From: Natrinema sp. HArc-T2
Lineage (GTDB): Archaea > Halobacteriota > Halobacteria > Halobacteriales > Natrialbaceae
Direction of reading: 5' to 3'
NCBI RefSeq assembly: GCF_041821085.1
Contig: NZ_JBGUAZ010000004.1
Span: 1-64,000 of the forward strand
DNA: 64,000 nt
Shown here: positions 1 to 64,000 of the stretch, piece after piece
How the letters are laid out: each line of letters begins with the position of its first letter
How positions within the stretch are numbered: the first letter of the stretch is position 1
Program-made: the position numbers and the translations under genes
Notes under the pieces: generated by a model
What the model saw: the letters and a program-made list of their open reading frames with translations, nothing else
Database searches by the model: none
Told to the model about the DNA's origin: nothing

Positions 1-971
1 GGTTTCAATACGACTTTGCCCGAACTCTTCCTGTCCTCGATATACTGGTGTGCTTCGGCGGCGTCCGCGAGCGCGAACGATTCGCCTACCACGACCTCGA
101 GCTCGCCGCTCGCGAGCCCCTCGGTGAGGTCGGGCACTGCCTGCATGACGCTGCTCGGGTCGTGGGTGGCGGCCTGACCGAGATGGAAGCCTTTGACGGT
201 CTTGTTCTCGAAGAGCAGTCGCCGGTTGCTGACCTCCGCAGGGACGCCGCTTGCGACGCCGTAGGTGACCATCCGACCGAAGTGGGTCATCGCGTCGAGA
301 CTGCGTTCAAAGACGTCGTCGCCGACGCTCTCTAAGACGAGGTCGACGCCCTCACCGTCGGTTTCCTCCTCGATGACCTTTCGGAAGTCCGTCTCGGTGT
401 AGTTGATCGGGTGGTCACAGCCCAGCTCAGCTGCCAGGTCGAGCTTTTCCTGCGAGCTCGCGGTACCGAAGACCTCCGCGCCGGCGTTCGACGCCAGCTG
501 AACCGCAGCCGTGCCGACCCCGCCTGCAGCGGCCTGGATCAGGACTGACTCGCCTTCCTCGAGCGCGCCCCACGCGAACAGACAGCTATGCGCGGTGAGA
601 AACTGGACCGGGAAGCCGGCGGCTTCCTCGAAACTCATCGCTTCCGGCACGGGAAAGAGCATCTCGGCGTTCGCGACGGCGTATTCGGCGTAGCCGCCGG
701 TTTCGACCATCGCGACGACGCGGTCGCCCTCCGAGACGTCCTCGACGCCGTCACCGACCGCGTCGACCCGGCCTGCGGCTTCCATCCCCGGACGGTAGGG
801 CGGCTCGGGCCCACCCGGATAGAGGCCGCGACGCTGCATGATGTCCGCGAAGTTGATCCCCGCAGCTTCGACGGCGATGCGGACCTCGCCCGGCCCCGGG
901 TCCGGTCGCTCGGTGTCGATCGTCTCGAGTCGATCGCTGTCGCCGTATTCTGTTACCTCGATCGCTTTCAT
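1..971 (-). CDS. NADPH:quinone oxidoreductase / zeta-crystallin-like MDR protein (3' partial)
   Basis: Medium-chain dehydrogenase/reductase without the structural zinc lobe, expected to reduce quinones or enals with NADPH in the cytoplasm. The reading frame is open from ATG at 971 to the window edge (about 323 codons), beginning MKAIEVTEYGDSDRLE. The nucleotide-binding glycine motif AAGGVGTAAVQLA is read near 490-535. The last visible residues (..SSGKVVLK) match the usual C-terminus of the family, so only a few residues should be missing. It lies in the same direction as the LLM oxidoreductase but is separated from it by a palindromic repeat. Substrate cannot be told from sequence. Confidence 0.88.
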   Translation of the reverse strand, partial: MKAIEVTEYGDSDRLETIDTERPDPGPGEVRIAVEAAGINFADIMQRRGLYPGGPEPPYRPGMEAAGRVDAVGDGVEDVSEGDRVVAMVETGGYAEYAVANAEMLFPVPEAMSFEEAAGFPVQFLTAHSCLFAWGALEEGESVLIQAAAGGVGTAAVQLASNAGAEVFGTASSQEKLDLAAELGCDHPINYTETDFRKVIEEETDGEGVDLVLESVGDDVFERSLDAMTHFGRMVTYGVASGVPAEVSNRRLLFENKTVKGFHLGQAATHDPSSVMQAVPDLTEGLASGELEVVVGESFALADAAEAHQYIEDRKSSGKVVLK

Positions 972-1052
972 ACCGCTGGTAGGGGCGGCAGTCGGATAAG
1001 CTACTGAGAACCGGCGGAAACGAACGGCCAGTTGTGAGAATCGGTCACGGAC

Positions 1053-1138
1053 TGATACGGACTCCTGTAAGTCATTGCCGGCGCAACCGCGAGCCGTCCT
1101 TCGGTTGCGCCGGTAAATCGTTACAGCAGACCGTATGA
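1053..1138. repeat. 85-bp palindromic element, copy A
   Basis: Outer arms TGATACGGACTCCTGTAA (1053-1070) and TTACAGCAGACCGTATGA (1121-1138) are inverted copies of each other. Inside them is a GC-rich hairpin, CCGGCGCAACCG / CGGTTGCGCCGG. It lies between the start of the quinone oxidoreductase and the 3' end of the LLM gene. It belongs to the family described under findings. Confidence 0.85.
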
Positions 1139-1142
1139 GACG

Positions 1143-2066
1143 CTATAGCTGGTCGATGATCTCGTCGGCAAACGTCGACAGTGCCGCCTCCCGGTCGTCG
1201 TTTTCGATCCCGATAATGGCGTGATCGAGGCTCAGTTCCTCGAGCCGCCCGAAATACTCGCGGAACCACTCGACGCCGGCCCGGAAGCCCAGATGCAGCG
1301 GCTCGGGTTCGGCCGTTCGGTCGTCGGCCAACTCGACGCGAACCGCGATGGCAAAGGGTTTCTCGCCGGCACGGTCGCGCCACTCGTGGAGATAGCTCTC
1401 GAGCGTGCGCTCGGGCAGGTGATAGAACAGCCAGCCGTCGCCGTGGTCGGCGATCCACTCCTTGGACTGGCGGGCGTGACCGGTCGGCAACAGCGGAATC
1501 GTCTCCGTCGTCGGCTTCGGGACCACGTCGAGGTCTCCCTCGAGGGTTCCCCACTGGCCCTCGAGTTCCGGAAAGTCCTCGCGCCAGACCGTCCGGACGG
1601 CGTCGACGGACTCGCGAAACAGCTGCCCACGGTCGTCGGGATCGACGTCGAAAGCGGGGTACTCCGGGTCGCGGTCGCCAGAGGCGATCCCAAGAACGAG
1701 TCGCCCGTCCGAGAGCTGGTCGACCGTCGCCGCGGATTTGGCGACGTGGAGCGGGTGGCGGAGCGTGAGGACGACACTCGAGGTGCCGAGCGCGATGTCG
1801 TCGGTGTGGGCAGCGACGTGCGAGAGCCACGGCCAGGTGTCGAACGTCTGGCCGGCGTCGCCGAATTTCGGCCAGTAGGTCGGGACGTCACGCGCCCAGA
1901 GGCCGTCGAAGCCGACCGCCTCGGCGTGTTCGGCGAGTCGGAGTTCATCCTCGATGGCCGGCTGCGAGCGGTTCGTTCCGGTCAGCGGAAAGCCGGCACC
2001 GAAGGTCAGGCCGTCGTGGTCGAACAGGCGTCGGTAGCCAGCGTTTGCGTGTCCTCCGGGGTGCAT
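1143..2066 (-). CDS. LLM-class flavin-dependent oxidoreductase
   Basis: 307-aa TIM-barrel flavoprotein of the bacterial-luciferase/F420 (LLM) superfamily. It shows the typical early segment FDGLWARDVPTYWP and the core AATVDQLSDGRLVLGIASGD, where the SGGR-like turn precedes the cofactor-binding strand. It most resembles the luciferase-type oxidoreductase subfamily known from Bacillus (TIGR03571-like); this is recalled, not searched. The cofactor (FMN or F420) and substrate are unknown. The start at 2066 keeps the conserved N-terminus FDHDGLTFGAGFPL. The 3' end abuts palindromic copy A. Confidence 0.85.
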   Translation of the reverse strand: MHPGGHANAGYRRLFDHDGLTFGAGFPLTGTNRSQPAIEDELRLAEHAEAVGFDGLWARDVPTYWPKFGDAGQTFDTWPWLSHVAAHTDDIALGTSSVVLTLRHPLHVAKSAATVDQLSDGRLVLGIASGDRDPEYPAFDVDPDDRGQLFRESVDAVRTVWREDFPELEGQWGTLEGDLDVVPKPTTETIPLLPTGHARQSKEWIADHGDGWLFYHLPERTLESYLHEWRDRAGEKPFAIAVRVELADDRTAEPEPLHLGFRAGVEWFREYFGRLEELSLDHAIIGIENDDREAALSTFADEIIDQL

Positions 2067-2238
2067 TCGCTCGTGCTATCGGACGAAGCGGTATGACGAT
2101 GGCGTTGTCCGACGGTCGTTGCTGGGCCACCGCTTGCCAGATACTCTGTCACTCGAGTCGGGCTGCCTGTGTTGCCACTCGGACGCCGCGAAAAAGGTGA
2201 AAAATTCGAATCGACAGCCGAGTCGTCAGGTATGCCGA

Positions 2239-4209
2239 TCAGTCGTCAGCGGGTGCAGCGCCGGAGCCGTCCTGGGCCTGCTCTTTGGTCCAGGAGAGCT
2301 TGCCGCCAGCCGCGAGGATTGCACGTTCGCGCTCGGAGGCGTCGAGCGTGGCCGTGTACTCCTCGTCGTTGACACGGACGGTGAACTCTTCCTGACCGGA
2401 GGTGACGGCGTCGTAGACGTCGTCGACGATCTCGATTTCGTCGCCCTGCTCGATGTTCTCGTAGGTGTCCTCGTCAATCGTCAGCGGGACGATACCGAAG
2501 TTAAAGAGGTTCGCACGGTGGATGCGTGCGAAGCTCTGTGCGAGGACGCCCTCGATACCGAGGTACATCGGGCACATGGCGGCGTGCTCACGCGAGGAGC
2601 CCTGGCCGTAGTTCTCGCCGGCGACGAGGAAGCCGCCGTCGGCGTCAGCAGCGCGCTGGGCGAAGGTCTCGTCGACGCGGCTCAGGGTGAACTCCGAGAG
2701 CTTGTCGATGTTCGACCGGTACATCAGGATGTCCTGCGTTGCAGGGATGATGTGGTCGGTCGTGATGTTGTCCTCCATCTTGAGGAGGGCGTCACCCTCG
2801 ATGTCCGAGCCCAGCTGGTCTTTCAGCGGCACGTCGCCGATGTTCGGGCCTTTGACGAGCTCGTCGTCGGGCGCCTCGTCGGGCGTGATGAGGTCGGTCT
2901 TCGAGCCGTCGTACTCGTCGGGCAGCTCGATACCGGGTGCCTCGAGGTCGCCGAGTTCGTCGGCGAGGTCGCGCGGGTCGATGATCTCGCCTTTGATCGC
3001 CGCGGCGGCGGCGACCTCCGGCGAACAGAGGAAGACGTTGTCGTCTTCGATACCCGAGCGGCCCTCGAAGTTGCGGTTGAACGTCCGCAGCGAGACCGAA
3101 TCGGAGGCGGGGACGTGGCCGATACCGATACAGGCACCACACGTCGCTTCCGAGAAGTTGACGCCGGCGGCCATCATCTCCGCGACCCAGCCCTCGCGGG
3201 CGAGCATCTCGGAGGCCTGCTTGGAGCCGGGCGCGACGATCATCTCGGTCGTCGGGTTGACCTCGCGGTCCTCGAGCATCTTCGCGGCCGGGAGGATGTC
3301 CTCGTAGCCGCCGTTGGTACAGGAGCCGACGATGACCTGCTCGACGGACTGGCCGGCGACTTCGCTGACGGGAACGACCTTGTCCGGCATCGAGGGCTGG
3401 GCGATCAGCGGCTCGAGGTCGGAGAGGTCGACGACGATCTCGTCGTCGTACTCGGCGTCGTCGTCAGGTTGAAGCTCGACGTACTCGTCGCCGCGGTTGA
3501 GTCGCTCGAGGTAGTCCTGGGTCTGCTCGTCGGTCGGGAAGATCGACGTCGTCGCACCGAGCTCGGTGCCCATGTTGGTGATGGTCATCCGCTCGGGGGC
3601 GGTGAGCGACTCGACACCGGGGCCGGTGTATTCGAGGATCTTGCCGACGCCGCCCTTGACGGTCAGCCGTCGCAGGAGCTCGAGGATGACGTCTTTCGCG
3701 GTGGCCCACTCGGGGAGTTCGCCCTCGAGGCGGACGTTGACGACTTCGGGCATCTCGATGTAGTAGGGCGCGCCGCCCATGGCGACGGTGACGTCGATCC
3801 CGCCAGCGCCGATGGCGAGTTCGCCGAGGCCGCCGGGGGTCGGCGTGTGACTGTCCGAGCCCAGCAGGGTCTTGCCGGGGGCCGCGAAGTTCTCGCGGTG
3901 GACGTTGTGGCAGATGCCGTTACCGGGGCGAGAGAAATAGGCGCCGTAGGTACCGGCTGCAGAGCGGAGGAAACGGTGGTCGTCAGTGTTTTTGAAGTCG
4001 AACTGATAGGTCTGGTGGTCACAGTACTGTGCGGCGATTTCGGTCTGGACCTCGTCCAGTCCCATGGCTTCGAACTGGAGCCAGACCATGGTCCCGGTCG
4101 TGTCCTGTGTGAGAACCTGGTCGATCTCGATACCGATCTCCTCGCCGGTCTCGAGTTCGCCCTCGACGAGGTGGTCGTCGAGAATCTTCTCGGTGAGCGT
4201 CTGTCCCAT
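2239..4209 (-). CDS. acnA: Aconitate hydratase
   Basis: Interconverts citrate and isocitrate in the TCA cycle using a [4Fe-4S] cluster. The 656-aa protein carries the cluster-ligand segments GSCTNGG and CGACIG, the substrate segment GSDSHTPTPGGLG, and the mobile swivel domain with GQGSSREHAA near the C-terminus. This is the homoaconitase/AcnA-like archaeal form, shorter than the roughly 900-aa bacterial AcnA. An upstream in-frame ATG exists at 4236, but a TATA-like stretch at about 4233-4246 lies roughly 27 nt before the ATG at 4209, so a leaderless start there is preferred. Monocistronic and divergent from the dUTPase-like gene. Confidence 0.96.
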   Translation of the reverse strand: MGQTLTEKILDDHLVEGELETGEEIGIEIDQVLTQDTTGTMVWLQFEAMGLDEVQTEIAAQYCDHQTYQFDFKNTDDHRFLRSAAGTYGAYFSRPGNGICHNVHRENFAAPGKTLLGSDSHTPTPGGLGELAIGAGGIDVTVAMGGAPYYIEMPEVVNVRLEGELPEWATAKDVILELLRRLTVKGGVGKILEYTGPGVESLTAPERMTITNMGTELGATTSIFPTDEQTQDYLERLNRGDEYVELQPDDDAEYDDEIVVDLSDLEPLIAQPSMPDKVVPVSEVAGQSVEQVIVGSCTNGGYEDILPAAKMLEDREVNPTTEMIVAPGSKQASEMLAREGWVAEMMAAGVNFSEATCGACIGIGHVPASDSVSLRTFNRNFEGRSGIEDDNVFLCSPEVAAAAAIKGEIIDPRDLADELGDLEAPGIELPDEYDGSKTDLITPDEAPDDELVKGPNIGDVPLKDQLGSDIEGDALLKMEDNITTDHIIPATQDILMYRSNIDKLSEFTLSRVDETFAQRAADADGGFLVAGENYGQGSSREHAAMCPMYLGIEGVLAQSFARIHRANLFNFGIVPLTIDEDTYENIEQGDEIEIVDDVYDAVTSGQEEFTVRVNDEEYTATLDASERERAILAAGGKLSWTKEQAQDGSGAAPADD

Positions 4210-4232
4210 AGCACACCGAAATGGGCCGTCTA

Positions 4233-4246
4233 TCATGATAAAACCA
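4233..4246 (-). promoter_or_regulatory. TATA box of aconitase gene
   Basis: AT-rich stretch ATCATGATAAAAC read on the minus strand, centred about 28 nt upstream of the ATG at 4209. This is the expected spacing for a leaderless haloarchaeal transcript, and it excludes the ATG at 4236. Confidence 0.55.
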
Positions 4247-4271
4247 GCGTGTTTCTATGAAGCGTAACCGT

Positions 4272-4308
4272 CATGAGAGTATCTCAAAGGGTAGCATGAA
4301 AGTATCTC
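4272..4308. promoter_or_regulatory. Tandem direct repeat upstream of aconitase promoter
   Basis: CATGAGAGTATCTC (4272-4285) and CATGAAAGTATCTC (4295-4308) are near-identical 14-mers 23 bp apart, about two helical turns, so they face the same side of DNA. They lie just upstream of the aconitase TATA box. A regulator site is inferred, not proven. Confidence 0.45.
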
Positions 4309-4364
4309 GTGTGGTGAGTAACCGACCAGCACGGCAATAATATAGTAGCCACTGAACGTCAATG

Positions 4365-4400
4365 CACACTCGATCGCACGAGGGCTGTGCGATCGGTGTG
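4365..4400. repeat. Inverted repeat between acnA and the dUTPase gene
   Basis: Left arm CACACTCGATCGCAC and right arm GTGCGATCGGTGTG pair over 14 bp with one bulge, around a 7-nt loop. It sits in the intergenic region shared by two divergent genes. It could be an operator or the stem of a 5' leader for the dut-like gene. Confidence 0.5.
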
Positions 4401-4504
4401 TAAATCGTTTCAATTGTTACTATAGTAGCGTGTCGATTGGTACCGACACCTCGAGAGGTCGTGAACGGACATGCTTTTCTCGTCGCCACGGCGTTAGCAC
4501 AGGT

Positions 4505-4987
4505 ATGTTCCGTTCCGGTGCCTTCGTCGCCGACCACGTCTCGCCGACGACCGACGCGCAGATCCAACCCAACGGCGTGGACCTCACTGCCGACGTCGTC
4601 TTCGAGCAGCTGGAACCGGGCCGCATCGGCACGGACGGCAAAGAGATCGGCGACCGCGTCGCCCGCCCGCTCGAGGAACTCGAGGAGGCCGACCCCGACA
4701 CCTACTATCTACCCAAAGGTGCCTACGTCGTCCGCTACGGCGAGCGGATCGCGATTCCCGAGGGCCACGTCGGCTTCGTCTACCCGCGGTCGTCGCTCAT
4801 GCGCAACTCCTGTATGCTCAATACGGCGGTGTGGGATGCCGGCTACGAGGGCCGCGGCGAGGGACTGTTGCAGGTCCACCACGACATCGAACTCGAGCGC
4901 GGTGCCAGAATCGCCCAGCTCGTCTTCGCCGAGGCCGGCCACGAGGATGTCTACGACGGCAGTTATCAGGGCGAGCACCTCGAGTGA
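4505..4987 (+). CDS. dUTPase/dCTP deaminase family protein (deoxyuridine triphosphatase)
   Basis: 160-aa trimeric-fold nucleotidohydrolase of the Dut/Dcd superfamily that keeps uracil out of DNA. It contains the family motifs QIQPNGVDLTAD, GFVYPRSSLMRN and NTAVWDAGYEGRGEG, and ends GSYQGEHLE. The ATG at 4505 is the first that leaves the conserved N-terminus intact; a T-rich box (about 4472-4478) lies about 30 nt upstream. Sequence alone does not separate dUTPase from bifunctional dCTP deaminase/dUTPase, but haloarchaeal homologues are usually named dUTP diphosphatase. Confidence 0.85.
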   Translation: MFRSGAFVADHVSPTTDAQIQPNGVDLTADVVFEQLEPGRIGTDGKEIGDRVARPLEELEEADPDTYYLPKGAYVVRYGERIAIPEGHVGFVYPRSSLMRNSCMLNTAVWDAGYEGRGEGLLQVHHDIELERGARIAQLVFAEAGHEDVYDGSYQGEHLE

Positions 4988-5076
4988 CCGGCGACTGGCG
5001 CTGCCGACATCGTCCCCTCGTCTACCGGTTCGCATACCGTTTTGGCGGTCCCCGACCTACCCTCGAGCGAGCCTCG

Positions 5077-5631
5077 ATGATGGCGACCACCCACGCGTTT
5101 ACCGGCCTCGCGATCGTCGCGCCGCTCGCCTACGCCCTCCCCGAGTTCACGGTCGCGCTCGCCGTCGGCGCGCTCCTCGGTGGCATTGCTCCCGATTTCG
5201 ATCTCGTCTTCGCTCATCGACGGACACTTCACTTTCCCGTCGCCGGGCTCGCAGTCGCTGTTCCCGCGGTTGCTGTCGCAGCGAGTACCCCCTCGAGTCT
5301 GACCGTCGCGGTCGCCGCATTCGCCGTCACGGCCTGGGTCCATGCCGCAAGCGACGCGGTCGGTGGTGGCCTAGAAATGGACCCCTGGAACGACCGTACC
5401 GAGCGGGCCGTGTACGATCACGTCCGCAGCCGGTGGATTCGACCGCGGCGCTGGATCCGCTACGACGGCGCGCCGGAAGACGCCGCAGTCGCCGTCGCGC
5501 TCGCGATCCCGGCGCTGGTCGTCTTCGACGGCTGGCTTACCCCCGTGATCGCCGGTGGTGTGGCCGTCTCGCTGTGCTATGCGCTGCTTCGGCGGCGACT
5601 CGTCGCGTGGACGCCCGACTGGCTCGAGTGA
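5077..5631 (+). CDS. Metal-dependent hydrolase, YdjM/DUF457-type membrane protein
   Basis: 184-aa protein with the YdjM (PF04307-like) layout: the N-terminal histidine in MMATTHAFTGLAI, a PDFDLVFAHRRTLHF segment, HAASDAVGGG, and four or five hydrophobic helices. These His/Asp positions are the presumed metal ligands in the membrane. Function in archaea is unknown; bacterial YdjM is SOS-regulated. Two consecutive ATGs (5077, 5080) make the exact start ambiguous by one residue. It lies 89 bp after the dUTPase-like gene in the same direction. Confidence 0.78.
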   Translation: MMATTHAFTGLAIVAPLAYALPEFTVALAVGALLGGIAPDFDLVFAHRRTLHFPVAGLAVAVPAVAVAASTPSSLTVAVAAFAVTAWVHAASDAVGGGLEMDPWNDRTERAVYDHVRSRWIRPRRWIRYDGAPEDAAVAVALAIPALVVFDGWLTPVIAGGVAVSLCYALLRRRLVAWTPDWLE

Positions 5632-5719
5632 CCGGTCGCGGAAGGATCGATCAGGTGCGACGACTGTCTCGCGAGCCGAAGTCGGAACGCTGATACGCGC
5701 GCTGGCCGAGCGGCCCAGT

Positions 5720-6184
5720 ATGGTCGACCAGCTCGCCGCCAGAACGACACATCTGGTATTTGCCGCACTCTGGGCCGGTAGCGTCTGTTTCGTCGCCGCC
5801 GTCGTCTTACCGCTGGCACGCGACGGCGCGTTCAACACGACCCGCCCGCTCGAGGTCATCTCGGGGCGGCTCACCACTATCTCGCGAGTGAGTTCGCTCG
5901 TCCTGTTTCTCTCGGGGAGCCACCTTGCAGGGACCACCTACACCGCCAATCGCCTCTTCGGAACGATCAACGGATGGCTGGTGCTCGCGATGGTCGGACT
6001 CTGGCTGGTTCTGACTGCGCTCGTCGAAATCGGCGCGAAGCGCTTCGAGGCCGGCCTCACCGGAAAGAAGATTCGCGAGCCGGCACGCGAGGCGATGCCG
6101 GTGTTCTGGGCTGCTGCCGTCGTGGCCGTCGGACTGTTGGTCGTGGCGGGACTGCTCTCGGCCAACGTCGCACGGCTGCTGTAG
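5720..6184 (+). CDS. CopD-like integral membrane protein
   Basis: 154-aa protein with four predicted helices: residues about 8-28 (HLVFAALWAGSVCFVAAVVLP), 55-70, 85-107 and 130-152. The first helix contains HxxxAxxWAG, typical of CopD/copper-resistance D domain proteins, which are probably haem or copper binding. Haloarchaeal relatives are often annotated as transporters without experimental support. It follows the YdjM-like gene on the same strand with an 88-bp gap. No promoter was confidently recognised. Confidence 0.65.
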   Translation: MVDQLAARTTHLVFAALWAGSVCFVAAVVLPLARDGAFNTTRPLEVISGRLTTISRVSSLVLFLSGSHLAGTTYTANRLFGTINGWLVLAMVGLWLVLTALVEIGAKRFEAGLTGKKIREPAREAMPVFWAAAVVAVGLLVVAGLLSANVARLL

Positions 6185-6259
6185 AATTCGCGGCGCTGAC
6201 ACTTCTCAGCGGACGTTCTTACGAAAGATACTTAGTCAGTTACTGTAAGATACTGGCTA

Positions 6260-6694
6260 ATGATCAGGGGTAAAGAGATGGTCTTCTCGCTTCTCGCAGT
6301 GGGAACGGCTGCCGTGGCCGGCTACGTCCTCCGTTCTGAGCGCTCACGGACCGCCGCGTCGCGATCGAAGGCCGACCTCGGTGCCCGGCTCGTCAGCCCG
6401 ACCGAGGTCCCAGCCGACGCGACAGTCGTCGACGCGTCCGCACGACGGCTCGGCGAAATCCCCGGTGCACGACGCGCACTGGATCGAGCAGTCCGCAACG
6501 GCGCGCGCGACGAATGGGAACACATCACGCTCGAGCGCGACGGTGCCTGGTCGATCGTCGACCGGATTCGCGAGTCGCTTCCCTACTACGAGTCCGACAC
6601 CGACGCCTACAACGGCGTCTACGTCCGGTACAACGACCGTATCGTCGTCCTCGATGCGATCGGCTGGGCCCGACTCGAGGAGCCGATCCAGTAG
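6260..6694 (+). CDS. Hypothetical protein with N-terminal membrane anchor
   Basis: 144 aa. The N-terminus (MVFSLLAVGTAAVAGYVLR) is a single hydrophobic helix or signal anchor, followed by a basic stretch and an acidic globular domain ending in YVRYNDRIVVLDAIGWARL. ATGs at 6260 and 6278 are both possible; the second directly precedes the hydrophobic helix. Codon use and amino-acid composition are typical of the neighbours, so I take it as a real gene. No domain recognised. Confidence 0.65.
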   Translation: MIRGKEMVFSLLAVGTAAVAGYVLRSERSRTAASRSKADLGARLVSPTEVPADATVVDASARRLGEIPGARRALDRAVRNGARDEWEHITLERDGAWSIVDRIRESLPYYESDTDAYNGVYVRYNDRIVVLDAIGWARLEEPIQ

Positions 6695-6844
6695 GCGACA
6701 CCGATCTCTGGGTGGTCGGTCACAGGCTTCGTTCTCGGACAGTCGGCGATCGCCACGAGCAGCCGCGCTGCGCTCGGCACCGTCGACGACCGTCCACCGC
6801 CCCGAATCGCAACCACTACCACCGCGGCCACCAGACCCCAATCC

Positions 6845-7744
6845 ATGCAACTGGGCCTGATCGGACTCGGACGGATGGGACAGATCGTCGTCGACCGAAC
6901 CCTCGCGGCGGGCCACGAAGTCGTCGCCTTCGACCTCGATGACGAGGCCGTCGCAACAGCAACCGACGCCGGTGCCGACCCCGCCGACTCGCTCGAGGAC
7001 TTCGTCGACCAGCTCGGATCGGAGAAACGCATCTGGCTGATGGTTCCCGCCGGCGAGGCGGTCGACGTCACGCTCGAGGAACTCGAAGACCATCTCGACA
7101 GCGACGACGTCGTCGTCGACGGCGGCAACTCCTACTTCGAGGATTCAGTACGCCGCGCCGAGTCCTGTCCCGCGGCGTATCTCGACTGTGGCACCTCCGG
7201 CGGTCCCGCCGGTGCCGAACTCGGCTTCTCCCTGATGGTCGGCGGCCCCCAGTGGGCCTACGACGAACTCGAGCCGGTTTTCGACGCCGTCGCGACCGGC
7301 CCCGATGGCCACGAGCGGATGGGTCCCGCCGGGTCGGGCCACTACGTCAAGATGATCCACAACGGCGTCGAATACGCGCTCATGCAGGCCTATGGCGAGG
7401 GCTTCGAGCTGCTCCACGAGGGTCGATTCGACCTCGACCTCGAGAACGTCGCCTCGGTCTGGAACAACGGCGCGGTGATCCGCTCGTGGCTGCTCGAACT
7501 CTGTGAGGAGGCCTTCCGCGAGGAGGGCACCGACCTCGGGACGGTGGCCGACCGCGTCGAGGGTGGCTCGACCGGTACGTGGACCGTCCAGGAGGGCCTC
7601 GAGCAGGAAGTTCCCCTGCCGCTGATCTACACGGCGCTGTCCGAACGGTTCGGCTCGCGGGCCGACGACGGCCGGTTCTCGCGACGACTCGCGAACCGAC
7701 TCCGCTATGGTTTCGGTCGTCACGAGGTGCCGCGCCGGGAGTAA
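6845..7744 (+). CDS. gnd: 6-phosphogluconate dehydrogenase (decarboxylating)
   Basis: Oxidises 6-phosphogluconate to ribulose 5-phosphate, the oxidative pentose phosphate route known in haloarchaea. The 299-aa protein begins MQLGLIGLGRMG (dinucleotide-binding Rossmann motif) and has DGGNSYFEDS, the substrate segment DCGTSGGPAGAELG, and KMIHNGVEYALMQAYGEG with the catalytic Lys and Asn. At about 300 residues it is the short YqeC/GndA-like form rather than the roughly 470-aa enterobacterial one. Flanked downstream by a partial palindromic repeat. Confidence 0.95.
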   Translation: MQLGLIGLGRMGQIVVDRTLAAGHEVVAFDLDDEAVATATDAGADPADSLEDFVDQLGSEKRIWLMVPAGEAVDVTLEELEDHLDSDDVVVDGGNSYFEDSVRRAESCPAAYLDCGTSGGPAGAELGFSLMVGGPQWAYDELEPVFDAVATGPDGHERMGPAGSGHYVKMIHNGVEYALMQAYGEGFELLHEGRFDLDLENVASVWNNGAVIRSWLLELCEEAFREEGTDLGTVADRVEGGSTGTWTVQEGLEQEVPLPLIYTALSERFGSRADDGRFSRRLANRLRYGFGRHEVPRRE

Positions 7745-7765
7745 TCGACCCGGGGACCCCACCAG

Positions 7766-7783
7766 TCATACGGTCGACTGTAA
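7766..7783. repeat. Partial palindromic element (left end only)
   Basis: TCATACGGTCGACTGTAA matches the terminal arm of the 85-bp palindromic family. No convincing right arm follows, so it looks like a decayed or solo end, 20 bp after the gnd stop. Confidence 0.55.
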
Positions 7784-7891
7784 GGGCGAGACACCGCGCC
7801 GACGCTGCAATGGTGGACTCGTGTTTTCTCCACCGTCGTGCCACGGAAATCTTGAGCTATCCTCTTTACTCTCGGTCACCGACCTAGAGGT

Positions 7892-8197
7892 ATGAAATCG
7901 CCACCGCCGCCCACCTCCAGAACCGACACCCCGCTTAGTATGACCGTCGTCGAGCGCGTCGCCGAAGCCGAGGACGCCGATCCGGTCACCCTCGAGCCGC
8001 TGTACGACGCGATCGATCCCGATCTCCTCGATTCCTTGCCCGACGCGGACGGCTTTGCCAGCCTCGAGTTTTCTTATCACGGCCACACCGTTCGCATTAC
8101 GGACGGCAACGACGGCATCGCAGTCTCGCTCGTAGACGCGGACAGCTCAGGCGGCGGCTCGGGCGGTGTCGCTGCAGATCACGAATCGTCGACGTAA
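7892..8197 (+). CDS. HalOD1 output domain protein
   Basis: 101-aa protein consisting almost entirely of a HalOD1 domain, a small haloarchaeal output module often found alone or attached to signalling proteins. The pattern VVERVAEAEDADPVTLEPLYDAIDPDLLDSL followed by a FSYHGHTVRI..DGIAVSL beta hairpin is diagnostic. The tail SSGGGSGG is low complexity. A TATA-like TCTTTACTC at about 7862-7870 lies about 26 nt before ATG 7892, consistent with a leaderless start. Signalling partner unknown. Confidence 0.82.
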   Translation: MKSPPPPTSRTDTPLSMTVVERVAEAEDADPVTLEPLYDAIDPDLLDSLPDADGFASLEFSYHGHTVRITDGNDGIAVSLVDADSSGGGSGGVAADHESST

Positions 8198-8265
8198 GAT
8201 ACGTAGTCCCAGCCAGTGTCCAAAACGGGAACCAGTATGTTTCCGTTGTGGCTAGTCGTGCTCGA

Positions 8266-8416
8266 GGGCGCGTAGCTCAGTGGACAGAGTCCTTGGTTCC
8301 GGACCAAGATGTCGGGGGTGAGCAGGCCCGACGGGCCTACGATTTATGCTGACACTGCCCGCGCAGCGAAGCGAGCAGGAAGTATTAGTAGTAGTTTAAA
8401 TTCCACTTACGCCCCG
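8266..8416 (+). tRNA. tRNA-Arg(CCG)-like sequence, interrupted or truncated
   Basis: Bases 8266-8318 form a convincing 5' part: acceptor strand GGGCGCG, a D-arm, and anticodon stem CTTGG/CCAAG around loop TTCCGGA, giving anticodon CCG. After variable-loop-like ATGTC and GGGGG the expected T-loop is absent. Instead a hairpin-forming stretch follows (GTCGGG..CCCGAC), then about 70 unrelated bases. A T-loop/acceptor-like end (TTTAAAT ... ACGCCCC) appears at about 8397-8415 but pairs poorly with the 5' part. It could be a truncated pseudogene, an attachment-site relic or a gene with a non-canonical intron. Functional status is doubtful. Confidence 0.4.
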
Positions 8417-8527
8417 TTTTTGTGACGACACGTAATCGTGGAGGGCAGCACAACAGCGCTCGAGCGCGTCGGATTCTGACTGGACGCTGTAATCATTAGC
8501 TGACTACCACGAACCGCTATCGACAGA

Positions 8528-8551
8528 GACACACCACTGTTGCAAGTGAAG
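8528..8551 (-). other. ORB-like repeat (upstream, inverted orientation)
   Basis: On the minus strand this reads CTTCACTTGCAACAGTGGTG followed by TGTC, matching the repeats around the cdc6 gene. Its orientation is opposite to the copy at 8752, so the two flank the AT-rich stretch. A run of nine G lies at 8567-8575. Confidence 0.6.
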
Positions 8552-8751
8552 CTGCAGGACGCGATAGGGGGGGGGAGGTGTGCCCCTCCGATGACTCGAG
8601 CCACGCGATCCCGATGAGACGCCGTGAGCAGTTGACGGTCGTGTAACGGTCGATTTTACCCTGATAATCCAGAATATATTATTCTTATTATCTGTCAGTG
8701 CTTTAGACGAAACCGTGGACTGTTCACTCTAGCACCCTCACTAGACTAGTC

Positions 8752-8774
8752 TTCACATGAAACAGTGGTGTGTG
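8752..8774 (+). other. ORB-like repeat (upstream, direct)
   Basis: TTCACATGAAACAGTGGTGT followed by GTG. The same motif recurs at 10279, 10363, 10428 and 10460 downstream of cdc6. An adjacent imperfect dyad at 8778-8804 (CACTTG..CAAGTG) extends the site. Confidence 0.65.
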
Positions 8775-8805
8775 TGAGTTCACTTGCATCAGATGAACAA
8801 GTGGC

Positions 8806-8813
8806 TTTAAATA
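8806..8813 (+). promoter_or_regulatory. TATA box of orc1/cdc6 gene
   Basis: TTTAAATA is centred about 27 nt before the ATG at 8836 and only a few bases before the in-frame ATG at 8818. This makes 8836 the likely leaderless start. Confidence 0.65.
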
Positions 8814-8835
8814 GAGTATGTCGCTTGGTACGGAT

Positions 8836-10062
8836 ATGCCTCGGTTCGAGCGGAAGCAGAACATCTTCCGGAACAAGGACGCCCTGGGGGAGTCGTACCA
8901 GCCCGAACGGATCGAAGAGCGCGACGACGAGATCGAGGCGTATATGGATGCGCTCCAGCCCATCATCGACGGCTGGGAGCCGAACAACATCTTTCTCTAC
9001 GGAAATACGGGCGTCGGCAAGACCGCCGTCACGGACTACCTCCTCGACGTCCTTCAGGAAGACGTCACGAGATACGACGACGTCGACCTCTCTGTGCTCA
9101 GTGTCAACTGCAAGACGCTCAACTCGTCGTATCAGGTCGCCGTCGAACTGGTCAACACGCTTCGACCCGCCGGTGCCGAGATCAGCACGACCGGCTACCC
9201 CCAACAGACCGTCTTCAAGAAACTCTACAGCGAACTCGAGGCACTCGGCGGCACGGTCGTCATCGTCTTAGACGAGATCGACTCGATCGGCGACCGCGAC
9301 GAACTGCTGTACGAACTCCCGCGGGCACGCTCAAATGGCTATCTCGAGGCGACGAAAGTCGGTCTCATCGGCATCAGCAACGACTTCAAGTTCCGCGAAC
9401 AGCTCGATCCCCGCGTCCAGGACACGCTCTGTGAGCGCGAACTCCAGTTTCCACCCTACGAGGCGTCCGAACTGACGAACATCCTCGAGTCACGGGCCGA
9501 GGTTGCGATCGCGGACGACAGCTGTGACGACGGCGTCCTGAACCTCTGTGCAGCACTCGCCGCACGCGACAGCGGGAGCGCCCGGCAGGCGCTTGATCTG
9601 CTCCGGCTGGCGGGGGAAGTCGCGGAGAACAACGACGACGAGGAGATTCAGGAATACCACGTCGATCAGGCACGCTCGAAACTCGAGCAGGAACGCGTCG
9701 AAGAGGGAATGCGGGAACTGACGACCCACGGTCGCCTCGCCTTGCTGGCGGTCGTCTCGAAAGCCGCCAAGGAGTCGACGCCCTGTCGAACGCGGGAACT
9801 CTACCAGGAGTACGAGGCGTTGTGTGAGTCGGCGGGGACCGACTCGCTCGCCCAGCGATCGGTGCACAACCACCTCTCCGATCTCCGGATGCTCGGCATC
9901 CTCTCGGCAAAGGAAAACCGCAGCGGGTCTCGAGGCAACTACTACAGTTACGAACTCGACGTCCCGTTTACGAGCGCCGTCGACGCGATGGCCGACGTCC
10001 TCTATCTCGACGCGGAGATCGAGACGATCCGCGACATCGCACGGATGAACGGCGTCGTCTGA
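8836..10062 (+). CDS. Orc1/Cdc6 family replication initiator
   Basis: AAA+ origin-recognition ATPase that binds ORB repeats and loads MCM. 408 aa from the preferred start MPRFERKQNIFRNKD; a longer in-frame start at 8818 would precede the expected transcription start. Walker A GNTGVGKTA and Walker B VIVLDEID are intact, followed by the sensor region (GISNDFKFREQLDP) and a C-terminal winged helix (about 300-400) that includes LTTHGRLALLAVV and QRSVHNHLSDLRMLGILS. ORB-like repeats lie on both sides. Haloarchaea carry many paralogues, so no numbered symbol is given. The stop codon overlaps palindromic copy L. Confidence 0.93.
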   Translation: MPRFERKQNIFRNKDALGESYQPERIEERDDEIEAYMDALQPIIDGWEPNNIFLYGNTGVGKTAVTDYLLDVLQEDVTRYDDVDLSVLSVNCKTLNSSYQVAVELVNTLRPAGAEISTTGYPQQTVFKKLYSELEALGGTVVIVLDEIDSIGDRDELLYELPRARSNGYLEATKVGLIGISNDFKFREQLDPRVQDTLCERELQFPPYEASELTNILESRAEVAIADDSCDDGVLNLCAALAARDSGSARQALDLLRLAGEVAENNDDEEIQEYHVDQARSKLEQERVEEGMRELTTHGRLALLAVVSKAAKESTPCRTRELYQEYEALCESAGTDSLAQRSVHNHLSDLRMLGILSAKENRSGSRGNYYSYELDVPFTSAVDAMADVLYLDAEIETIRDIARMNGVV

Positions 10063-10146
10063 GACGGACGCCGCTCCGTGGGCACCGGGGGGTCCGCGAC
10101 CACCCAGCGGGTGTGCCAGACACCTGTCACAGCAGCCAGTCTGCAG
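10060..10146. repeat. 85-bp palindromic element, copy L (diverged)
   Basis: It begins with the cdc6 stop codon (TGAGACGGACG..) and ends CTGTCACAGCAGCCAGTCTG. The length (87 bp) and terminal motifs fit the family, but the inner part is GGGCACC..GGTGTGCC. Diverged, so assignment is moderate. Confidence 0.55.
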
Positions 10147-10730
10147 CGATCGGTCGCACTCTCACACAGAGCGAGTCCGCCCACACCACCCTTGCGAGTG
10201 AACGCCGGTCGGCACGACGTGACTCACAGGACCACGCCGGGTCCGAATCGGTTCACGTGACTCAGTGCTGACACGTGTTTCACTTGCACGAGTGGTGGCA
10301 CCCGTCGCGCAGTACGTGCGATCCGGTCGTCAGATCGATTCCGCCCCTCGAGTCGGCGTGTGTTCACATGCAATAGTGGTGTCCGGTGGGGATGGCCTCG
10401 GATCGAACCAGCTACCAGTGTGATCCGTTCACATGAAACGGTGGTGTGTCGCTACCCAGTTCACTTGAATCGGTGGTGTGAGTCTAGCGACGGTCGGGAC
10501 CCACGAGCCGAACCTGATACTGCCCGATGAGTGCCCGTAAGCACCTAATCGTGCCTCGACGCCAGTAGCAGCTGGCAACGACATCTCGAGTACGATCGGT
10601 AGAACCCTGCTGTCCGGCAATATGAACGAACAGTTCCCGATCGAACCGTCCCCACTGGCTCGAGTCGACCGCGCTTGCCGCTCGTTTTATCCCCTCGTCG
10701 GCACAATGACAGCAGTATTGACAGTCATCG
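10063..10730. other. Candidate replication origin, right side
   Basis: 668 bp without a gene between cdc6 and the HNH nuclease. It carries palindromic copy L and four direct ORB-like repeats at 10279, 10363, 10428 and 10460. A TATA-like CGTTTTATCC near 10683-10690 probably serves the downstream nuclease gene. Confidence 0.6.
10279..10482 (+). other. Four direct ORB-like repeats downstream of cdc6
   Basis: TTCACTTGCACGAGTGGTGG (10279), TTCACATGCAATAGTGGTGT (10363), TTCACATGAAACGGTGGTGT (10428) and TTCACTTGAATCGGTGGTGT (10460). The consensus is TTCACWTGMAWNRGTGGTGT. All are in the same orientation and share that orientation with the copy at 8752. Spacings are 84, 65 and 32 bp. Confidence 0.72.
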
Positions 10731-12164
10731 ATGGGACGAGAAAAGCGCAACATCGCGGTCCGGTTTTTCGGCGGCGCGGGGAACTACACGACCGTTCTCG
10801 AGCAACTCTGCACGTTCGTTCTCACAGAGAACCCGACCGAAACGGCAGTCCTCGAGTGGTGTCGATCGAACACACGGGCGACGAGTGATGACGGCATCCG
10901 ACGTCGCCTGACATTTCTCGAGGGAATCGGCCTCCTCGCGATCGATCCGGATCGCGTTCGACTCACCCAGCGTGGCATGGCGTGGCTCTCGGAGACCGAT
11001 CCGGCGGTGCTCTACGAACGGCTCTCGGACACCGTCCGCGGCTTCGAGACGATGCTCAAGGCGCTGCTCGATGGTCCGAAGACGGACGCTGAGTTAGGGA
11101 CGGCGATCGCGACCGCCCATTCCGAGGTCAACTGGACTGACGCGTCCGGCCCCGCCCAACATCGGGGCTGGCTGCAGAGTCTCGGCTACGTCGAACGCTC
11201 CGACGGCGTGAACTCGCTGACGAACAGCGGCCGGGAACTGGCACGGCGACAGACCTCGACGTATCCAGTTCTCGAGCGGGGCGCGTCGTACACACAGCCC
11301 GACCTCGAGGACGCCTTCGACACCAGCTTCGGTTCCTACATCAAGGGCATCAATCCGCGAACGAACGACGAGGGAGAGCTCTCGTACATCATCGTCAAAG
11401 CTCGCGAGGACGGCCCTTACGGCGATGAGATCGACGGTGAGCGCTTTACATACATCGGCGAAGGCGTACCCGAGAAAGGCGATCAACAGTTGACCGGTGC
11501 TAACAGCGCGCTCCTCGAGCAGTCAGCGTGCTCGACCATCCCGGTGTACTTCTTTTACCAGCCGGCAGACAGCGATACGCTCCGGTACGAAGGACTGGTC
11601 GACATCGTCGACACCGAGTATGTCGCTCGGGACGACCGGATGGTCTATCAGTTTACCATGGAGACCCTCGAGATCGACCCGGAACGGTTCGAGACGGTCT
11701 CAGAGTCTGTTTCCGGGGAGATCGAGGAAGACGAACCAGCGCTGACCGACGACGAAGACGAGTTCACCGAGGTCCAGCGGCGAGTCCGCTCGAGTTCGTT
11801 CGCGAAGACAGTCGCAGCCGCCTACGACGCCCGGTGTGCCATCTGCGGGGCTGCCCGTGAGTCCCCCGACGGCACCACCGATATCGAGGCTGCACACATC
11901 TATCCCAAACGAGAGAACGGGCGTGATACCGTTCGAAACGGGCTCGCCCTCTGTCGGCTCCATCACTGGGCGTTCGACAGCGGCTGGCTCGCGGTGGCCG
12001 ACGACTATCGGATCCTAGTCGCCGATCGGCCCGATCTCGAGGGGTACGAGGAGTTCGAGTCACTCGAGAACGAGTCACTCACGCTGCCCACGAACGAGGA
12101 ACAGCGGCCACACGCGACATTCCTCGCTGCACATCGCGAACGGCACGGGTTCGAATCGCCATAG
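10731..12164 (+). CDS. Winged-helix / SRA-like / HNH endonuclease (putative modification-dependent restriction enzyme)
   Basis: 477 aa in three parts. Residues 1-190 are helical and winged-helix-like (repeats such as RRRLTFLEGIGLLAIDPDRVRLTQRGMAWL and GWLQSLGYVERSDGVNSLTNSGRELA). Residues about 200-320 resemble the SRA/ScoMcrA-type modified-base reader (GSYIKGINPRTN ... YIGEGVPEKGDQQLTGANSALL). Residues about 360-430 are an HNH nuclease with Cys369, Cys372, His389, Asn403, Cys408, His411 and His412. SRA-HNH proteins in bacteria cut modified DNA; that role here is inferred. The neighbours (origin, convergent nuclease-like gene) suggest an accessory island. Confidence 0.78.
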   Translation: MGREKRNIAVRFFGGAGNYTTVLEQLCTFVLTENPTETAVLEWCRSNTRATSDDGIRRRLTFLEGIGLLAIDPDRVRLTQRGMAWLSETDPAVLYERLSDTVRGFETMLKALLDGPKTDAELGTAIATAHSEVNWTDASGPAQHRGWLQSLGYVERSDGVNSLTNSGRELARRQTSTYPVLERGASYTQPDLEDAFDTSFGSYIKGINPRTNDEGELSYIIVKAREDGPYGDEIDGERFTYIGEGVPEKGDQQLTGANSALLEQSACSTIPVYFFYQPADSDTLRYEGLVDIVDTEYVARDDRMVYQFTMETLEIDPERFETVSESVSGEIEEDEPALTDDEDEFTEVQRRVRSSSFAKTVAAAYDARCAICGAARESPDGTTDIEAAHIYPKRENGRDTVRNGLALCRLHHWAFDSGWLAVADDYRILVADRPDLEGYEEFESLENESLTLPTNEEQRPHATFLAAHRERHGFESP

Positions 12165-12194
12165 CTGGCCCGACCCGTCCGCAGCCGGCGAGCA

Positions 12195-13445
12195 TCATAC
12201 GGGTTCTCGAAGCGCCCAGACATCCTCGAGTGGCTCGAGCCGGCTGGGCTCTGCCCCACGCTCGGCGAGAATCCCGGTGTGGTACAGCATCGCCTTCAGC
12301 TGGAACACCGTCGGCGAGTGGTAAACAGTGCCGTCCGCGAGCGCCGAGCGCCGCAGGGTGCCGTCGTCGGTCAGGACCCGGCTTCGGACGCCGTCGTCGC
12401 CCCGGATGAACAACTCGACGGTAAAGGACGGATGAAGCTCGTGCAGATACTCGACCGTGTCGACCAGCGACGGCTCCGTGATCCCGTCTTCGAACATCGT
12501 CTGTAGCTCCGTGACCAGCAGTTCGGTCGCGGGATACGCAAAGACCACCCGTCGAGCCAGCCGTCCCCACGCCGGCGCGAGGTCGACGAACCGTTTCGGC
12601 GATCGATACCAGTCCTCGAACGCCGCGAGCGCCGCCTCGACGGTCCCATAGCGTGCCTTCGCAAAGCGGACGACTTCCTCGCCGAGCGAAGTCAGCTCGA
12701 CATCCTCGACACCGACGCCGTCTTCGATCAGCCCCAGAAACGCAGCCCCGCGCCGGGCCGCCGTGACGGCACTCACGACCTTGTACTCCGAAAGCAGGGC
12801 CTCGGTGTCCCCAGCCGCGTAGTGTGCCAGCGGATAGCCGAGGTAGTTCTTGGGGTGGTTCAACCCGAACGACGCGTCCGCGACCCCCTGCGTACTCGCC
12901 TGAAACCGCAGCGCCGTCGCCTCGCTCGTCGTTCGATTGCCGACGACGCGTGGCACCTCGAGCGCCTCGACAGCCCCAGCCGAATCGACGCCGAGCACGC
13001 CGACGTTCAACTCCCGTGCGAGCGTCCGATCGGTTTCGGAAATCGCGGTCGCCGGGGCTGCGAGGTAGGCTGCGTTCGCCTCGTGGAGCCGATCGTAGGC
13101 TTGCACGATCCCACGCTGGGTGTCGACGCCGCCGCTTGCGTGGCCTTTCGCCTCGATGGCGATCAGCGGCGGCTCGTCACCGAGCCGGTCGACGGCCAGC
13201 AGGTCGGACTCGAGAGCGCGTACGCCGACGAGATCCGGGTAGCCGCCACCGATTCGGACGTGGTTGAACGGGGCCAGCCGTTCTCGGATCGTGGGCTCGA
13301 TCGGCTGCCCAGGGAGCCACTCCGCCGTCGCAAACTGGGTGTCGGCGACCGCGTACGCGGTCGCCTCTTCGTCGGCCGGGAAGAGCCGCCGTTTGGTGTG
13401 GGCCAGCACCTGTGGTTCCGTCAGCGGCCCAGCCGCGCTACTCAT
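12195..13445 (-). CDS. PD-(D/E)XK nuclease-like protein of unknown function
   Basis: 416 aa. Residues about 60-165 fit a restriction-endonuclease-like fold: GGGYPDLVGVR supplies Asp71, LIAIEAKG supplies Glu98 and Lys100, and GVDTQRGIVQAYD supplies a Gln110 of the type seen in Mrr-like enzymes, followed by alternating strands (AAYLAAPATAIS, LNVGVLGVD). The remaining 250 residues are mostly helical with possible winged-helix elements (LTSLGEEVVRFAKARYG). It is convergent with the SRA-HNH gene, 30 bp apart. It could be a defence or repair nuclease. No family name recognised. Confidence 0.7.
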   Translation of the reverse strand: MSSAAGPLTEPQVLAHTKRRLFPADEEATAYAVADTQFATAEWLPGQPIEPTIRERLAPFNHVRIGGGYPDLVGVRALESDLLAVDRLGDEPPLIAIEAKGHASGGVDTQRGIVQAYDRLHEANAAYLAAPATAISETDRTLARELNVGVLGVDSAGAVEALEVPRVVGNRTTSEATALRFQASTQGVADASFGLNHPKNYLGYPLAHYAAGDTEALLSEYKVVSAVTAARRGAAFLGLIEDGVGVEDVELTSLGEEVVRFAKARYGTVEAALAAFEDWYRSPKRFVDLAPAWGRLARRVVFAYPATELLVTELQTMFEDGITEPSLVDTVEYLHELHPSFTVELFIRGDDGVRSRVLTDDGTLRRSALADGTVYHSPTVFQLKAMLYHTGILAERGAEPSRLEPLEDVWALREPV

Positions 13446-13634
13446 GCGTCGTCATTGGCCAGCGCGCTCATTATTGTTCTGACACCGGCTCGACGCGCGG
13501 TCCGAGCATCCGGTGACAACCACGGTTGGCACGACAGACCTGCCCCGACACTCGCGGACCGCTACCGACCGTCGGGACACCCCGCTTGGTCCGTATCGTG
13601 GCTGTCTTTGTGTCTCGAGTACGTTCCGACAGGT

Positions 13635-14021
13635 ATGACCGATGCAATCCTCGTCTACGACGATGACTGTGGGTTCTGTACGTGGTGGGCCGAGTTCTTC
13701 GCGGCGCGGTCGGACATCCGTCTCGTCGGCTTTCGCGACCTCACCGACGAGTTACGCGAGCGCCTGCCCGACGACTACAAGGAGTGTGCACATCTTGTGA
13801 CCGACGACGCGGTCTACTCCTGTGGGGCCGCGATCGACGAAGCGCTCCTCCGCGCTGACATCGGCGGCCCCGTCGACGACGTCGTCACGTTCCTCCGGCA
13901 GTTCGAGGACTACGAGCAGTACCGCGAGCAAGCGTATCGGTGGATCGCGAACAACCGCGATCGGTTGGGGACGTATCTCTCGACGACGCCGCCGGCACGT
14001 CGAGAATCCCGCGACAGGTGA
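13635..14021 (+). CDS. DCC-family thiol-disulfide oxidoreductase-like protein
   Basis: 128-aa DUF393/DCC protein. The defining motif YDDDCGFCTWW (D-x-D-C-x-x-C) is at residues 7-17, and the rest follows the thioredoxin-like pattern with RLVGFRDL and CGAAIDEALL. The family is widespread and its biochemical role unproven. ATG 13635 starts MTDAILVYDDDCG, the usual family N-terminus. Divergent from the nuclease-like gene, convergent with the P-type ATPase. Confidence 0.85.
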   Translation: MTDAILVYDDDCGFCTWWAEFFAARSDIRLVGFRDLTDELRERLPDDYKECAHLVTDDAVYSCGAAIDEALLRADIGGPVDDVVTFLRQFEDYEQYREQAYRWIANNRDRLGTYLSTTPPARRESRDR

Positions 14022-14108
14022 GCGCGTCGCTTGGCGGCGCTGCACGGCAAATCGTACTCGGGGAGTGGACCGCTCAAGCGACCAGCGCCGAACGTCCGCT
14101 CACTGTCG

Positions 14109-16652
14109 TTAGTCGTTGATCAGCGACCGTTCCGCGTTGGCAGCGATAAGGGACGCGCCGACCACGACGGCGACGGTCGTCACCAGCGGGTTCACGAGGC
14201 CGAGGACGGCTGGCGGGATGGCGATCGCGTTGTAGACGAACGCGAGGCCGAGGTTCTGCCGGAGCCGGTCCCGTGCGGCCCGCGCCAGTGTAAATGCCTG
14301 ATCGACGGCAGCCAGGTCGTTGTCGACGATCGCAACGTCGGCCGCGTCGGCGGCGAGTGCCGTGCCACTGCCCAGTGAGATCCCGAGATCGGCCGCGGCG
14401 AGCGCCGGCGCGTCGTTCGTTCCGTCGCCAACCATCGCCACTCGATTGTCGACTTTCATCCGCTCGACGGCTGCCGTCTTCCCCTCCGGCGAGACGCCGG
14501 CGAAGACGTGATCGACGCCGGGATGACGGTCGAAGACGTCGGCTGCCGTTGCGTCGTCGCCGGTCAGGACGACGACGTCGATCCCCGCGTCGTCCAGCGC
14601 CGTGACCGTCTCGTCCCACGTCTCGCGGGGTTCGTCGCCGACGACGACGATCCCCTCCGCGGCCCCGTCTCGCCCGACGACGACCGGGAGGTGGCCTGCT
14701 TCCCGTGTGCGCTCGAGTCGCGCCGCGAGGTCGTCGTCGATCGTCCACTCGCGCTCTCGGAAGAGGTCGGGGTGACCGACGAGCACCGTTCGCCCGTCGA
14801 CGCGTCCCTCGACGCCGGTGGCGTGGGTGTGGAACTCCTCTACCGTCAGCCCGCCAGTCGTCGCCGTTCCGCCGTCCGTACGAGCCGCACCGTCGGCGTC
14901 GCTTCCATCGGCGTCACTATTTCCGCCGTCGAACGCCTCGGCGATCGCCGTCGCCGCCGGATGGGCCGCACGCTGCTCGAGCGCGGCAGCAGCAGTCAAG
15001 AGGTCATCGGGCGCGTCGGCCTCGAGGACCGACATCTCGCCGGTCGTCAGCGTCCCGGTCTTGTCGAAGACGACGACGTCGACCGCACGCAGGCGCTCGA
15101 AGACCGTCTCGTCGAAGACGACGATGCCGCGCTCGAGGGCTTCCTCAAGACTCGTCGCGACGGAGTACGGCGTCGCGAAACCGAGCGCCCACGGGCTGAC
15201 GACCATGAGAGTCATGAGCGCGGCCAGTGCGGTCGTCAGTGCGCTCGCCCCGAGCAGTAGTGACCCTGCGCCGACGACGACCGGGACCGCGAGGACGATC
15301 GGCGCGAGTCGTGCCGCGAGTTCATCGGCCCGGCGCGTGACACCGTGGTCTGCGCTCTGGACGTTCCAGACGACTCGCATGAGCCGGTCGATGCTGCTGG
15401 TCGTCCGCTCGCCGACATCGACGATCGCTGCGTCGGTCGTGACGATCGAGCCACCGACCACCGGGTCACCCTCGCGTTTCGTCACCGGTAGTGACTCGCC
15501 GGTAACCACGGCCTCGTCGACCGCACACTCGCCCTCTGCCAGGGTCCCGTCGACGGGGATGCGCTCGCCCTCTCGGACGAGGACCCGATCACCCGACTCG
15601 AGGTCGGCGACGGAGATTTCCGTCGTCGAGCCGTCGTCGGCGTAGTACCGGGCTGTATCGACCTGCGAGACGGTAAGATCGGTCAGCCGGTCGGTCGCAC
15701 GGCGCTTGACCGTCGCCTCGTAGTAGGTCGCGCCCATCACGACCGACGCGACGACGATCGTCAGGTCGAAGTAGATGTCGTTGCGCCCGAGTCCGGAGAC
15801 GATGATGCTGAAGACGTACGCGCTGACGATCGTCAGCGACGCGAGCAGGTCCGTGGTCGGTCGCCGGAGTTTGAGGCTAATGTATGCGCCCCGGAGGAGA
15901 TAGCCGCCGGTCAGATAGAGGATCGCCCCGGTCATGATCAGAAACAGCGGCAGATACAGCGGGCCGCTGAACCCGGTGAACGCGCCCTCGAAGTGCGAGA
16001 TCGCGCCCCAGTTGGTAAACTCGGTCAGGTACATCGGGTAGAAGACGGCCACGAACGGCAACAGGAGGAACGAGCCGAAGACGATCCCCACGATGTACCG
16101 CATCTCGAGCATATCCTCCGCGCGGCGCTTCCGGATGCCGGACATCTCTCGTGACCGTCGCGTCCCGCCGGTCTCGTCGTCGGCGGTCGCCTCCTCCCGC
16201 AGATAGGCCGTGTAGCCGACCGTGCTCAGCGCATCCTCGAGCTCGGTCGCCGAGACCCGATCCGGATCGTGGCCGACCCGGACCGTCTCGGTGACGTAAC
16301 TCGCCTCGGCCTCGCGAACGCCCTCGTGGTCTTCCGCGACAGCCTCGAGGAACGCCTCGCAGGTCGCCGAGTGCATGCCGTCGACCCGGAGGAACGTGCT
16401 GACGGTGTCGGGATCGTCTGCGGTCGCTCGTTCGGTCGCTGTGCGCTCCCTGTCGGTTCCAGACTCGGCGTGGGCATCAGCTCCGCGCTCGGCTGGCGCG
16501 TCGTCATCGCTCGCGCCGAACTCGGCGGCGATATCGCGACAGCCCATCGAACAGAAGCCACTCGAGACGGGCTCGCCGGCAGTCTGCGAGAGCGGAGCCC
16601 CACACAGCCGACAGCGGTCGAACTGGTCGTCGCCCGCGCGTCGATCGCTCAC
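14109..16652 (-). CDS. P1B-type heavy-metal ATPase with SPW instead of CPx
   Basis: 847-aa cation pump. Order: N-terminal MYM/TRASH-like zinc segment (CRLCGAPL..FCSMGC, residues 17-40); HMA-like domain (about 85-155) whose CxxC is reduced to GMHSATC; six to eight TM helices; actuator TGES; phosphorylation site DKTGTLTTGE; HP locus AAHPAATAIAEAF; and hinge GDGTNDAPALAAAD. The transmembrane metal site that is CPC or CPH in copper pumps reads SPWALG here. The ATPase core is intact, so it should pump, but the metal is uncertain. Immediately downstream of a beta-propeller gene on the same strand. Confidence 0.85.
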   Translation of the reverse strand: MSDRRAGDDQFDRCRLCGAPLSQTAGEPVSSGFCSMGCRDIAAEFGASDDDAPAERGADAHAESGTDRERTATERATADDPDTVSTFLRVDGMHSATCEAFLEAVAEDHEGVREAEASYVTETVRVGHDPDRVSATELEDALSTVGYTAYLREEATADDETGGTRRSREMSGIRKRRAEDMLEMRYIVGIVFGSFLLLPFVAVFYPMYLTEFTNWGAISHFEGAFTGFSGPLYLPLFLIMTGAILYLTGGYLLRGAYISLKLRRPTTDLLASLTIVSAYVFSIIVSGLGRNDIYFDLTIVVASVVMGATYYEATVKRRATDRLTDLTVSQVDTARYYADDGSTTEISVADLESGDRVLVREGERIPVDGTLAEGECAVDEAVVTGESLPVTKREGDPVVGGSIVTTDAAIVDVGERTTSSIDRLMRVVWNVQSADHGVTRRADELAARLAPIVLAVPVVVGAGSLLLGASALTTALAALMTLMVVSPWALGFATPYSVATSLEEALERGIVVFDETVFERLRAVDVVVFDKTGTLTTGEMSVLEADAPDDLLTAAAALEQRAAHPAATAIAEAFDGGNSDADGSDADGAARTDGGTATTGGLTVEEFHTHATGVEGRVDGRTVLVGHPDLFREREWTIDDDLAARLERTREAGHLPVVVGRDGAAEGIVVVGDEPRETWDETVTALDDAGIDVVVLTGDDATAADVFDRHPGVDHVFAGVSPEGKTAAVERMKVDNRVAMVGDGTNDAPALAAADLGISLGSGTALAADAADVAIVDNDLAAVDQAFTLARAARDRLRQNLGLAFVYNAIAIPPAVLGLVNPLVTTVAVVVGASLIAANAERSLIND

Positions 16653-16730
16653 GCTAGTGGCTGCGCGTTCGACAGCAATAACAGTGGTCGATTTCGACGG
16701 CGATCTGACGATCGGCCACAGGTAACTCCG

Positions 16731-17993
16731 TCATCGCCGTTCGACGACGGTCCCGTTCTCACCCACCGCGACTGCTCGGTTGCCCTCGTTGTCGACCGAG
16801 ACAGCGAGCAGCGACTCGGATGCGACCGTGTCGGCCCGCGTCCACGCTGCCATCGCTGTCCGCTCGTGGATCGTCCCGTCCGCATCGCAGACGATCGTCT
16901 CCCCCTCGCGTCGCGTGATCCCACAGATCGCTTCCTCGCCGACCCGTTCGGGCGTCCACGTTCCCCCGTCGTAGCGGTGGACGACACCGTCGTCGGCACT
17001 CACGAAACAGTCGTCTCGTCCCAGCGTCGCGAGGTTCTCGAGCGTCCCGTCGGCACCCACCGGCCCGACGCGAGCAAACGAGTCGCCGCCGTCGGTCGTC
17101 TCGAAAACGTCGTCGTTCGTATCACAGCAGTAGCCGACCGACGCGTCGGCGAGCGCAACGCCGCTCAGACTCGAGCCGCTGCCGGGCGTAACGGGCTCGT
17201 TCCAAGACAGGTCGCCATCGCGATAGCGACCCGTGAGCACTGCACCGGAGCCGTTGATCAACAGGACCGTCTCGTCGCCGGCCGGCCCGCCGACGGCGAC
17301 CCCCAGCCAGTTGTCAGTGATCTCCGCGGGTGCCGTGTAATCGGTGTGGCGACCGGTCGTCGCCTCGAGCCGGCCCACCGCGCCGCTGTCGCCGGCGACC
17401 CAGACGACCGCTCCGTCGGCCGTGGCGTCGACACCGTGAAGGTCCTCTTCCGCGGCATCCGGTCCGTCCTCGAGCGCGATTTCCCAGCCACGGTCGGCTC
17501 TGTCAGTGATTCTTCCAGCGAGAACCAGGCCGTCTTCACCCACCGCGTAGACCGCGCCCGTCGCAGTCACACAGACGTCCCGGAGCGTCGCCTCGGTGGG
17601 GACCGCGACGACGGCCCAGCGTTCGGGGGACTCAGATTCGGTCGCTCGGTCGACTGCGATGTCGTCGGCTTCGATGGCAGTGCTGCCTTCGGACTCGACG
17701 TGCTCGAGCGGCACTGTGCCCGCGTCCGTTGACCCGTCGTCGGACGCCACCGTCTCCGCTCGGTCGGTAGTGGTGTCTCTCTCGGCACGGTCAGTCGACG
17801 GTCCGCGCAGGTACAGCACGATCGGCGGCAAAACGTACGACGCGAGCGCGAGGATGGCGAACCCGCGATGGACGATCGTCAGCGTCCCGAATGCAGTCAT
17901 GCAGGCCGCCGCGACCGCGTGTATCCACGTCTGCGCGTAGCGGCGAAAGAACGGAACGAACCCCTCGACGGACGGCGCGTCGTACGTATCCAT
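16731..17993 (-). CDS. Membrane-anchored beta-propeller (Ycf48/BNR-like) protein
   Basis: 420 aa. Two hydrophobic helices at residues about 22-45 and 47-65 (AVAAACMTAFGTLTIV, FAILALASYVLPPIVLYL), then a low-complexity acidic linker. From about residue 125 there are six or so repeats of the type LRDVCVTATGAVYAVGEDGLVL, DETVLLINGSGAVLTGRY and YCCDTNDDVFETTDGGDSF. The TTDGG turns are characteristic of BNR/Ycf48-type propellers. Probably an extracytoplasmic or membrane-surface scaffold; no catalytic residues recognised. It precedes the P-type ATPase by 78 bp and may be cotranscribed. Confidence 0.68.
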   Translation of the reverse strand: MDTYDAPSVEGFVPFFRRYAQTWIHAVAAACMTAFGTLTIVHRGFAILALASYVLPPIVLYLRGPSTDRAERDTTTDRAETVASDDGSTDAGTVPLEHVESEGSTAIEADDIAVDRATESESPERWAVVAVPTEATLRDVCVTATGAVYAVGEDGLVLAGRITDRADRGWEIALEDGPDAAEEDLHGVDATADGAVVWVAGDSGAVGRLEATTGRHTDYTAPAEITDNWLGVAVGGPAGDETVLLINGSGAVLTGRYRDGDLSWNEPVTPGSGSSLSGVALADASVGYCCDTNDDVFETTDGGDSFARVGPVGADGTLENLATLGRDDCFVSADDGVVHRYDGGTWTPERVGEEAICGITRREGETIVCDADGTIHERTAMAAWTRADTVASESLLAVSVDNEGNRAVAVGENGTVVERR

Positions 17994-18073
17994 TGGTCAG
18001 ATCCGCAGCATGCGCCCCTATCCGGCTGCCAAGCAAAAGCGTGCTGCAGGCACGCGTGACGGCCCAACGACTG

Positions 18074-19591
18074 TTACAGATAGCCCAGTTCCGCGAGTCG
18101 GTCTTTCGTCCCCGCACGGATCTCGACGTCTGCTGACGCCCCGTCGTCCGATCCGCTGGCCGCCTCGAACGGGTCGAACCGTTCCTCGAGTCGGCGGCGA
18201 AGCGTGCGCGCTCGCTCGGTGTCGTCGTCGCTGCTATCAGTGTGCTCGAGCGGCTCGGCCTGGAGATGGTGAAGCCGCTCGAAGCCGTCGTCGCCGCAGA
18301 CGTATTTGTACTCGCTCGTGCGGACCGCCCGCAGCCGTCGGTCGAACGTTCGGACGCGGTCGGGAATCTCGCCGAAGCGAGCCTCGAGCCGCTCGATCGA
18401 TGGCTGCGGGGCGACGTATTCGGCGAAGACGGCCTCGCGAGCGTCGTCGCTCGAGTTGGGGTGAAGCGATCGGCTCGACCACTGCTCACGCAGTGCGGGG
18501 TCGTCGACGCCAGCGGTCTCGAGCAGCGTCGCGGGCAGATCGAGCAGTTGCACGAGATCGTGGCGTCGCTCGCCGTCGGCGAAGGGGCCGCCACAGAACA
18601 CGAGCGGGACGTTGAGTACCGTGTCGTAGAGGTTGTACTGGTGGCCGAAAAAGCCGTGCTCGCCGATGTGCTCGCCGTGGTCGCCACAGACGACGAACAG
18701 GGTGTCTTCCCACTCGCCGGCGTCCTCGAGCGCGGTCCGGAGCTGGCCGAGTTGGTGGTCGACGTAGGCAAGTTCCGCACGATAGAGGCCGCGGAGCATG
18801 GCAAATTCGCGGTCCGAGAGGTCGTACTCCTCGCAGTCGTAGGCACGGGGGTCTTGTCGGATCGCGGTCGCGTCCTCGTAGCTGGCTCCGTCGGGAAGGA
18901 ATCGCTCGGCGTGCTCCCGTGGTGGATCGTACTCGACGTGGGGTTCGATGAAGTTACAGAACAGGAAAAACGGACGGTCGCCGTCCCGACCGTCGAGCCA
19001 GTCGGCGATCCAGTCGGTTGCCCGGGCAGCGCCGTCGTCGCCCGATGGCTGTGCGAACTCGCTGTAGAGGACGTTGGCGGTGTTGACCAGCGGGTTGCCG
19101 TCGAAAAGTCGGTTTCGCATCGCCACGAGCTTCTCTCGGAGGTTCTCACCGCGAACCACGGCCCCCATGTCGGCGTCGGACTGGATGTACTGCCAGCCCT
19201 TGCGAAGGTCGTCGAACCCGCGGTCGAAACCGAACTCCTCGGTGATCCAGGTGTTGTTCGAGACACCGATCGTTTCGAATCCCGCGTCGGCGAACGCCTC
19301 GGGCAGCGTTCGCAAGTCAGCATTGAGATAGGTGTGTCCGCCGTGGGTGCCGTGCTCGGAAGGGTAGGTCCCGGTGAAGAGCGATGCATGAGAGGGCAGC
19401 GTCCAGGGCGCGGTCGCAAAGGCGCTCTCGAAGGCGGTTCCCGCCTCGGCCAAGCCCGTCAGCGTTGGCATCGGCTTCGTGTCGACGCTTTTCGCTCGAG
19501 CCGTATCGAGAACCACGAGAACGACGTTCCGCACGGTCCTATGTGGCTCGTCCTCACGTCCGTTTCCGTCTGGCATAGACGGGTACTCCAC
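18074..19591 (-). CDS. Sulfatase-family (alkaline phosphatase superfamily) hydrolase
   Basis: 505 aa. It has the conserved strand VVLVVLDTARAKSVD with the first metal Asp, the active-site loop PWTLPSHASLFTGTYPSEHG, and the metal site VVCGDHGEHIGEHGFFGHQ. In true sulfatases the loop is CxPSR; here Thr sits at the nucleophile position and His replaces Arg, as in many archaeal sulfatase-like proteins, so it may be a phosphodiesterase or phospho-transferase. No signal peptide, so probably cytoplasmic. Start at 19591 or 19576. Lies beside a PAP2 phosphatase on the same strand. Confidence 0.8.
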   Translation of the reverse strand: MEYPSMPDGNGREDEPHRTVRNVVLVVLDTARAKSVDTKPMPTLTGLAEAGTAFESAFATAPWTLPSHASLFTGTYPSEHGTHGGHTYLNADLRTLPEAFADAGFETIGVSNNTWITEEFGFDRGFDDLRKGWQYIQSDADMGAVVRGENLREKLVAMRNRLFDGNPLVNTANVLYSEFAQPSGDDGAARATDWIADWLDGRDGDRPFFLFCNFIEPHVEYDPPREHAERFLPDGASYEDATAIRQDPRAYDCEEYDLSDREFAMLRGLYRAELAYVDHQLGQLRTALEDAGEWEDTLFVVCGDHGEHIGEHGFFGHQYNLYDTVLNVPLVFCGGPFADGERRHDLVQLLDLPATLLETAGVDDPALREQWSSRSLHPNSSDDAREAVFAEYVAPQPSIERLEARFGEIPDRVRTFDRRLRAVRTSEYKYVCGDDGFERLHHLQAEPLEHTDSSDDDTERARTLRRRLEERFDPFEAASGSDDGASADVEIRAGTKDRLAELGYL

Positions 19592-19690
19592 GACAGACAG
19601 GGAAGGTCATCAGCCCGGAGTATGCAGGGCGGAAATCGTGGAAATCGTCCGTTACTGGCTCGAAGGCGGTCGATTTCGGGTACAACAGAG

Positions 19691-20629
19691 CTACTGCGAC
19701 CGAGTCGGCGAGCCCCGGACGAGTTCGCCGATGTGATCCGAGCGATACAGGACCGGTGCCGTGACGAACGCGGCGGCGGCCACTCCGAGGAGGCCGCTCC
19801 CAGCGATCACTGGCACGGCCCAGTACGAGACCGAGACGGCAGCGAGCGCGACGACGACGAGGGCCGCGACGACCGCTCTGGCAGTCAGCAGCCGACTGGC
19901 TCGGATCGGCCCGGCACCGGCCTCGAGGTCGCGAACGAGGGCGGCGAGTTGCCAGCCGGCGAACGCGCCCAGCGACGTCCCGACCAACAGGACGGCGTCG
20001 GGATCCGCCCGGGCCGGCACGAGCGAGAGCGCAGCGATGGCGACCGCGAGCGCGAATCCGACCGTGCCGCGGTGGTCCGGATACCGGTCGAAGAGTTCGG
20101 CCGCGAGCAACAGAAACGCTATCCCGACGACGATGCCGGCCACGACGTCGACGACGTAGTGAACGCCGAGTGCGACGCGGGAGAACCCGACGGCGGTGAC
20201 GATTCCCGCCGCACCGAGGTATCGCTGCCGGCGCGTGCCCACCGAGAGGTATTCGGCCAGACTCAGATAGACGATCGTCGTCATCAGGGCGTGACCGCTC
20301 GGGAAGCCGTAGCCGGTTGCCGTCGCGGTGGCCCGGTATAGCGGGTGGACCGTCTCCGGTAGCGTCTCGACTGCCACGAGCACCCGGTCGGGCCGCGAGA
20401 GCGCGAAGACCGCTTTCAGGCCCGTGATCAACGAGAGGCCGGCCAACGTCACCCCGAGAACGGTCGCGGCCTCGTCCCGGCGGTCCGGCGTTGCCGCCCA
20501 GTAGACGATGCCGACGAGGAAGCCGAGAAACCACACGTCGCCGAGCTGGGTCACCAGCCCGAGAAGCACGACACTCCAGTCGGGGGCGACCGCACGAAAC
20601 GAGTCGAACCAGCCGATCCCTCGAGACAT
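19691..20629 (-). CDS. PAP2 superfamily membrane phosphatase
   Basis: 312 aa with about nine hydrophobic helices. All three phosphatidate phosphatase motifs are present: KAVFALSRP (KxxxxxxRP), GYGFPSGHA (PSGH) and SRVALGVHYVVD (SRxxxxxHxxxD). The enzyme should dephosphorylate a lipid (pyro)phosphate at the membrane, possibly polyprenyl or archaetidyl phosphates; the substrate is not deducible. The C-terminal third is purely hydrophobic. Monocistronic in appearance, divergent from the YeiH pair. Confidence 0.9.
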   Translation of the reverse strand: MSRGIGWFDSFRAVAPDWSVVLLGLVTQLGDVWFLGFLVGIVYWAATPDRRDEAATVLGVTLAGLSLITGLKAVFALSRPDRVLVAVETLPETVHPLYRATATATGYGFPSGHALMTTIVYLSLAEYLSVGTRRQRYLGAAGIVTAVGFSRVALGVHYVVDVVAGIVVGIAFLLLAAELFDRYPDHRGTVGFALAVAIAALSLVPARADPDAVLLVGTSLGAFAGWQLAALVRDLEAGAGPIRASRLLTARAVVAALVVVALAAVSVSYWAVPVIAGSGLLGVAAAAFVTAPVLYRSDHIGELVRGSPTRSQ

Positions 20630-20711
20630 GTCCTACGGTACGGACGACGGGATACATAAACGGTTTCCGTAGCCACGACGGGAGCGTCGACGAGACCGAT
20701 GAGCCATCATC

Positions 20712-20736
20712 GATACCAGCAACAATCACTGGTATC
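20712..20736. promoter_or_regulatory. Perfect inverted repeat, candidate operator
   Basis: GATACCAG / CTGGTATC arms of 8 bp separated by 9 bp, about 75 nt upstream of the microprotein ATG at 20788 and 85 nt upstream of the PAP2 start. It lies in the shared divergent promoter region and just upstream of an AT-rich segment (GAATAACTGTTAAC). Confidence 0.5.
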
Positions 20737-20787
20737 TGGGACAGAATGAATAACTGTTAACTGCCGTGCTGTCGCTCCCTCGGATAG

Positions 20788-20925
20788 ATGTCGACCGACC
20801 GATCGTCACAGACTGGTGTCGTCAGTAGCTGGTGGTCGACGCTCGACCGCGACTGGAAGAGCGTCGTGATCGGAGCGATGATCATTGGGGTCGTCAGTGG
20901 TCTCAACCTGCAGATTCCGTGGTGA
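20788..20925 (+). CDS. 45-aa single-helix microprotein upstream of YeiH transporter
   Basis: Short gene beginning MSTDRSSQTGVVSSWWSTL. A hydrophilic Trp-containing N-terminus is followed by DWKSVVIGAMIIGVVSGLNL, one hydrophobic helix. It ends 4 bp before the ATG of the transporter gene, in a different frame, so translational coupling is likely. The Trp-rich lead-in plus helix resembles the N-terminal segment of longer UPF0324 transporters (DWWAVWIG-type), suggesting a split-off first helix. The resemblance is from memory. Confidence 0.62.
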   Translation: MSTDRSSQTGVVSSWWSTLDRDWKSVVIGAMIIGVVSGLNLQIPW

Positions 20926-20929
20926 CGAG

Positions 20930-21913
20930 ATGAACAGTCGTCGGCTGCTCCCGGGATTCGTCGCCCTCTGTCTCGGTGCCGTTCTCGCACGGTCGCTCGC
21001 CAGCACTGCTGGCGTCAACCACCTGCTCGTCGCCATCGCGCTCGGGGCTGTCGTCGCCAACGTCACCGACGTTCCGGACGGCCTCGAGCCAGGCATCGCG
21101 ACGCACAAGCTGTGGTTGAGCGCCGGGATCGTCCTGATGGGTGCGTCGATCTCGACTGCGACCCTGCTCGAGCTCGGCGGTCGCGTCTTCCTCGTCATGA
21201 TCGCCGTCGCGGCCGTCACGCTGGTCGTCGTCGAACTCCTCGCGCGAAACGTCTTCGGACTGGCCGAACGACTCGGCTCGCTGCTTGCAGCCGGGGCAAG
21301 TATCTGTGGCGTCTCTGCGGTCGTCGCGGTCGCCGGTGCCGTCCGTGCACGGGAAACACAGGTCGCCTACGCCGCGGCGACAGTGCTGCTGTTCGACGCG
21401 ATAACGATCGCCGTCTATCCGCTCGTCGGCGACCTGCTGGATCTCTCGAGTACGGTCTTCGGGGTCTGGGCCGGCGTCAGCATGTTTTCGACGGGACCGG
21501 TCGTGGCGGTCGGCTTTGCCCACTCCGAGCTGGCCGGCCAGTGGGCGACGATGACGAAGCTCTCGCGCAACGCCCTGATCGGCGTCGTCGTGCTCGCGTA
21601 CGCGAGCTACTACGCCCGGTCCGGCGACGGCAACACGCCGTCCGTACGAACTCTCTGGGCGGAGTTTCCGAAGTTCGTCGTTGGTTTTCTCGCACTTGCT
21701 GCGGTCTCGAGTCTCGGTGTCTTCTCGACGGCCCAGCAGACCTCGCTCGAGCACGCGTACAACTGGCTGTTCCTGCTGGCGTTCGTCGGTCTCGGGACGG
21801 AGATCCAACTCGGTGAGCTCCGCCAGACGGGGCTGGTACCCGCGTTCGTCGTCCTGCTGTCGTTGCTCGTCGCAAGCAGCCTCTCGCTGTTGCTCCTGCT
21901 CGTCCTGCTCTGA
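20930..21913 (+). CDS. YeiH/UPF0324 family putative sulfate exporter
   Basis: 327 aa with about ten TM helices. It shows the PF03601 family pattern: MGASISTATLLELGGRVFLVM, LLAAGASICGVSAVVAVAGAVRA, the STGPVVAVGFAHSELAGQWATMTKLSRNALIGVVVLAY stretch, and a terminal LGTEIQLGELRQTGLVP. Family members are predicted anion exporters with no firm substrate. ATG 20930 is preferred over the in-frame upstream ATG at 20885, which would overlap the microprotein. The two genes form an operon. Confidence 0.87.
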   Translation: MNSRRLLPGFVALCLGAVLARSLASTAGVNHLLVAIALGAVVANVTDVPDGLEPGIATHKLWLSAGIVLMGASISTATLLELGGRVFLVMIAVAAVTLVVVELLARNVFGLAERLGSLLAAGASICGVSAVVAVAGAVRARETQVAYAAATVLLFDAITIAVYPLVGDLLDLSSTVFGVWAGVSMFSTGPVVAVGFAHSELAGQWATMTKLSRNALIGVVVLAYASYYARSGDGNTPSVRTLWAEFPKFVVGFLALAAVSSLGVFSTAQQTSLEHAYNWLFLLAFVGLGTEIQLGELRQTGLVPAFVVLLSLLVASSLSLLLLLVLL

Positions 21914-22080
21914 TGCGAGCACCGTTGCTGGTCAGCCACTCCACGCGACAGATCGTCGTCGCCACTAGCGGCAATACTTGCTAACGGCTTCGAAACGGAT
22001 CGAGACACTGTCTCGAGACGAAAGCGCCGCCGTCGACGCCACGGAACTTACTTGACGGTGAGCGCGCAATGGACCGGCAT

Positions 22081-23235
22081 ATGTCCAACGGAGAGTTCGA
22101 AGGGTACGGTGGGCGATACGTTCCAGAGCCGCTCAAAGAGCCGCTCGAACAACTGGCGGCGGCCTACGACGACGTTGCCGCGAGCGACGAGTTTCAGTCG
22201 GAACTGCGCGGCTTGCTCGAGGAGTTCGCCGGTCGCCCGAGTCCGCTGTACTACGCGCGGAACTTAAGCGAGCGCTACGGTGCCGAGATCTATCTCAAGC
22301 GCGAGGACCTGCTCCACGGCGGTGCACACAAGGTCAACAACGCGCTCGGGCAGGCCCTGCTCGCGAAAAAGGCAGGCCGCAAGCGCCTGATCGCCGAGAC
22401 CGGGGCCGGTCAGCACGGCACCGCGACGGCGATGGTCGGGGCACTGTTGGGCCTCAAGACCGAGATCTACATGGGGAAAAAGGACATCGAGCGCCAGGAG
22501 ATGAACGTCTTCCGGATGCGACTGATGGGCGCGGAGGTCAACGAGGTCACCCGCGGGAACGCAGGTCTGGCCGACGCCGTCGACGCCGCGCTCGAGGACT
22601 TCGCCGAAAACGTCGAGGACACCCACTATCTGGTGGGCAGCGTCGTCGGCCCTGATCCGTTCCCGCGGATGGTGCGGGACTTCCAGTCGGTCATCGGCGA
22701 GGAAGCCCGCGAGCAGATCCTCGAGCGCACCGGCGAGTTACCCGACGCCGCGGTCGCTTGTGTCGGCGGCGGGTCGAACGCGATCGGCCTCTTTCATGCC
22801 TTCCGTAACGACGACGAGGTCGCGTTCTACGGTGCCGAAGGTGGCGGGAAAGGGACCGATTCGACACGACACGCTGCACCGCTCGCGGAAGGGAAAGACG
22901 AGGTCCTCCACGGGATGAAAACGCGCGTCATCGACGACGACGTCGAGGTCCACTCCGTCTCGGCGGGACTGGACTACCCCGGTGCTGGTCCCGAACACGC
23001 CATGTATCGGGCCATCGGTCGCTGTGAGTACACGGGCGTCACCGACGAGGAAGCGCTGGCTGCGTTCCGCGAACTGAGCGAAACCGAGGGGATCATTCCG
23101 GCCCTCGAGTCCAGCCACGCGATCGCCCGCGCGATCGAACTGGCCGAAGCCGACGAGCACGACACGATCCTCGTGAATCTCTCGGGACGTGGTGACAAGG
23201 ATATGGAGACGGCAGCCGCGAAGTTCGATCTCTAG
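22081..23235 (+). CDS. trpB: Tryptophan synthase beta subunit (solitary copy)
   Basis: 384-aa PLP enzyme joining indole and serine. PLP lysine in [15 protein letters not shown], catalytic Glu in [13 protein letters not shown], phosphate-binding loop [12 protein letters not shown], and the C-terminal serine segment [12 protein letters not shown]. An ATG 12 bp upstream (22069) is possible; [15 protein letters not shown] matches the usual N-terminus better. No trpA, trpC or other tryptophan gene is adjacent, so this is likely a second or relocated trpB acting alone, for example in indole salvage. Confidence 0.93.
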
Positions 23236-23264
23236 GCCGCACGTTTGTCATCCGTCGAGGGCCC

Positions 23265-23675
23265 TCAGAGGATTTTATGAACCTGTTCCGTCAGTGCAGC
23301 CGCCTCGTCGGGATCGAGCCGAGTACGGGACAGCGACAGCGACACGTCGTCGTCTGCAAACCGGGGCACGAGGTGAACGTGCGCGTGGTCGACGGTGCCG
23401 ACCAGCGACCCGCTGGTATGAAAGACACTGAACCCGTCGGGCTCGAGGGTCGCCTGCAGTGCGTCGGCGACGGTTCGCGCCGTCTCGAAGACGGTCGCCG
23501 AGCCCGGCTCGTCGCTCGTCAGGATCGCGCCCTCGTGGACCTGCGGCGCAACGAGCGTGTGCCCCGTCACGGCTGGATTTCGATCGAGAAAGGCGATGGT
23601 CCGGTCGTCCTCGTAGAGGACGTGTGCCGGCTGGTCGCCAGCGATGATTCGACAGAACTCACAGGTGTCGTTCAT
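23265..23675 (-). CDS. HIT family nucleotide-binding hydrolase
   Basis: 136 aa with the histidine triad HAHVHLVPR (HxHxHxx) near the C-terminus and an N-terminal zinc-type CEFC. Preferred start MNDTCEFCRIIAGD at 23675, because a TATA-like CCTATATG lies about 27 nt upstream and earlier in-frame ATGs would lie inside the promoter. HIT proteins hydrolyse nucleoside phosphoramidates or dinucleotides. It converges on trpB with 29 bp between stops. Confidence 0.9.
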   Translation of the reverse strand: MNDTCEFCRIIAGDQPAHVLYEDDRTIAFLDRNPAVTGHTLVAPQVHEGAILTSDEPGSATVFETARTVADALQATLEPDGFSVFHTSGSLVGTVDHAHVHLVPRFADDDVSLSLSRTRLDPDEAAALTEQVHKIL

Positions 23676-23752
23676 AGTCGAACTTTCTTTCGAGTAGACA
23701 TATAGGTATCTCCGATGCCGGCACACCGCACATCAGACGCGATCGCCGGCGC

Positions 23753-24814
23753 TTAGAGGAGGCCGTGGTCTTCCTGAAGCGTCCGGTACTGCTCGAGATA
23801 CTGGTCGGCCACTGCCGATCGGTCGTAGTCGGCGAACCGATCATCATACTCGCGGTGTTCGAGGTCGCCTGCTGCGAGGATGGCTTCGGCCAGTTCGTCC
23901 TCGCTGGTCGTCCGAAAGCCCCGATCCCAGCCCTCGACCAGTTCGTGGGCACTCGAGTTCGCGTGGTATTCGACGATTCCGACACAGCCAGCGGCGATCG
24001 CCCACAGCATCTCCGTAGGGAAGACACAGTGTTCAGCCGTCTGGGCAAAGACATGTGCGCCACGGTAAGCTGCGATCCGCTCGTCGAGTTCGAGGTCGCC
24101 GACGAACGTCACGCGATCGTCGATCCGGAGGTCGCTCGCGAGAGTCTCGTAGCGCTCTCGTTCTGGTCCGTCGCCGACGACAGTCGCCTGCCAGTCGCGA
24201 TCGCGAAGTTCGGCAAGCCCCAGCAGGAGGCTCTCGAGGTTGGCTCCCTCATCGAGACGGCGTGCATAGATCACGTCGACGTCCTCGCCCGGATCGACGT
24301 CCCGAACCCGCTCGCAGTCGATCGGGTTCGGAGCGGTTTCGATGATGCCACCATCGGCACCGATCTCTTGGGCCCACGTCGCGACGAGTTCCGACGGCGT
24401 GACGATCCGATCGGGTCGGTCAGCCGCGAGCTGCGTCCAGCGCGTCTCGGGGATGCCGTCGTCGCCGTACCACTCGAGGACCAGCGGTGTCCGTGCAAGC
24501 ACCGCTCCGACACGAGCCGCGAGCACCTGACTCGGTGGCTGTGCGCTTGTGTGGATCACGTCTGGATTCGCAGCCGCGAGCACGAACGGCAACCGGACGA
24601 GAAACGAGTGGCGGGCGTCCAGCCCGTCGACAACCGCGTGGTAGGTGATCCCCTCGCGCTCGAGGGTTGCCCCTTGATCGGTCCAGAAATCGGCACAGTA
24701 CCAGTGGACGTCGTGGCCTCGTTGAGCGAGGAGTTCGAGGATCGTCCGAAACCGCTGGTTCGTCTCGCTGTCGCGGTGGTGAGCCGTTTCGAACGAGACG
24801 AACGCGAGTCGCAT
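23753..24814 (-). CDS. Glycosyltransferase family 4 protein
   Basis: 353-aa GT-B fold enzyme that probably transfers a sugar from a nucleotide donor on the cytoplasmic face. The N-terminal domain begins MRLAFVSFETAHHRDSETN; the donor domain has VDVIYARRLDEGANLESLLLGLAELRD, ATVVGDGPERE and the E-x7-E-like region CVFPTEMLWAIAAGCVGIVEYH. A TATA box (CTATAAAAT, about 24838-24847) 28 nt upstream supports a leaderless ATG at 24814. No other sugar-pathway genes are adjacent, so the acceptor is unknown. Confidence 0.85.
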   Translation of the reverse strand: MRLAFVSFETAHHRDSETNQRFRTILELLAQRGHDVHWYCADFWTDQGATLEREGITYHAVVDGLDARHSFLVRLPFVLAAANPDVIHTSAQPPSQVLAARVGAVLARTPLVLEWYGDDGIPETRWTQLAADRPDRIVTPSELVATWAQEIGADGGIIETAPNPIDCERVRDVDPGEDVDVIYARRLDEGANLESLLLGLAELRDRDWQATVVGDGPERERYETLASDLRIDDRVTFVGDLELDERIAAYRGAHVFAQTAEHCVFPTEMLWAIAAGCVGIVEYHANSSAHELVEGWDRGFRTTSEDELAEAILAAGDLEHREYDDRFADYDRSAVADQYLEQYRTLQEDHGLL

Positions 24815-25001
24815 AGTCGACCGCCACGCAGTCCCGGGCTATAAAATCACTTCTTTCACTCGATTGGACGGTCACACCCGGCTGAACGCGCTGTGTTCGG
24901 CCTTGAGAGCGTAGTCTCGAGAGGGCAAGCGGGACGCCGAGCTCCGGCGCGAGGCTGCCGCGACCGAAATGACTACCGACTCGAGTCCGTAGGGCTCTGG
25001 C

Positions 25002-26822
25002 ATGGGATCCTACGACATCGAGCGATACCTCAATATCCGCAGCGCCTACGGGACTTCGTTCGGACCCGACGGCGAGCGACTCTCCTTCCTGATGGACACG
25101 ACCGGGACCTCGCAGGTCTGGACCCTCGAGAACCCCCGCGGCTGGCCCGAACAGCGGACCTTCTACGACGAGCGGGTGACCTTCGCCTCGTGGTCGCCCG
25201 AGCGACCGGAGCTGCTCTTCGGCATGGACGAAGGCGGCAACGAGCGCGCCCAGCTCTTCAGACTCGACGCCGAGACAGGGATGATTGAGAACGTAACGGC
25301 GATGCCCGAGGCCAAACACCGGTGGGGCGGCTGGAGCCACGACGGCGAGCGCGTTGCCTTCACCTCGAATCGCCGCGACGAGTCCGTCTTCGACATTTAC
25401 GTCCAAGGTCGAGACGAGACCGGCGATGACGCGGAACTCGTCTACGAGGGTGACGGCTGGCTCTCGCTCGCCGGCTGGAGTCCCGATGATTCCCGACTGC
25501 TCGTCTCGCAGGCCTACTCCAACTTCGATCAGGACCTCTACGTGCTCGACCTCGAGGCCGACGAGCCCGGCCTCGAGCACCTGACGCCACACGAGGGCGA
25601 CGTGCGCTATGGGAGTGCGAGCTGGGCCCCTGACGGCGAGGGGATCTATCTCGTGACCGACGAGGGCGAGGCCGACACGCTGTATCTGGCCTATCTCGAC
25701 CTCGAGACGTGTGACCTCGAAACCGTCATCGATGGGGACGGCTGGAACGTCGACGGCATCGCGCTGGACGACGAGACGGGGCGGTTCGTCTGCTCGCGCA
25801 ACGTCGAGGGCTACACCGAGTTGACGGTCGGCGAGTTCGACGCCGACGAGCCCACTGCCTACGACGCGTTCCCCGAACCGGACCTGCCGGGCGGGGTTGC
25901 CGGCGGCGTGAGCTTCGATCCCGACGCCGAACGGTTCGCGCTGTCGACCTCCGGGGACACGGTCAACACGAACGTCTTCGTCGTCGATATTGAAACCGGC
26001 GCGGTCGACCGGTGGACGAGCGCCCCGACCGCAGGTATCCCCCGCGAGACGTTCGACGAATCCAATCTCGTCCACGTCGAGAGTTTCGACGAGTTGGAGG
26101 TACCCGGTTTCCTGTCCCTACCCGACGATCACGAAGACGGCCAGACGCCGGTCATCGTCGACATCCACGGCGGCCCCGAGAGCCAGCGTCGACCCTCCTT
26201 CTCGAGTGTCAAACAGTACTTCCTCGATCGGGGCTACGCCTACTTCGAGCCGAACGTGCGCGGCTCGTCGGGCTATGGAGCCGACTACGCCGCGCTCGAC
26301 GACGTGGAAAAGCGGATGGATTCGGTCGCGGACATCGAGGCCTGTGTCGAGTGGCTGCAGGACCATCCCGCGATCGACCCCGACCGGATCGCTGCCAAGG
26401 GTGGCTCCTACGGCGGATTCATGGTGCTTGCCGCGCTGACCGAGTATCCCGACCTCTGGGCTGCCGGCATCGATGTCGTCGGCATCGCCAACTTCGTCAC
26501 GTTCCTCGAGAACACGGGCGACTGGCGACGGGAACTCCGCGAGGCCGAATACGGCTCGCTCGCCGAGGATCGCGACTTTCTCGAGGAAATCTCACCGATC
26601 AACAACGTCGAGCAGATCGAAGCGCCGCTGTTCGTCCTCCACGGCGAGAACGATCCCCGCGTGCCGGTCGGCGAAGCCGAGCAGATCGTCGAGGAGGTCC
26701 GCGAACACGGCGTGCCCGTCCGGAAACAGATCTTCGAGGACGAAGGCCACGGCTTCTCGAAACTCGACAATCGTATCGAGGCCTATTCGGAAATCGCCGA
26801 CTTCCTCGACGAGCACGTCTAA
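25002..26822 (+). CDS. S9 family prolyl oligopeptidase / acylaminoacyl-peptidase
   Basis: 606-aa serine peptidase. Residues about 10-340 form WD-like propeller repeats (HRWGGWSHDGERVAFTSNRRD, GSASWAPDGEGIYLVTDEGE). The alpha/beta-hydrolase domain follows with VDIHGGPESQ (oxyanion region), nucleophile Ser469 in KGGSYGGF, Asp551 in HGENDPRVP and His583 in DEGHGF, so the triad is complete. No signal peptide, so it most likely trims peptides in the cytoplasm. Monocistronic, followed by an ABC exporter operon. Confidence 0.93.
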   Translation: MGSYDIERYLNIRSAYGTSFGPDGERLSFLMDTTGTSQVWTLENPRGWPEQRTFYDERVTFASWSPERPELLFGMDEGGNERAQLFRLDAETGMIENVTAMPEAKHRWGGWSHDGERVAFTSNRRDESVFDIYVQGRDETGDDAELVYEGDGWLSLAGWSPDDSRLLVSQAYSNFDQDLYVLDLEADEPGLEHLTPHEGDVRYGSASWAPDGEGIYLVTDEGEADTLYLAYLDLETCDLETVIDGDGWNVDGIALDDETGRFVCSRNVEGYTELTVGEFDADEPTAYDAFPEPDLPGGVAGGVSFDPDAERFALSTSGDTVNTNVFVVDIETGAVDRWTSAPTAGIPRETFDESNLVHVESFDELEVPGFLSLPDDHEDGQTPVIVDIHGGPESQRRPSFSSVKQYFLDRGYAYFEPNVRGSSGYGADYAALDDVEKRMDSVADIEACVEWLQDHPAIDPDRIAAKGGSYGGFMVLAALTEYPDLWAAGIDVVGIANFVTFLENTGDWRRELREAEYGSLAEDRDFLEEISPINNVEQIEAPLFVLHGENDPRVPVGEAEQIVEEVREHGVPVRKQIFEDEGHGFSKLDNRIEAYSEIADFLDEHV

Positions 26823-26898
26823 TCGTTCGGAGAGTCCGTCTGTTCGCTCAATGGATAGGTTCAAAGGATATACATGAACTCGCGAGAGAGCCTCGGTC

Positions 26899-27846
26899 AT
26901 GCCCGCTATCGAAACGACCTCGCTGACCAAACGGTACGGCGAGTCGGTCCTCGCAGTCGACAGCCTCGACCTGACCGTCGAGGACGGCGAAGTGTTCGGC
27001 TTTCTCGGCCCGAACGGCGCCGGGAAATCGACGACGATCAACATGTTGCTCGATTTCGTCCGACCGACTGAGGGAAGCGCAACGGTCCTCGGACTCGACG
27101 CACAGGACGACGCCGACGAGATTCGCCACCGGATCGGCGTCCTCCCCGAAGGGGCAAGCGTCTACGACCGACTCACCGCACGCGAACACCTCGAGTGGGT
27201 CATCGACACGAAAGGCACTGACGACGACCCCGACGCCCTCTTGGAGCGGGTCGGCCTCTCGACGGTCGACGGTGACCGCCCCGCCGGCGACTACTCGAAA
27301 GGGATGACCCAGCGGCTCGGCTTCGGCATGGCGCTGGTCGGCGATCCCGACCTGTTGCTCCTCGACGAACCCTCCTCTGGACTCGACCCGGCAGGGATGC
27401 AAGAGATGCGCGAGATCATCCGCGAGGAGGCCGAAAGCGGCACCACCGTCTTCTTCTCGAGTCACATCCTCGGCGAGGTCGAGGCGGTCTGTGACCGTAT
27501 CGGGATCATGAACGAGGGGCGACTGGTCGCGACCGGCACGTTAGACGCCCTCCAGGGCGAGTTGGATCTCGGCGCGCCGATCACGCTCGAGGTCGACCGC
27601 GTGCCCGATGAACTCGGCCTCGAGTCGCTCGAGGGTGTCCGATCGGTCACGACCGAGGGAACGACGATCATGGCCACCTGTGCCGAGCCGTCGGTCAAGG
27701 TCGACGTGGTTCGCCACGTCGCCGGCGCGACGACCGTTCAGGATATCGTTTCCGAAGACGTTTCGCTCGAGCAGTTGTTCAACACGTACACGAACAGCGG
27801 CGAGCAGACGGCCAACGCGCCGGAACCACAGGAGGTGTCGGCATGA
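26899..27846 (+). CDS. ABC transporter ATP-binding protein
   Basis: 315 aa. Walker A GPNGAGKSTT, signature YSKGMTQRLGF, Walker B LLLLDEPSSGLDP, and the switch His in FFSSHILGEVEAV. This is the exporter/DrrA-Nat type, with a C-terminal extension of about 90 residues after the ATPase core. The last codons overlap the permease gene by 4 bp (ATGA), showing translational coupling. Substrate unknown. Confidence 0.93.
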   Translation: MPAIETTSLTKRYGESVLAVDSLDLTVEDGEVFGFLGPNGAGKSTTINMLLDFVRPTEGSATVLGLDAQDDADEIRHRIGVLPEGASVYDRLTAREHLEWVIDTKGTDDDPDALLERVGLSTVDGDRPAGDYSKGMTQRLGFGMALVGDPDLLLLDEPSSGLDPAGMQEMREIIREEAESGTTVFFSSHILGEVEAVCDRIGIMNEGRLVATGTLDALQGELDLGAPITLEVDRVPDELGLESLEGVRSVTTEGTTIMATCAEPSVKVDVVRHVAGATTVQDIVSEDVSLEQLFNTYTNSGEQTANAPEPQEVSA

Positions 27847-28664
27847 GCACGCTCGCCGTCGCAAAAAAGGACTTTCTCGACGTGCGCCGAGCCAAACTCG
27901 TCTGGTTCGTCGGCGCGTTGTATATCGTCTTCATGGCGCTTTTGGTATTCGTCGCACAGGACGGGCGGTCGGACCCGAACATCCTGAATGCGCTCTGGAA
28001 CCTGACCGCCGTCGGGGCGATGTTCATCCCACTGATCGCGCTGGTGACGGCATATCTTGCGATCGCCGGCGAACGCGAGTCCGGCGCGATCAAATACATG
28101 CTGTCGATCCCGAACGCGAGACGTGACGTCGTCCTCGGGAAATTCCTCACGCGAACGACCGTTGTCAGCGCGTCGATCATCGTCGCGTTCCTGATCGGTG
28201 GCGCACTGACACTGCTGTGGTACCCCGACCCCAAACTGGACGTCTTCGGAATCATGACGGCGCTGACGATCCTGTACGCGCTGACCTACGTCGCCGTCGC
28301 GATCGGCATCTCCGCAGCGACAGCCTCCCGGTCGCGTGCGATGGGGGGCTCGATCGCCTTTTTCTTCCTCACTAACGTGTTGAACGTTCTCGGCCCACTG
28401 CAACTCGCCATCGACTACGTGGCCAACGATCTCGCAGGCCTCGAGATCTCCGCGAACCAGATCATGTTCGTCCAGTCGGTGGTCAGTCCGACGGCGGCGT
28501 ACGTCAACGCCACCGGATTGGCGTTCCCCGACGGGTTCAACAGCATTCCACAGGAGCTACCGTGGTTCCTGCAGGGCGAGACGATGCTCGTCATCCTGCT
28601 CGGGTGGCTCGTCGTCCCGCTCGCGCTCGGCATCTGGCAGTTCGAACGCGTCGATCTGGGCTAA
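27843..28664 (+). CDS. ABC-2 type transporter permease
   Basis: 273 aa with six hydrophobic helices: about residues 20-42, 57-77, 98-125, 130-160, 170-195 and 240-262. The segment YLAIAGERESGAIKYMLSIPNARRDVVLGKF is the typical cytoplasmic loop of ABC-2/NatB-like permeases. It partners with the preceding ATP-binding protein through the 4-bp overlap. The 3' side is followed by two tandem palindromic elements that may end the transcript. Confidence 0.9.
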   Translation: MSTLAVAKKDFLDVRRAKLVWFVGALYIVFMALLVFVAQDGRSDPNILNALWNLTAVGAMFIPLIALVTAYLAIAGERESGAIKYMLSIPNARRDVVLGKFLTRTTVVSASIIVAFLIGGALTLLWYPDPKLDVFGIMTALTILYALTYVAVAIGISAATASRSRAMGGSIAFFFLTNVLNVLGPLQLAIDYVANDLAGLEISANQIMFVQSVVSPTAAYVNATGLAFPDGFNSIPQELPWFLQGETMLVILLGWLVVPLALGIWQFERVDLG

Positions 28665-28697
28665 GCGATGCCGTCACCACTGCCGTCAGGGCAGCAA

Positions 28698-28783
28698 TCA
28701 GACGAATTCCTGTCGGTCAGTGCCGGCACACCCGCACCCTCCATGGGCTGAGCCGGTACCCAGTGACAGCAACCCGTCTCAGA
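28698..28783. repeat. 85-bp palindromic element, copy C
   Basis: It begins TCAGACGAATTCCTGTC and ends GACAGCAACCCGTCTCAG. The interior reads GTGCCGGCACACCCGC..GAGCCGGTACC. It forms a head-to-tail tandem with copy D, sharing the TCAGACG junction. Confidence 0.72.
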
Positions 28784-28863
28784 CGGTCTCCTATCAGTCA
28801 GTGACGATGCAACCGCGACTGCCTGCGGTTGCACCGGGAACTCGTTACAGCAAACCGTCTCAG
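28779..28863. repeat. 85-bp palindromic element, copy D
   Basis: Left arm CTCAGACGGTCTCCTATCA, inner stem GATGCAACCGC / GCGGTTGCACC, right arm TTACAGCAAACCGTCTCAG. The right end contains the TGA stop codon of egsA, which enters from the other strand. Confidence 0.82.
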
Positions 28864-29921
28864 GCAATGACGCCCGTCTTTTTCGCCACGTCTCGAGCCG
28901 CCCGCTCGTTCATCCCGTTGCCGAGGATCGTATAGCGATCACGGATCTCGTGGCAGGTCGTCAGCGCCTCGATGATCGTCTCGTCGTCGATGCCGAGTTC
29001 GGCAGCCGTCGTCGGCGCGTCGATGCTCGCGAGCGCGTCACGAATGTCCCGCCAGAGCCCGTCCTCGCCCTGATGGAGGTAGGCCGTCATGATCGAGCCG
29101 ACGCCGACCTGGTGGCCGTGGAGTGCCGCACCGGGTGCCAGCCGGTCGAGCTGGTGGGAAAAGAGGTGTTCGGCCCCGCTCGCTGGTCGCGAGGAGCCGG
29201 CGATACTCATCGCGACACCAGAGGACATCAGCGCCTTGGTGACGACCCAGGCCGACTCCTCGAGCCCCGGTCGGATGAGATCCGCGTTGCCCACGAGGAT
29301 TTCGGCGGTCATCTCGGAGAGCGCAGCGGCGTACTCTGAGAACTCCACGTCTTGCAGTCGGTTGGCGAGTCGCCAGTCCATCACCGCGGTGTAGTTCGAG
29401 ATGATGTCGGCACAGCCGGCGGTCGTCAGCTCCCACGGCGCGTCCGCGAGGATTCCGGTGTCGGCGACGACCGCAAGCGGCGGCTCGGCGGCGACGCTAT
29501 GGCGGGAATCGCCGTTCGGGACCGACCCGCGATTACTGACGATCCCGTCGTGACTCGCAGCGGTCGGCACGGAGCAAAAGCCCATATTGAGGTGATAGCT
29601 GGCCAATTTCGCGATATCGATGGCCTTGCCGCCGCCGATGCCGACGAGATAGGAGACGTCCTCTGCCTCGGCGACATCGATAACTCGCTCGACGGCGTCG
29701 AACGTCGCTTTCTCGATCGTCACCATCGCGGGCTCGATGCCGGCGGCCTCGAAATCGGCTGCGATCGGATCCGCGGCGACCTCGCGGGGCGTCGGACTCG
29801 TGACGAACAGCGGTCGCCCCTGTAAGTGGAGGTCGTCGACTACGTCGAGAACCTCGCTACGAACGCCGTGGCCGACGACGACGTTTCGCGGGAGGCGGAT
29901 CCACGTCGACTTCTCGAACAT
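28860..29921 (-). CDS. egsA: sn-glycerol-1-phosphate dehydrogenase
   Basis: Makes the G1P backbone of archaeal membrane lipids from dihydroxyacetone phosphate with NAD(P)H and zinc. The 353-aa protein shows YLVGIGGGKAIDIAKLASY (cofactor glycines), SVPTAASHDGIVS, the metal ligand Asp in TAGCADIISNYTAVMDW, and ligand His in GAEHLFSHQLDRL and LHGHQVGVGSIM. Start at 29921 follows a TATA-like TAAATATTT (about 29941-29951) at about 27 nt. The stop codon lies inside palindromic copy D. Confidence 0.96.
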   Translation of the reverse strand: MFEKSTWIRLPRNVVVGHGVRSEVLDVVDDLHLQGRPLFVTSPTPREVAADPIAADFEAAGIEPAMVTIEKATFDAVERVIDVAEAEDVSYLVGIGGGKAIDIAKLASYHLNMGFCSVPTAASHDGIVSNRGSVPNGDSRHSVAAEPPLAVVADTGILADAPWELTTAGCADIISNYTAVMDWRLANRLQDVEFSEYAAALSEMTAEILVGNADLIRPGLEESAWVVTKALMSSGVAMSIAGSSRPASGAEHLFSHQLDRLAPGAALHGHQVGVGSIMTAYLHQGEDGLWRDIRDALASIDAPTTAAELGIDDETIIEALTTCHEIRDRYTILGNGMNERAARDVAKKTGVIA

Positions 29922-29940
29922 ACCGATCCTTTCTTATGGA

Positions 29941-29951
29941 AATATTTAGTC
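29941..29951 (-). promoter_or_regulatory. TATA box of egsA
   Basis: CTAAATATTTC on the minus strand, centred about 26 nt before the egsA ATG, matching leaderless transcription. Confidence 0.6.
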
Positions 29952-30057
29952 AGTGAGGTTCGCACTCCGCTCCGGGTCGACACACGTCGATGGAGCGGTC
30001 GGCAGATCGGGATGGCGAACAGTGGGTCGGCTCCGCGTTCGCCTCAGTGGTCTTGGT

Positions 30058-30663
30058 CTAAATGGTCTGCCAGTGCTCGACCAACGCGATCGCGTACTCC
30101 TGTGACCGGTTTACGTCCGGGACCATTTCGGAGCCGCTCATCCGTCCTGCTACGACTTCGCCAACACCGTTGGATAGACGGACGTACGTCCGAGCGTTAT
30201 CCGGCTCCTCGTACCAGAAGGCATCGTCAGCTCCCTCGACGGTGAAATCGTGATACTCGCCAACCCGGTCCCGCCTGTTCTGCATCCGATCCTCGGCAGC
30301 CGCGATGGACGACTCGAGTTCGATGTCGACCATCACCGCCACCTGCTCGTTCTCGGTGATGAAGATGGCGTCGAAGTTCTCGTTGAGCTCGTCGTCACGG
30401 ACCAGGTCGTCGTGAGTCGGGTTCTCCTGTGTGAAGTCGGGAACCAGTTCCTCGATTTCGGTCCCGACGAACATCGGCTCGGGTTCAGGGTCAGGTTCAG
30501 ATTCTGGCTCAGGATCGACCTCATCGGCCGTCTGGTTGTCTGTCCCGGAGTCGGTCGTGTCGTCCGCTTCCGGCTCGGACTCTTCGGTCGTCTCACCGAC
30601 ACAGCCAGCGACGACGATTCCAGTGCCCGCTGCAGCAGTCGTAATGAAATTTCTTCGGTTCAT
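30058..30663 (-). CDS. Tat-type lipoprotein, hypothetical
   Basis: 201 aa. The N-terminus MNRRNFITTAAAGTGIVVAGC combines a twin-arginine motif with a lipobox (VVAGC), so it should be exported folded and lipid-anchored. An acidic linker of Glu/Asp/Pro repeats (residues 30-70) tethers a C-terminal domain of about 130 residues with FDAIFITENEQVAVMVDIELE. No known domain recognised; it may be a surface binding protein. Stands alone between egsA and a long gene-poor stretch. Confidence 0.8.
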   Translation of the reverse strand: MNRRNFITTAAAGTGIVVAGCVGETTEESEPEADDTTDSGTDNQTADEVDPEPESEPDPEPEPMFVGTEIEELVPDFTQENPTHDDLVRDDELNENFDAIFITENEQVAVMVDIELESSIAAAEDRMQNRRDRVGEYHDFTVEGADDAFWYEEPDNARTYVRLSNGVGEVVAGRMSGSEMVPDVNRSQEYAIALVEHWQTI

Positions 30664-31134
30664 CGTTTCCAGTAGTGTCTCTCTGTCGTCTCAGTGATCG
30701 GCTGAGAGTCGACCGTGAAGTATGCCGCGTGTGCTTCTCCCAAACAGATGGCCACTCGAGCGTCTGATATCGCTTTGCAGATCGCTCGAGTCGCCACACT
30801 TCCTCTCGTGTCGCTCTCAGTAGATGCGTCAGGATGCGTCATCGGATGAGGAGTACCTGACAGCGTTCGTGGCCCGTTCCGTACAACCAAACGCGAAACC
30901 TCGGTCCCACGCGATCGGTGCGTATCCGAACGAGCCACTGATCACCTCATACTGGCCGATGGCTCAGTGAAGTCGTTCGGGTTCACATGTTTGAATATAT
31001 CAACGGGGTGCATATTCGCACATCGCTGCAGCTCGTCCCCATTCGCTTCCTGAAGACGGTCGAACCACAGTCGCTCTGGAAAACCAGTCGGCGCCGATCC
31101 CACATCACACGACACGGATCGATCCGAGAGGTGG
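30664..31134. other. Gene-poor intergenic stretch
   Basis: About 470 bp with only short, compositionally atypical open frames; the longest (92 codons, minus strand, 30660-30938) lacks the acidic bias of neighbours. One TTCACATG near 30982 resembles an ORB half but the rest does not match. I see no supported gene. Confidence 0.5.
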
Positions 31135-32123
31135 TCAAAGCGTTTCGAGAATCCCCAACACGCGCTCTTCGGTCGCTCGAGCCGGCCCGTTGTCGTCGCC
31201 ATCCCGGTCGCTCTCTATGTGGTCCGCGACCGTCCGCTCCATCGCCTCTTCGAGCGGCGTCGACTCCCAGCCCAGCGCAGCGAGTTTCGCCGTCGAGAGG
31301 ACGTGTGGATACGTCCGATAGAGCGGGTAGTCGTCGAGGGCGAGGTCGCCAGCGGCGAGTTCGCGGGGACCGGCGTGGACGATCTCGATTCGGTCTCGAG
31401 ACAGTCGGCGATCAGATCGACCAGCTCCTCGAGCGTGACGAGGCGGCGGTCGCCGACGTTGTAGGCTTCGCCGGCCACACCGTCTTCCGCGACGAGCCGC
31501 ATGGCGCTGGCGACGTCTTCGACGTAGACGCGATGCCAGATGTTCGTCCCGTCGCCGGGGACCACGACCCGATCGAAGCGATTGACACGGTCGATCCACC
31601 AGTCCAGGCGCTCGGTGTAGTCGTGGGGGCCGTAGACGATCGGCGGTCGAACCGCCATCGCGCGGACGCCGTCGTCGGCCGCTGCGAAGACCGCGCGGTC
31701 GCCCTCGGCTTTGCGGTTGCCGTAGGTCTCGAAGCTGTCGTCGGTGGCCTGCTCGGCTGTACAGGACTCGAGTGGCGTCTCGGCTTCTCGCTTGGGAATC
31801 TCCTCGCGACCGTAGGCCGCGCCGCTCGAGACGTAGACGTAGGCCGCACAGTCCGCGAAGATGGTGGTCGCGCTGCGGACGTCTTTCGGCTGGTAGGCGA
31901 CGCAGTCGAAGACGGCGTCAGGGTCGACGGTCGTCGCCGCTGCCTCGAGGGCCGTATCGTTCGTCCGGTCCCCCTCGATGTGGTCGACGCGGTCGTCGTC
32001 CGCGAACGGGTTCGTGTGGGTGCCCCGGGTAAACAGGGTGACGTCGTAGTCGTGTGCGAGCAGGTCGTCGACGAGGTGGCGGCCAATAAAGCGGGTGCCG
32101 CCGATGACGAGTGCACTGTCCAT
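31135..32123 (-). pseudogene. NAD-dependent epimerase/dehydratase, frameshifted
   Basis: Extended SDR protein beginning MDSALVIGGTRFIGRHLVDDLL with the Rossmann glycines, VYVSSGAAYG (catalytic Ser) and VRPPIVYGPHDY. The reading frame is intact to about residue 240 (LVDLIADCLET), then family-like sequence continues only in another frame: IEIVHAGPRELAAGDLALDDYPLYRTYPHVLSTAKLAALGWESTPLEEAM, to a TGA at 31135. A net one-base deletion near 31395-31402, between two TCGAGA copies, explains this. It may be a genuine frameshift or a sequencing error. The first frame alone runs on as a nonsense basic tail to 31215. Confidence 0.8.
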
Positions 32124-32329
32124 GTGTGGCCGTAATGGCCGCCACACGGCTAAAGCCGTGGGATTCCGCGCGCGGAGCATCGATCACGGTCTCAGGGCTG
32201 TTCAGGCGACAGCCTTCGGTAGCCCATGTCGCTCGACGCCATGCGTGAGTTTGTCAATAACGATTATTTATTTTCTATCCTCGAGTTGGATTTGGTCATA
32301 CGTAAATAGCGTCGGCTCGAAACAGTCGT

Positions 32330-32467
32330 ATGAGCGACTCCGAACCCAGAGATCCGATTACCGGTGTTCCGATGGATGACCCCGACGTTCCCGTCTACAT
32401 GCCCGGGACACCGACCGGCTCGTTTCTGCGATTTCTCGAGCGGGCCGTCGACATGCTGCGCCGCTAA
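32330..32467 (+). CDS. Small hypothetical protein, 45 aa
   Basis: Open frame MSDSEPRDPITGVPMDDPDV, then a Pro/Gly-rich middle and a helical end FLRFLERAVDMLRR. Codon usage and acidic N-terminus match neighbouring real genes. An AT-rich upstream segment includes CATACGTAAATAGC at about 32298-32311, giving a TATA-like ATAAA-type box about 25 nt before the ATG. No family recognised. Followed by a partial palindromic end. Confidence 0.55.
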   Translation: MSDSEPRDPITGVPMDDPDVPVYMPGTPTGSFLRFLERAVDMLRR

Positions 32468-32470
32468 CGA

Positions 32471-32483
32471 GAGTCCGTATCAG
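32471..32483. repeat. Partial palindromic element (right end)
   Basis: GAGTCCGTATCAG matches the right terminal arm of the 85-bp family seen at 59855 and 61103. It starts 4 bp after the stop of the 45-aa gene. No left arm found. Confidence 0.4.
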
Positions 32484-32539
32484 CGCAGTGACCGACAGGG
32501 AGGGGTTCTTTTGACTCGTCCGTGGTAGGGCGCGTCGAG

Positions 32540-33538
32540 ATGTCTGACCAACGCTGGACGGAACCCACAGCCGAGTATCCACTCGAGTGCGACCACTGTC
32601 ACTATCCGATTCCAAACGAGCCCGTGGCGAGCGAGGATGGCCGCTACTGTTCGATCGCTTGCCGCGAGGCCGCTGCCGACGGCGCGACGCTGCCTGAGCC
32701 AGAGGCCTACAAGCGGGTCGTGACGGGGGTCGAACCGATCGACTCGCTCGTTCCCAACGGCATCCCCGCCGACTCGTTTCTCCTGCTCGCGGGCGACGAG
32801 GGAACCAGCCGGGCCGAACTCGGGATCGAACTCGTCTGGCGCGCCCTCGAACGTGGCGAGCCCGCCGTCGTCGTCTCGCTCGCCAATCCGCCGACGGCGA
32901 CGCTCGAGCGCTTCTATCAGAACGGCTGGAACGTCCTGCCGGCACTCGAGAACGACCGGCTGCGGCTCATCGACTGCTATACGCACCGCCTCGACGACCG
33001 AGACGGGTTCAGCGAACAGCGCACCGAGTGGCCGACGTTCATCGGCGAGGCGGCTGCAGACGCGATCGTCGAGGTACGTGACCCGAGCGACCGCCGCGAG
33101 GTGACCCACAGCCTGACCGGCGCGCTCGACGACCTCGAGATGAGCGAGACCGGGCTGGTTACGATCGACTCGCTGGACGAACTCGAGCGGATCTTTCAGG
33201 ATAGACAGGTCCACGACTTCGTCGAAGAGATCCGTGCGACGGTGTGTAAAGCGCGGTTCGTCCCGATCATCGCCGCCGCGTCGACGGCCGACGAGGATAG
33301 CCCCGAGTCCGAGTACGTGTTCGATGGGATCATCGACCTTCGATTGACGGATCAACGCCCGTCGAACACGCGACGCAAACAGCTCGCCATCCGGAAGTTG
33401 ATCGGTGCCCAGTTTCTCCCCCAGTGGATTTCGTACGATCACGAACCGGCCCGCGGGCTGTTCGCGTCCAGTCCGAACGCGGGCACACAGCAGGGGTACG
33501 ATCTCGGAAACGAGCGGTCACAGCCCGACCGGCTCTGA
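32540..33538 (+). CDS. RecA-superfamily ATPase-like protein with N-terminal zinc finger and degenerate Walker A
   Basis: 332 aa. Residues about 14-40 hold CDHCHYPIPN..YCSIAC, a treble-clef-like zinc site. Residues about 60-300 follow the KaiC/RadA-like RecA fold: SLVPNGIPADSFLLLAGDEGTSRAELG takes the P-loop place but lacks the GKT/S lysine, and TGLVTIDSLDEL is the Walker B-like strand. It is probably a non-hydrolysing paralogue of the haloarchaeal DUF7504-type group. ATG 32540 fits a T-rich box about 28 nt upstream. The stop codon is the first three bases of a palindromic end. Confidence 0.72.
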   Translation: MSDQRWTEPTAEYPLECDHCHYPIPNEPVASEDGRYCSIACREAAADGATLPEPEAYKRVVTGVEPIDSLVPNGIPADSFLLLAGDEGTSRAELGIELVWRALERGEPAVVVSLANPPTATLERFYQNGWNVLPALENDRLRLIDCYTHRLDDRDGFSEQRTEWPTFIGEAAADAIVEVRDPSDRREVTHSLTGALDDLEMSETGLVTIDSLDELERIFQDRQVHDFVEEIRATVCKARFVPIIAAASTADEDSPESEYVFDGIIDLRLTDQRPSNTRRKQLAIRKLIGAQFLPQWISYDHEPARGLFASSPNAGTQQGYDLGNERSQPDRL

Positions 33539-33553
33539 TACGGACCCCTGTCA
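33536..33553. repeat. Partial palindromic element (left end)
   Basis: TGATACGGACCCCTGTCA starts with the stop codon of the RecA-like gene. No right arm is found before the next gene at 33625. Confidence 0.65.
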
Positions 33554-33624
33554 CTGGTGTCTCCGCCGCTGCAAGTGAAGCGAAATCACACCCGTTTTTG
33601 CCGGCGCTCTACCGACCGCTCCGT

Positions 33625-34041
33625 ATGAGCGGCACGTACGTCCTCGTGATTGCTGTCCCCCAGACGATGAGTGTCGATGTTGGTGCGCTCGGCGAGCGCA
33701 CGTTCGAGGCCGGCACGTATGCCTACATCGGCAGCGCGTTCGGCCCCGGCGGCTTCAGTCGCGTCGATCGCCACCGCGAACTCGCCGCGGGCGAGCGCGA
33801 CACCCGCCACTGGCATATCGACTACCTGCTCGGCCAGTCGGCAACGACCCTCGAGACCGCGATCACCTTCCCGGACGCCGATCGGGAGTGTGAACTGGCC
33901 ACGCAGTTACCGGGCACGCCGGTCGACGACTTTGGGGCCTCGGACTGTGACTGCGCGGGGCACTTGCTCGCCACGCCGGACGCCGAGACCGTCCGTGAGG
34001 CGACAGTCGACGCTGGCGGTGTCATCGATGGGAAACGGTGA
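33625..34041 (+). CDS. DUF123-type GIY-YIG nuclease-like protein
   Basis: 138 aa beginning MSGTYVLVIAVPQ. The family pattern GTYAYIGSAFGPGGFSRVDRHR gives the GIY-YIG core (here TYAYIGSA), with RHWHIDYLL following and DCDCAGHLL carrying paired Cys. PF01986 (DUF123) proteins of this kind are found in archaea and some bacteria; nuclease activity is presumed. Preceded by a T-rich box near 33594-33600 at about 27 nt. Confidence 0.85.
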   Translation: MSGTYVLVIAVPQTMSVDVGALGERTFEAGTYAYIGSAFGPGGFSRVDRHRELAAGERDTRHWHIDYLLGQSATTLETAITFPDADRECELATQLPGTPVDDFGASDCDCAGHLLATPDAETVREATVDAGGVIDGKR

Positions 34042-34086
34042 GAATCGGACCCGCGAGTTATTACTGATGCGTGTGAATCGACACCT

Positions 34087-34692
34087 ATGACCGATACGGA
34101 TTCCGAGACCAGTACCGACCCGACCCTCGACGACGACGCGATGGACCGATTCCCGGTTCCCGAATTCGAGGACCTCCCTGCGGACCTTCAGGAGCGGATC
34201 TCGGAGGAAACCGAGAGCGCCGGCTTCACGCCGAACGTGTTCTCGGCGTTCGCGTACAAACCATCTCACTTCCGGGCCTTCTTCGAGTATCACGACGCGC
34301 TCGTCGAGGACACTGCCTTAGCGCGCGAGGAGATCGAGATGATCGTCGTCGCCGTCTCTGGCGTCAATCACTGTTACTACTGCAACGTCTCCCACGGCGC
34401 GCTCGTCCGTCTCTACGGCGATGATCCGACGCTTGCAGACCAGTTGATCGCGAACTATCGAACCGCAGACATCAACGAGGCCCACCGGACGATGCTCGAC
34501 GTCGCCGTCAAACTCACCGAGCGCCCGACCGAGGTCGAACCCGCGGATCTCGAGGCGCTGCGCGAGGCTGGCTTCAGCGAGGAAGCGATCTGGGACATCG
34601 GGGCCGTCACCGCCTTCTACAACCTCAGCAATCGGATGGCGATGTTCGCGGAGATGCGCCCGAACGACGAGTTCCACACGCTCGGTCGGTAA
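34087..34692 (+). CDS. AhpD-like/carboxymuconolactone decarboxylase family peroxidase-related protein
   Basis: 201 aa. The redox centre EEIEMIVVAVSGVNHCYYCNVSHGALV has the CxxC plus downstream His arrangement of AhpD-like alkylhydroperoxidase domains. The C-terminus (DIGAVTAFYNLSNRMAMFAEMRPNDEFH) is typical of the peroxidase-related subgroup. Likely a cytoplasmic antioxidant or disulfide protein; partner reductase unknown. The N-terminal 20 residues are acidic and low complexity. Converges on gltB. Confidence 0.88.
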   Translation: MTDTDSETSTDPTLDDDAMDRFPVPEFEDLPADLQERISEETESAGFTPNVFSAFAYKPSHFRAFFEYHDALVEDTALAREEIEMIVVAVSGVNHCYYCNVSHGALVRLYGDDPTLADQLIANYRTADINEAHRTMLDVAVKLTERPTEVEPADLEALREAGFSEEAIWDIGAVTAFYNLSNRMAMFAEMRPNDEFHTLGR

Positions 34693-34707
34693 CTCGATCC
34701 CACACGC

Positions 34708-37700
34708 TTAGTCGTCGCTCGCCGCGAAACTGGCCGACTCGGCCGCGAGGTCTGCCTCGGGGACACCGGGCAGTTCGTTGCGGACGTCGTCCGATCCCTG
34801 CTCGGAGATGGCCTCCGCGTAGGCTTCGGGCATGACCTTCACGAACGCCTCGAGCGTGCGCTCCCACTCGTCGAGTAGCTGTTGCCCGCGCTCGGAGCCG
34901 GTATAGGCGACGTGGTTTTCGACCAGTCGTCGCAGCATCTGCTCGTCTTTTTCCTCTAAGTCGTCGTGCAGCGAGACCATGCCGGTGTTGGCCTTCGCCT
35001 TGAACTCGTCGTCGGGATCGTAGACGTAGGCGACGCCCCCGGACATACCGGCCGCGAAGTTCGTCCCGGTGTCGCCGAGGACGGCGACGACGCCGCCGGT
35101 CATGTACTCACAGCCGTGGTCGCCGACGCCCTCGACGACGGCCTTCGCGCCGGAGTTGCGCACTGCGAAGCGCTCGCCAGCGACGCCGTTGACGTACAGT
35201 TGGCCGTCGGTCGCGCCGTAGAGTGCGACGTTGCCGATCGCGACGTTCTCGGTCGGATCGTAGGCGGCGGTCTCGGGCGTGCGGATCGTCAGTTTGCCAC
35301 CCGAGAGGCCCTTGCCGACGTAGTCGTTTGCGCTGCCGTCGAGATGCATCGAGACGCCGCTTGCCAGGAACGCGCCGAAGCTCTGGCCGGCTGTCCCCTC
35401 GAGATCGACGGTAATCGTGTCCTCGGGGAGGCCGGGTTCGCCGTAGCGGTCGGTGATCCGGTTCGAGAGCATCGCGCCGACAGTGCGGTCGACGTTCGTG
35501 ACTTCGGTCTCGAGGGCGACCGGCTCTTGGTCCTCGATGGCGTCAGCTGCCGCCTCGATGAAGTCGCGATCGAGTTGGTCCTCGAGTTCGTGGTCCTGTT
35601 CGCGGAGCTTCCGGCGGACCTCGCTGCCGGGGTCGGCCAGCACCGCCGAGAGATCGACGTTGCGGGCCTTCGGGTGGTCGACGTCGTCGCGCTGTGCGAG
35701 CACGTCGACGTGTCCGATCATCTCGTCGAGCGTCTCGAAGCCGAGGTCGGCCATGAGTTCGCGCAGTTCCTGCGCGATGAAGGTCATGTAATTGATGACG
35801 TGTTCGGGTTCGCCGGGGAAGCGCTTGCGCAGGTCTTCGCGCTGGGTGGCGACGCCGACCGGGCAGGTGTTGTTGTGACACTGCCGGGCCATCACACAGC
35901 CCGAGGTCACGAGGCTGGCAGTCCCGAAGACGTACTCCTCGGCACCCAGCAGGGCGGCGACGGCCACGTCGCGGCCGGTCTTCATGCCGCCGTCGGCCGA
36001 GACACGGATGCGGTCGCGCAGCCCGGTCTGACAGAGCATCTGGTTGGCTTCGGCCAGCCCGAGTTCCCAGGGCAGACCGGCGTTCTTGATCGAGGTGCGC
36101 GGCGACGCACCCGTCCCGCCGGAGTGGCCCGAGATGTGGACCACGTCGGCGTTTGCCTTCGCGACGCCGGCTGCAACCGTACCGATGCCGGCCTCGGAGA
36201 CGAGTTTGACGTTGATGTCGGCTTCCTCGTTCGCTGCTTTGAGGTCGAAGATCAGCTGTTTGAGGTCTTCGATCGAGTAGATGTCGTGCAGTGGCGGCGG
36301 CGAGATGAGCCCGACGCCCGGCGTCGACTTGCGGACGTGGGCGATCATCTCGTTGACCTTCTCGCCGGGGAGGTGGCCGCCCTCACCGGGCTTGGAGCCC
36401 TGGGCCATCTTGATCTGGAGCTCGTCGGCACTCGAGAGGTACGTCGACGTAACCCCGAAGCGACCCGAAGCCACCTGCTTGACGTTGCACTCCTTTTCGG
36501 TGCCGAAGCGTTCCGGCGGCTCGCCGCCCTCGCCCGAGTTGGACTTGCCGCCGATGCGGTTCATCGCGATCGAGTTGTTCTCGTGGGCCTCCGGAGACAG
36601 GCTCCCGAGACTCATCGCGGCGGTCGAGAACCGCTGGACGATGTCCTTGATCGGCTCGACGTCTTCGATTGGCACCGGGTCCCGGTCGGAATCGAACTCG
36701 AGGAGCCCGCGCAGGGTCTGGAGGTTCTGTTGCTGGTCGTTGATCTGGTCGGCGAAGTCACCGTAGCGCTCGTAGTCGTTCGAGCGGACGGCCTGCTGGA
36801 GCGCGCCGACGGTCTGTGGGTTCCACTGGTGGTGGATTCCCTCCGAGCGGTGTTCGAACTCGCCGTGGCGGTCGAGGTCGGCTTCGTCGCCGTCGTCGAA
36901 CGCGGTCGCGTGTCGCTCGCGGAGGTCTTCCTCGATCTCGGCGAGGCCGATCCCTTCGGTGCGGTTTTCGGTGCCCTCGAAGTACTCCGCGACGAGGTCG
37001 GAGTCGAGACCGACGGCCTCGAAGATCTGCGCACCCTGGTAGCTCTCGACCGTCGAGATCCCCATCTTGGCCATGATCTTCAGCAGGCCGTCCTCAAGCG
37101 CGCCAACGTAGGCGTCGATCGCCGTTTCGGTGGCAGCGCCGTCGGGACCGGCGGTGATGTCCTCGATCGTCTGGTAGGCCAGGTACGGGTTGACCGCGCC
37201 AGCACCGTACCCGACCAGCGTCGCGAAGTGGTGGACGGTGCGCGGATCGGCGGACTCGACGACGAGGCCGACGTGGTTTCGAAGGCCGTTGCGCACGAGA
37301 TGGTGATGGACCGCGCCGGTCGCCAGCAGACTTGGGATCGCGAGCCGATCCGCGTCGACGCCCCGGTCCGAGAGGACGATCACGTCGTGGCCGTCCTGGA
37401 TGGCATCGACCGTGTCCGCGCGGACGCGTTCGATCGCCGCCTCGAGGTCGTCGCCGAGGTCCTCGCTCGCAGGCTCGTAGGTGATGTCGATCGTCGCGGC
37501 CGTAATGTCGTTGGCCGAGCAGTCGCGGATGGACGCGAGTTCGGCGTCAGTGAGAATTGGCGAGTCGAGCACGAGCTGGCGAGCGTGTGCGGGCGACTCG
37601 TCGAGGAGGTTGCGCTGGAAGCCCAGCCGCGACTCCATCGAGGTGACCAGTTCCTCGCGGATGTAGTCGAGCGGCGGGTTCGTGACCTGGGCGAACAGCT

Positions 37701-39261
37701 GTTTGAAGTAGGAGAACAGCGGGCGGTTGAACTCCGTCAAAACGGATAGCGGCGTGTCGTCACCCATCGAGCCGACGGGGTCTTTCCCCTTCTTCATCAT
37801 CGGCTCGATCAGGTTCTCGAGTTCGTCGTGGGTGTAGCCGAAGGCGGCCTGGTGGTCGCGCAGGCCGTCGACGGCCTCCCGGGGCGTGCGGTCGTCCGTG
37901 CGCTGGATGTCGTCGAGGTGGACCTGTTCCTGAGCGACCCATTCGCCGTAACGGTCGTCAGTCAAGTCCTCGAAGACCTCCTCGTCGGGGATGACGCGTC
38001 CCTCGTTCGGGTCGGCGAGGAACAGCTGGCCGGGCTTGAGGCGGCCGCGCTCTTCGATCTCCGACGGCCCGGTCTCGAGTGCGCCGGCCTCGCTGGCCAT
38101 GATCAGGCGGTTGTCGGTAGTCACGTCGTACCGGCAGGGTCGCAGCCCGTTACGATCGAGCACGGCACCGACGCGTTCGCCGTCGGTCGCTGCGACGAGT
38201 GCGGGGCCGTCCCACGGCTCGACGAGCGAGGCGTGGAAGTCGTACCAGTCCTTGCGGTCTGCGTCCATCGAGTCGTCGCCGCGCCAAGCCTCGGGAACGA
38301 GCATCCGCAGCGCGTGCTCTAAGTCCCGGCCGTCCTGCATCAGCAGTTCGAGCGCGTTGTCGACGCTCGCGGTGTCCGATTGGTCGGGGTCGTCGATTAT
38401 CGGCTTGACCGCCTCGAGATCCTCGAGCACGTCGCTCTCGAGGTCGGTCTCGCGAGCGCGCATCCAGTTGATGTTACCCTGAATGGTGTTGAACTCGCCG
38501 TTGTGGATGATGTTCCGGTAGGGATGGGCGAGGTGCCAGGCGCCGAGCGTGTTCGTCGAGAACCGCTCGTGGACCATCGCGAACGTCGAGTCCATCCGTT
38601 CGTCGGTCAGGTCGGGGTAGTAAGACGGAACCTGCTCGCCTTTCAGCAGTCCCTTGTAGACAACGGTATCCGAATCGAGAGAAACGACGTAGAAGCGCTC
38701 TTTGTTCTCGATATCGGCCGTTTCGACTTCGTTCTCGAGAGCCCGTCGAGCGACGTAGAGTCGGCGGTCGAAGTCGTCACCGGAGATGTCGTCCTCGGGT
38801 GAGACGACGACCTGCCAGACGTCCGGCTCGGAGTCAACGGCAGTCTTCCCGAGGTCGTCGTTGTTCGTCGGGACATCTCGCCACTCGAGAACCGAGAGAT
38901 CGTAGGTATCGAAGGTCTCCTCGACGAGCGAGATGAGCGCCTCGCGGGCTGTCTCGTCCTGTGGGAGAAAGAGCGAGCCGACGGCGTAGGTATCCGGAAG
39001 CTCAGCCTCGAGAACGGCCCGGAAGAACGAATCGGGCGTCTGGAGCATGATACCGGCCCCGTCGCCGGTGTTTTTCTCCGCACCGGTCGTGCCGCGATGT
39101 TCGAGATTTCGAAGCAACTCGAGGCCGTCGGCGACGACGTCGTGGCCGCCGTCTCCGTCGAGGTCCATGACGACGCCGACGCCGCAGTTCGACCGCGCGT
39201 CCATGGGGTCGGCGAGCCCCTGGGAACGCCCAGTCGATGGCGCGAGATGTGGCTGTGACAT
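34708..39261 (-). CDS. gltB: Glutamate synthase large subunit (GOGAT)
   Basis: 1517-aa enzyme converting 2-oxoglutarate and glutamine to two glutamates. The N-terminal class II amidotransferase domain has its nucleophile in RSNCGVGVVMD (Cys26 from this start). The central domain, the FMN-barrel synthase domain (NSGEGGEPPERFG, GISGHSGGTGASP-type loop HISGHSGGTGASPRTS), the Fe-S cysteines in GCVMARQCHNNTCPVGVATQ, and the C-terminal GXGXG helix domain follow. A TATA box at 39283-39290 lies 26 nt before ATG 39261; the earlier ATG at 39279 would be upstream of transcription start. No small subunit gene is adjacent, so it may use ferredoxin. Confidence 0.95.
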   Translation of the reverse strand: MSQPHLAPSTGRSQGLADPMDARSNCGVGVVMDLDGDGGHDVVADGLELLRNLEHRGTTGAEKNTGDGAGIMLQTPDSFFRAVLEAELPDTYAVGSLFLPQDETAREALISLVEETFDTYDLSVLEWRDVPTNNDDLGKTAVDSEPDVWQVVVSPEDDISGDDFDRRLYVARRALENEVETADIENKERFYVVSLDSDTVVYKGLLKGEQVPSYYPDLTDERMDSTFAMVHERFSTNTLGAWHLAHPYRNIIHNGEFNTIQGNINWMRARETDLESDVLEDLEAVKPIIDDPDQSDTASVDNALELLMQDGRDLEHALRMLVPEAWRGDDSMDADRKDWYDFHASLVEPWDGPALVAATDGERVGAVLDRNGLRPCRYDVTTDNRLIMASEAGALETGPSEIEERGRLKPGQLFLADPNEGRVIPDEEVFEDLTDDRYGEWVAQEQVHLDDIQRTDDRTPREAVDGLRDHQAAFGYTHDELENLIEPMMKKGKDPVGSMGDDTPLSVLTEFNRPLFSYFKQLFAQVTNPPLDYIREELVTSMESRLGFQRNLLDESPAHARQLVLDSPILTDAELASIRDCSANDITAATIDITYEPASEDLGDDLEAAIERVRADTVDAIQDGHDVIVLSDRGVDADRLAIPSLLATGAVHHHLVRNGLRNHVGLVVESADPRTVHHFATLVGYGAGAVNPYLAYQTIEDITAGPDGAATETAIDAYVGALEDGLLKIMAKMGISTVESYQGAQIFEAVGLDSDLVAEYFEGTENRTEGIGLAEIEEDLRERHATAFDDGDEADLDRHGEFEHRSEGIHHQWNPQTVGALQQAVRSNDYERYGDFADQINDQQQNLQTLRGLLEFDSDRDPVPIEDVEPIKDIVQRFSTAAMSLGSLSPEAHENNSIAMNRIGGKSNSGEGGEPPERFGTEKECNVKQVASGRFGVTSTYLSSADELQIKMAQGSKPGEGGHLPGEKVNEMIAHVRKSTPGVGLISPPPLHDIYSIEDLKQLIFDLKAANEEADINVKLVSEAGIGTVAAGVAKANADVVHISGHSGGTGASPRTSIKNAGLPWELGLAEANQMLCQTGLRDRIRVSADGGMKTGRDVAVAALLGAEEYVFGTASLVTSGCVMARQCHNNTCPVGVATQREDLRKRFPGEPEHVINYMTFIAQELRELMADLGFETLDEMIGHVDVLAQRDDVDHPKARNVDLSAVLADPGSEVRRKLREQDHELEDQLDRDFIEAAADAIEDQEPVALETEVTNVDRTVGAMLSNRITDRYGEPGLPEDTITVDLEGTAGQSFGAFLASGVSMHLDGSANDYVGKGLSGGKLTIRTPETAAYDPTENVAIGNVALYGATDGQLYVNGVAGERFAVRNSGAKAVVEGVGDHGCEYMTGGVVAVLGDTGTNFAAGMSGGVAYVYDPDDEFKAKANTGMVSLHDDLEEKDEQMLRRLVENHVAYTGSERGQQLLDEWERTLEAFVKVMPEAYAEAISEQGSDDVRNELPGVPEADLAAESASFAASDD

Positions 39262-39282
39262 ACACAGTCGTAGCGTCATCAG

Positions 39283-39290
39283 CTATAAGA
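39283..39290 (-). promoter_or_regulatory. TATA box of gltB
   Basis: TCTTATAG on the minus strand, about 26 nt upstream of the preferred start 39261. It decides against the annotated-style start at 39279. Confidence 0.62.
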
Positions 39291-39310
39291 GGCTAATCCA
39301 TTATGACTAA

Positions 39311-39360
39311 GTGTATTATATACACATATAAATTAATATAAGGTGATTGTAGCCACCTTA
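39311..39360. promoter_or_regulatory. Two palindromes upstream of gltB promoter
   Basis: GTGTATTATATACAC (39311-39325) is a perfect palindrome with a 5-bp centre. TAAGGTG / CACCTTA (39339-39345 and 39354-39360) is a second with an 8-bp spacer. Both lie 20-75 bp upstream of the gltB TATA box in an unusually AT-rich tract. Nitrogen-responsive control is an inference. Confidence 0.5.
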
Positions 39361-39602
39361 TAGAGATGACGTGCGTGTAGAAGTCACGGTCGACTGGCAT
39401 GGCCACGGCTGGAGACACTCCGAACTACCCGTCGAAGCCGTCACGCGAGAATCGTCCGCTCGAACCCCCTCCGGAAAGCGATGTTTCCGGCAGCGGGGTT
39501 ACTGTGTCAGAGGCACGTAGTGTTCACCCACCAGAGTGAACACCACACAAATCTAGTCATTCGCCCCCGGTAAGCAATATGGGGCTAAAGACTTAGGTCC
39601 GA
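39361..39602. other. Intergenic region with an inverted repeat
   Basis: No gene seen. An inverted repeat GTGTTCAC-N8-GTGAACAC occupies 39520-39543, with perfect 8-bp arms. It lies about 60 bp before a short forward open frame and could be its operator. Confidence 0.45.
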
Positions 39603-39716
39603 ATGACAACGAAACACATGATCAGTCGGGGCCGCCCCGCAGTGATTACGACCGGAGCTGTCACTGATGTGTTGTTTTGGGGTGGTGTCGGCTCGAGTAC
39701 CGACAGCGAACGCTGA
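39603..39716 (+). CDS. Possible 37-aa small protein
   Basis: Open frame MTTKHMISRGRPAVITTGAV followed by TDVLFWGGVGSS and a short polar tail. Its TGA coincides with the left end of palindromic copy F, as for several confirmed genes in this window, which is the main reason to take it seriously. No TATA box at the ideal distance was identified and no family recognised. Confidence 0.32.
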   Translation: MTTKHMISRGRPAVITTGAVTDVLFWGGVGSSTDSER

Positions 39717-39795
39717 CGCTACTGTCAGTCATTTCCGGTGCAACCGCAGGACGGTCGCGGTTGCACCGGTAACTCGTTACAGCAGACCGTATCAG
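39712..39795. repeat. 85-bp palindromic element, copy F
   Basis: Left arm CTGACGCTACTGTCAGTCATT, inner perfect stem CCGGTGCAACCGC / GCGGTTGCACCGG, right arm TTACAGCAGACCGTATCAG. It lies between the 3' end of proS and a small open frame. Confidence 0.83.
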
Positions 39796-39872
39796 CCCCT
39801 CAACTCGGTCTCGAAAACCGACAAGCTACGACTCGAAACTCCGCAGTTGGGACACCCGAAACTGGGGCCCGA

Positions 39873-41354
39873 TCAGTACGACTTCGCGAAGTACGCGATT
39901 TCGTCTGCGGGATCGCCACAGACGCCACACTCGTCGACCTCGGGTTCGGGGACCTCACCCGCTGTCGTCCCGCCCTCGTCGGTCAGCGGCTGCATGACGA
40001 TCTCGGCGGCGATCTTCTCTTTGATAGCCTCCTCGCAGGCTTCGTCGCCACACCACGGCGTCTTCACGTAGCCGCCGTGTTTGCCGATCGTCCCGAGAAT
40101 GTCCTCCGGACTGTGGGCCTCGCGGACGTTTTCGTCCAGGTTCTCCGCGGCCGCCTCGTAGAGTTTGTCGTAGATCTCCTCGAGATGCGTGTCGACGGCG
40201 TCGACGATCTCGGCGCGATCCTCGACGGTTTCCTCGTTGTCCGGGCGGTGGACCAGTGTGACCTCCTCGTCTTCGACCTCGTAGGGGCCGATCTCGAGTC
40301 GCAGCGGAACCCCGTTGAGTTCGTGTTCGTTGAACTTGAAGCCGGGGTTGCGCTCGTCGCGGTCGTCGAGTTCGACGCGGAAGCCGGCTTCTTCGAGGTC
40401 GGCGGCGATGTTCTCGGAGTACTCGAGGACGTCGTCTTTGGTGTCTTCCTGCCAGATGGGGACAATGACGACCTGGGTGGGTGCGACCGTCGGCGGGAGC
40501 ACGAGCCCCTGATCGTCGGAGTGGGTCATGATGAGCGCGCCGAGTGCACGCCAGGAGAGGCCCCACGAGGTGGTGTAGGCCGTCTGTTCGTCCTCGTTTT
40601 CGTCGGCGAACGTGATGTCGAACGCCTCGGCGAAGCTCTGGCCGAGGTTGTGGCTGGTCGCGCCCTGAACGGACTTGCCGTCGGGCATCAGCGCCTCGAC
40701 GGTCGTCGTGGTATCCGCACCGGGGAACTTGTCGTGTTCGGGCTTTTTCCCGCGCAGGACCGGAATCGCGAGCACGTCCTCATAGACCTTTTCGTACTGG
40801 CCCAGCCGGGTCCAGACCTCCTCCCACGCACCTTCGTCGCTCGCGTGGGCGGTGTGGCCTTCCTGCCACATGAACTCCTTCGTCCGGAAGAAGGGCTTGG
40901 TCTCAGTGGCCTCCCACCGGACGACCGAACACCACTGGTTGAGCCGCATCGGCAGGTCGCGGTGGCTGCGGGTCCAGTCGGCCATGAACGGCGCGATGAT
41001 CGACTCACTGGTTGGTCGGACGGCGAGGCGCTCCTCGAGTTCGTCGTGACCGCCCTGGGTCACCCACGCGACTTCGGGGTCGAATCCTTCGACGATGTCC
41101 TTTTCCCGCTCGAGGAAGCTCTCGGGGATGAACATCGGGAAGTAGACGTTGTCGACGCCGGTCTCTTTGAACCAGCCGTCGAGGGCATCCTGGATGGCCT
41201 CCCAGAGGGCGTAGCCGCGGGGCTTCGTAACGATGAATCCGCCCATCGGCGCGTAGTCCGCGAGGCCGGCCTTCTGGACGACCTCGGCGTACCACTCGCC
41301 GGGCTTGTGCGATTTCGACTCGGTGATCCCGAGTTCCTGACTCTCGTCGCTCAT
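39873..41354 (-). CDS. proS: Prolyl-tRNA synthetase
   Basis: 493-aa class II synthetase of the archaeal/eukaryotic type. Motif 1 region LWEAIQDALDGWFKETGVDNVYFPMFIP, motif 2 (FRTKEFMWQEGHTAH), the anticodon-binding domain, and the C-terminal zinc-like domain (WCGDEACEEAIKEK .. DECGVCGDPADEIAYFAKSY) with its characteristic terminal Tyr. TATA-like GGTTTAAGCC at about 41380-41390 supports a leaderless ATG at 41354. Monocistronic. Confidence 0.97.
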   Translation of the reverse strand: MSDESQELGITESKSHKPGEWYAEVVQKAGLADYAPMGGFIVTKPRGYALWEAIQDALDGWFKETGVDNVYFPMFIPESFLEREKDIVEGFDPEVAWVTQGGHDELEERLAVRPTSESIIAPFMADWTRSHRDLPMRLNQWCSVVRWEATETKPFFRTKEFMWQEGHTAHASDEGAWEEVWTRLGQYEKVYEDVLAIPVLRGKKPEHDKFPGADTTTTVEALMPDGKSVQGATSHNLGQSFAEAFDITFADENEDEQTAYTTSWGLSWRALGALIMTHSDDQGLVLPPTVAPTQVVIVPIWQEDTKDDVLEYSENIAADLEEAGFRVELDDRDERNPGFKFNEHELNGVPLRLEIGPYEVEDEEVTLVHRPDNEETVEDRAEIVDAVDTHLEEIYDKLYEAAAENLDENVREAHSPEDILGTIGKHGGYVKTPWCGDEACEEAIKEKIAAEIVMQPLTDEGGTTAGEVPEPEVDECGVCGDPADEIAYFAKSY

Positions 41355-41414
41355 TGTGTCGATATGCAGGCAGCGCAGGCTTAAACCATGCGAAGGCCAC
41401 CTGTGACTGGGCGA

Positions 41415-41870
41415 CTAGTCGCGATCGACGTCAGCGGCGCGTTCGCGCAACTGGCGCTTCTGCTGGCGTTCGGTGACGTGATCGATGCCGTCCGCTAGTT
41501 CGTCTCTGACCTCGCGTTCGAAGGCATCGACGTCATCGAGGAACTCGTCGGAGAACTCCTCGACGAGTTCGAACGTCCACTGGTCGCTGATCGCGCCCGC
41601 CGGGAGATGGTCGTCGCGGAGGTCGTTCGCCCACGCCTCGTGGCCGGCTTCGCGAAGACTGTCCTCGGCGTCGCCCAGTCGGTCCATTGCGTGGCCGAGT
41701 TGGTGGTGAAACTCGAGCAACGTCCCGTAGGCCCGGTGGACGTGCTCGATACTCAACTGGAGGTCGTGAAGCGACGCTTGCTCGGCCTCGCTCAGGTCGA
41801 GGTCGTCGAGGTCGGGGGCCGTCTCGGGGCCGCCGTTCGGATTGGAGTCAGTCACGCGGACGAAGACCAC
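41415..41870 (-). CDS. Conserved haloarchaeal hypothetical, helical
   Basis: 151 aa (or 146 from a GTG at 41855). Highly acidic and almost all helical, with a His-rich central helix HVHRAYGTLLEFHHQLGHAMDRL suggestive of metal or partner binding. The C-terminal basic stretch ERQQKRQLRERAADV may be a coiled coil. No domain recognised. Lies between proS and the beta-CASP nuclease, all on the minus strand. Confidence 0.7.
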   Translation of the reverse strand: MVFVRVTDSNPNGGPETAPDLDDLDLSEAEQASLHDLQLSIEHVHRAYGTLLEFHHQLGHAMDRLGDAEDSLREAGHEAWANDLRDDHLPAGAISDQWTFELVEEFSDEFLDDVDAFEREVRDELADGIDHVTERQQKRQLRERAADVDRD

Positions 41871-41937
41871 GACTCGAGGGAAAATCCTGACCGTTGAACG
41901 TGCCGGATCGACGGACGGGTCGGATCGCGCTGTCTAC

Positions 41938-43176
41938 TCAGACAGTGAGTCGCTCGCCCAATTCGGGCGCCGTCGCGTCGTAGCCGTCCGCGCGCAGTTC
42001 CGCGGCGAACGCCTCGCAGCGATCGCCGTGGTTGACCAGGATCGGGGTGTCGGTGTAGGACTCGATGAACGACTGAAGCCCCGCGCGATCCGCGTGCGCA
42101 GAGAAATCATATTGCTCGACCTGTGCGCTGACCCGCATCACGCGACCGTCGAGTTCGGCGCTGCCGGTCTCGAGGAGGTCGCGACCAGGTGTCCCCTCGA
42201 CTTGGTAGCCGGTCATGGCGATCTTGTTCGTCGGGTGTGTGCGGATCGCGGGCACGTAGGTCATCGCGGGCCCGCCGTGGAGCATCCCGCTGGTGGTGAC
42301 GATCACGGTGTTTTGTTCCGCGATCCGCCTGCGTTGGCCGTCGCGACCGTCGACGAACCGGGCGTTGCCTTTCGCCCGGCGCAGGAGGCCAGGGTCGCGC
42401 AGGAAGTCCCGGTTTTCGTCCCGAAGGAAGAGTTCCGTGACGCGTTTGCCCATCCCGTCGACGTAACACTCGAGGTCGTATTCCTCGCAGAGACAGAGCA
42501 CCTCCTGGGTGCGACCGATGCCAAACGCGGGCACGACGACGGTGCCACCCTCCCAGATCGTGGTCCGCAGACTCTCGGCAAACTCGCGTTCGATCTGTTC
42601 GCGTGGCGGTCGCGTGACGTCCGAGTACGTGCTCTCACAGAGGACGGCGTCGGCTTCGGGCCGGGCGGTGGTGCCGTCGAGCAATCGCTGTTCGTCGGTG
42701 TGAAAGTCGCCGGTATAGAGCAGGCGGGTGTCACCGTCGTCGACGAGGACGTGCGCACTGCCCGGCACATGGCCGGCGTCGAAGAACGTAATCTCGTAGC
42801 CCGCGACTTCGAAGGGGTCGCGGTAGCCGTGGGTCTCCGAGACTTCCGCGACGCGTGCGAGTTCCGCCTCGGTAAACGGACAGTCGTAGCTCCCACCGTG
42901 GAGTTTCAGCGTGTCGCGGGCCAGCACCATCGTGAGGTCATACGTCGGCGGCGTCCAGTGAATCGAGGGGCGCGCGTCGCCCGACAGGAGCGTCGGGACG
43001 GAGCCGACGTGGTCGAGGTGGCCGTGGCTGACGACGACGGCCTCGGGCTCGACGTCGCCGATCGGAAACGCCGGCGGGTTTCCCGAATCCATCCCAAAAT
43101 CGAGCACGAGCGTGTCGTCGATACAAATCGCGCTCCGACCAATCTCTCGTGCGCCACCTAGCAACTGGACGTCCAT
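41938..43176 (-). CDS. MBL-fold/beta-CASP RNA exonuclease (aCPSF2/RNase J-like)
   Basis: 412 aa. Metallo-beta-lactamase motifs SHGHLDHVGS, DAGHVPGSA and YTGDF; beta-CASP segment with VPAFGIGRTQEVL, TSGMLHGGP and the C-terminal SAHADRAGLQSFI; last motif ILVNHGD. No N-terminal KH domains, so it is the aCPSF2 rather than aCPSF1 type. Expected to act in mRNA turnover or 3'-end trimming with zinc. ATG 43176 (MDVQLLGGAREIG) is preferred over 43212. Confidence 0.9.
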   Translation of the reverse strand: MDVQLLGGAREIGRSAICIDDTLVLDFGMDSGNPPAFPIGDVEPEAVVVSHGHLDHVGSVPTLLSGDARPSIHWTPPTYDLTMVLARDTLKLHGGSYDCPFTEAELARVAEVSETHGYRDPFEVAGYEITFFDAGHVPGSAHVLVDDGDTRLLYTGDFHTDEQRLLDGTTARPEADAVLCESTYSDVTRPPREQIEREFAESLRTTIWEGGTVVVPAFGIGRTQEVLCLCEEYDLECYVDGMGKRVTELFLRDENRDFLRDPGLLRRAKGNARFVDGRDGQRRRIAEQNTVIVTTSGMLHGGPAMTYVPAIRTHPTNKIAMTGYQVEGTPGRDLLETGSAELDGRVMRVSAQVEQYDFSAHADRAGLQSFIESYTDTPILVNHGDRCEAFAAELRADGYDATAPELGERLTV

Positions 43177-43286
43177 GACGACCGAGTTGGGCCTCGATCG
43201 GTTTGCCTCCATTGGTTCCGGACGCAGAGCTCACAGAACTCGAGGCTGAGCGTCGGCGTCCCAGATCAGGCGTGTAGACGACGCAG

Positions 43287-43631
43287 TCAGGAACTGTTCG
43301 AGCGACGGTCGTCCGCACTGGCCGTCAGGGCAGCAGTTCGCTCGGTCAATCCGATGAGATAGACATCGAGCAGACAGACGAGGACGATCGCAAGCGGCAC
43401 GGCCACATCGACGTAGCTCACCGCGTCGAACTGCAGTGCCGTCACGACGAACGGCTCGTCCGGATCGAGCGCACCCGGCAGCGAGCGGGCACTCAGAAAC
43501 GCGAGCGCGAGCACATAGCAGCCGAACCAGATCGCGCCGCGTTTCCACCGTCCGAGATAACAGTGGCCGAGGCCGGCGACCAGCGCCGAAAGCGGATACG
43601 CCGGCCAGACCGGTCGCGACAGGTCACTCAT
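43287..43631 (-). CDS. Small integral membrane protein
   Basis: 114 aa with three helices: PAYPLSALVAGLGHCYLGRW, GAIWFGCYVLALAFLSA and VDVAVPLAIVLVCLLDVYLIGL. The GLGHCYLGRWKRG signature resembles TM2/DUF5683-like membrane proteins. No function known. A degenerate string near the 3' end (CCGTCAGGGCAGCAGTT) resembles the sequence before palindromic copy C, but lies in coding sequence. Confidence 0.72.
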   Translation of the reverse strand: MSDLSRPVWPAYPLSALVAGLGHCYLGRWKRGAIWFGCYVLALAFLSARSLPGALDPDEPFVVTALQFDAVSYVDVAVPLAIVLVCLLDVYLIGLTERTAALTASADDRRSNSS

Positions 43632-43684
43632 TACTCGGCCCTATGCCGTGGAAGACAATCGGTGTTATCCTTCCTCTCTACCCG

Positions 43685-43963
43685 CTATTTCCGATACGTT
43701 CTGATCCCAAACCGTCCGTAGTCGCCGTATGCGAGCTCGAGCGAGCCGATCCACCAGTTCCATCGCTCCGCTGGCGTGCCGTCGGGGGCGTCCGACAGCT
43801 CGTCGATGACGAGATCGTTGGTTAGCGTCGTTCCAACGTCGGTCTCGTACTGGCTTGAATCCGCGAGATCGACGGCCTGTCGGACGACGACCCGCGACTG
43901 GCCGATCGTGCCGCCGAACTCCTCAGACAGGCGCGTCTCGAGCCGCTCGGGATCGATGAACAC
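43685..43963 (-). CDS. Conserved hypothetical, 92 aa (GTG start)
   Basis: From GTG 43963 the protein reads MFIDPERLETRLSEEFGGTI and ends ELAYGDYGRFGIRTYRK. The in-frame upstream extension to 44092 is basic and low quality, so I reject it. Composition is acidic and the predicted pattern alpha/beta. It resembles small haloarchaeal proteins of unknown function. Lies between a membrane protein and a UspA protein. Confidence 0.6.
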   Translation of the reverse strand: MFIDPERLETRLSEEFGGTIGQSRVVVRQAVDLADSSQYETDVGTTLTNDLVIDELSDAPDGTPAERWNWWIGSLELAYGDYGRFGIRTYRK

Positions 43964-44116
43964 ATATCGACGTACGGAGTCCACGTACTTGACTGTTCGA
44001 GCGGAACTGCTATCGAAAGGCACTGCGACGGGCTGGTGTCCCGCTGTCGCGTGGGTCCGCCGGTCGGTCGCGGCCCCGCCCCGGGCGCCCACTGCCGGGC
44101 GTCCGTCTGACGCGAG

Positions 44117-44575
44117 CTACACCGAGAGAACGGGCTGGCTCGCGTACGAGAGGACGTACTCGGCGGCATCCTCGAGGACCTCCACCTCGGCGCCGGTCAC
44201 GGGTTCTCTGGGGAGGACGATGAAGTCGGCGTCGATCGAATCGGCGGTGTCGAGGACGACGTTGCCAGGATGGCGCATCTTCCGCAGTTTCGAGAAGCCG
44301 TCGTCGACGGAGGTCGCAAGCGACACGTCAGCATCGGCGGCGAGCGCACGGGCGTCGTCGAAAAACCCCTGTGTCGTCTCGGCGATATCGTCCTCGTCGA
44401 CGGTGCCGTTATCGAGCCCGTAGACGACGCCGCGTCCGAGGACGAACAGAGCGTGGACGGACGCATCGTAGCGGTCGGCGACGGCGATGGCGTACTCGAC
44501 TGCGGTGACTGACTCGTCGCTGCCGTCGACCGGCGCGAGGACGGTGTCGACGGTAAACGGCTCGCTGGCATCCAT
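44117..44575 (-). CDS. Universal stress protein family protein
   Basis: 152-aa UspA fold: TVLAPVDGSDESVTAVEYAIAVADRYDASVHALFVL at the N-terminus with the Asp of the ATP pocket, and VVLDTADSIDADFIVLPREPVTG at the beta4 region. The canonical G-x2-G-x9-G-S/T ATP loop is absent, so it may be of the non-ATP class. It is divergently transcribed from a second UspA gene with 129 bp between the starts. Confidence 0.8.
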   Translation of the reverse strand: MDASEPFTVDTVLAPVDGSDESVTAVEYAIAVADRYDASVHALFVLGRGVVYGLDNGTVDEDDIAETTQGFFDDARALAADADVSLATSVDDGFSKLRKMRHPGNVVLDTADSIDADFIVLPREPVTGAEVEVLEDAAEYVLSYASQPVLSV

Positions 44576-44704
44576 ACAGGGCAGTGAGTGTTCCGTGGCA
44601 AAAAAGCCACCCCACGCTGTGCCTGCTGTGTGTTCGCGAACCAGCCGTCCGTCTCCCCTGCCCCAACGGGGACGTTTAAGCGACCGGGTGCGTAAGTCGT
44701 CGCT

Positions 44705-45166
44705 ATGTTCGATACGGTCGTGGTCGCTACTGACGGCTCCGACAGCGTCAAACGGGCCGTCGACGTCGCACTCGATCTTGCAAACCGCTTTGATGCCGAC
44801 ATCCACGCCCTGTCGGTCATCGACGCCAGCGAGGTCGACGCCTCGCCGGAGCAACTCCAAGACGAGTTCCGTACCGCCCTCGAGACGACTGCCGACGCCG
44901 CTCTCGGCACCGTCGAGGAGCGCGCCGACCGGGAGGTGATGACCGCGGTCCGCGAGGGCCGGCCCGCTGCCGAGATCTGTGCGTACGCCCGCGAGGTCGA
45001 CGCCGACGTGATCGCGACTGGCACCCGCGGTCGCCACGGCGAGAACCGGCTGCTGCTCGGCAGCGTCGCCGAGCGCATCGTCCGGACGTCACCCGTTCCG
45101 GTCCTGACCGTGCGACAACTCGATCCCGAGGCCGATGGCGACGACGAGTCGACTGCTGACTCCTGA
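44705..45166 (+). CDS. Universal stress protein (ATP-binding type)
   Basis: 153 aa: MFDTVVVATDGSDSVKRAVDVALDLA, then VDADVIATGTRGRHGENRLLLGSVAERIVRTSPVPVLTV, where GTRGRHGENRLLLGS gives the G-x2-G-x9-G-S nucleotide loop. Acts in the cytoplasm in stress signalling. A TTTAA box near 44676-44680 is about 27 nt before the ATG, implying a leaderless mRNA. Divergent partner of the preceding UspA gene. Confidence 0.92.
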   Translation: MFDTVVVATDGSDSVKRAVDVALDLANRFDADIHALSVIDASEVDASPEQLQDEFRTALETTADAALGTVEERADREVMTAVREGRPAAEICAYAREVDADVIATGTRGRHGENRLLLGSVAERIVRTSPVPVLTVRQLDPEADGDDESTADS

Positions 45167-45258
45167 TCGACGCTGACACGCGGCGATCGACGTTTCACAC
45201 TCCCTCGGTGACACCCGAGACCGGCGGTTACTTCCCGACAGGACACCCAGCAGCTACC

Positions 45259-46476
45259 ATGTACGACGAACTCATCGAGAGCGGCGATCTGCCGCTCGCG
45301 CGCAAATCCGTGCTGCCGGGGACCGGCTTTTTCCTGCCCGACACGCTCGAGGAAGATCTCGAAGCGCAGCAGACCGAAGCCGCCCTCGAGGGGGCCGAGG
45401 TCGCGGTCATCGCGGACCCGGACGCGGACGGACTGGCCTGCGTTGCACTGCTTCGCGAGGCTTACGACGACATCCAGAACGTACCGGAACCGGACGCTGA
45501 CGAGGCCGACGCTGACGATGATGATGACGCTTCCGACGACGAACCGCTCGAGGAGTTCGAGCCGACGCCCCATTCCGTCGCGTTGATCCCCGCCAGTCCC
45601 CACGACGTCGAGGACGCGCTGGCCCGCGTCGCCGAGTACGGCGACGAGGGGATCGACATCTTCGTCTGTGACCTCGCACCCGATCGATACGAATACGTCG
45701 AGGACGAACTCGACGCGGCCCTCGAGACCGCAGACAGCATCGCGTGGTACGACCACCACCAGTGGGGTGACGACGTCGCACAGGCAGTTCGGGACGCCGG
45801 CGTCGACCTCGTCGTCGGTGACTCCGACGAGGAGTGTAGCGCCGACGTCGTCTATCGCTCGCTCGAGTACGACTTCAACCTGATGTACGAGGAACTGGCG
45901 GCAGTCACCCGGGATCACGACCTCTGGCTTCGCGAGGACCCGCGCAGTGACGATCTGGCGGACTACGCCTACTGGACCGATCCCGCAGAATACGTCGAGG
46001 TCGTCCGCGAGTACGGCGTCGACCTGCCCGACTGGGTCCAAGAGTACATCGCCGAGCGCCGCGTCGAGAAGGAGGCGCTGATCGAGCAGGCAGTCGGTCG
46101 GGCGGAGCTTCGCGAGATCGGCGGTTACACGGTCGGGATCACCTACGGCCGCTGTTCGCAGAACGAGGTCGCCGAAGCGATGCGCGAGCAGGGTGCCGAC
46201 GCCTCCGTGATCGTCAAACCCGCCGGCTCGGCCTCGATCCGGGGCACCGACGAGTTCGACCGCTGCCACGAGGTCGCAGGGAAGGTAAACGGCGGTGGCC
46301 ACCCCAAGGCCGCGGGCTGTAAACCCGACATCTACGACGACATGCTCGACTACGCGAACCACTGGACGACCCGCGGGGCCGTGACGAAGCGGGTCATCCT
46401 CGATGCGTTCCGTGACGTCGTCGCGGAAGCAGACGCAGCCGAAGACACGGCAGAAGACGCTGACGCCGACGCGTAA
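45259..46476 (+). CDS. DHH family phosphoesterase
   Basis: 405 aa. N-terminal DHH domain with VAVIADPDADGLACVALL (first metal Asp pair), FVCDLAPDRYE, and YDHHQWGDD. C-terminal DHHA1 domain with KVNGGGHPKAAGC. An Asp/Glu insert of about 30 residues (DADEADADDDDDASDD) separates the first strands. Probably a nanoRNase, cyclic-dinucleotide phosphodiesterase or GAN/RecJ-like exonuclease; the short length without OB fold favours the smaller phosphodiesterase group. Start MYDELIESGD at 45259 preferred; an in-frame alternative at 45208 adds 17 residues. Confidence 0.86.
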   Translation: MYDELIESGDLPLARKSVLPGTGFFLPDTLEEDLEAQQTEAALEGAEVAVIADPDADGLACVALLREAYDDIQNVPEPDADEADADDDDDASDDEPLEEFEPTPHSVALIPASPHDVEDALARVAEYGDEGIDIFVCDLAPDRYEYVEDELDAALETADSIAWYDHHQWGDDVAQAVRDAGVDLVVGDSDEECSADVVYRSLEYDFNLMYEELAAVTRDHDLWLREDPRSDDLADYAYWTDPAEYVEVVREYGVDLPDWVQEYIAERRVEKEALIEQAVGRAELREIGGYTVGITYGRCSQNEVAEAMREQGADASVIVKPAGSASIRGTDEFDRCHEVAGKVNGGGHPKAAGCKPDIYDDMLDYANHWTTRGAVTKRVILDAFRDVVAEADAAEDTAEDADADA

Positions 46477-46489
46477 CTGTCTCCATCTG

Positions 46490-47185
46490 TTACTGTCGCG
46501 ACGCGGCGTACCGCATCACCAACTGCAGAACGTGGACGAAGACGCCAGCGACGGCGATGTAGACGCCGATCGTCTGTAGGGCCACTGATGCGTTCCGCTG
46601 ATCGCGTACCTTCCAGATTTCCCAGCCCAGGCGGAGTAGAAAGCCGAGGAAGATGAGGACGAAGCCGGCGAGCAACACCGGCGCAACGAACGTCCCGATC
46701 AGGATCGCGACGAGACCGCCGATGAACGCGTAGTTGGCATAGGTCCCCCAGTGTTCGAACGTCTTCGATCGGGCGTAGACGTAGGCCGCGATGACGGCAG
46801 TGATCACAGCGACGATACCCGCTGTCACGACGAGGATCGCAAACTGAGACTCTCGAGGCGCGAACCGAAGCACACCGGCCCCGAAGACCCCGAAGGCCAA
46901 CTGTAGAATTACCATCCCGACGAACGCGATCCCCGTGTCACCGCTTTCGACACCCCGTTCGGCGACCAGCTGGCCGGCAATGATCGCCGCGCCGTAGGCG
47001 ATCACGCCGACGATCGGGATCGAGAACAAGTAGTCGTTGACCGCCGCGAGCGGCGTCGCCACAAGGACGTACATCAACAGCACATTGAGCGCCATCAGGG
47101 CGCTCGCGCCGCCGATCACGCGCGCTTCGCGACTCGAGAGACCGAACCCGCGACCGGTCTCGGACGGGGTTTCGGTCGCACTCAT
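46490..47185 (-). CDS. Seven-helix membrane protein (Bax inhibitor-1-like layout)
   Basis: 231 aa with seven hydrophobic helices: about residues 24-46, 55-75, 88-108, 115-138, 148-170, 172-192 and 205-225. The segment TFEHWGTYANYAFIGGLVAILIGTF and following helices resemble BI-1/YccA-type permease-like proteins, but no motif is decisive. Cytoplasmic acidic N-terminus. It converges on the DHH gene with only 13 bp between stops. Confidence 0.72.
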   Translation of the reverse strand: MSATETPSETGRGFGLSSREARVIGGASALMALNVLLMYVLVATPLAAVNDYLFSIPIVGVIAYGAAIIAGQLVAERGVESGDTGIAFVGMVILQLAFGVFGAGVLRFAPRESQFAILVVTAGIVAVITAVIAAYVYARSKTFEHWGTYANYAFIGGLVAILIGTFVAPVLLAGFVLIFLGFLLRLGWEIWKVRDQRNASVALQTIGVYIAVAGVFVHVLQLVMRYAASRQ

Positions 47186-47290
47186 CGGTGGGTTCTATGT
47201 GATGCTGTGACAAAAGCTGTCGCCCGACAGTTGCCAGTCTGAACACCGGATACACGATCGGTCCGGCGTCGACTGCAACCGACGACCGAG

Positions 47291-47734
47291 TTACGAATCT
47301 GCCGTGTCGGAGGCGTTCCACCGATCGGAAAACGCCGTCCCACACGTACACTGTGCGTAGGCGTGGACCACGTCACCGTTGGCGTAGATACCGCCGACGG
47401 ACTCGTTTTGTTCCTCGGCGAACGCGAAGACGTACTGCACTGCGTGCTCGCCGTCGGCGTCGGCACCGTCGTCCGGACACTGCCCGCCCGCGAGATCGTC
47501 GTCGATCTCGCCTTCGGTACTCATTGCGGACTTGGCGAACTCCATCGCGCCGGTGCCGGTCGCCGCTTTGAAGGCGTTGCGTCCCCGCTCACCGTCGATG
47601 ACGATCAGCGTCCCGTCGTCGACGCGCTCGCCGAACTGCTCGAGTCGGTCGTCGGAGACGTACGCGTCCGCCAGAAAGAGCGCGACATCGTCAGGCCGCT
47701 GGCCGGCCAGAAACTCCTCGCGTTGGTCACTCAT
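47291..47734 (-). CDS. DUF5807-like conserved haloarchaeal protein
   Basis: 147 aa, start MSDQREEFLAGQRPDDVALFLADAYV. An alpha/beta pattern (GTLIVIDGERGRNAFKAATGTGAMEFAKSAM) precedes a C-terminal part with three cysteines (CPDD, AQCTCGTAF) that could bind zinc. Family name is recalled from haloarchaeal annotation and not checked. Function unknown. Confidence 0.7.
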   Translation of the reverse strand: MSDQREEFLAGQRPDDVALFLADAYVSDDRLEQFGERVDDGTLIVIDGERGRNAFKAATGTGAMEFAKSAMSTEGEIDDDLAGGQCPDDGADADGEHAVQYVFAFAEEQNESVGGIYANGDVVHAYAQCTCGTAFSDRWNASDTADS

Positions 47735-47821
47735 GCCCGCTGGTTGGCACTCGAGGTGGAAAAAGGGCGGTATTCGTCCGTTGTGATGCGAGCGCCGAAT
47801 CGACGGCGCGAGTGCTCGAGC

Positions 47822-48259
47822 CTACTGGTCCTCGAGATCTTTCGCGATCTCGCTCAGGGAGTCGCTTGGTGGCTCTCGAGCGTCGTAGTAGCTCGTCTCG
47901 CCGGGTGCGCGAAGCCCGTAGAGAAAGTCGGGCTCGACGACGTCGATCAGCACCGAGCCGCCCGTAGAGACGTCGTGGTCGTCGGTCCACGCGGTGAGTC
48001 GGTCGGTCGCGCCGCTCGGATCGCGGGCCGCGTCCGGCGTCTCGTAGACGCCCGGAATCGAGAGTTCGTCGCCAGTCAGCGCTCGCTGGACGTGTGCGAA
48101 CAGTTCCTCGCCATCGAGGACGACCCGGACGACTTCGTCGACCGGAAACGCATCACGGTCGTCGGCCGGCACCGCGAGTTTGACGCCGGTTGCCGTCTCC
48201 GTACACGTCGACCGGACCGTTTCCACTGATGGATGATCGCTCGCAATTCGGTCAGCCAT
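47822..48259 (-). CDS. Conserved haloarchaeal hypothetical
   Basis: 145 aa, acidic, beta-rich: GVKLAVPADDRDAFPVDEVVRVVLDGEELFAHVQRAL, then SIPGVYETPDAARDP and GSVLIDVVEPDFLYGLRAPGE. The pattern suggests a small beta-barrel like those found near translation genes. It lies 29 bp downstream of the S6e gene on the same strand and is probably cotranscribed. No family firmly recognised (DUF7112 is a possibility). Confidence 0.7.
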   Translation of the reverse strand: MADRIASDHPSVETVRSTCTETATGVKLAVPADDRDAFPVDEVVRVVLDGEELFAHVQRALTGDELSIPGVYETPDAARDPSGATDRLTAWTDDHDVSTGGSVLIDVVEPDFLYGLRAPGETSYYDAREPPSDSLSEIAKDLEDQ

Positions 48260-48288
48260 TGAAAATGAAACGAGTGAATCGGCGCGAG

Positions 48289-48687
48289 TTACTCGTCGTC
48301 CTCGTCCTCGCCGAGGAGGTCGTCGACGTCGGCGCTACCGCGCTCGGTGATCGAGGCGTTGATCTGGACGACGGCGTCGGAAACTTCACGGCCACGAACC
48401 GTGATGCGGCGTCGCTCGCCGTCACGCTCGGGGTGGTAGCCGGTCTGTCGGCCGGTCATCAGCACTTCCTGCAGGTTCGGCCCGGCGACCTCGCCGTTGA
48501 GCGGGCGCCCTGCCTCGTCGGAGCCGCCGGTGATCTCGAGCGTGTAGCCATCGAGGCCGACCGCACCGCCGTCGACTTCGTCGCCGATCGACTTGCCGCT
48601 AAAGCGGTTTGCGTCCTGGTCCTCTGCCTCGAGCTGATAGGCCATCCCCGAGTCGGGATCGCCGACAACGACAGTGAAACTTGCCAT
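48289..48687 (-). CDS. rps6e: Ribosomal protein S6e
   Basis: 132-aa small-subunit protein. [23 protein letters not shown] and [34 protein letters not shown] are diagnostic of S6e. ATG 48687 is the standard archaeal start; the longer open frame to 48849 upstream reads through low-quality sequence and is rejected. A short acidic tail ends the protein. Confidence 0.97.
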
Positions 48688-49043
48688 GCCCGACGGAAGA
48701 CGGCGGTCGCTCAAAAGATCATCGATCGGAACCGACCTTTTTCCGTTCGGGTTCACTGCGTTCACCGCTCTCTGCTCACGTGCACTACGCGCCCGTTCGC
48801 ACGGCTCGCGGGACCTTTGGTCCCGCGGTGACGCAAAAATCTCGACCAAAAAGGCCGCTCGCTCGGCCTACGGCCTCGCTCGCGGAGGATCTCGGTAGAG
48901 TACCTTCCCTCCCCCGGGTTAGACGGCTCTCGCAGCGCTCGAGCCGTCCGCCCGGCCACCAGCGTCAGACGGATCTCCGGCAGTGGGTGCGACGGGGCCG
49001 CGACTGGCTGGCGGGTCCACCGAAAACGGGACAGCAGCCCGTC
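48688..49043. other. Intergenic region with GC-rich hairpin-forming sequence
   Basis: About 355 bp without a supported gene. It contains GCAAAAATCTCGACCAAAAA and then GGCCGCTCGCTCGGCCTACGG (about 48849-48885), a CTCGGCC/GGCCTCG dyad of a type that recurs in haloarchaeal intergenic regions, plus GCGGGACC/GGTCCCGC (about 48808-48830), a strong hairpin, and the partial palindromic end at 49031-49047. Confidence 0.5.
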
Positions 49044-49047
49044 TCAG
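49031..49047. repeat. Partial palindromic element (right end)
   Basis: ACAGCAGCCCGTCTCAG matches the right arm of the 85-bp family and contains the TGA of the GNAT gene read on the minus strand. No left arm seen. Confidence 0.6.
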
Positions 49048-49616
49048 TCGTCGCCGAGCAGGATCGCCATCTCCTGTTCGAAGCTCTCGGTCCCGGTCGA
49101 CTCGAAGCCGACCCGTTCGTAGAGGGCGATCGCCGGATTGTTCCAGCGTTCGACGGTCAACCACACGCGTCTGATGCCGAGGTCGCTGGCGTGGCCCAGC
49201 AAGTTCTCGAGCAGGACCGTCCCGATACCGGCCTGCTGGTAGGCCTGCAGGACGAAGATCGCCAGTTCCCACTCGATGCCGCTTTTCTCCTCGATCGCCG
49301 CCGGATCGTCGCTGTCGGGGACGAGCATCGCATGGCCGATGGCGTCGCCGTCGTGGGAGGCGACGACGGTGACACTGTCCTCGGCGATCGTCTCGAGCCA
49401 GTTGCGGATGCGATCCTCGCCGGTCGGCGGAATCCCCTGTGCCCGATCGGTGGGATCGAACTCGACGTACATCTCGACGACATCGTCAAGCGCGTCGGCG
49501 GCGAACGCCGCCGGTGCGCGGATCTCGATCGACCGTCCGTCCCGATCCTCGACCGTCGTCGGCGGTGAGGGGAACGGACCGGACGGCTCGTCTGGATACT
49601 GACGCGATCCAACCAT
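49044..49616 (-). CDS. GNAT family N-acetyltransferase
   Basis: 190 aa. Acetyl-CoA site: the motif A region ELAIFVLQAYQQAGIGTVLLENLLGHASDLGIRRVWLTVERWNNPAIALYERVGFE is complete, with the Q/RxxGxG/A loop as QQAGIG. Substrate unknown. The ATG at 49616 lies 2 bp after the UspA-like stop, so the two form an operon. Its stop codon lies within a palindromic repeat end. Confidence 0.9.
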   Translation of the reverse strand: MVGSRQYPDEPSGPFPSPPTTVEDRDGRSIEIRAPAAFAADALDDVVEMYVEFDPTDRAQGIPPTGEDRIRNWLETIAEDSVTVVASHDGDAIGHAMLVPDSDDPAAIEEKSGIEWELAIFVLQAYQQAGIGTVLLENLLGHASDLGIRRVWLTVERWNNPAIALYERVGFESTGTESFEQEMAILLGDD

Positions 49617-49618
49617 CG

Positions 49619-49990
49619 TTATCGCACCAGTTTGACTGTCGTCGGGGCGTTTAGCAGGACGAACTCCGTGATCGGCCCGAGCTGGATCTTCCCCATCGGG
49701 CTCAGCGTCCCGCCGCCGATAACCAGCTCGTCGAACTCGCCTTGCTCGGCGTAATCGACGAGCGCGCTTCCGGGATCGCCCTCGAGCGTTTCGACTGTGG
49801 CGTCGCCGAGGCCCGCTCCCTCGAGGTGCTCGACAGCCAAGTCGTGCGTTTCGTCTTGCGAGCGTTTCGACTCGGGCTTGTCGACGATAACGACTGTCAA
49901 GTCGTCGCCGACCTCTTTCGTGCGGTCGATGGTCCGTCGAAGCGTCTTCACCGACTCGTCGCTTCCGCCGAGACCCAGCAACACGTTCAT
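49619..49990 (-). CDS. UspA-like protein
   Basis: 123 aa: MNVLLGLGGSDESVKTLRRTIDRT with the N-terminal phosphate loop, and DELVIGGGTLSPMGKIQLGPITEFVLLNAPTTVKLVR at the C-terminus, which preserves the G-x2-G-x9-G outline. Short for UspA. First gene of a two-gene operon with the GNAT protein, suggesting the acetyltransferase could act in the same stress response (inference). Confidence 0.8.
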   Translation of the reverse strand: MNVLLGLGGSDESVKTLRRTIDRTKEVGDDLTVVIVDKPESKRSQDETHDLAVEHLEGAGLGDATVETLEGDPGSALVDYAEQGEFDELVIGGGTLSPMGKIQLGPITEFVLLNAPTTVKLVR

Positions 49991-50137
49991 ACAGGGGACT
50001 GTGAGCCGATGGACGAAAACGGTTATGCCGTTTTCCCGGGCGATCCGCCATCGTGACCGGTCTCCGTGAGTGAAACGCCATCGCAGACGCGACGCATGAC
50101 GACGCTGTTAAGAATGTGTAGTGAGTACGGTGACCGA

Positions 50138-51556
50138 ATGAGTAATGCGGCGCTCGATGTCGTGGAGTTCCTGCTCACGACGAGCGTGTATTCGGACGAC
50201 CGGACGTTAGACGAGAACGATCTCCCGCCGTCGTTCCGCCGCGTATACTGGACCGGCGGTGTCGACGACGAAAGTGACGGTGGGGAGAGCGGGAGCAACC
50301 GCAAACCCGCCGGGATCAGTCGCCCGCTGTCGGTAACGACCACGACCGCGCGCGAGGCGACCGGTGTCGACCGCCCGTGGGAAGCCATCGCTGACCTGAT
50401 GTTTACCGAACGCGATGAGTTCTCCGGCACGATCACCCTCGCCCAACAGGAGATGGCCGAAGAGTGGTTCGCCGAGCGCGTCGACGAGGACCGGCTGCTC
50501 GAGAACCCGACGCTCACGAAGTACTTCGAACGCCACGACGACTACGACTTCGACATCAGCCACGAGGAGGCCCGCGAACGCAACCGACCGATTCAGGCCG
50601 ACCGCGTCTGGATCGACGGATTGCTCAACCAGTACTTCGACGAGGACGACGACGAGGAGATGCTCGATCTCGTCGAAGTGCGCGCGCCAGAAGAGGTCGA
50701 GACCTCACTCGACGATCTCGTTCTCACGAAGGACCAGGAGAACGAACTCGACAAGATCTCGAAGGCGATCGAACACCGCGAGTACCTCGCGAACATCGGC
50801 CTGCGCGAGATCGGGAAGCTGTTGTTCGTCGGACCGCCAGGGACGGGTAAGACCTCGACCGCCCAGGCGCTGGCCCAGGACATGGACCTGCCGTTCGTCG
50901 AGGTCAAGCTCTCGATGATCACCTCGCAGTATCTCGGCGAGACGGCCAAAAACGTCGACAAAACCTTCGAGGTCGCCAAACGGCTCTCGCCGTGTATCCT
51001 GTTTATCGACGAGTTCGACTTCGTCGCCAAGACCCGCCGCAGCGACGAACACGCCGCACTCAAACGTGCGGTCAACACCCTGCTCAAAAGCATCGACAAC
51101 ATCTCGCTGATCGAGGACGACGTCTTGCTCATCGGCGCGACGAACCATCCGGACCAGCTCGACGACGCCGCCTGGCGGCGCTTCGACGAGATTATCAACT
51201 TCCCCAAGCCCGACCGCGGCATGCGAGCGGACATCCTCGACGTTATCACCCGCACGATGGATATCGAGGAGTTCGATCCGCAGCTTATCGCCGAAGTCAC
51301 GCAGGGACTGACCGGCAGCGACCTCCGGATGGTCCTTCGGGAAGCCGTCCTCGAGGCGCTGACCGAAGACCGCACGACGCTGACCCAGGAAGACCTCCTC
51401 GACGCCGTCGAGGAGTTCGAGGAGCGCGACACCTTGAAGAACATGGATATGATGGGCGGCGATCACGACGCGCTCGTCGCCGGTGGCGGCGACCTGGGCG
51501 ACGCGGCCAGCGACGGTGGCCACTCGCACGATCACGACCACAGTCACGATCACTGA
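50138..51556 (+). CDS. AAA+ ATPase with His-rich C-terminus
   Basis: 472 aa. N-terminal domain of about 200 residues of unknown fold (MSNAALDVVEFLLTTSVYSDD), then a single AAA module of the Cdc48/FtsH class: GPPGTGKTS (Walker A), ILFIDEFDFVAK (Walker B), LLIGATNHPDQLDDAAWRRFD (sensor 1 and Arg finger), and LTGSDLRMVLREA. The C-terminus ends in a Gly-rich linker and HSHDHDHSHDH, a likely metal-binding or accidental tag. ATG 50138 chosen; in-frame ATGs at 50066 and 50096 also exist. Role probably in proteolysis or remodelling. Confidence 0.87.
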   Translation: MSNAALDVVEFLLTTSVYSDDRTLDENDLPPSFRRVYWTGGVDDESDGGESGSNRKPAGISRPLSVTTTTAREATGVDRPWEAIADLMFTERDEFSGTITLAQQEMAEEWFAERVDEDRLLENPTLTKYFERHDDYDFDISHEEARERNRPIQADRVWIDGLLNQYFDEDDDEEMLDLVEVRAPEEVETSLDDLVLTKDQENELDKISKAIEHREYLANIGLREIGKLLFVGPPGTGKTSTAQALAQDMDLPFVEVKLSMITSQYLGETAKNVDKTFEVAKRLSPCILFIDEFDFVAKTRRSDEHAALKRAVNTLLKSIDNISLIEDDVLLIGATNHPDQLDDAAWRRFDEIINFPKPDRGMRADILDVITRTMDIEEFDPQLIAEVTQGLTGSDLRMVLREAVLEALTEDRTTLTQEDLLDAVEEFEERDTLKNMDMMGGDHDALVAGGGDLGDAASDGGHSHDHDHSHDH

Positions 51557-51666
51557 CGGGCGGTCGGCCCAGCAGTAGCTCGCGGGTTCTGTATTTTCCG
51601 ACGCGGAGTAACTGCACTGTCTGACCGAATTGAGAGAAAACCCGCTGTCCGACAGCAACCGTCGTC

Positions 51667-52254
51667 TTACTCGCCGTTCGATTCTGCGTCCTCGAGCAAC
51701 TTCCAAAATCGCTCGGTATCGCCCTCGAAACGCTCGAGCAGGTCGCGCATTTCCTGTCGGTGGTCGTCGGTCACTTTGACGTGGACCATCCCCTCGTCGG
51801 GTTGGCCGTAGACGACGCTTGCGCCCTCGGGCGCAGCGACGATGGCGGGCAGCGCGACCAGATCCTCCTCGCCGTCGACCAGGATCGTCGTCGGGTCGTC
51901 CGCCGCGAGCGCACGCCGAAGCGCTCGGATGACCGGGGCGGCGAGTTCGGCGGGTGGATTGGGCACCTCGAGGCTCGCGCCGGTCGTGACCGCCTCGCGG
52001 ATTTCCTCGTCGACGGCCTCGCGTTTCGTCCGCCCATCGACGAGCGCCACGTCGGGCTGGCGACCCGCCTGCAGGAGGTGGTAGGTGACGACGTCGCCGA
52101 CGGCGATGAGGGGGCCGTCGACGGCCTCGAGCAGTCGCTCGGCGTCGGTCTCGATCGGACCCAGCGGCGCTTTGAGTTCGTGGCGGAGGTCGTCAGGCAG
52201 GACAAGTAGCTGTTCGTCGGCGGGCGTCTCGTCGGCTGTCTCGTCGCGAGTCAC
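51667..52254 (-). CDS. GTP-dependent dephospho-CoA kinase (DUF359)
   Basis: 195 aa. The archaeal CoA-pathway enzyme that phosphorylates dephospho-CoA using GTP. Family features: LPDDLRHELKAPLGPIETDAERLL, LIAVGDVVTYHLLQAGRQPDVALVDGRTKREAVDEE and ALAADDPTTILVDGEEDLVALPAIVAAPEGASVVYGQPDEGMVHVKV. Last gene of the aIF2g operon, 5 bp after spt4. The enzymatic assignment follows published characterisation of PF04019 members in archaea (recalled). Confidence 0.9.
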   Translation of the reverse strand: MTRDETADETPADEQLLVLPDDLRHELKAPLGPIETDAERLLEAVDGPLIAVGDVVTYHLLQAGRQPDVALVDGRTKREAVDEEIREAVTTGASLEVPNPPAELAAPVIRALRRALAADDPTTILVDGEEDLVALPAIVAAPEGASVVYGQPDEGMVHVKVTDDHRQEMRDLLERFEGDTERFWKLLEDAESNGE

Positions 52255-52259
52255 GGCTG

Positions 52260-52457
52260 TTAGCGGACTTTCAGCGCGTACGCACCTGGTTCGGTGATCT
52301 GCATCTCCGTCGCGATCTCGCTTTCTTCGGGGTGGGCGATGATGACGTATCCCGCCCAGTCTTCGGTCAGCGACGAGGAGTTGCAGGCCTCACAGGTCTC
52401 GTTGTCCGGTTCGTTGACCCGGTGGCACTCGCGACAGACGAGGCGGTTCGATGCCAT
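52260..52457 (-). CDS. spt4: Transcription elongation factor Spt4 (RpoE'')
   Basis: 65 aa. Zinc ribbon CRECHRVNEPDNETCEAC, followed by SSLTEDWAGYVIIAHPEESEIATEM. Partner of Spt5 in processive transcription. Two bp after rpo7 in the same operon. Typical length for archaeal Spt4. Confidence 0.96.
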   Translation of the reverse strand: MASNRLVCRECHRVNEPDNETCEACNSSSLTEDWAGYVIIAHPEESEIATEMQITEPGAYALKVR

Positions 52458-52459
52458 GG

Positions 52460-53029
52460 TTATTCACCTGCGGTCGCTTCGCGTTTCTTGCGTTCCTCTT
52501 CGAGCCACTCGTGTTTGCCGAGGCCGGGCTGTTTCGCGGTGAGCCCGATCTTCGAGTCACGCGGGTTGCGCTCGTCGATGCTTTTGGTAACGATGCGAGC
52601 TCGGACGGCGTCGTCGACGCCGAGCGCGCGGTCGGACTCGTTCGAGGAAAGCCGCTGGTTCTCGGCGTCGAACGCCAGATACTCGTCGCTGATCTGGGAG
52701 ACGTGGAGCAGCCCGTCGACGGGACCGATGCCGACGAAGGCGCCGAATTCGACGACTTCGACGACGGTGCCGTCGACGACTTCCTGCATCTCTGGATCGA
52801 ACGTCACCGCGTCGAACTCTGCTTCGTAGTAGACGCCCGGCCGGTTCGGGAGCACTGCCCCCTCACCGATGTCGAGGACCTCGGTGACGGAGACGACGCT
52901 CCCGACTTCTTCGTCCATCCGTCCCTCGAGTTTGTCCTGGAGCAGTCGCTTGACCAACCCCGGCGACACGTCGCCGAGCTCTTCCGGCGGTACTTCTACC
53001 GTATCCTTCAATCTAACCCGTTTGTACAT
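52460..53029 (-). CDS. rpo7: DNA-directed RNA polymerase subunit Rpo7 (RpoE')
   Basis: 189 aa. N-terminal RNP-like domain MYKRVRLKDTVEVPPEELG and C-terminal S1 domain GTVVEVVEFGAFVGIGPVDGLLHVSQISDEYL. It forms the RNA polymerase stalk with Rpo4. The ATG at 53029 directly abuts the stop codon of the PIN-domain gene. Member of the aIF2g operon. Confidence 0.96.
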   Translation of the reverse strand: MYKRVRLKDTVEVPPEELGDVSPGLVKRLLQDKLEGRMDEEVGSVVSVTEVLDIGEGAVLPNRPGVYYEAEFDAVTFDPEMQEVVDGTVVEVVEFGAFVGIGPVDGLLHVSQISDEYLAFDAENQRLSSNESDRALGVDDAVRARIVTKSIDERNPRDSKIGLTAKQPGLGKHEWLEEERKKREATAGE

Positions 53030-53422
53030 CTATGGTTGAGTGATCGCTAACTTGTTTCTCCCGCGTAATGCAATTACCGGTCTGCCCACTTCGAGCACCC
53101 GGTCGCGCAGCGGGCGGTCGTTCGTGACGACGTAGTCGACGACGCCCTCGCGGGCGAGTTCGACCAGCGCGTCGTCAGCGTACGATGCCTCCGTGTCGAC
53201 GGCGAGACAGCGTTCGGTCGCCAGGTCGTGACCCACGTTTGCGGCTGTTCCCTCCTGACCGCCTTTCTCGGAGAGGCGACGGAGTTCTTCGAGGACGGCC
53301 TGTGGGATCGTCGGCTCGTAGGCGTCTAAGAGCCGCTCGAGTTCGTCGAACAACCGAACGTCGAGTTCGACCGGCATCATCAACGCGCTCGTATCGAGGG
53401 CGACCTGCGTCCGATCGCTCAT
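53030..53422 (-). CDS. PIN-domain protein, Fcf1/Utp24-like nuclease
   Basis: 130 aa. PIN acidic residues in ALDTSALMMPVE, EELRRL, VDTEASYADDALVE and YVVTNDRPLRDRVLEVGRPVIAL. This is the archaeal FCF1-like form, presumably involved in rRNA processing; no antitoxin gene is adjacent, and the position inside a translation/transcription operon argues against a VapC toxin. One bp separates it from the aIF2g gene. Confidence 0.9.
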   Translation of the reverse strand: MSDRTQVALDTSALMMPVELDVRLFDELERLLDAYEPTIPQAVLEELRRLSEKGGQEGTAANVGHDLATERCLAVDTEASYADDALVELAREGVVDYVVTNDRPLRDRVLEVGRPVIALRGRNKLAITQP

Positions 53423-53423
53423 C

Positions 53424-54656
53424 TCAGTCCGTCAGCGTTCCCAGTCCGATCAGCCGCCAGCGCGCACCGATACGGCGGTTGATCGCGATTTTCGTCCCGG
53501 GATCGGCGGCGACGGGCCGTTTGAGGTTGACCTCGCACTCGCCTTCGCGGGCGCTGGTGACGGCGCCGACGGTCGTTGCCGTACCGACGGTCATCATCAG
53601 CGGTTCGCCGGTGCTGATCTCGTCGACCGTCTCGCCACTCTCGGCGCCGACGACCCGCTCGAGCAGGTCGACTTCCATGGTGAACTGCTCCCACGTCGGC
53701 GGGAGCGTGCCCGGTGGCCCGGCCATACGGCCTGCCAGCGCGTCACCCTTGGTAAACGAGGGATCGAGTCCGGTTCCGACGCCGAGCAGCCCGCCCGGCG
53801 TGACCGTGTCGACCGTTTCGCCGCCAGCCTGCAGCGAGCGGATCGTCGTCTCGATCGGGACGTATTCGGTCTGGCCGCCCTCCTCGACCTCGCGACCGGG
53901 GCGGATCTCGATCTCGTCGCCGACCTCGAGTTCGCCCTGCACTAAGCTGCCGCCGAGGACGCCACCAGAGAGGTCCTGTGCGGTCGTTCCGGGTTTGTTG
54001 ATGTCGAAACTGCGGGCGACGTGCATCCGTGGGTCGGCGTCGGGATCCCGGTCAGGGGTGGGGATCTCCTCTTCGATCGCCTGGATGAGCAGGTCGAGGT
54101 TGACCTCCTGGCCCGCGGAGACGGGGACGATCGGGGCGTCTTCGGCGACCGTGCCTGCGACGAACTCCTTGATCTGTTCGTAGTTGTCCCGGGCCGTATC
54201 GGCGTCGACGAGATCGACCTTGTTCTGAGCGATGACGATGTTGTCGATGCCGATGATGTCGAGCGCCATCAGGTGCTCTTCGGTCTGGGGCTGGGGGACG
54301 GGCTCGTTGGCGCTGACGACCAACACCGCGCCGTCCATCAGCGAGGCACCCGAGAGCATCGTCGCCATCAGGGTCTCGTGACCCGGGGCGTCGACGAACG
54401 AGACGGTCCGAAGCGGCTCGCTTTCCGAGCCGTCCGGACACTCCTCTTCGACGGTGTAACATTCGGGTTCGTCCAGTCCCTCACAGTGACGGAACGTGGC
54501 GTCGGCGTAGCCGAGTCGAATGGAGATGCCGCGTTTCATCTCCTCTGAGTGCTGGTCCGTCCACGAGCCGCTGAGGGCTTGCACCAGCGTCGTCTTGCCG
54601 TGGTCGACGTGGCCGACGAGCCCGATGTTCACCTCCGGTTGTCGATTTCCTACCAT
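53424..54656 (-). CDS. eif2g: Translation initiation factor aIF2 subunit gamma
   Basis: 410-aa GTPase of the aIF2 complex that brings initiator tRNA to the ribosome. P-loop [10 protein letters not shown], switch 2 [14 protein letters not shown], guanine motif QNKVDLVD, then domains II/III with [19 protein letters not shown] Cys-containing insert ([18 protein letters not shown]) forms the zinc knuckle usual in this family. First gene of the operon. A T-rich box near 54695-54710 suggests a short 5' leader. Confidence 0.97.
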
Positions 54657-54821
54657 AAGACGATGAGTAATCTTAGGTAGTGATTCCGCTGTGCGCTTGA
54701 TAAAGGTTGCGAGCTATGCTTTCGACTCCGCCGCTCGTGGCGCCTCGAGTCCAGTTCACAGACGCCACTCACGAGTCGTCGTCCCCGACGGCCTTTTTCG
54801 CGGCCACCCCGTATCGGACCT

Positions 54822-55814
54822 GTGTCCGAGTTCGCGTTCGAACTCGAGCTCTGTGCCCACCTCGAGTCACGCCGAGAGGGAATCCTCGCCCGCCAGCTCG
54901 GCGCGAGCGTCGCCGAACCCGGCGGCCGCATCCTCGATATCGTCTGCGTCGAGCCCGGCCCCGCGTTCGACGAGCGCGTCGCGATCACGAGCGAGTCGAT
55001 CCCCGACGCGGCCATCGCCTCGGCGGTCGGCACCGGCCGGGCCCGCTACTGGAAAGACGCGTTCGACTGTCACCCCGAGCGGGCGCGACGTGCCGTCGAC
55101 CGGGCGCTCGAACTCGACTTCTTCGAACGCGATCACACCGCCAGTGCGGCTGCCAATCGCGAGTACGTCCGCCAGACCACTCGGTATCCCGAATGGTACG
55201 GCCGGCTCGTCGGCATCGAGAACAAACCCGATCTGGACCGGCCGGGCGACCTCGAGGCCCAACTGCGAACGGACGCCAGCCTCGCCGTCGTCGACGCGGT
55301 CGTGCTCGCGACCGAGAGCTACGTGACCCGCGCCCATCTGCACCGCCTCCCCGACGAAGTCGGCGTCTGGCGGGTCCATCGCGACGACGCGAACGGGACA
55401 CTCGAGATTGAGGTGATCCGCGAGCCGGCGTCACTGCCGGTCGACGAGCCCGGAATCGAGCCCCTCGAGACCCATCCCGGTCGCACCGAGATCGAGGTCG
55501 TGGCCCCCGAGGCGAAGGCACGAGCGCGCCGGCGGCTCGCCGAACGTGCCTACGGCAAGGGCTGGCGAACGTACGGATTTCCCGCGTGTGAGGCCTGCCA
55601 GCCGACCGACATCGACGGTGCGACGCTGCCGTACTGTGGGTGGGCAGACCGAATCGTCGACGCCGCGGCGGAGTGTGGCCCCTCGTGTCCGGGCTACGAA
55701 CAGGCAACGGCCCCTGCGGTCGATCTCGAGGCCGAACGTGACCGAGAGACGGCGTGGGAAGCCGATCCAGACGGGACCCGTCGACGACAGGCCGGGCTCG
55801 ACCGGTTCGGATGA
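54822..55814 (+). CDS. DUF5787-like protein with nuclease-like core and Cys cluster
   Basis: 330 aa, GTG start at 54822 (MSEFAFELELCAHLESRR). The N-terminal part resembles a PD-(D/E)XK core: Asp39 in GRILDIVCVEP, then WYGRLVGIENKPDL with Glu133 and Lys135, then QLRTDASLAVVDAVVLAT (Gln147). The C-terminus has five cysteines (Cys256, Cys259, Cys272, Cys285, Cys289), reminiscent of the Fe-S cluster that closes Cas4/AddB-type nucleases. DUF5787 is recalled. Function unproven. Divergent from aIF2g. Confidence 0.68.
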   Translation: MSEFAFELELCAHLESRREGILARQLGASVAEPGGRILDIVCVEPGPAFDERVAITSESIPDAAIASAVGTGRARYWKDAFDCHPERARRAVDRALELDFFERDHTASAAANREYVRQTTRYPEWYGRLVGIENKPDLDRPGDLEAQLRTDASLAVVDAVVLATESYVTRAHLHRLPDEVGVWRVHRDDANGTLEIEVIREPASLPVDEPGIEPLETHPGRTEIEVVAPEAKARARRRLAERAYGKGWRTYGFPACEACQPTDIDGATLPYCGWADRIVDAAAECGPSCPGYEQATAPAVDLEAERDRETAWEADPDGTRRRQAGLDRFG

Positions 55815-55851
55815 GAGCCGCACCCGCCAGCGCACAGCACGTATCAGGCCC

Positions 55852-56676
55852 TTACAAGACGTACTCCTCGCCGTCGACAGCCAGTGGCTCCTCGAATGCC
55901 TCGTCGGCAGGATAGTAGTGGGCGAGGTGGACGAGCCGCGTGCGGTCGGCGTTCAGCTCCTCGGCCATCGCGAGGGCACCCTCACGCGTCATGTGTTTGG
56001 TCCCGAACGTCCGGGGAGTCCCTTCGGCATCCTCGTGGCGACCGCCGATCGGATGGTACTCACAGAGGTCGGCGGGGACGATCCCGTCGGCCAGCAACAG
56101 GTCGGGATCGGCCAGTACCTCGCGGGACGTCTCGGGGATGTCGTAGCTCGTATCGCCCGTGATCGACAGCGCCGCTCCCGTCACGGGGTCCTCGACGCGG
56201 AGTCCGTAACAGACCAGCGGCGGGTGGTCGACCGGAACCAGCGTCACCTCGAGCCCACAGACCGAGACCGGCTCGAGCGGCGTCGTCGGGACCACGGTCA
56301 GCGGGTCGAGGTAGTGGTAGTCGTCGTCGACGGTCTCGGCGACGCTCTTGCCGGTCTTGGGATCGGTCTCGTCGGCTGCATATACCTCGAGCGAGTCGAG
56401 CACGCGGAACACGTTGCCCAGCCCGTCGAGATGATCAAAGTGGACGTGCGTGATCACGGCGGCGTCAGGCAACGACACGTCGTCGCGGAGGAACTGGTAG
56501 CGAAAGTCGGGGCTGAAGTCGATCAGCAGCGACTCGTCGACGCGCTCGTTTTCGATGTGGACCGAGAACCGCGTGCGCTCGAGGTCGCGTTCGCGTGCCG
56601 CTGTGCAGGTGTCACAGTCACAGCCGACGGTCGGCGTGCCGGTCGTATCGCCGGTTCCTAGCAGCGTCACTCGCAT
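55852..56676 (-). CDS. PhnP-like MBL-fold metallohydrolase
   Basis: 274 aa. Begins MRVTLLGTGDTTGTPTVGCDCDTCT, with the CxCxxC zinc site typical of PhnP; MBL motif THVHFDHLDG; SITGDTSYD with the metal Asp; and HLAHYYPADEA. Probably a cyclic phosphodiesterase. No phosphonate genes are nearby, so the natural substrate is unknown. It lies at the 3' side of the DUF5787-like gene, convergent with it. Confidence 0.88.
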   Translation of the reverse strand: MRVTLLGTGDTTGTPTVGCDCDTCTAARERDLERTRFSVHIENERVDESLLIDFSPDFRYQFLRDDVSLPDAAVITHVHFDHLDGLGNVFRVLDSLEVYAADETDPKTGKSVAETVDDDYHYLDPLTVVPTTPLEPVSVCGLEVTLVPVDHPPLVCYGLRVEDPVTGAALSITGDTSYDIPETSREVLADPDLLLADGIVPADLCEYHPIGGRHEDAEGTPRTFGTKHMTREGALAMAEELNADRTRLVHLAHYYPADEAFEEPLAVDGEEYVL

Positions 56677-56739
56677 CGGTCGCTCGTCCCTCCACGACTC
56701 GCTCGAGACCGACGCGGTGCCGGAATGGTGGCAACGGCC

Positions 56740-57069
56740 CTACACATACGCTCGCCCTTCCTCGAGCGCCGTCCGGACGAATGGGTGGTCCGCGTTCGCG
56801 TCGATCCGCTCGGCGGGCAACACGTACACCGAGATGACGACGCCGTGCTCTATCCCGACGGTCTCGGCTTCGGCCTCGAGGGCGCGTTCGGTTTCCGGAT
56901 CGTCGTCCTCGAGCACGACCAGTATCTCGACCTCGGTGTGGACGCCGCGGTCGTCGCCGCGGACGGCATCCCCGAACGCGACGAGCTGCCGGATCGACTC
57001 GCCGTGGGCCGCCTCGGCCCGGCTGGTGAACGCCGCCGCAGCGTCGTCCTGTGGCGCTCCATCGCTCAT
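56740..57069 (-). CDS. Nucleotidyltransferase-fold protein with altered catalytic motif
   Basis: 109 aa beginning MSDGAPQDDAAAAF. The sequence VAFGDAVRGDDRGVHTEVEILVVLED aligns with the minimal nucleotidyltransferase motif GSxARG..SDxDLLV, but Ser is replaced by Asp and the catalytic Asp-x-Asp by Glu-x-Glu (TEVEIL). It may be inactive or use Glu as ligand. No HEPN partner is adjacent. ATG 57069 leaves the conserved N-terminus; an upstream in-frame ATG at 57123 is less likely. Confidence 0.7.
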   Translation of the reverse strand: MSDGAPQDDAAAAFTSRAEAAHGESIRQLVAFGDAVRGDDRGVHTEVEILVVLEDDDPETERALEAEAETVGIEHGVVISVYVLPAERIDANADHPFVRTALEEGRAYV

Positions 57070-57206
57070 ACCCCCTGATAGGAACCCGTCGCATAAAGGG
57101 TATACTGTTACCGGACGGCGCACGGGGTCGGACCTGGGTAAGCCGCACGGACGATGTCACGGCCATCTCGAGAAGCTATTTAGGCTGCGCCGGAAACGTG
57201 GCGGAT

Positions 57207-58292
57207 ATGTACGATTTCGTCGTCGTTGGCGTGGGGCCGCCGGGCGCGCGGTTTGCCCGCCGGGCTGCCGAGGACGGCTACGACGTGCTCGCCCTCGAGA
57301 AAGGACAAATTGGCGAGCCACTGGCCTGTTCGGGCCACGTGAGTACCGATATCTGGGAGTTCACGGGGGCAGGCGCTCGGGAGGCGCTGTTTCAAAACAA
57401 AATCTACGGCGCACGCTTTCACGTCGGTGGCCCCCGAAGTGACGCCTACCCGTTTTACAAACAGGAGGTCGCCTCGAACGTTATCGACCGCGTCGGGCTG
57501 GATCGCCACCTCGCTGACGTCGCTCGGGAGGCGGGTGCGGACGTCCGTGAGGACCATACCGTCACCAGCGTCACCGAACACCACGATCGCGTCGAGATCG
57601 TCGCGAACGGCCCCGACGGCGTCGTCGAGTTCGAGGCGAAGCTGGTCGCCGGCTGTGACGGGCCGCGCTCGCGAGTGCGGGACGAACTCGGCCTTCCCCA
57701 GCCCGACGAGTTCCTCCACGGCGTGCTCGCCTTTTCGGAGGAGGACGACCACCAGGATTTCGTCGACGTGCATCTGACGCCGCCGACGTTTTTCGCGTGG
57801 CGGATTCCTCGCGGCGAGGCCGGTGTCGAGTACGGACTGGCAGCCCCGCCGGGCGTACAGGTGACCAAACACTTCGAGGACCTGATCGACGGCTACGAGG
57901 TCGATGTCTCCCATCGGTGTTCGGGCGCGATCCCAATCGGCCCACCGGACCGGGTGACCTCCCGGCGTGCCTTCCTGATCGGCGACGCGGCCGCCCAGAC
58001 CAAGCCCTTCACCGGCGGCGGCATTCTCTACGGCATGACCAGCGCCGACCACGCCGCCCGTGAGATCGACCCCGACCAACCGACTACGCTCGCGGCCTAC
58101 GAACGCGCCTGGCGCGAGGATCTCGAGCGCGAACAGCAACTCGGTCACTGGATTCGGCGTGCCTACTCGCTGCCCGAGCCGGTCCAGCGGCTCGGATTGG
58201 GGGCGCTATCGGGTGAGATCGGCGTCCACATGGACCGGCCGACGTCGCTGCTCTCGCTCGACCACCTCAAGGCGGTGCTCCCCGGACGCTGA
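57207..58292 (+). CDS. Geranylgeranyl reductase family FAD-dependent oxidoreductase
   Basis: 361 aa. Begins MYDFVVVGVGPPGARFARRAAEDGYDVLALEKG, an FAD dinucleotide-binding fold, followed by LACSGHVS (the family cysteine loop), KLVAGCDGPRSRVRDELG and RRAFLIGDAAAQTKPFTGGGILYGM. Members reduce double bonds of geranylgeranyl chains in archaeal lipids. Haloarchaea carry several paralogues, so the exact substrate is unresolved. ATG 57207 directly starts the Rossmann motif; an in-frame upstream ATG at 57051 is rejected. Confidence 0.86.
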   Translation: MYDFVVVGVGPPGARFARRAAEDGYDVLALEKGQIGEPLACSGHVSTDIWEFTGAGAREALFQNKIYGARFHVGGPRSDAYPFYKQEVASNVIDRVGLDRHLADVAREAGADVREDHTVTSVTEHHDRVEIVANGPDGVVEFEAKLVAGCDGPRSRVRDELGLPQPDEFLHGVLAFSEEDDHQDFVDVHLTPPTFFAWRIPRGEAGVEYGLAAPPGVQVTKHFEDLIDGYEVDVSHRCSGAIPIGPPDRVTSRRAFLIGDAAAQTKPFTGGGILYGMTSADHAAREIDPDQPTTLAAYERAWREDLEREQQLGHWIRRAYSLPEPVQRLGLGALSGEIGVHMDRPTSLLSLDHLKAVLPGR

Positions 58293-58339
58293 GCGGGTGG
58301 CCCGCTGTCAGGCTCACGGCCCTCGAGACGGGGCCGTAT

Positions 58340-59713
58340 TCAGATGTCACGCGAAACCCGAAGCGGCCCATCCTGAACGTCGGTTTCCTGCCCGTTGGCA
58401 GTGTCTCCCTGCTCGGTACGCCCCCGCTGTTCGGCGACGACGTACTGGACCTCGACGACGATCGGATCGTCAGTGTGGGGACTGATCTCCCTGTAGAGGT
58501 GGTCGGCGAGTCCCGGTTCCGGACCTGGGTTCTGACTCGAGACCGTGACGATGACCCTGTCGACCGACTGAATCGGATAGTTGCCGTCGAGTTCGATCAC
58601 GATGTCTTCGATCTCGAATTCCTCGTATCGGGGGTCCGTGAGAACATCCTCGACCTCCGCTTCGGTGGCCGACTCGAGTTCGGTCGTATGAAAGTCGAGC
58701 AGGGTGACGCTGGCGAGTGGCACAGCTAGCACCAGCAACCCGACCCCGAAGATCGCCGCGTAGGTGTAGGTCGGGGTTCGTGTAGGTGAGACCTCGAACA
58801 GCCCCTGTGGGCGGTAGCCGGCGACCCACAGCGTCGCCAGTGCGGCCAGATTGACCGACAGGAGGTTGACGATCACGAGGACGGCAGCACCGGTCGCCGC
58901 GCCCGACATCCCCCAGGCGACCGTGATCCCGACCGCAGCGGAGGGCGGAATGAGTGCTGCGGCGATCATGACGCCGACGATGGCTTCGGAAAAGCCCCGG
59001 GTGAGACTCAGGATGCCGGCGATCCCGGCACCCAGCGCGACCGCCAGCGAAAACAGGTTCGGCGCGACCCGCTCCTCGAGTTCCGTAGCGACGACGATGT
59101 CGACCCCCGCGGGCTCGAGGCCGGCCAGTCGGGCAAGCACTGCGAGCGCGATCGAGGCGGCGACTACCAGCGCGACACCGACGAGCTGGTAGCGAAAGCC
59201 GGTCGATGTGAGCCGATCGTCGCCGGTGACGATGCCGATATTGGCCGCGAGCGCGGGGCCGAGCAGCGGCGCGATGACCATCGCACCGATCACGACTGCC
59301 GGCGAATCGGCTAGCAGGCCAGCAGTCGCGACGACAGCACTGATCAATAGCATCGCGGCGTAGATCGGAAACGGGGGCGTGAGTTCGTCGGCTTTCGTCC
59401 GCAGAACCTGTCTCGAGGTGCGCGCACTGGTCTGTCCGCCGTAGCTGTACCGTTCCTGCAGCGTCGCGAACCCCTCCGAGAGGACCGTCTCGGCGTCGAT
59501 CACGACGACACGGGACTCGTCGCCGACACCGGTTCGCTTGAGCCGGTCGAGGAGCGGCTCGACGGCCTGTGTCGGGATCGGAAATCGGACGACAGCGGTG
59601 TACTCCCGACCGCTGGTTTCGTCGCTGACGACGTAATCGACCCCTTCGTCCTCGAGGATATCGAGAACGGCCCGTCGTTTCCCCTCCGGAACCGTAATTT
59701 CCAGATACCGCAT
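58340..59713 (-). CDS. TIGR00341/DUF389 family membrane protein
   Basis: 457 aa. N-terminal soluble ACT-like part of about 110 residues (MRYLEITVPEGKRRAVLDILEDEGVDYVVSDE), then eight or more TM helices with the family stretch SPAVVIGAMVIAPLLGPALAANIGIVTGD and GFSEAIVGVMIAAALIPPSAAVGITVAWG. C-terminal soluble domain of about 120 residues. Function unknown; possibly a channel or transporter. Start MRYLEI at 59713 is preferred over 59734. Confidence 0.9.
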   Translation of the reverse strand: MRYLEITVPEGKRRAVLDILEDEGVDYVVSDETSGREYTAVVRFPIPTQAVEPLLDRLKRTGVGDESRVVVIDAETVLSEGFATLQERYSYGGQTSARTSRQVLRTKADELTPPFPIYAAMLLISAVVATAGLLADSPAVVIGAMVIAPLLGPALAANIGIVTGDDRLTSTGFRYQLVGVALVVAASIALAVLARLAGLEPAGVDIVVATELEERVAPNLFSLAVALGAGIAGILSLTRGFSEAIVGVMIAAALIPPSAAVGITVAWGMSGAATGAAVLVIVNLLSVNLAALATLWVAGYRPQGLFEVSPTRTPTYTYAAIFGVGLLVLAVPLASVTLLDFHTTELESATEAEVEDVLTDPRYEEFEIEDIVIELDGNYPIQSVDRVIVTVSSQNPGPEPGLADHLYREISPHTDDPIVVEVQYVVAEQRGRTEQGDTANGQETDVQDGPLRVSRDI

Positions 59714-59770
59714 ACGGGGGCCACACTCGACCACCCGATAGTACCATGGGCAGCAGTGGACGGGTGCCTC

Positions 59771-59855
59771 TCATACGGTCTGTTGTCACGATGTCCCCGG
59801 TCCGACCGCAGGGCGGTCGCGGGCCCACCGGCACTGACTGATCGGAGTCCGTATC
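59771..59855. repeat. 85-bp palindromic element, copy H
   Basis: Left arm TCATACGGTCTGTTGTCACGA, inner CCGGTCCGACCGC / GCGGGCCCACCGG (imperfect), right arm GATCGGAGTCCGTATCGA. It sits between the DUF389 gene start region and the Bat-like regulator. Confidence 0.78.
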
Positions 59856-59972
59856 GAGCGGTGGTCTCACTCGGGCGATTGCTTGGCGACCCGATCGGTA
59901 CTGGACTATCACCGCACCCGACAGTCAGGCTCACCGCAACAGCGATTTTTACGCGATGGTGGTGTACGACGT

Positions 59973-60635
59973 ATGATGTCGACGATAGCTGACCTCCGGC
60001 TTGCGGCGACGGAGACAGCGCTTGCGACCACGTTCGAGCGCGCACCGGAGGCGACGTTCGAACTCGAGTCTTCGGTATCGAAAACGCGGCCATCGCTGTG
60101 GGTGACCGGTGTCGATCGTGAGACGGTCGATGCTGCGTTCGCAGCCGATCCCTCGGTCGAGCTCGCCGAGTTACTGGTCGAAACGGACTCGCGGCTGCTG
60201 TACGACGTGACCTTTGCCGACGAGACGGGATCGAATCGCCTCTGGGACGAGGTGCTAGCAGACGGCGGCTCACTCCTCGAGGCACGCGCCAGCGACGGCT
60301 GGTGGCAGGTGACGGTTCGCTACCGAACCCGTGATCAGCTTTGTGACACCTACGATCGGCTGGTCGAGCGGGGGATCAACGCCGATCTCCAGCGGATCAC
60401 GGACGTGACCGATGCCGACGGCCACGAGACGCGACTGACGCCCGAACAGCAAGAGGCCCTCGAGGTTGCCCTCGAGCACGGCTACTTCGAGATTCCCCGC
60501 GGTGTGTCGATGGAGGAACTGGCCGGCGAACTGGGTATCTCACATCAGGCGCTGTCCGAGCGGTTCCGCCGCGCCTACGAGACGCTGGTCGATGCCGAAC
60601 TCCAGCCCGCTGGCGAGGAATCACGACCCAACTGA
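59973..60635 (+). CDS. Bat-type helix-turn-helix regulator (HTH_10)
   Basis: 220 aa. N-terminal sensor-like domain of about 150 residues (FERAPEATFELESSVSKTRPSLWVTG) and C-terminal HTH_10 LTPEQQEALEVALEHGYFEIPRGVSMEELAGELGISHQALSERFRRAYETLV, the hallmark of bacterioopsin-activator-like regulators. ATG 59973 or 59976. A T-rich box GATTTTTA at about 59943-59950 gives a leaderless start. Targets unknown. Confidence 0.9.
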   Translation: MMSTIADLRLAATETALATTFERAPEATFELESSVSKTRPSLWVTGVDRETVDAAFAADPSVELAELLVETDSRLLYDVTFADETGSNRLWDEVLADGGSLLEARASDGWWQVTVRYRTRDQLCDTYDRLVERGINADLQRITDVTDADGHETRLTPEQQEALEVALEHGYFEIPRGVSMEELAGELGISHQALSERFRRAYETLVDAELQPAGEESRPN

Positions 60636-60739
60636 TGTCGGTCGGCTGCCGATCGGTCGTGACGGGCGCGAATCGCGAGCTGACGACCGAATGGGAACAC
60701 GGGACAATCATTATTTGGGTGGCTTGCGTTCGGCCCCAT

Positions 60740-61021
60740 ATGGCTGATCTACTTTCAGATGCGGAGATCGACGACCAACTCCCCGAGGAATGGGAGCGCG
60801 AGGACGACGAAATCGTCCGGGTCTACGAGTTCGACGACTACCTCCGCGGCGTCAACTTCGCCCAGATGGTCGGCGAGATCGCCGAAGCACAGTTTCACCA
60901 CCCCGAGATTATCATCCGCTACTCCGGCGTCGAGATCCGGCTGACCTCCCACGAGGCAGGCGGCATCACCGACGACGACATCGAAATGGCGGAACTGATC
61001 GAGTCCGAGCACAACGACTGA
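60740..61021 (+). CDS. Pterin-4-alpha-carbinolamine dehydratase
   Basis: 93 aa. Core motif FHHPEIIIRYSGVEIRLTSHEAGGITDDD with the HHP and GGIT elements of the PCD/DCoH family. Recycles oxidised tetrahydropterin, or acts on other pterins. ATG 60740 chosen over the longer open frame from 60635 because CATTATTT at about 60708-60715 is about 28 nt upstream. The stop codon opens palindromic copy I. Confidence 0.9.
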   Translation: MADLLSDAEIDDQLPEEWEREDDEIVRVYEFDDYLRGVNFAQMVGEIAEAQFHHPEIIIRYSGVEIRLTSHEAGGITDDDIEMAELIESEHND

Positions 61022-61103
61022 TACGGGCTGCTGTCACTGTTTGTCGGTGGGACCGCAGGACTGTCGCGGTCCCACCGGCACTGATTGACGGGAGTCCGTC
61101 TGA
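61019..61103. repeat. 85-bp palindromic element, copy I
   Basis: Begins with the dehydratase TGA (TGATACGGGCTGCTGTCA), inner stem GGTGGGACCGC / GCGGTCCCACC, ends GACGGGAGTCCGTCTGA. Compare copy F, whose stem differs at several positions on both sides. Confidence 0.85.
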
Positions 61104-61124
61104 AACGGACCGCTACCCACAACA

Positions 61125-61529
61125 ATGGACGCCCGCTACGCCTTCCGTGTCCGAGTTCGTCTCGAGCCCGCTCGCGAAGACGTCTCCATAGCGCCCAGCA
61201 GTGCCGAGACGACGGTCACGCTCTTTCGCGAAGCGCCGGAGCCAGGCACCGAGGGCTGGCTGTTTTTCCGAGACACGCTGTGGCGTGGTGAGGTCGGCGA
61301 CGAGGACTACGCTCGCCACCTCGCCGCAGAGTGGCTCGGTGTCCCCGAACGAACCGTCCACGCGGTCGAGTTTCAGGAACTCCAGACCGATCAGGCGTAT
61401 TTCGACGCCCTAAAAGCGGAAATCGCGACCGATCTCGAGCCGTTCAAGGCCGACACCGTCTCGGAGGTCATCTCGAAATATCTCGGCTCGAGCATTCGAG
61501 TAACTGATACGGACGACGAGCAGGACTAA
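61125..61529 (+). CDS. LWR-salt protein
   Basis: 134-aa haloarchaeal protein with the eponymous motif RDTLWRGEVGDEDY. The rest is acidic alpha/beta, with YFDALKAEIATDLEPFKADTVSEVISKYLGSSIRV at the C-terminus. The name is recalled from haloarchaeal genome annotation; no function is known. It lies 22 bp after palindromic copy I and ends in another partial copy. Confidence 0.75.
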   Translation: MDARYAFRVRVRLEPAREDVSIAPSSAETTVTLFREAPEPGTEGWLFFRDTLWRGEVGDEDYARHLAAEWLGVPERTVHAVEFQELQTDQAYFDALKAEIATDLEPFKADTVSEVISKYLGSSIRVTDTDDEQD

Positions 61530-61545
61530 TACGGGCTGCTGTTGG
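61527..61545. repeat. Partial palindromic element (left end)
   Basis: TAATACGGGCTGCTGTTGG; its first three bases are the stop codon of the LWR-salt gene (TAA). It is decayed: no clear right arm follows. Confidence 0.6.
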
Positions 61546-61718
61546 CAACGGGTGTGCGATTCTATCGGGTCCCGTCCGGTTACACTGTCGTGAATCCTGT
61601 CACCTGCTCATTGGATTTGAGATAGCGACACAGAACGCATCAACGGCGCAGAAAGCGCCGCTTGTGGCTCCGCTCGACACGGCCACAGACGACCACCCAC
61701 CAATATTACTTGAGAATA

Positions 61719-61736
61719 AATCACACATGGTTGATT
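61719..61736. promoter_or_regulatory. Inverted repeat upstream of wHTH-FabG operon
   Basis: AATCA-N8-TGATT, arms of 5 bp, about 35 bp upstream of the TATA-like TTTATATA (61769-61776). It could be an autoregulatory site for the first gene; speculative. Confidence 0.35.
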
Positions 61737-61768
61737 ATAATGGGTGTTGGTAACACGCTTCTATCTAC

Positions 61769-61776
61769 TTTTATAT
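61769..61776 (+). promoter_or_regulatory. TATA box of wHTH-FabG operon
   Basis: TTTATATA lies about 26 nt upstream of the ATG at 61798/61801, in line with leaderless transcription. Confidence 0.62.
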
Positions 61777-61797
61777 AACTGCTTGTGGGCGTCTTCG

Positions 61798-62016
61798 ATG
61801 ATGTCCACGGGCGAACACCAACTTGCAGTTCCAGACCAGCTCACATCACCACAGGCGAAACTCGTCTATCTCTCGCTTTTGGTCACCGGTGAGGCGAAAG
61901 CAGCCGATCTCGAGCAGTTGCTCGGGCTGCCCAAGCTCACACTCTTTGCCGTTCTCGAATCGCTCGCCGCGCAAGATCTCATTCAGCGAACGGGGGAGTG
62001 CTATGTCTGCCAATAA
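61798..62016 (+). CDS. Small winged-helix regulator (TrmB-like)
   Basis: 72 aa: MMSTGEHQLAVPDQLTSPQAKLVYLSLLVTGEAKAADLEQLLGLPKLTLFAVLESLAAQDLIQRTGECYVCQ is one compact wHTH with the recognition helix near GLPKLTLFAVLE. Ends in a Cys pair (CYVC). It overlaps the next gene by 14 bp (62003-62016) in a different frame, so the genes are coupled. Likely regulator of the operon; target unproven. Confidence 0.8.
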   Translation: MMSTGEHQLAVPDQLTSPQAKLVYLSLLVTGEAKAADLEQLLGLPKLTLFAVLESLAAQDLIQRTGECYVCQ

Positions 62017-62572
62017 CACTGCCGTCCCGGCTCTCGAAGCCGAGCTGGAGGGTGACGTTCGGGTCGACTGTTACGTTCGCTCGAGCGTGCCAGCTGCGGT
62101 TTCCGAACGGCTCACCGCGCTGCTCGAGCGGCTGCAGACGCTCGCGGAAACCGACGCCATCGCCGACGTGCAGGTCTCCCAGTGGCCGGCTGAACATGCG
62201 ATCGGCGAGACAGACCAGCCGACGCGGGAGGAACTCGTCGCCGAGTTCGACGAGTGGGCGACCGAGCACGGCTATTCGCTCGAGCCGGGCTTCTGTCGAC
62301 AGCAGATCGACCTCTCACCGTTTGGGATCGATGACCCGAGCGAGACGATTCGGGTCCCGCTGGTGGCGCTTGCCTTCTACGATGCCGACGACGCTGGCAA
62401 CGCTGACGAGACTGTACAAGGCGTCGTTCCATGCACGAAATCCGATCAAGACGACGGCAAGCGGACCTATACCGTCGACGGGTGGCTCACGACTGTCGAA
62501 CGGCATGCGTCGGAGACATCCCCGAACGGGACTCAAACGGATCAGCGGGCCCTGCTGGAGGGATCACGATGA
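62003..62572 (+). CDS. Conserved hypothetical, 189 aa, linked to wHTH and FabG
   Basis: Starts MSANNTAVPALEAELEGDVR. Cys/His-poor, acidic. The segment VDCYVRSSVPAAVSERLTALLERLQTLAETDAIADVQVSQWP looks like an alpha/beta or ferredoxin-like module. It overlaps both neighbours, by 14 bp upstream and 4 bp downstream (ATGA). The arrangement recurs in haloarchaea as far as I recall. Might be a partner of the HTH protein; function unknown. Confidence 0.72.
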   Translation: MSANNTAVPALEAELEGDVRVDCYVRSSVPAAVSERLTALLERLQTLAETDAIADVQVSQWPAEHAIGETDQPTREELVAEFDEWATEHGYSLEPGFCRQQIDLSPFGIDDPSETIRVPLVALAFYDADDAGNADETVQGVVPCTKSDQDDGKRTYTVDGWLTTVERHASETSPNGTQTDQRALLEGSR

Positions 62573-63369
62573 CGGCACAAATGCTCGAGCAGACGAGCGG
62601 CTTGGAACTGCCGTCCCGGCAGCCACTTTCGGACCGTACGTGTCTGGTGACCGGCGCGTCGCGAGGAATCGGACGCAGCATCGCGTGCGAACTCGGGCGC
62701 TACGGTGCGACCGTCGTCGTCAACTATCGCTCGTCGGACGCGGCCGCCCACGAGGTCGCCGAGACGATTTCTGCCACCGACGGCGACGGTGAGGGGTATC
62801 CGGTTCAGGCCGACGTCACCGACCGTGACGATGTCGCCGTCATGCGTGAGGGTGTCCACGACGAACTCGGCGAGATCGACGTCCTCGTCAACAACGCCGG
62901 GATTACGCAGGACCGGCTCTTTGCCGACATGACTCCCGAGGAGTGGCACCGCGCGATCGACGTCTCGCTCAACGGGGCGTTCAACTGTACGCACGCCTTC
63001 TACGACGACATTCAAACCGCTGATGACGGTCGTCTCATCGCCATCTCGAGTGTCGTCGGAAAGCAAGGGAACGTCGGACAGGCGAACTACGCGGCGGCGA
63101 AAAGCGGCCTCTTTGGCTTTATTCGCTCGCTTGCACTCGAGTTGGCACCGTCAGGGTCGACCGCCAACTGTATCGCCCCCGGCTTTACGCGGACCGAGAT
63201 GGTCGAGGCAATCCCGGACGACGTGCAAGCGGAGATCCGCGAGGATATCCCGCTGGACCGATTCGCCGACGCGAGCGATATCGCCGGGCTCGTCCGGTAT
63301 CTCGCCAGCGAAGAGGCAGGATACATCACCGGCGAAGTTATCGACGTCAACGGCGGCATCGACCTCTAA
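62569..63369 (+). CDS. 3-oxoacyl-/acetoacetyl-CoA reductase, FabG/PhaB type SDR
   Basis: 266 aa. SDR motifs: TGASRGIGRSIACELG (NADP(H) loop), NNAG, SSVVGKQGNVGQANYAAAKSGLF with the catalytic Ser, Tyr and Lys, and a C-terminal EVIDVNGGIDL. Sequence is close to PhaB-like acetoacetyl-CoA reductases of PHA-producing haloarchaea, but the operon contains no synthase. ATG 62569 overlaps the upstream stop (ATGA). Confidence 0.9.
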   Translation: MTAQMLEQTSGLELPSRQPLSDRTCLVTGASRGIGRSIACELGRYGATVVVNYRSSDAAAHEVAETISATDGDGEGYPVQADVTDRDDVAVMREGVHDELGEIDVLVNNAGITQDRLFADMTPEEWHRAIDVSLNGAFNCTHAFYDDIQTADDGRLIAISSVVGKQGNVGQANYAAAKSGLFGFIRSLALELAPSGSTANCIAPGFTRTEMVEAIPDDVQAEIREDIPLDRFADASDIAGLVRYLASEEAGYITGEVIDVNGGIDL

Positions 63370-63564
63370 TTCGTCCGATCGGACCGACCGAGACGCCGAC
63401 CCTGCGAGCGGCGACCGTTTGTTGCCAGAGTGTCTCTACCACGTAATCCGTCGCGTGTGAAACAGCCGGCCCGTTCGCCGTCGGCAAGTCAGGCGACTGC
63501 TCGGCCATCGGTCAACCTGACGCCGACAAGCATTTACTCGAGACTCCCGTACAGTTGTGTCCGA

Positions 63565-64000
63565 ATGGCCGCTGAACCGGACTATGACTTCTGGCTACTC
63601 GACCTCGATGGCACCCTCGTCGATGTCGAGTGGTCGTACACGCGGGAGGTGTTCGACCGGGTCGGCGACCGGCTGGGCCGTACGTTCACCGACCGAGAAG
63701 CCGACATCCTCTGGAACGGGTTGACCGGCTCCCGGGACCGCCAGCTCGAGGAGTGGGGCGTCGACTCCCGCGAGTTCTGGGACGCGTTCCACGAAGAGGA
63801 GGATCCGCTGGTGCGGGCCGAACAGACGTACCTCCACGACGACGCTGCGTTTGTCGCCGACCTCGACGCACCAGTGGGGCTGGTTACCCACTGTCAGGAA
63901 TTCCTCTGTGAACCCGTGTTGGATCACGTCGGAATCCGCGATTGGTTCGATGCGCAACTGTGCTGTACCGAGGAGACAGGCTGGAAACCCGATCCCGGTC
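63565..64000 (+). CDS. HAD superfamily phosphatase (3' partial)
   Basis: MAAEPDYDFWLLDLDGTLVDVEWS has the HAD nucleophile motif DLDGTLVD; LVTHCQEFL provides the motif 2 region, and CCTEETGWKPDPG the motif 3 Lys. Looks like a phosphoglycolate- or beta-phosphoglucomutase-type HAD. The frame runs off the window. T-rich GCATTTACTC about 28 nt upstream. Confidence 0.85.
   Translation, partial: MAAEPDYDFWLLDLDGTLVDVEWSYTREVFDRVGDRLGRTFTDREADILWNGLTGSRDRQLEEWGVDSREFWDAFHEEEDPLVRAEQTYLHDDAAFVADLDAPVGLVTHCQEFLCEPVLDHVGIRDWFDAQLCCTEETGWKPDPG

Follow-up and report, generated by a model that had tools for sequence, protein, structure and literature searches.

A haloarchaeal wH-wH-SRA-HNH protein encoded next to orc1, a probable modification-dependent endonuclease

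The locus

The window, a stretch of 64,000 nucleotides from Natrinema sp. HArc-T2, carries a gene for a 477 aa protein located between an orc1/cdc6 gene and a conserved haloarchaeal gene. The ORF comprises exactly 10731-12164 on the plus strand and starts with ATG. The features of the region are as follows, with the evidence in brackets:

8529-8773, no strand: two ORB-like repeats in opposite orientations upstream of orc1 (repeat search)
8818-10062, plus: orc1/cdc6 replication initiator, neighbour (TIGR02928, E = 1.8e-140)
10181-10481, no strand: five ORB-like repeats between orc1 and the nuclease gene (repeat search)
10731-12164, plus: wH-wH-SRA-HNH endonuclease, whole gene, 477 aa (ORF, AlphaFold2, Foldseek, profile search)
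10731-11036, plus: first winged helix and linker helix, residues 1-102 (AlphaFold2, Foldseek matches to BpuJI/FokI)
11037-11264, plus: second winged helix, residues 103-178 (AlphaFold2, Foldseek)
11271-11675, plus: SRA (PUA-superfamily) domain, residues 181-315 (phmmer, AlphaFold2/Foldseek, profile search)
11418-11453, plus: SRA pocket Y230, E233, Y241 (equivalent to Tyr55, Asp58, Tyr67 of TagI)
11676-11765, plus: acidic SRA-HNH linker, residues 316-345 (poorly predicted by AlphaFold2)
11766-12161, plus: HNH nuclease, residues 346-477 (Pfam, profile search, alignment)
12195-13445, minus: gene conserved in haloarchaea, coding for 416 aa with PD-(D/E)XK-like residues (neighbour)

An earlier sequence-only reading had placed the gene beside a replication origin. 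This is borne out by the neighbouring orc1/cdc6 gene and by the altogether seven ORB-like repeats at 8529-10481, compared to 0-1 matches in shuffles of the whole window. The last repeat ends 249 bp before the nuclease start codon. In addition, a tRNA-like stretch is located at 8266-8339 (plus strand). It scores 29.9 bits with Rfam, just above the threshold, is not called by ARAGORN and could represent a tRNA-Arg that has degenerated or been truncated.

Domain architecture

The domains of the 477 aa protein are arranged in the order wH-wH-SRA-HNH, catalytic and pocket residues are intact and the gene is under purifying selection. That the protein contains two winged helices, an SRA domain and a complete HNH domain is as good as certain. 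The AlphaFold2 model of the whole protein has a mean pLDDT of 84.3.

Residues 1-180 modelled alone with AlphaFold2 reached a pLDDT of 91.7 and are predicted to form two winged helices linked by a helix, in agreement with the N-terminal winged-helix region and the two wHTH-like segments proposed before. Together, the winged helices span about residues 19-175. The first one is composed of helices 19-33, 37-47 and 53-65, a hairpin (69-78) and a further helix (80-88) and is followed by the linker helix (91-101), the second one of helices 105-113, 119-129 and 139-150, a hairpin (154-163) and helix 165-175. It includes the family motif HR(E/G)WLQ at residues 144-149. Among solved structures, Foldseek found BpuJI as best match of the pair (2.8e-4) and FokI thereafter (1.3e-3), with a moderate fold likeness (TM 0.49-0.54, normalised to the query). 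The tandem winged-helix fold is common to the N-terminal module, the recognition domains of BpuJI and FokI, SspB and BrxA of BREX, whereas sequence identity to these proteins amounts to only ~10-18%, and here the pair is fused to an SRA-HNH effector. FokI/BpuJI-like HTH pairs have been described in BrxA and SspB (PMC12839542). The same paper also mentions HNH proteins that carry wHTH and SRA domains at the N-terminus, so the wHTH-SRA-HNH architecture itself is not new.

None of the curated SRA models matches the 477 aa protein. With phmmer, residues 229-431 match TagI (1.2e-8), and a profile of 54 relatives matches TagI with 3.4e-21 over both SRA and HNH, followed by EcoKMcrA, ScoMcrA and plant SUVH proteins. 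Foldseek against the PDB yielded TagI first (1.6e-13) and ScoMcrA next; the SRA domain of SUVH5 was matched with a TM of 0.72, normalised to the SUVH5 domain. Thus, the SRA-like reader suggested by the sequence-only reading was recovered both by profile search and by structure prediction with a search against known folds. Three residues of TagI hold the flipped base, Tyr55, Tyr67 and, through its carboxylate, Asp58, the last of which favours modified cytosine; this pocket is used for 5mC/5hmC, and UHRF2 has a Glu at the position of Asp58 (PMC6212794). According to our alignment, Y230, E233 and Y241 are the equivalents of Tyr55, Asp58 and Tyr67. Asp or Glu at position 233 together with both tyrosines is present in all 23 aligned members of the clade. 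Furthermore, the SRA domain is subject to strong purifying selection (dN/dS 0.09-0.24). As the Tyr-acid-Tyr pocket is kept and the SRA domain so strongly selected, we infer that the clade reads modified cytosine. That modified cytosine would be the target, perhaps besides a weak activity on Gm6ATC, has in our view about an even chance; the preference for cytosine is deduced from the pocket.

Pfam HNH_2 matches residues 369-422 with 48.9 bits (cut-off 21). All seven residues that had been named as a complete HNH site (C369, C372, H389, N403, C408, H411 and H412) occur in the protein and are unchanged in the four relatives compared, and the site is intact by sequence. C369, C372, C408 and H411 constitute a putative zinc site, H389, N403 and H412 are putative catalytic residues. 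The latter correspond in the alignment to H296, N310 and H319 of HHPV4I; there, exchange of each for alanine abolished cleavage (PMC10101028). D399 and D416 align with Asp241 and Asp258 of TagI, residues that hold the histidine activating the nucleophile and bind metal (PMC6212794). TagI and the 477 aa protein have in common an SRA domain N-terminal to a C-terminal HNH domain, the folds of both, the Tyr-acid-Tyr pocket and the catalytic and second-shell residues. By contrast, TagI does not have the N-terminal winged helices, and its zinc site contains CxxD instead of CxxH.

HtuIII, HHPV4I and the modified base

HtuIII, a 496 aa protein encoded on the Haloterrigena turkmenica chromosome (NC_013743), has been described as a PUA-wH-HNH protein that showed mild toxicity (+/-) dependent on Dam and weakly nicked DNA near Gm6ATC (Helbrecht et al., 2024; PMC11037411). 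Dam-dependent toxicity was strong (+) for NspC1119I (Natrinema, 480 aa) and mild (+/-) for Hsa13891I, and NtiG33I (Natronorubrum, 492 aa) displayed none (PMC11037411). One of our carrier genomes (G181) is H. turkmenica DSM 5511: 4 kb are 100% identical to plasmid NC_013744.1. The sole homologue detected there, a protein of 496 aa encoded on the chromosome-sized contig, shares 71% identity with the 477 aa protein over the whole length. Matched by strain, replicon and length, it is almost certainly HtuIII (WP_012944509.1), and via this homologue the 477 aa protein is almost certainly orthologous to HtuIII. Both have the same domain order, wH-wH-SRA-HNH, and are encoded in the same genomic block of two different species, but the H. 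turkmenica gene is not located beside orc1. Hsa13891I, HsaZ19I, NspC1119I and NtiG33I have similar lengths and are likened to the 477 aa protein by length and organism; NspC1119I and the like are probable orthologues. The published Dam-dependent toxicity or nicking of HtuIII and of probable orthologues supports a nuclease acting on modified DNA, the function suspected before. The list of candidate marks proposed with it (5mC, 5hmC and phosphorothioate) was incomplete, as it omitted N6-methyladenine, the sole mark that has been reported for orthologues.

The HtuIII clade was published as sensing m6A in the manner of DpnI and HHPV4I. Activity of orthologues has been published for m6A only, which counts against the reading of modified cytosine, and a modified-cytosine assay of the clade was not found in the passages of PMC11037411 consulted. 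The main alternative is an m6A-dependent enzyme like HHPV4I: its winged helices would recognise Gm6ATC methylated on both strands, with the SRA domain left as a passive remnant. It is supported by the Dam-dependent toxicity of the three proteins and the weak nicking by HtuIII mentioned above. It is also supported by HHPV4I itself (= HhiV4I, from the pleolipovirus HHPV4), where the SRA domain is dispensable and the wH domain essential (PMC10101028). HHPV4I is reported to be inactive on 5mC and 5hmC.

However, the winged helices are of a different kind. The middle domain of HHPV4I is DpnI_C (Pfam, 2.2e-16), and its domain order is SRA-wH-HNH. DpnI_C is absent from the 477 aa protein and the H. 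turkmenica protein and was not detected anywhere in ten orthologue-carrying genomes, H. turkmenica included, while the positive controls of this search (HHPV4, Halogranum and another haloarchaeon) all match. In the alignment, the HHPV4I wH segment with K197, R199 and Q200 corresponds to a gap in both proteins, and the linker at residues 316-345 is too short to accommodate a DpnI-type winged helix like that of HHPV4I. A profile-profile comparison of the N-terminal wH pair with the DpnI-type winged helix yielded a probability of 0.5%, and DpnI is not among the best 50 structural matches of the pair (Foldseek). Although SRA and HNH of HHPV4I are ~45% identical to those of the 477 aa protein and the catalytic residues are shared, in HHPV4I a single winged helix of the DpnI type separates SRA from HNH, whereas the 477 aa protein has two unrelated ones in front of its SRA domain. 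The published PUA-wH-HNH label corresponds to the HHPV4I order and, judged from the protein sequences, is not supported for the HtuIII clade.

The SRA domains differ, too. At the position of E233, HHPV4I has a Ser and its Halogranum relative an Ala. The Ser pocket of HHPV4I is in line with its reported inactivity on 5mC and 5hmC and with the dispensability of its SRA domain. Reading a Ser-type pocket as dead in general was nevertheless rejected, because two SRA-HNH proteins (L012 and L049) keep the Ser and have no other reader. The strong purifying selection on the SRA domain of the HtuIII clade and the retained carboxylate, which HHPV4I does not have, argue against a passive remnant. All in all, we consider an m6A-dependent enzyme of the HHPV4I type rather unlikely. 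As the wH pair is a different one and the modified-cytosine pocket is intact, the published specificity merits a retest with modified cytosine.

The 477 aa protein is mostly of a known kind, a wH/SRA/HNH type IV restriction endonuclease, and this type of fusion has already been published. New are the order wH-wH-SRA-HNH instead of SRA-wH-HNH, the lack of a DpnI-type reader, the BpuJI/FokI-like wH pair and the kept cytosine pocket.

Distribution and selection

In a sample of 391 haloarchaeal genomes, 20 encode an orthologue over the full length with at least about 71% identity, the genome of HArc-T2 included, and all of them belong to one family. The dN/dS of the whole gene is 0.15-0.24, indicating purifying selection, and 10731-12164 is not a chance ORF. 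The gene is frameshifted in N. gari (L011) and in one other genome (G092, L045), and remnants were found in four genomes, N-terminal ones in G302 and G143 and C-terminal ones in G005 and G271. These cases could suggest a decaying or non-functional gene. Yet this copy and those of 19 further genomes in the sample are intact, purifying selection acts on the gene and all catalytic residues are kept, so that decay is a very improbable explanation for this copy. A search for viral relatives gave no match in IMG/VR; the only annotated archaeal viruses that match are HHPV4 and HHPV3, with <50% identity.

Carriers of an m6A or 5mC reader might avoid the matching methyltransferases. In the genome of HArc-T2, neither PF02086 nor PF00145 was found. 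Within Natrinema, the Dam-type PF02086 is present in three of ten carriers and three of 11 non-carriers, the C5 methyltransferase PF00145 in three of ten carriers versus eight of 11 non-carriers (p = 0.09). The Dam-type gene is thus similarly frequent in both groups, and the lower frequency of C5 genes in carriers is at most suggestive. It does not hold family-wide, where about half of all carriers have a cytosine-5 methyltransferase gene. That carriers are not clearly depleted of C5 genes speaks against modified cytosine as the target.

Phosphorothioate and the replication origin

ScoMcrA (SBD-SRA-HNH), which acts on phosphorothioate and 5hmC DNA, has SRA and HNH in common with the 477 aa protein. 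A phosphorothioate-dependent enzyme of the ScoMcrA/SprMcrA type could be assumed from the NF045808 match (1.2e-24) and from ScoMcrA as a structural match. This NF045808 match is, however, limited to the HNH part (347-470) and reaches 86.9 bits compared to a cut-off of 180. In addition, the N-terminal half matches BpuJI/FokI instead, and a sulfur-binding domain was not found. For the latter reason, phosphorothioate is an unlikely target and was rejected, and an enzyme of this type appears most improbable. The likeness to ScoMcrA noted before holds for SRA and HNH and fails for the remainder.

In Natrinema, the genes follow the order 6PGD, HalOD1, orc1, nuclease and PD-(D/E)XK-like gene, which is interrupted by insertions in some of the species. 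The nuclease gene adjoins orc1 in most of the Natrinema carriers examined, and this could point to a role in replication or in maintaining the origin. Haloterrigena- and Natronorubrum-like genomes share this block, but without orc1 beside the nuclease gene. Moreover, several Natrinema keep orc1 and have no nuclease gene or only remnants of it; in one of them (G387), orc1 directly precedes the PD-(D/E)XK-like gene. Because related genera have no orc1 there and some Natrinema have lost the nuclease, the adjacency to the origin reflects lineage, not function. A functional link between nuclease and orc1 was rejected as lineage-specific, and a replication role has hardly any probability left. The product of the 12195-13445 gene matches nothing in Pfam, NCBIfam or PADLOC. 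This gene is present in 250 of the 391 genomes, mostly without the nuclease gene, and is therefore regarded as a neighbour, not a partner; a partnership as a general rule was rejected for the same reason.

Proposed function and the winged-helix pair as a shared module

It is highly probable that the 477 aa protein belongs to the modification-dependent nucleases. More specifically, and still likely, it would be a single-chain, NTP-independent type IV modification-dependent endonuclease, in which the SRA domain reads the modified base, the winged helices add context and the HNH domain cuts. According to this proposal, a modified base would be flipped out and read by the SRA domain; judging from the pocket, this base is most likely a cytosine derivative. 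The tandem winged helices would contact the flanking duplex and may contribute sequence context like those of BpuJI and FokI. Nicking or cutting nearby would fall to the C-terminal HNH domains, which probably pair as they do in TagI. The whole would serve protection against foreign DNA. Type IV enzymes determine which modified DNA enters a cell and are numerous in haloarchaea.

The wH pair is not confined to this clade. It is present in 130 of the 391 haloarchaeal genomes and in 54 of 86 genera. In the loci examined, it is fused to SRA-HNH in the own clade and in a second HNH type (L063-L067, L170-L172), to HNH alone (L014, L072, L164, L165) and to an EVE-like domain with HNH (L017 and L166; EVE labelled by eye from motifs). 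It also starts large McrB-like AAA proteins (L056-L062, L160-L163, L168), where an SRA and/or EVE-like domain often follows; the AAA domain of L056 (4118-7747) was confirmed by Pfam. A match to the tandem winged helices lies inside a 900 aa GmrSD/DUF262-like protein (L169, 621-3323, minus strand; GmrSD labelled by eye). In L167 (3186-4763, minus strand), the order is SRA, tandem wH and a PD-(D/E)XK-like nuclease, again labelled by eye from motifs. As all these fusion partners are restriction-type effectors, a targeting role of the wH pair is supported. That the winged helices read sequence, by analogy to BpuJI and FokI, is conceivable but doubtful. Equally tentative is the broader view that the tandem wH might be a shared sequence-context unit for HNH, PD-(D/E)XK, McrB-like and GmrSD-like effectors, combined here with a modified-cytosine SRA domain, m6A being a side activity. 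If this were true, the enzyme would depend on a sequence as well as on a base modification. As a putative targeting module, widespread in haloarchaeal restriction proteins and little characterised, the wH pair is an obvious candidate for structural study.

Some of these loci deserve a remark of their own. L167 has the same two reader modules in a rearranged form together with another nuclease type. The McrB-like AAA proteins of L061 and L062 carry, by sequence, a DpnI-type winged helix, too. On a Halorussus plasmid (L014, 5416-10120), genes for an EVE-like HNH protein, a 370 aa ORF product and a wH-HNH protein are accompanied by a 40% homologue of the PD-(D/E)XK-like gene at 12195-13445, which thus also adjoins a wH-HNH gene there. 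This cluster resembles a small defence island.
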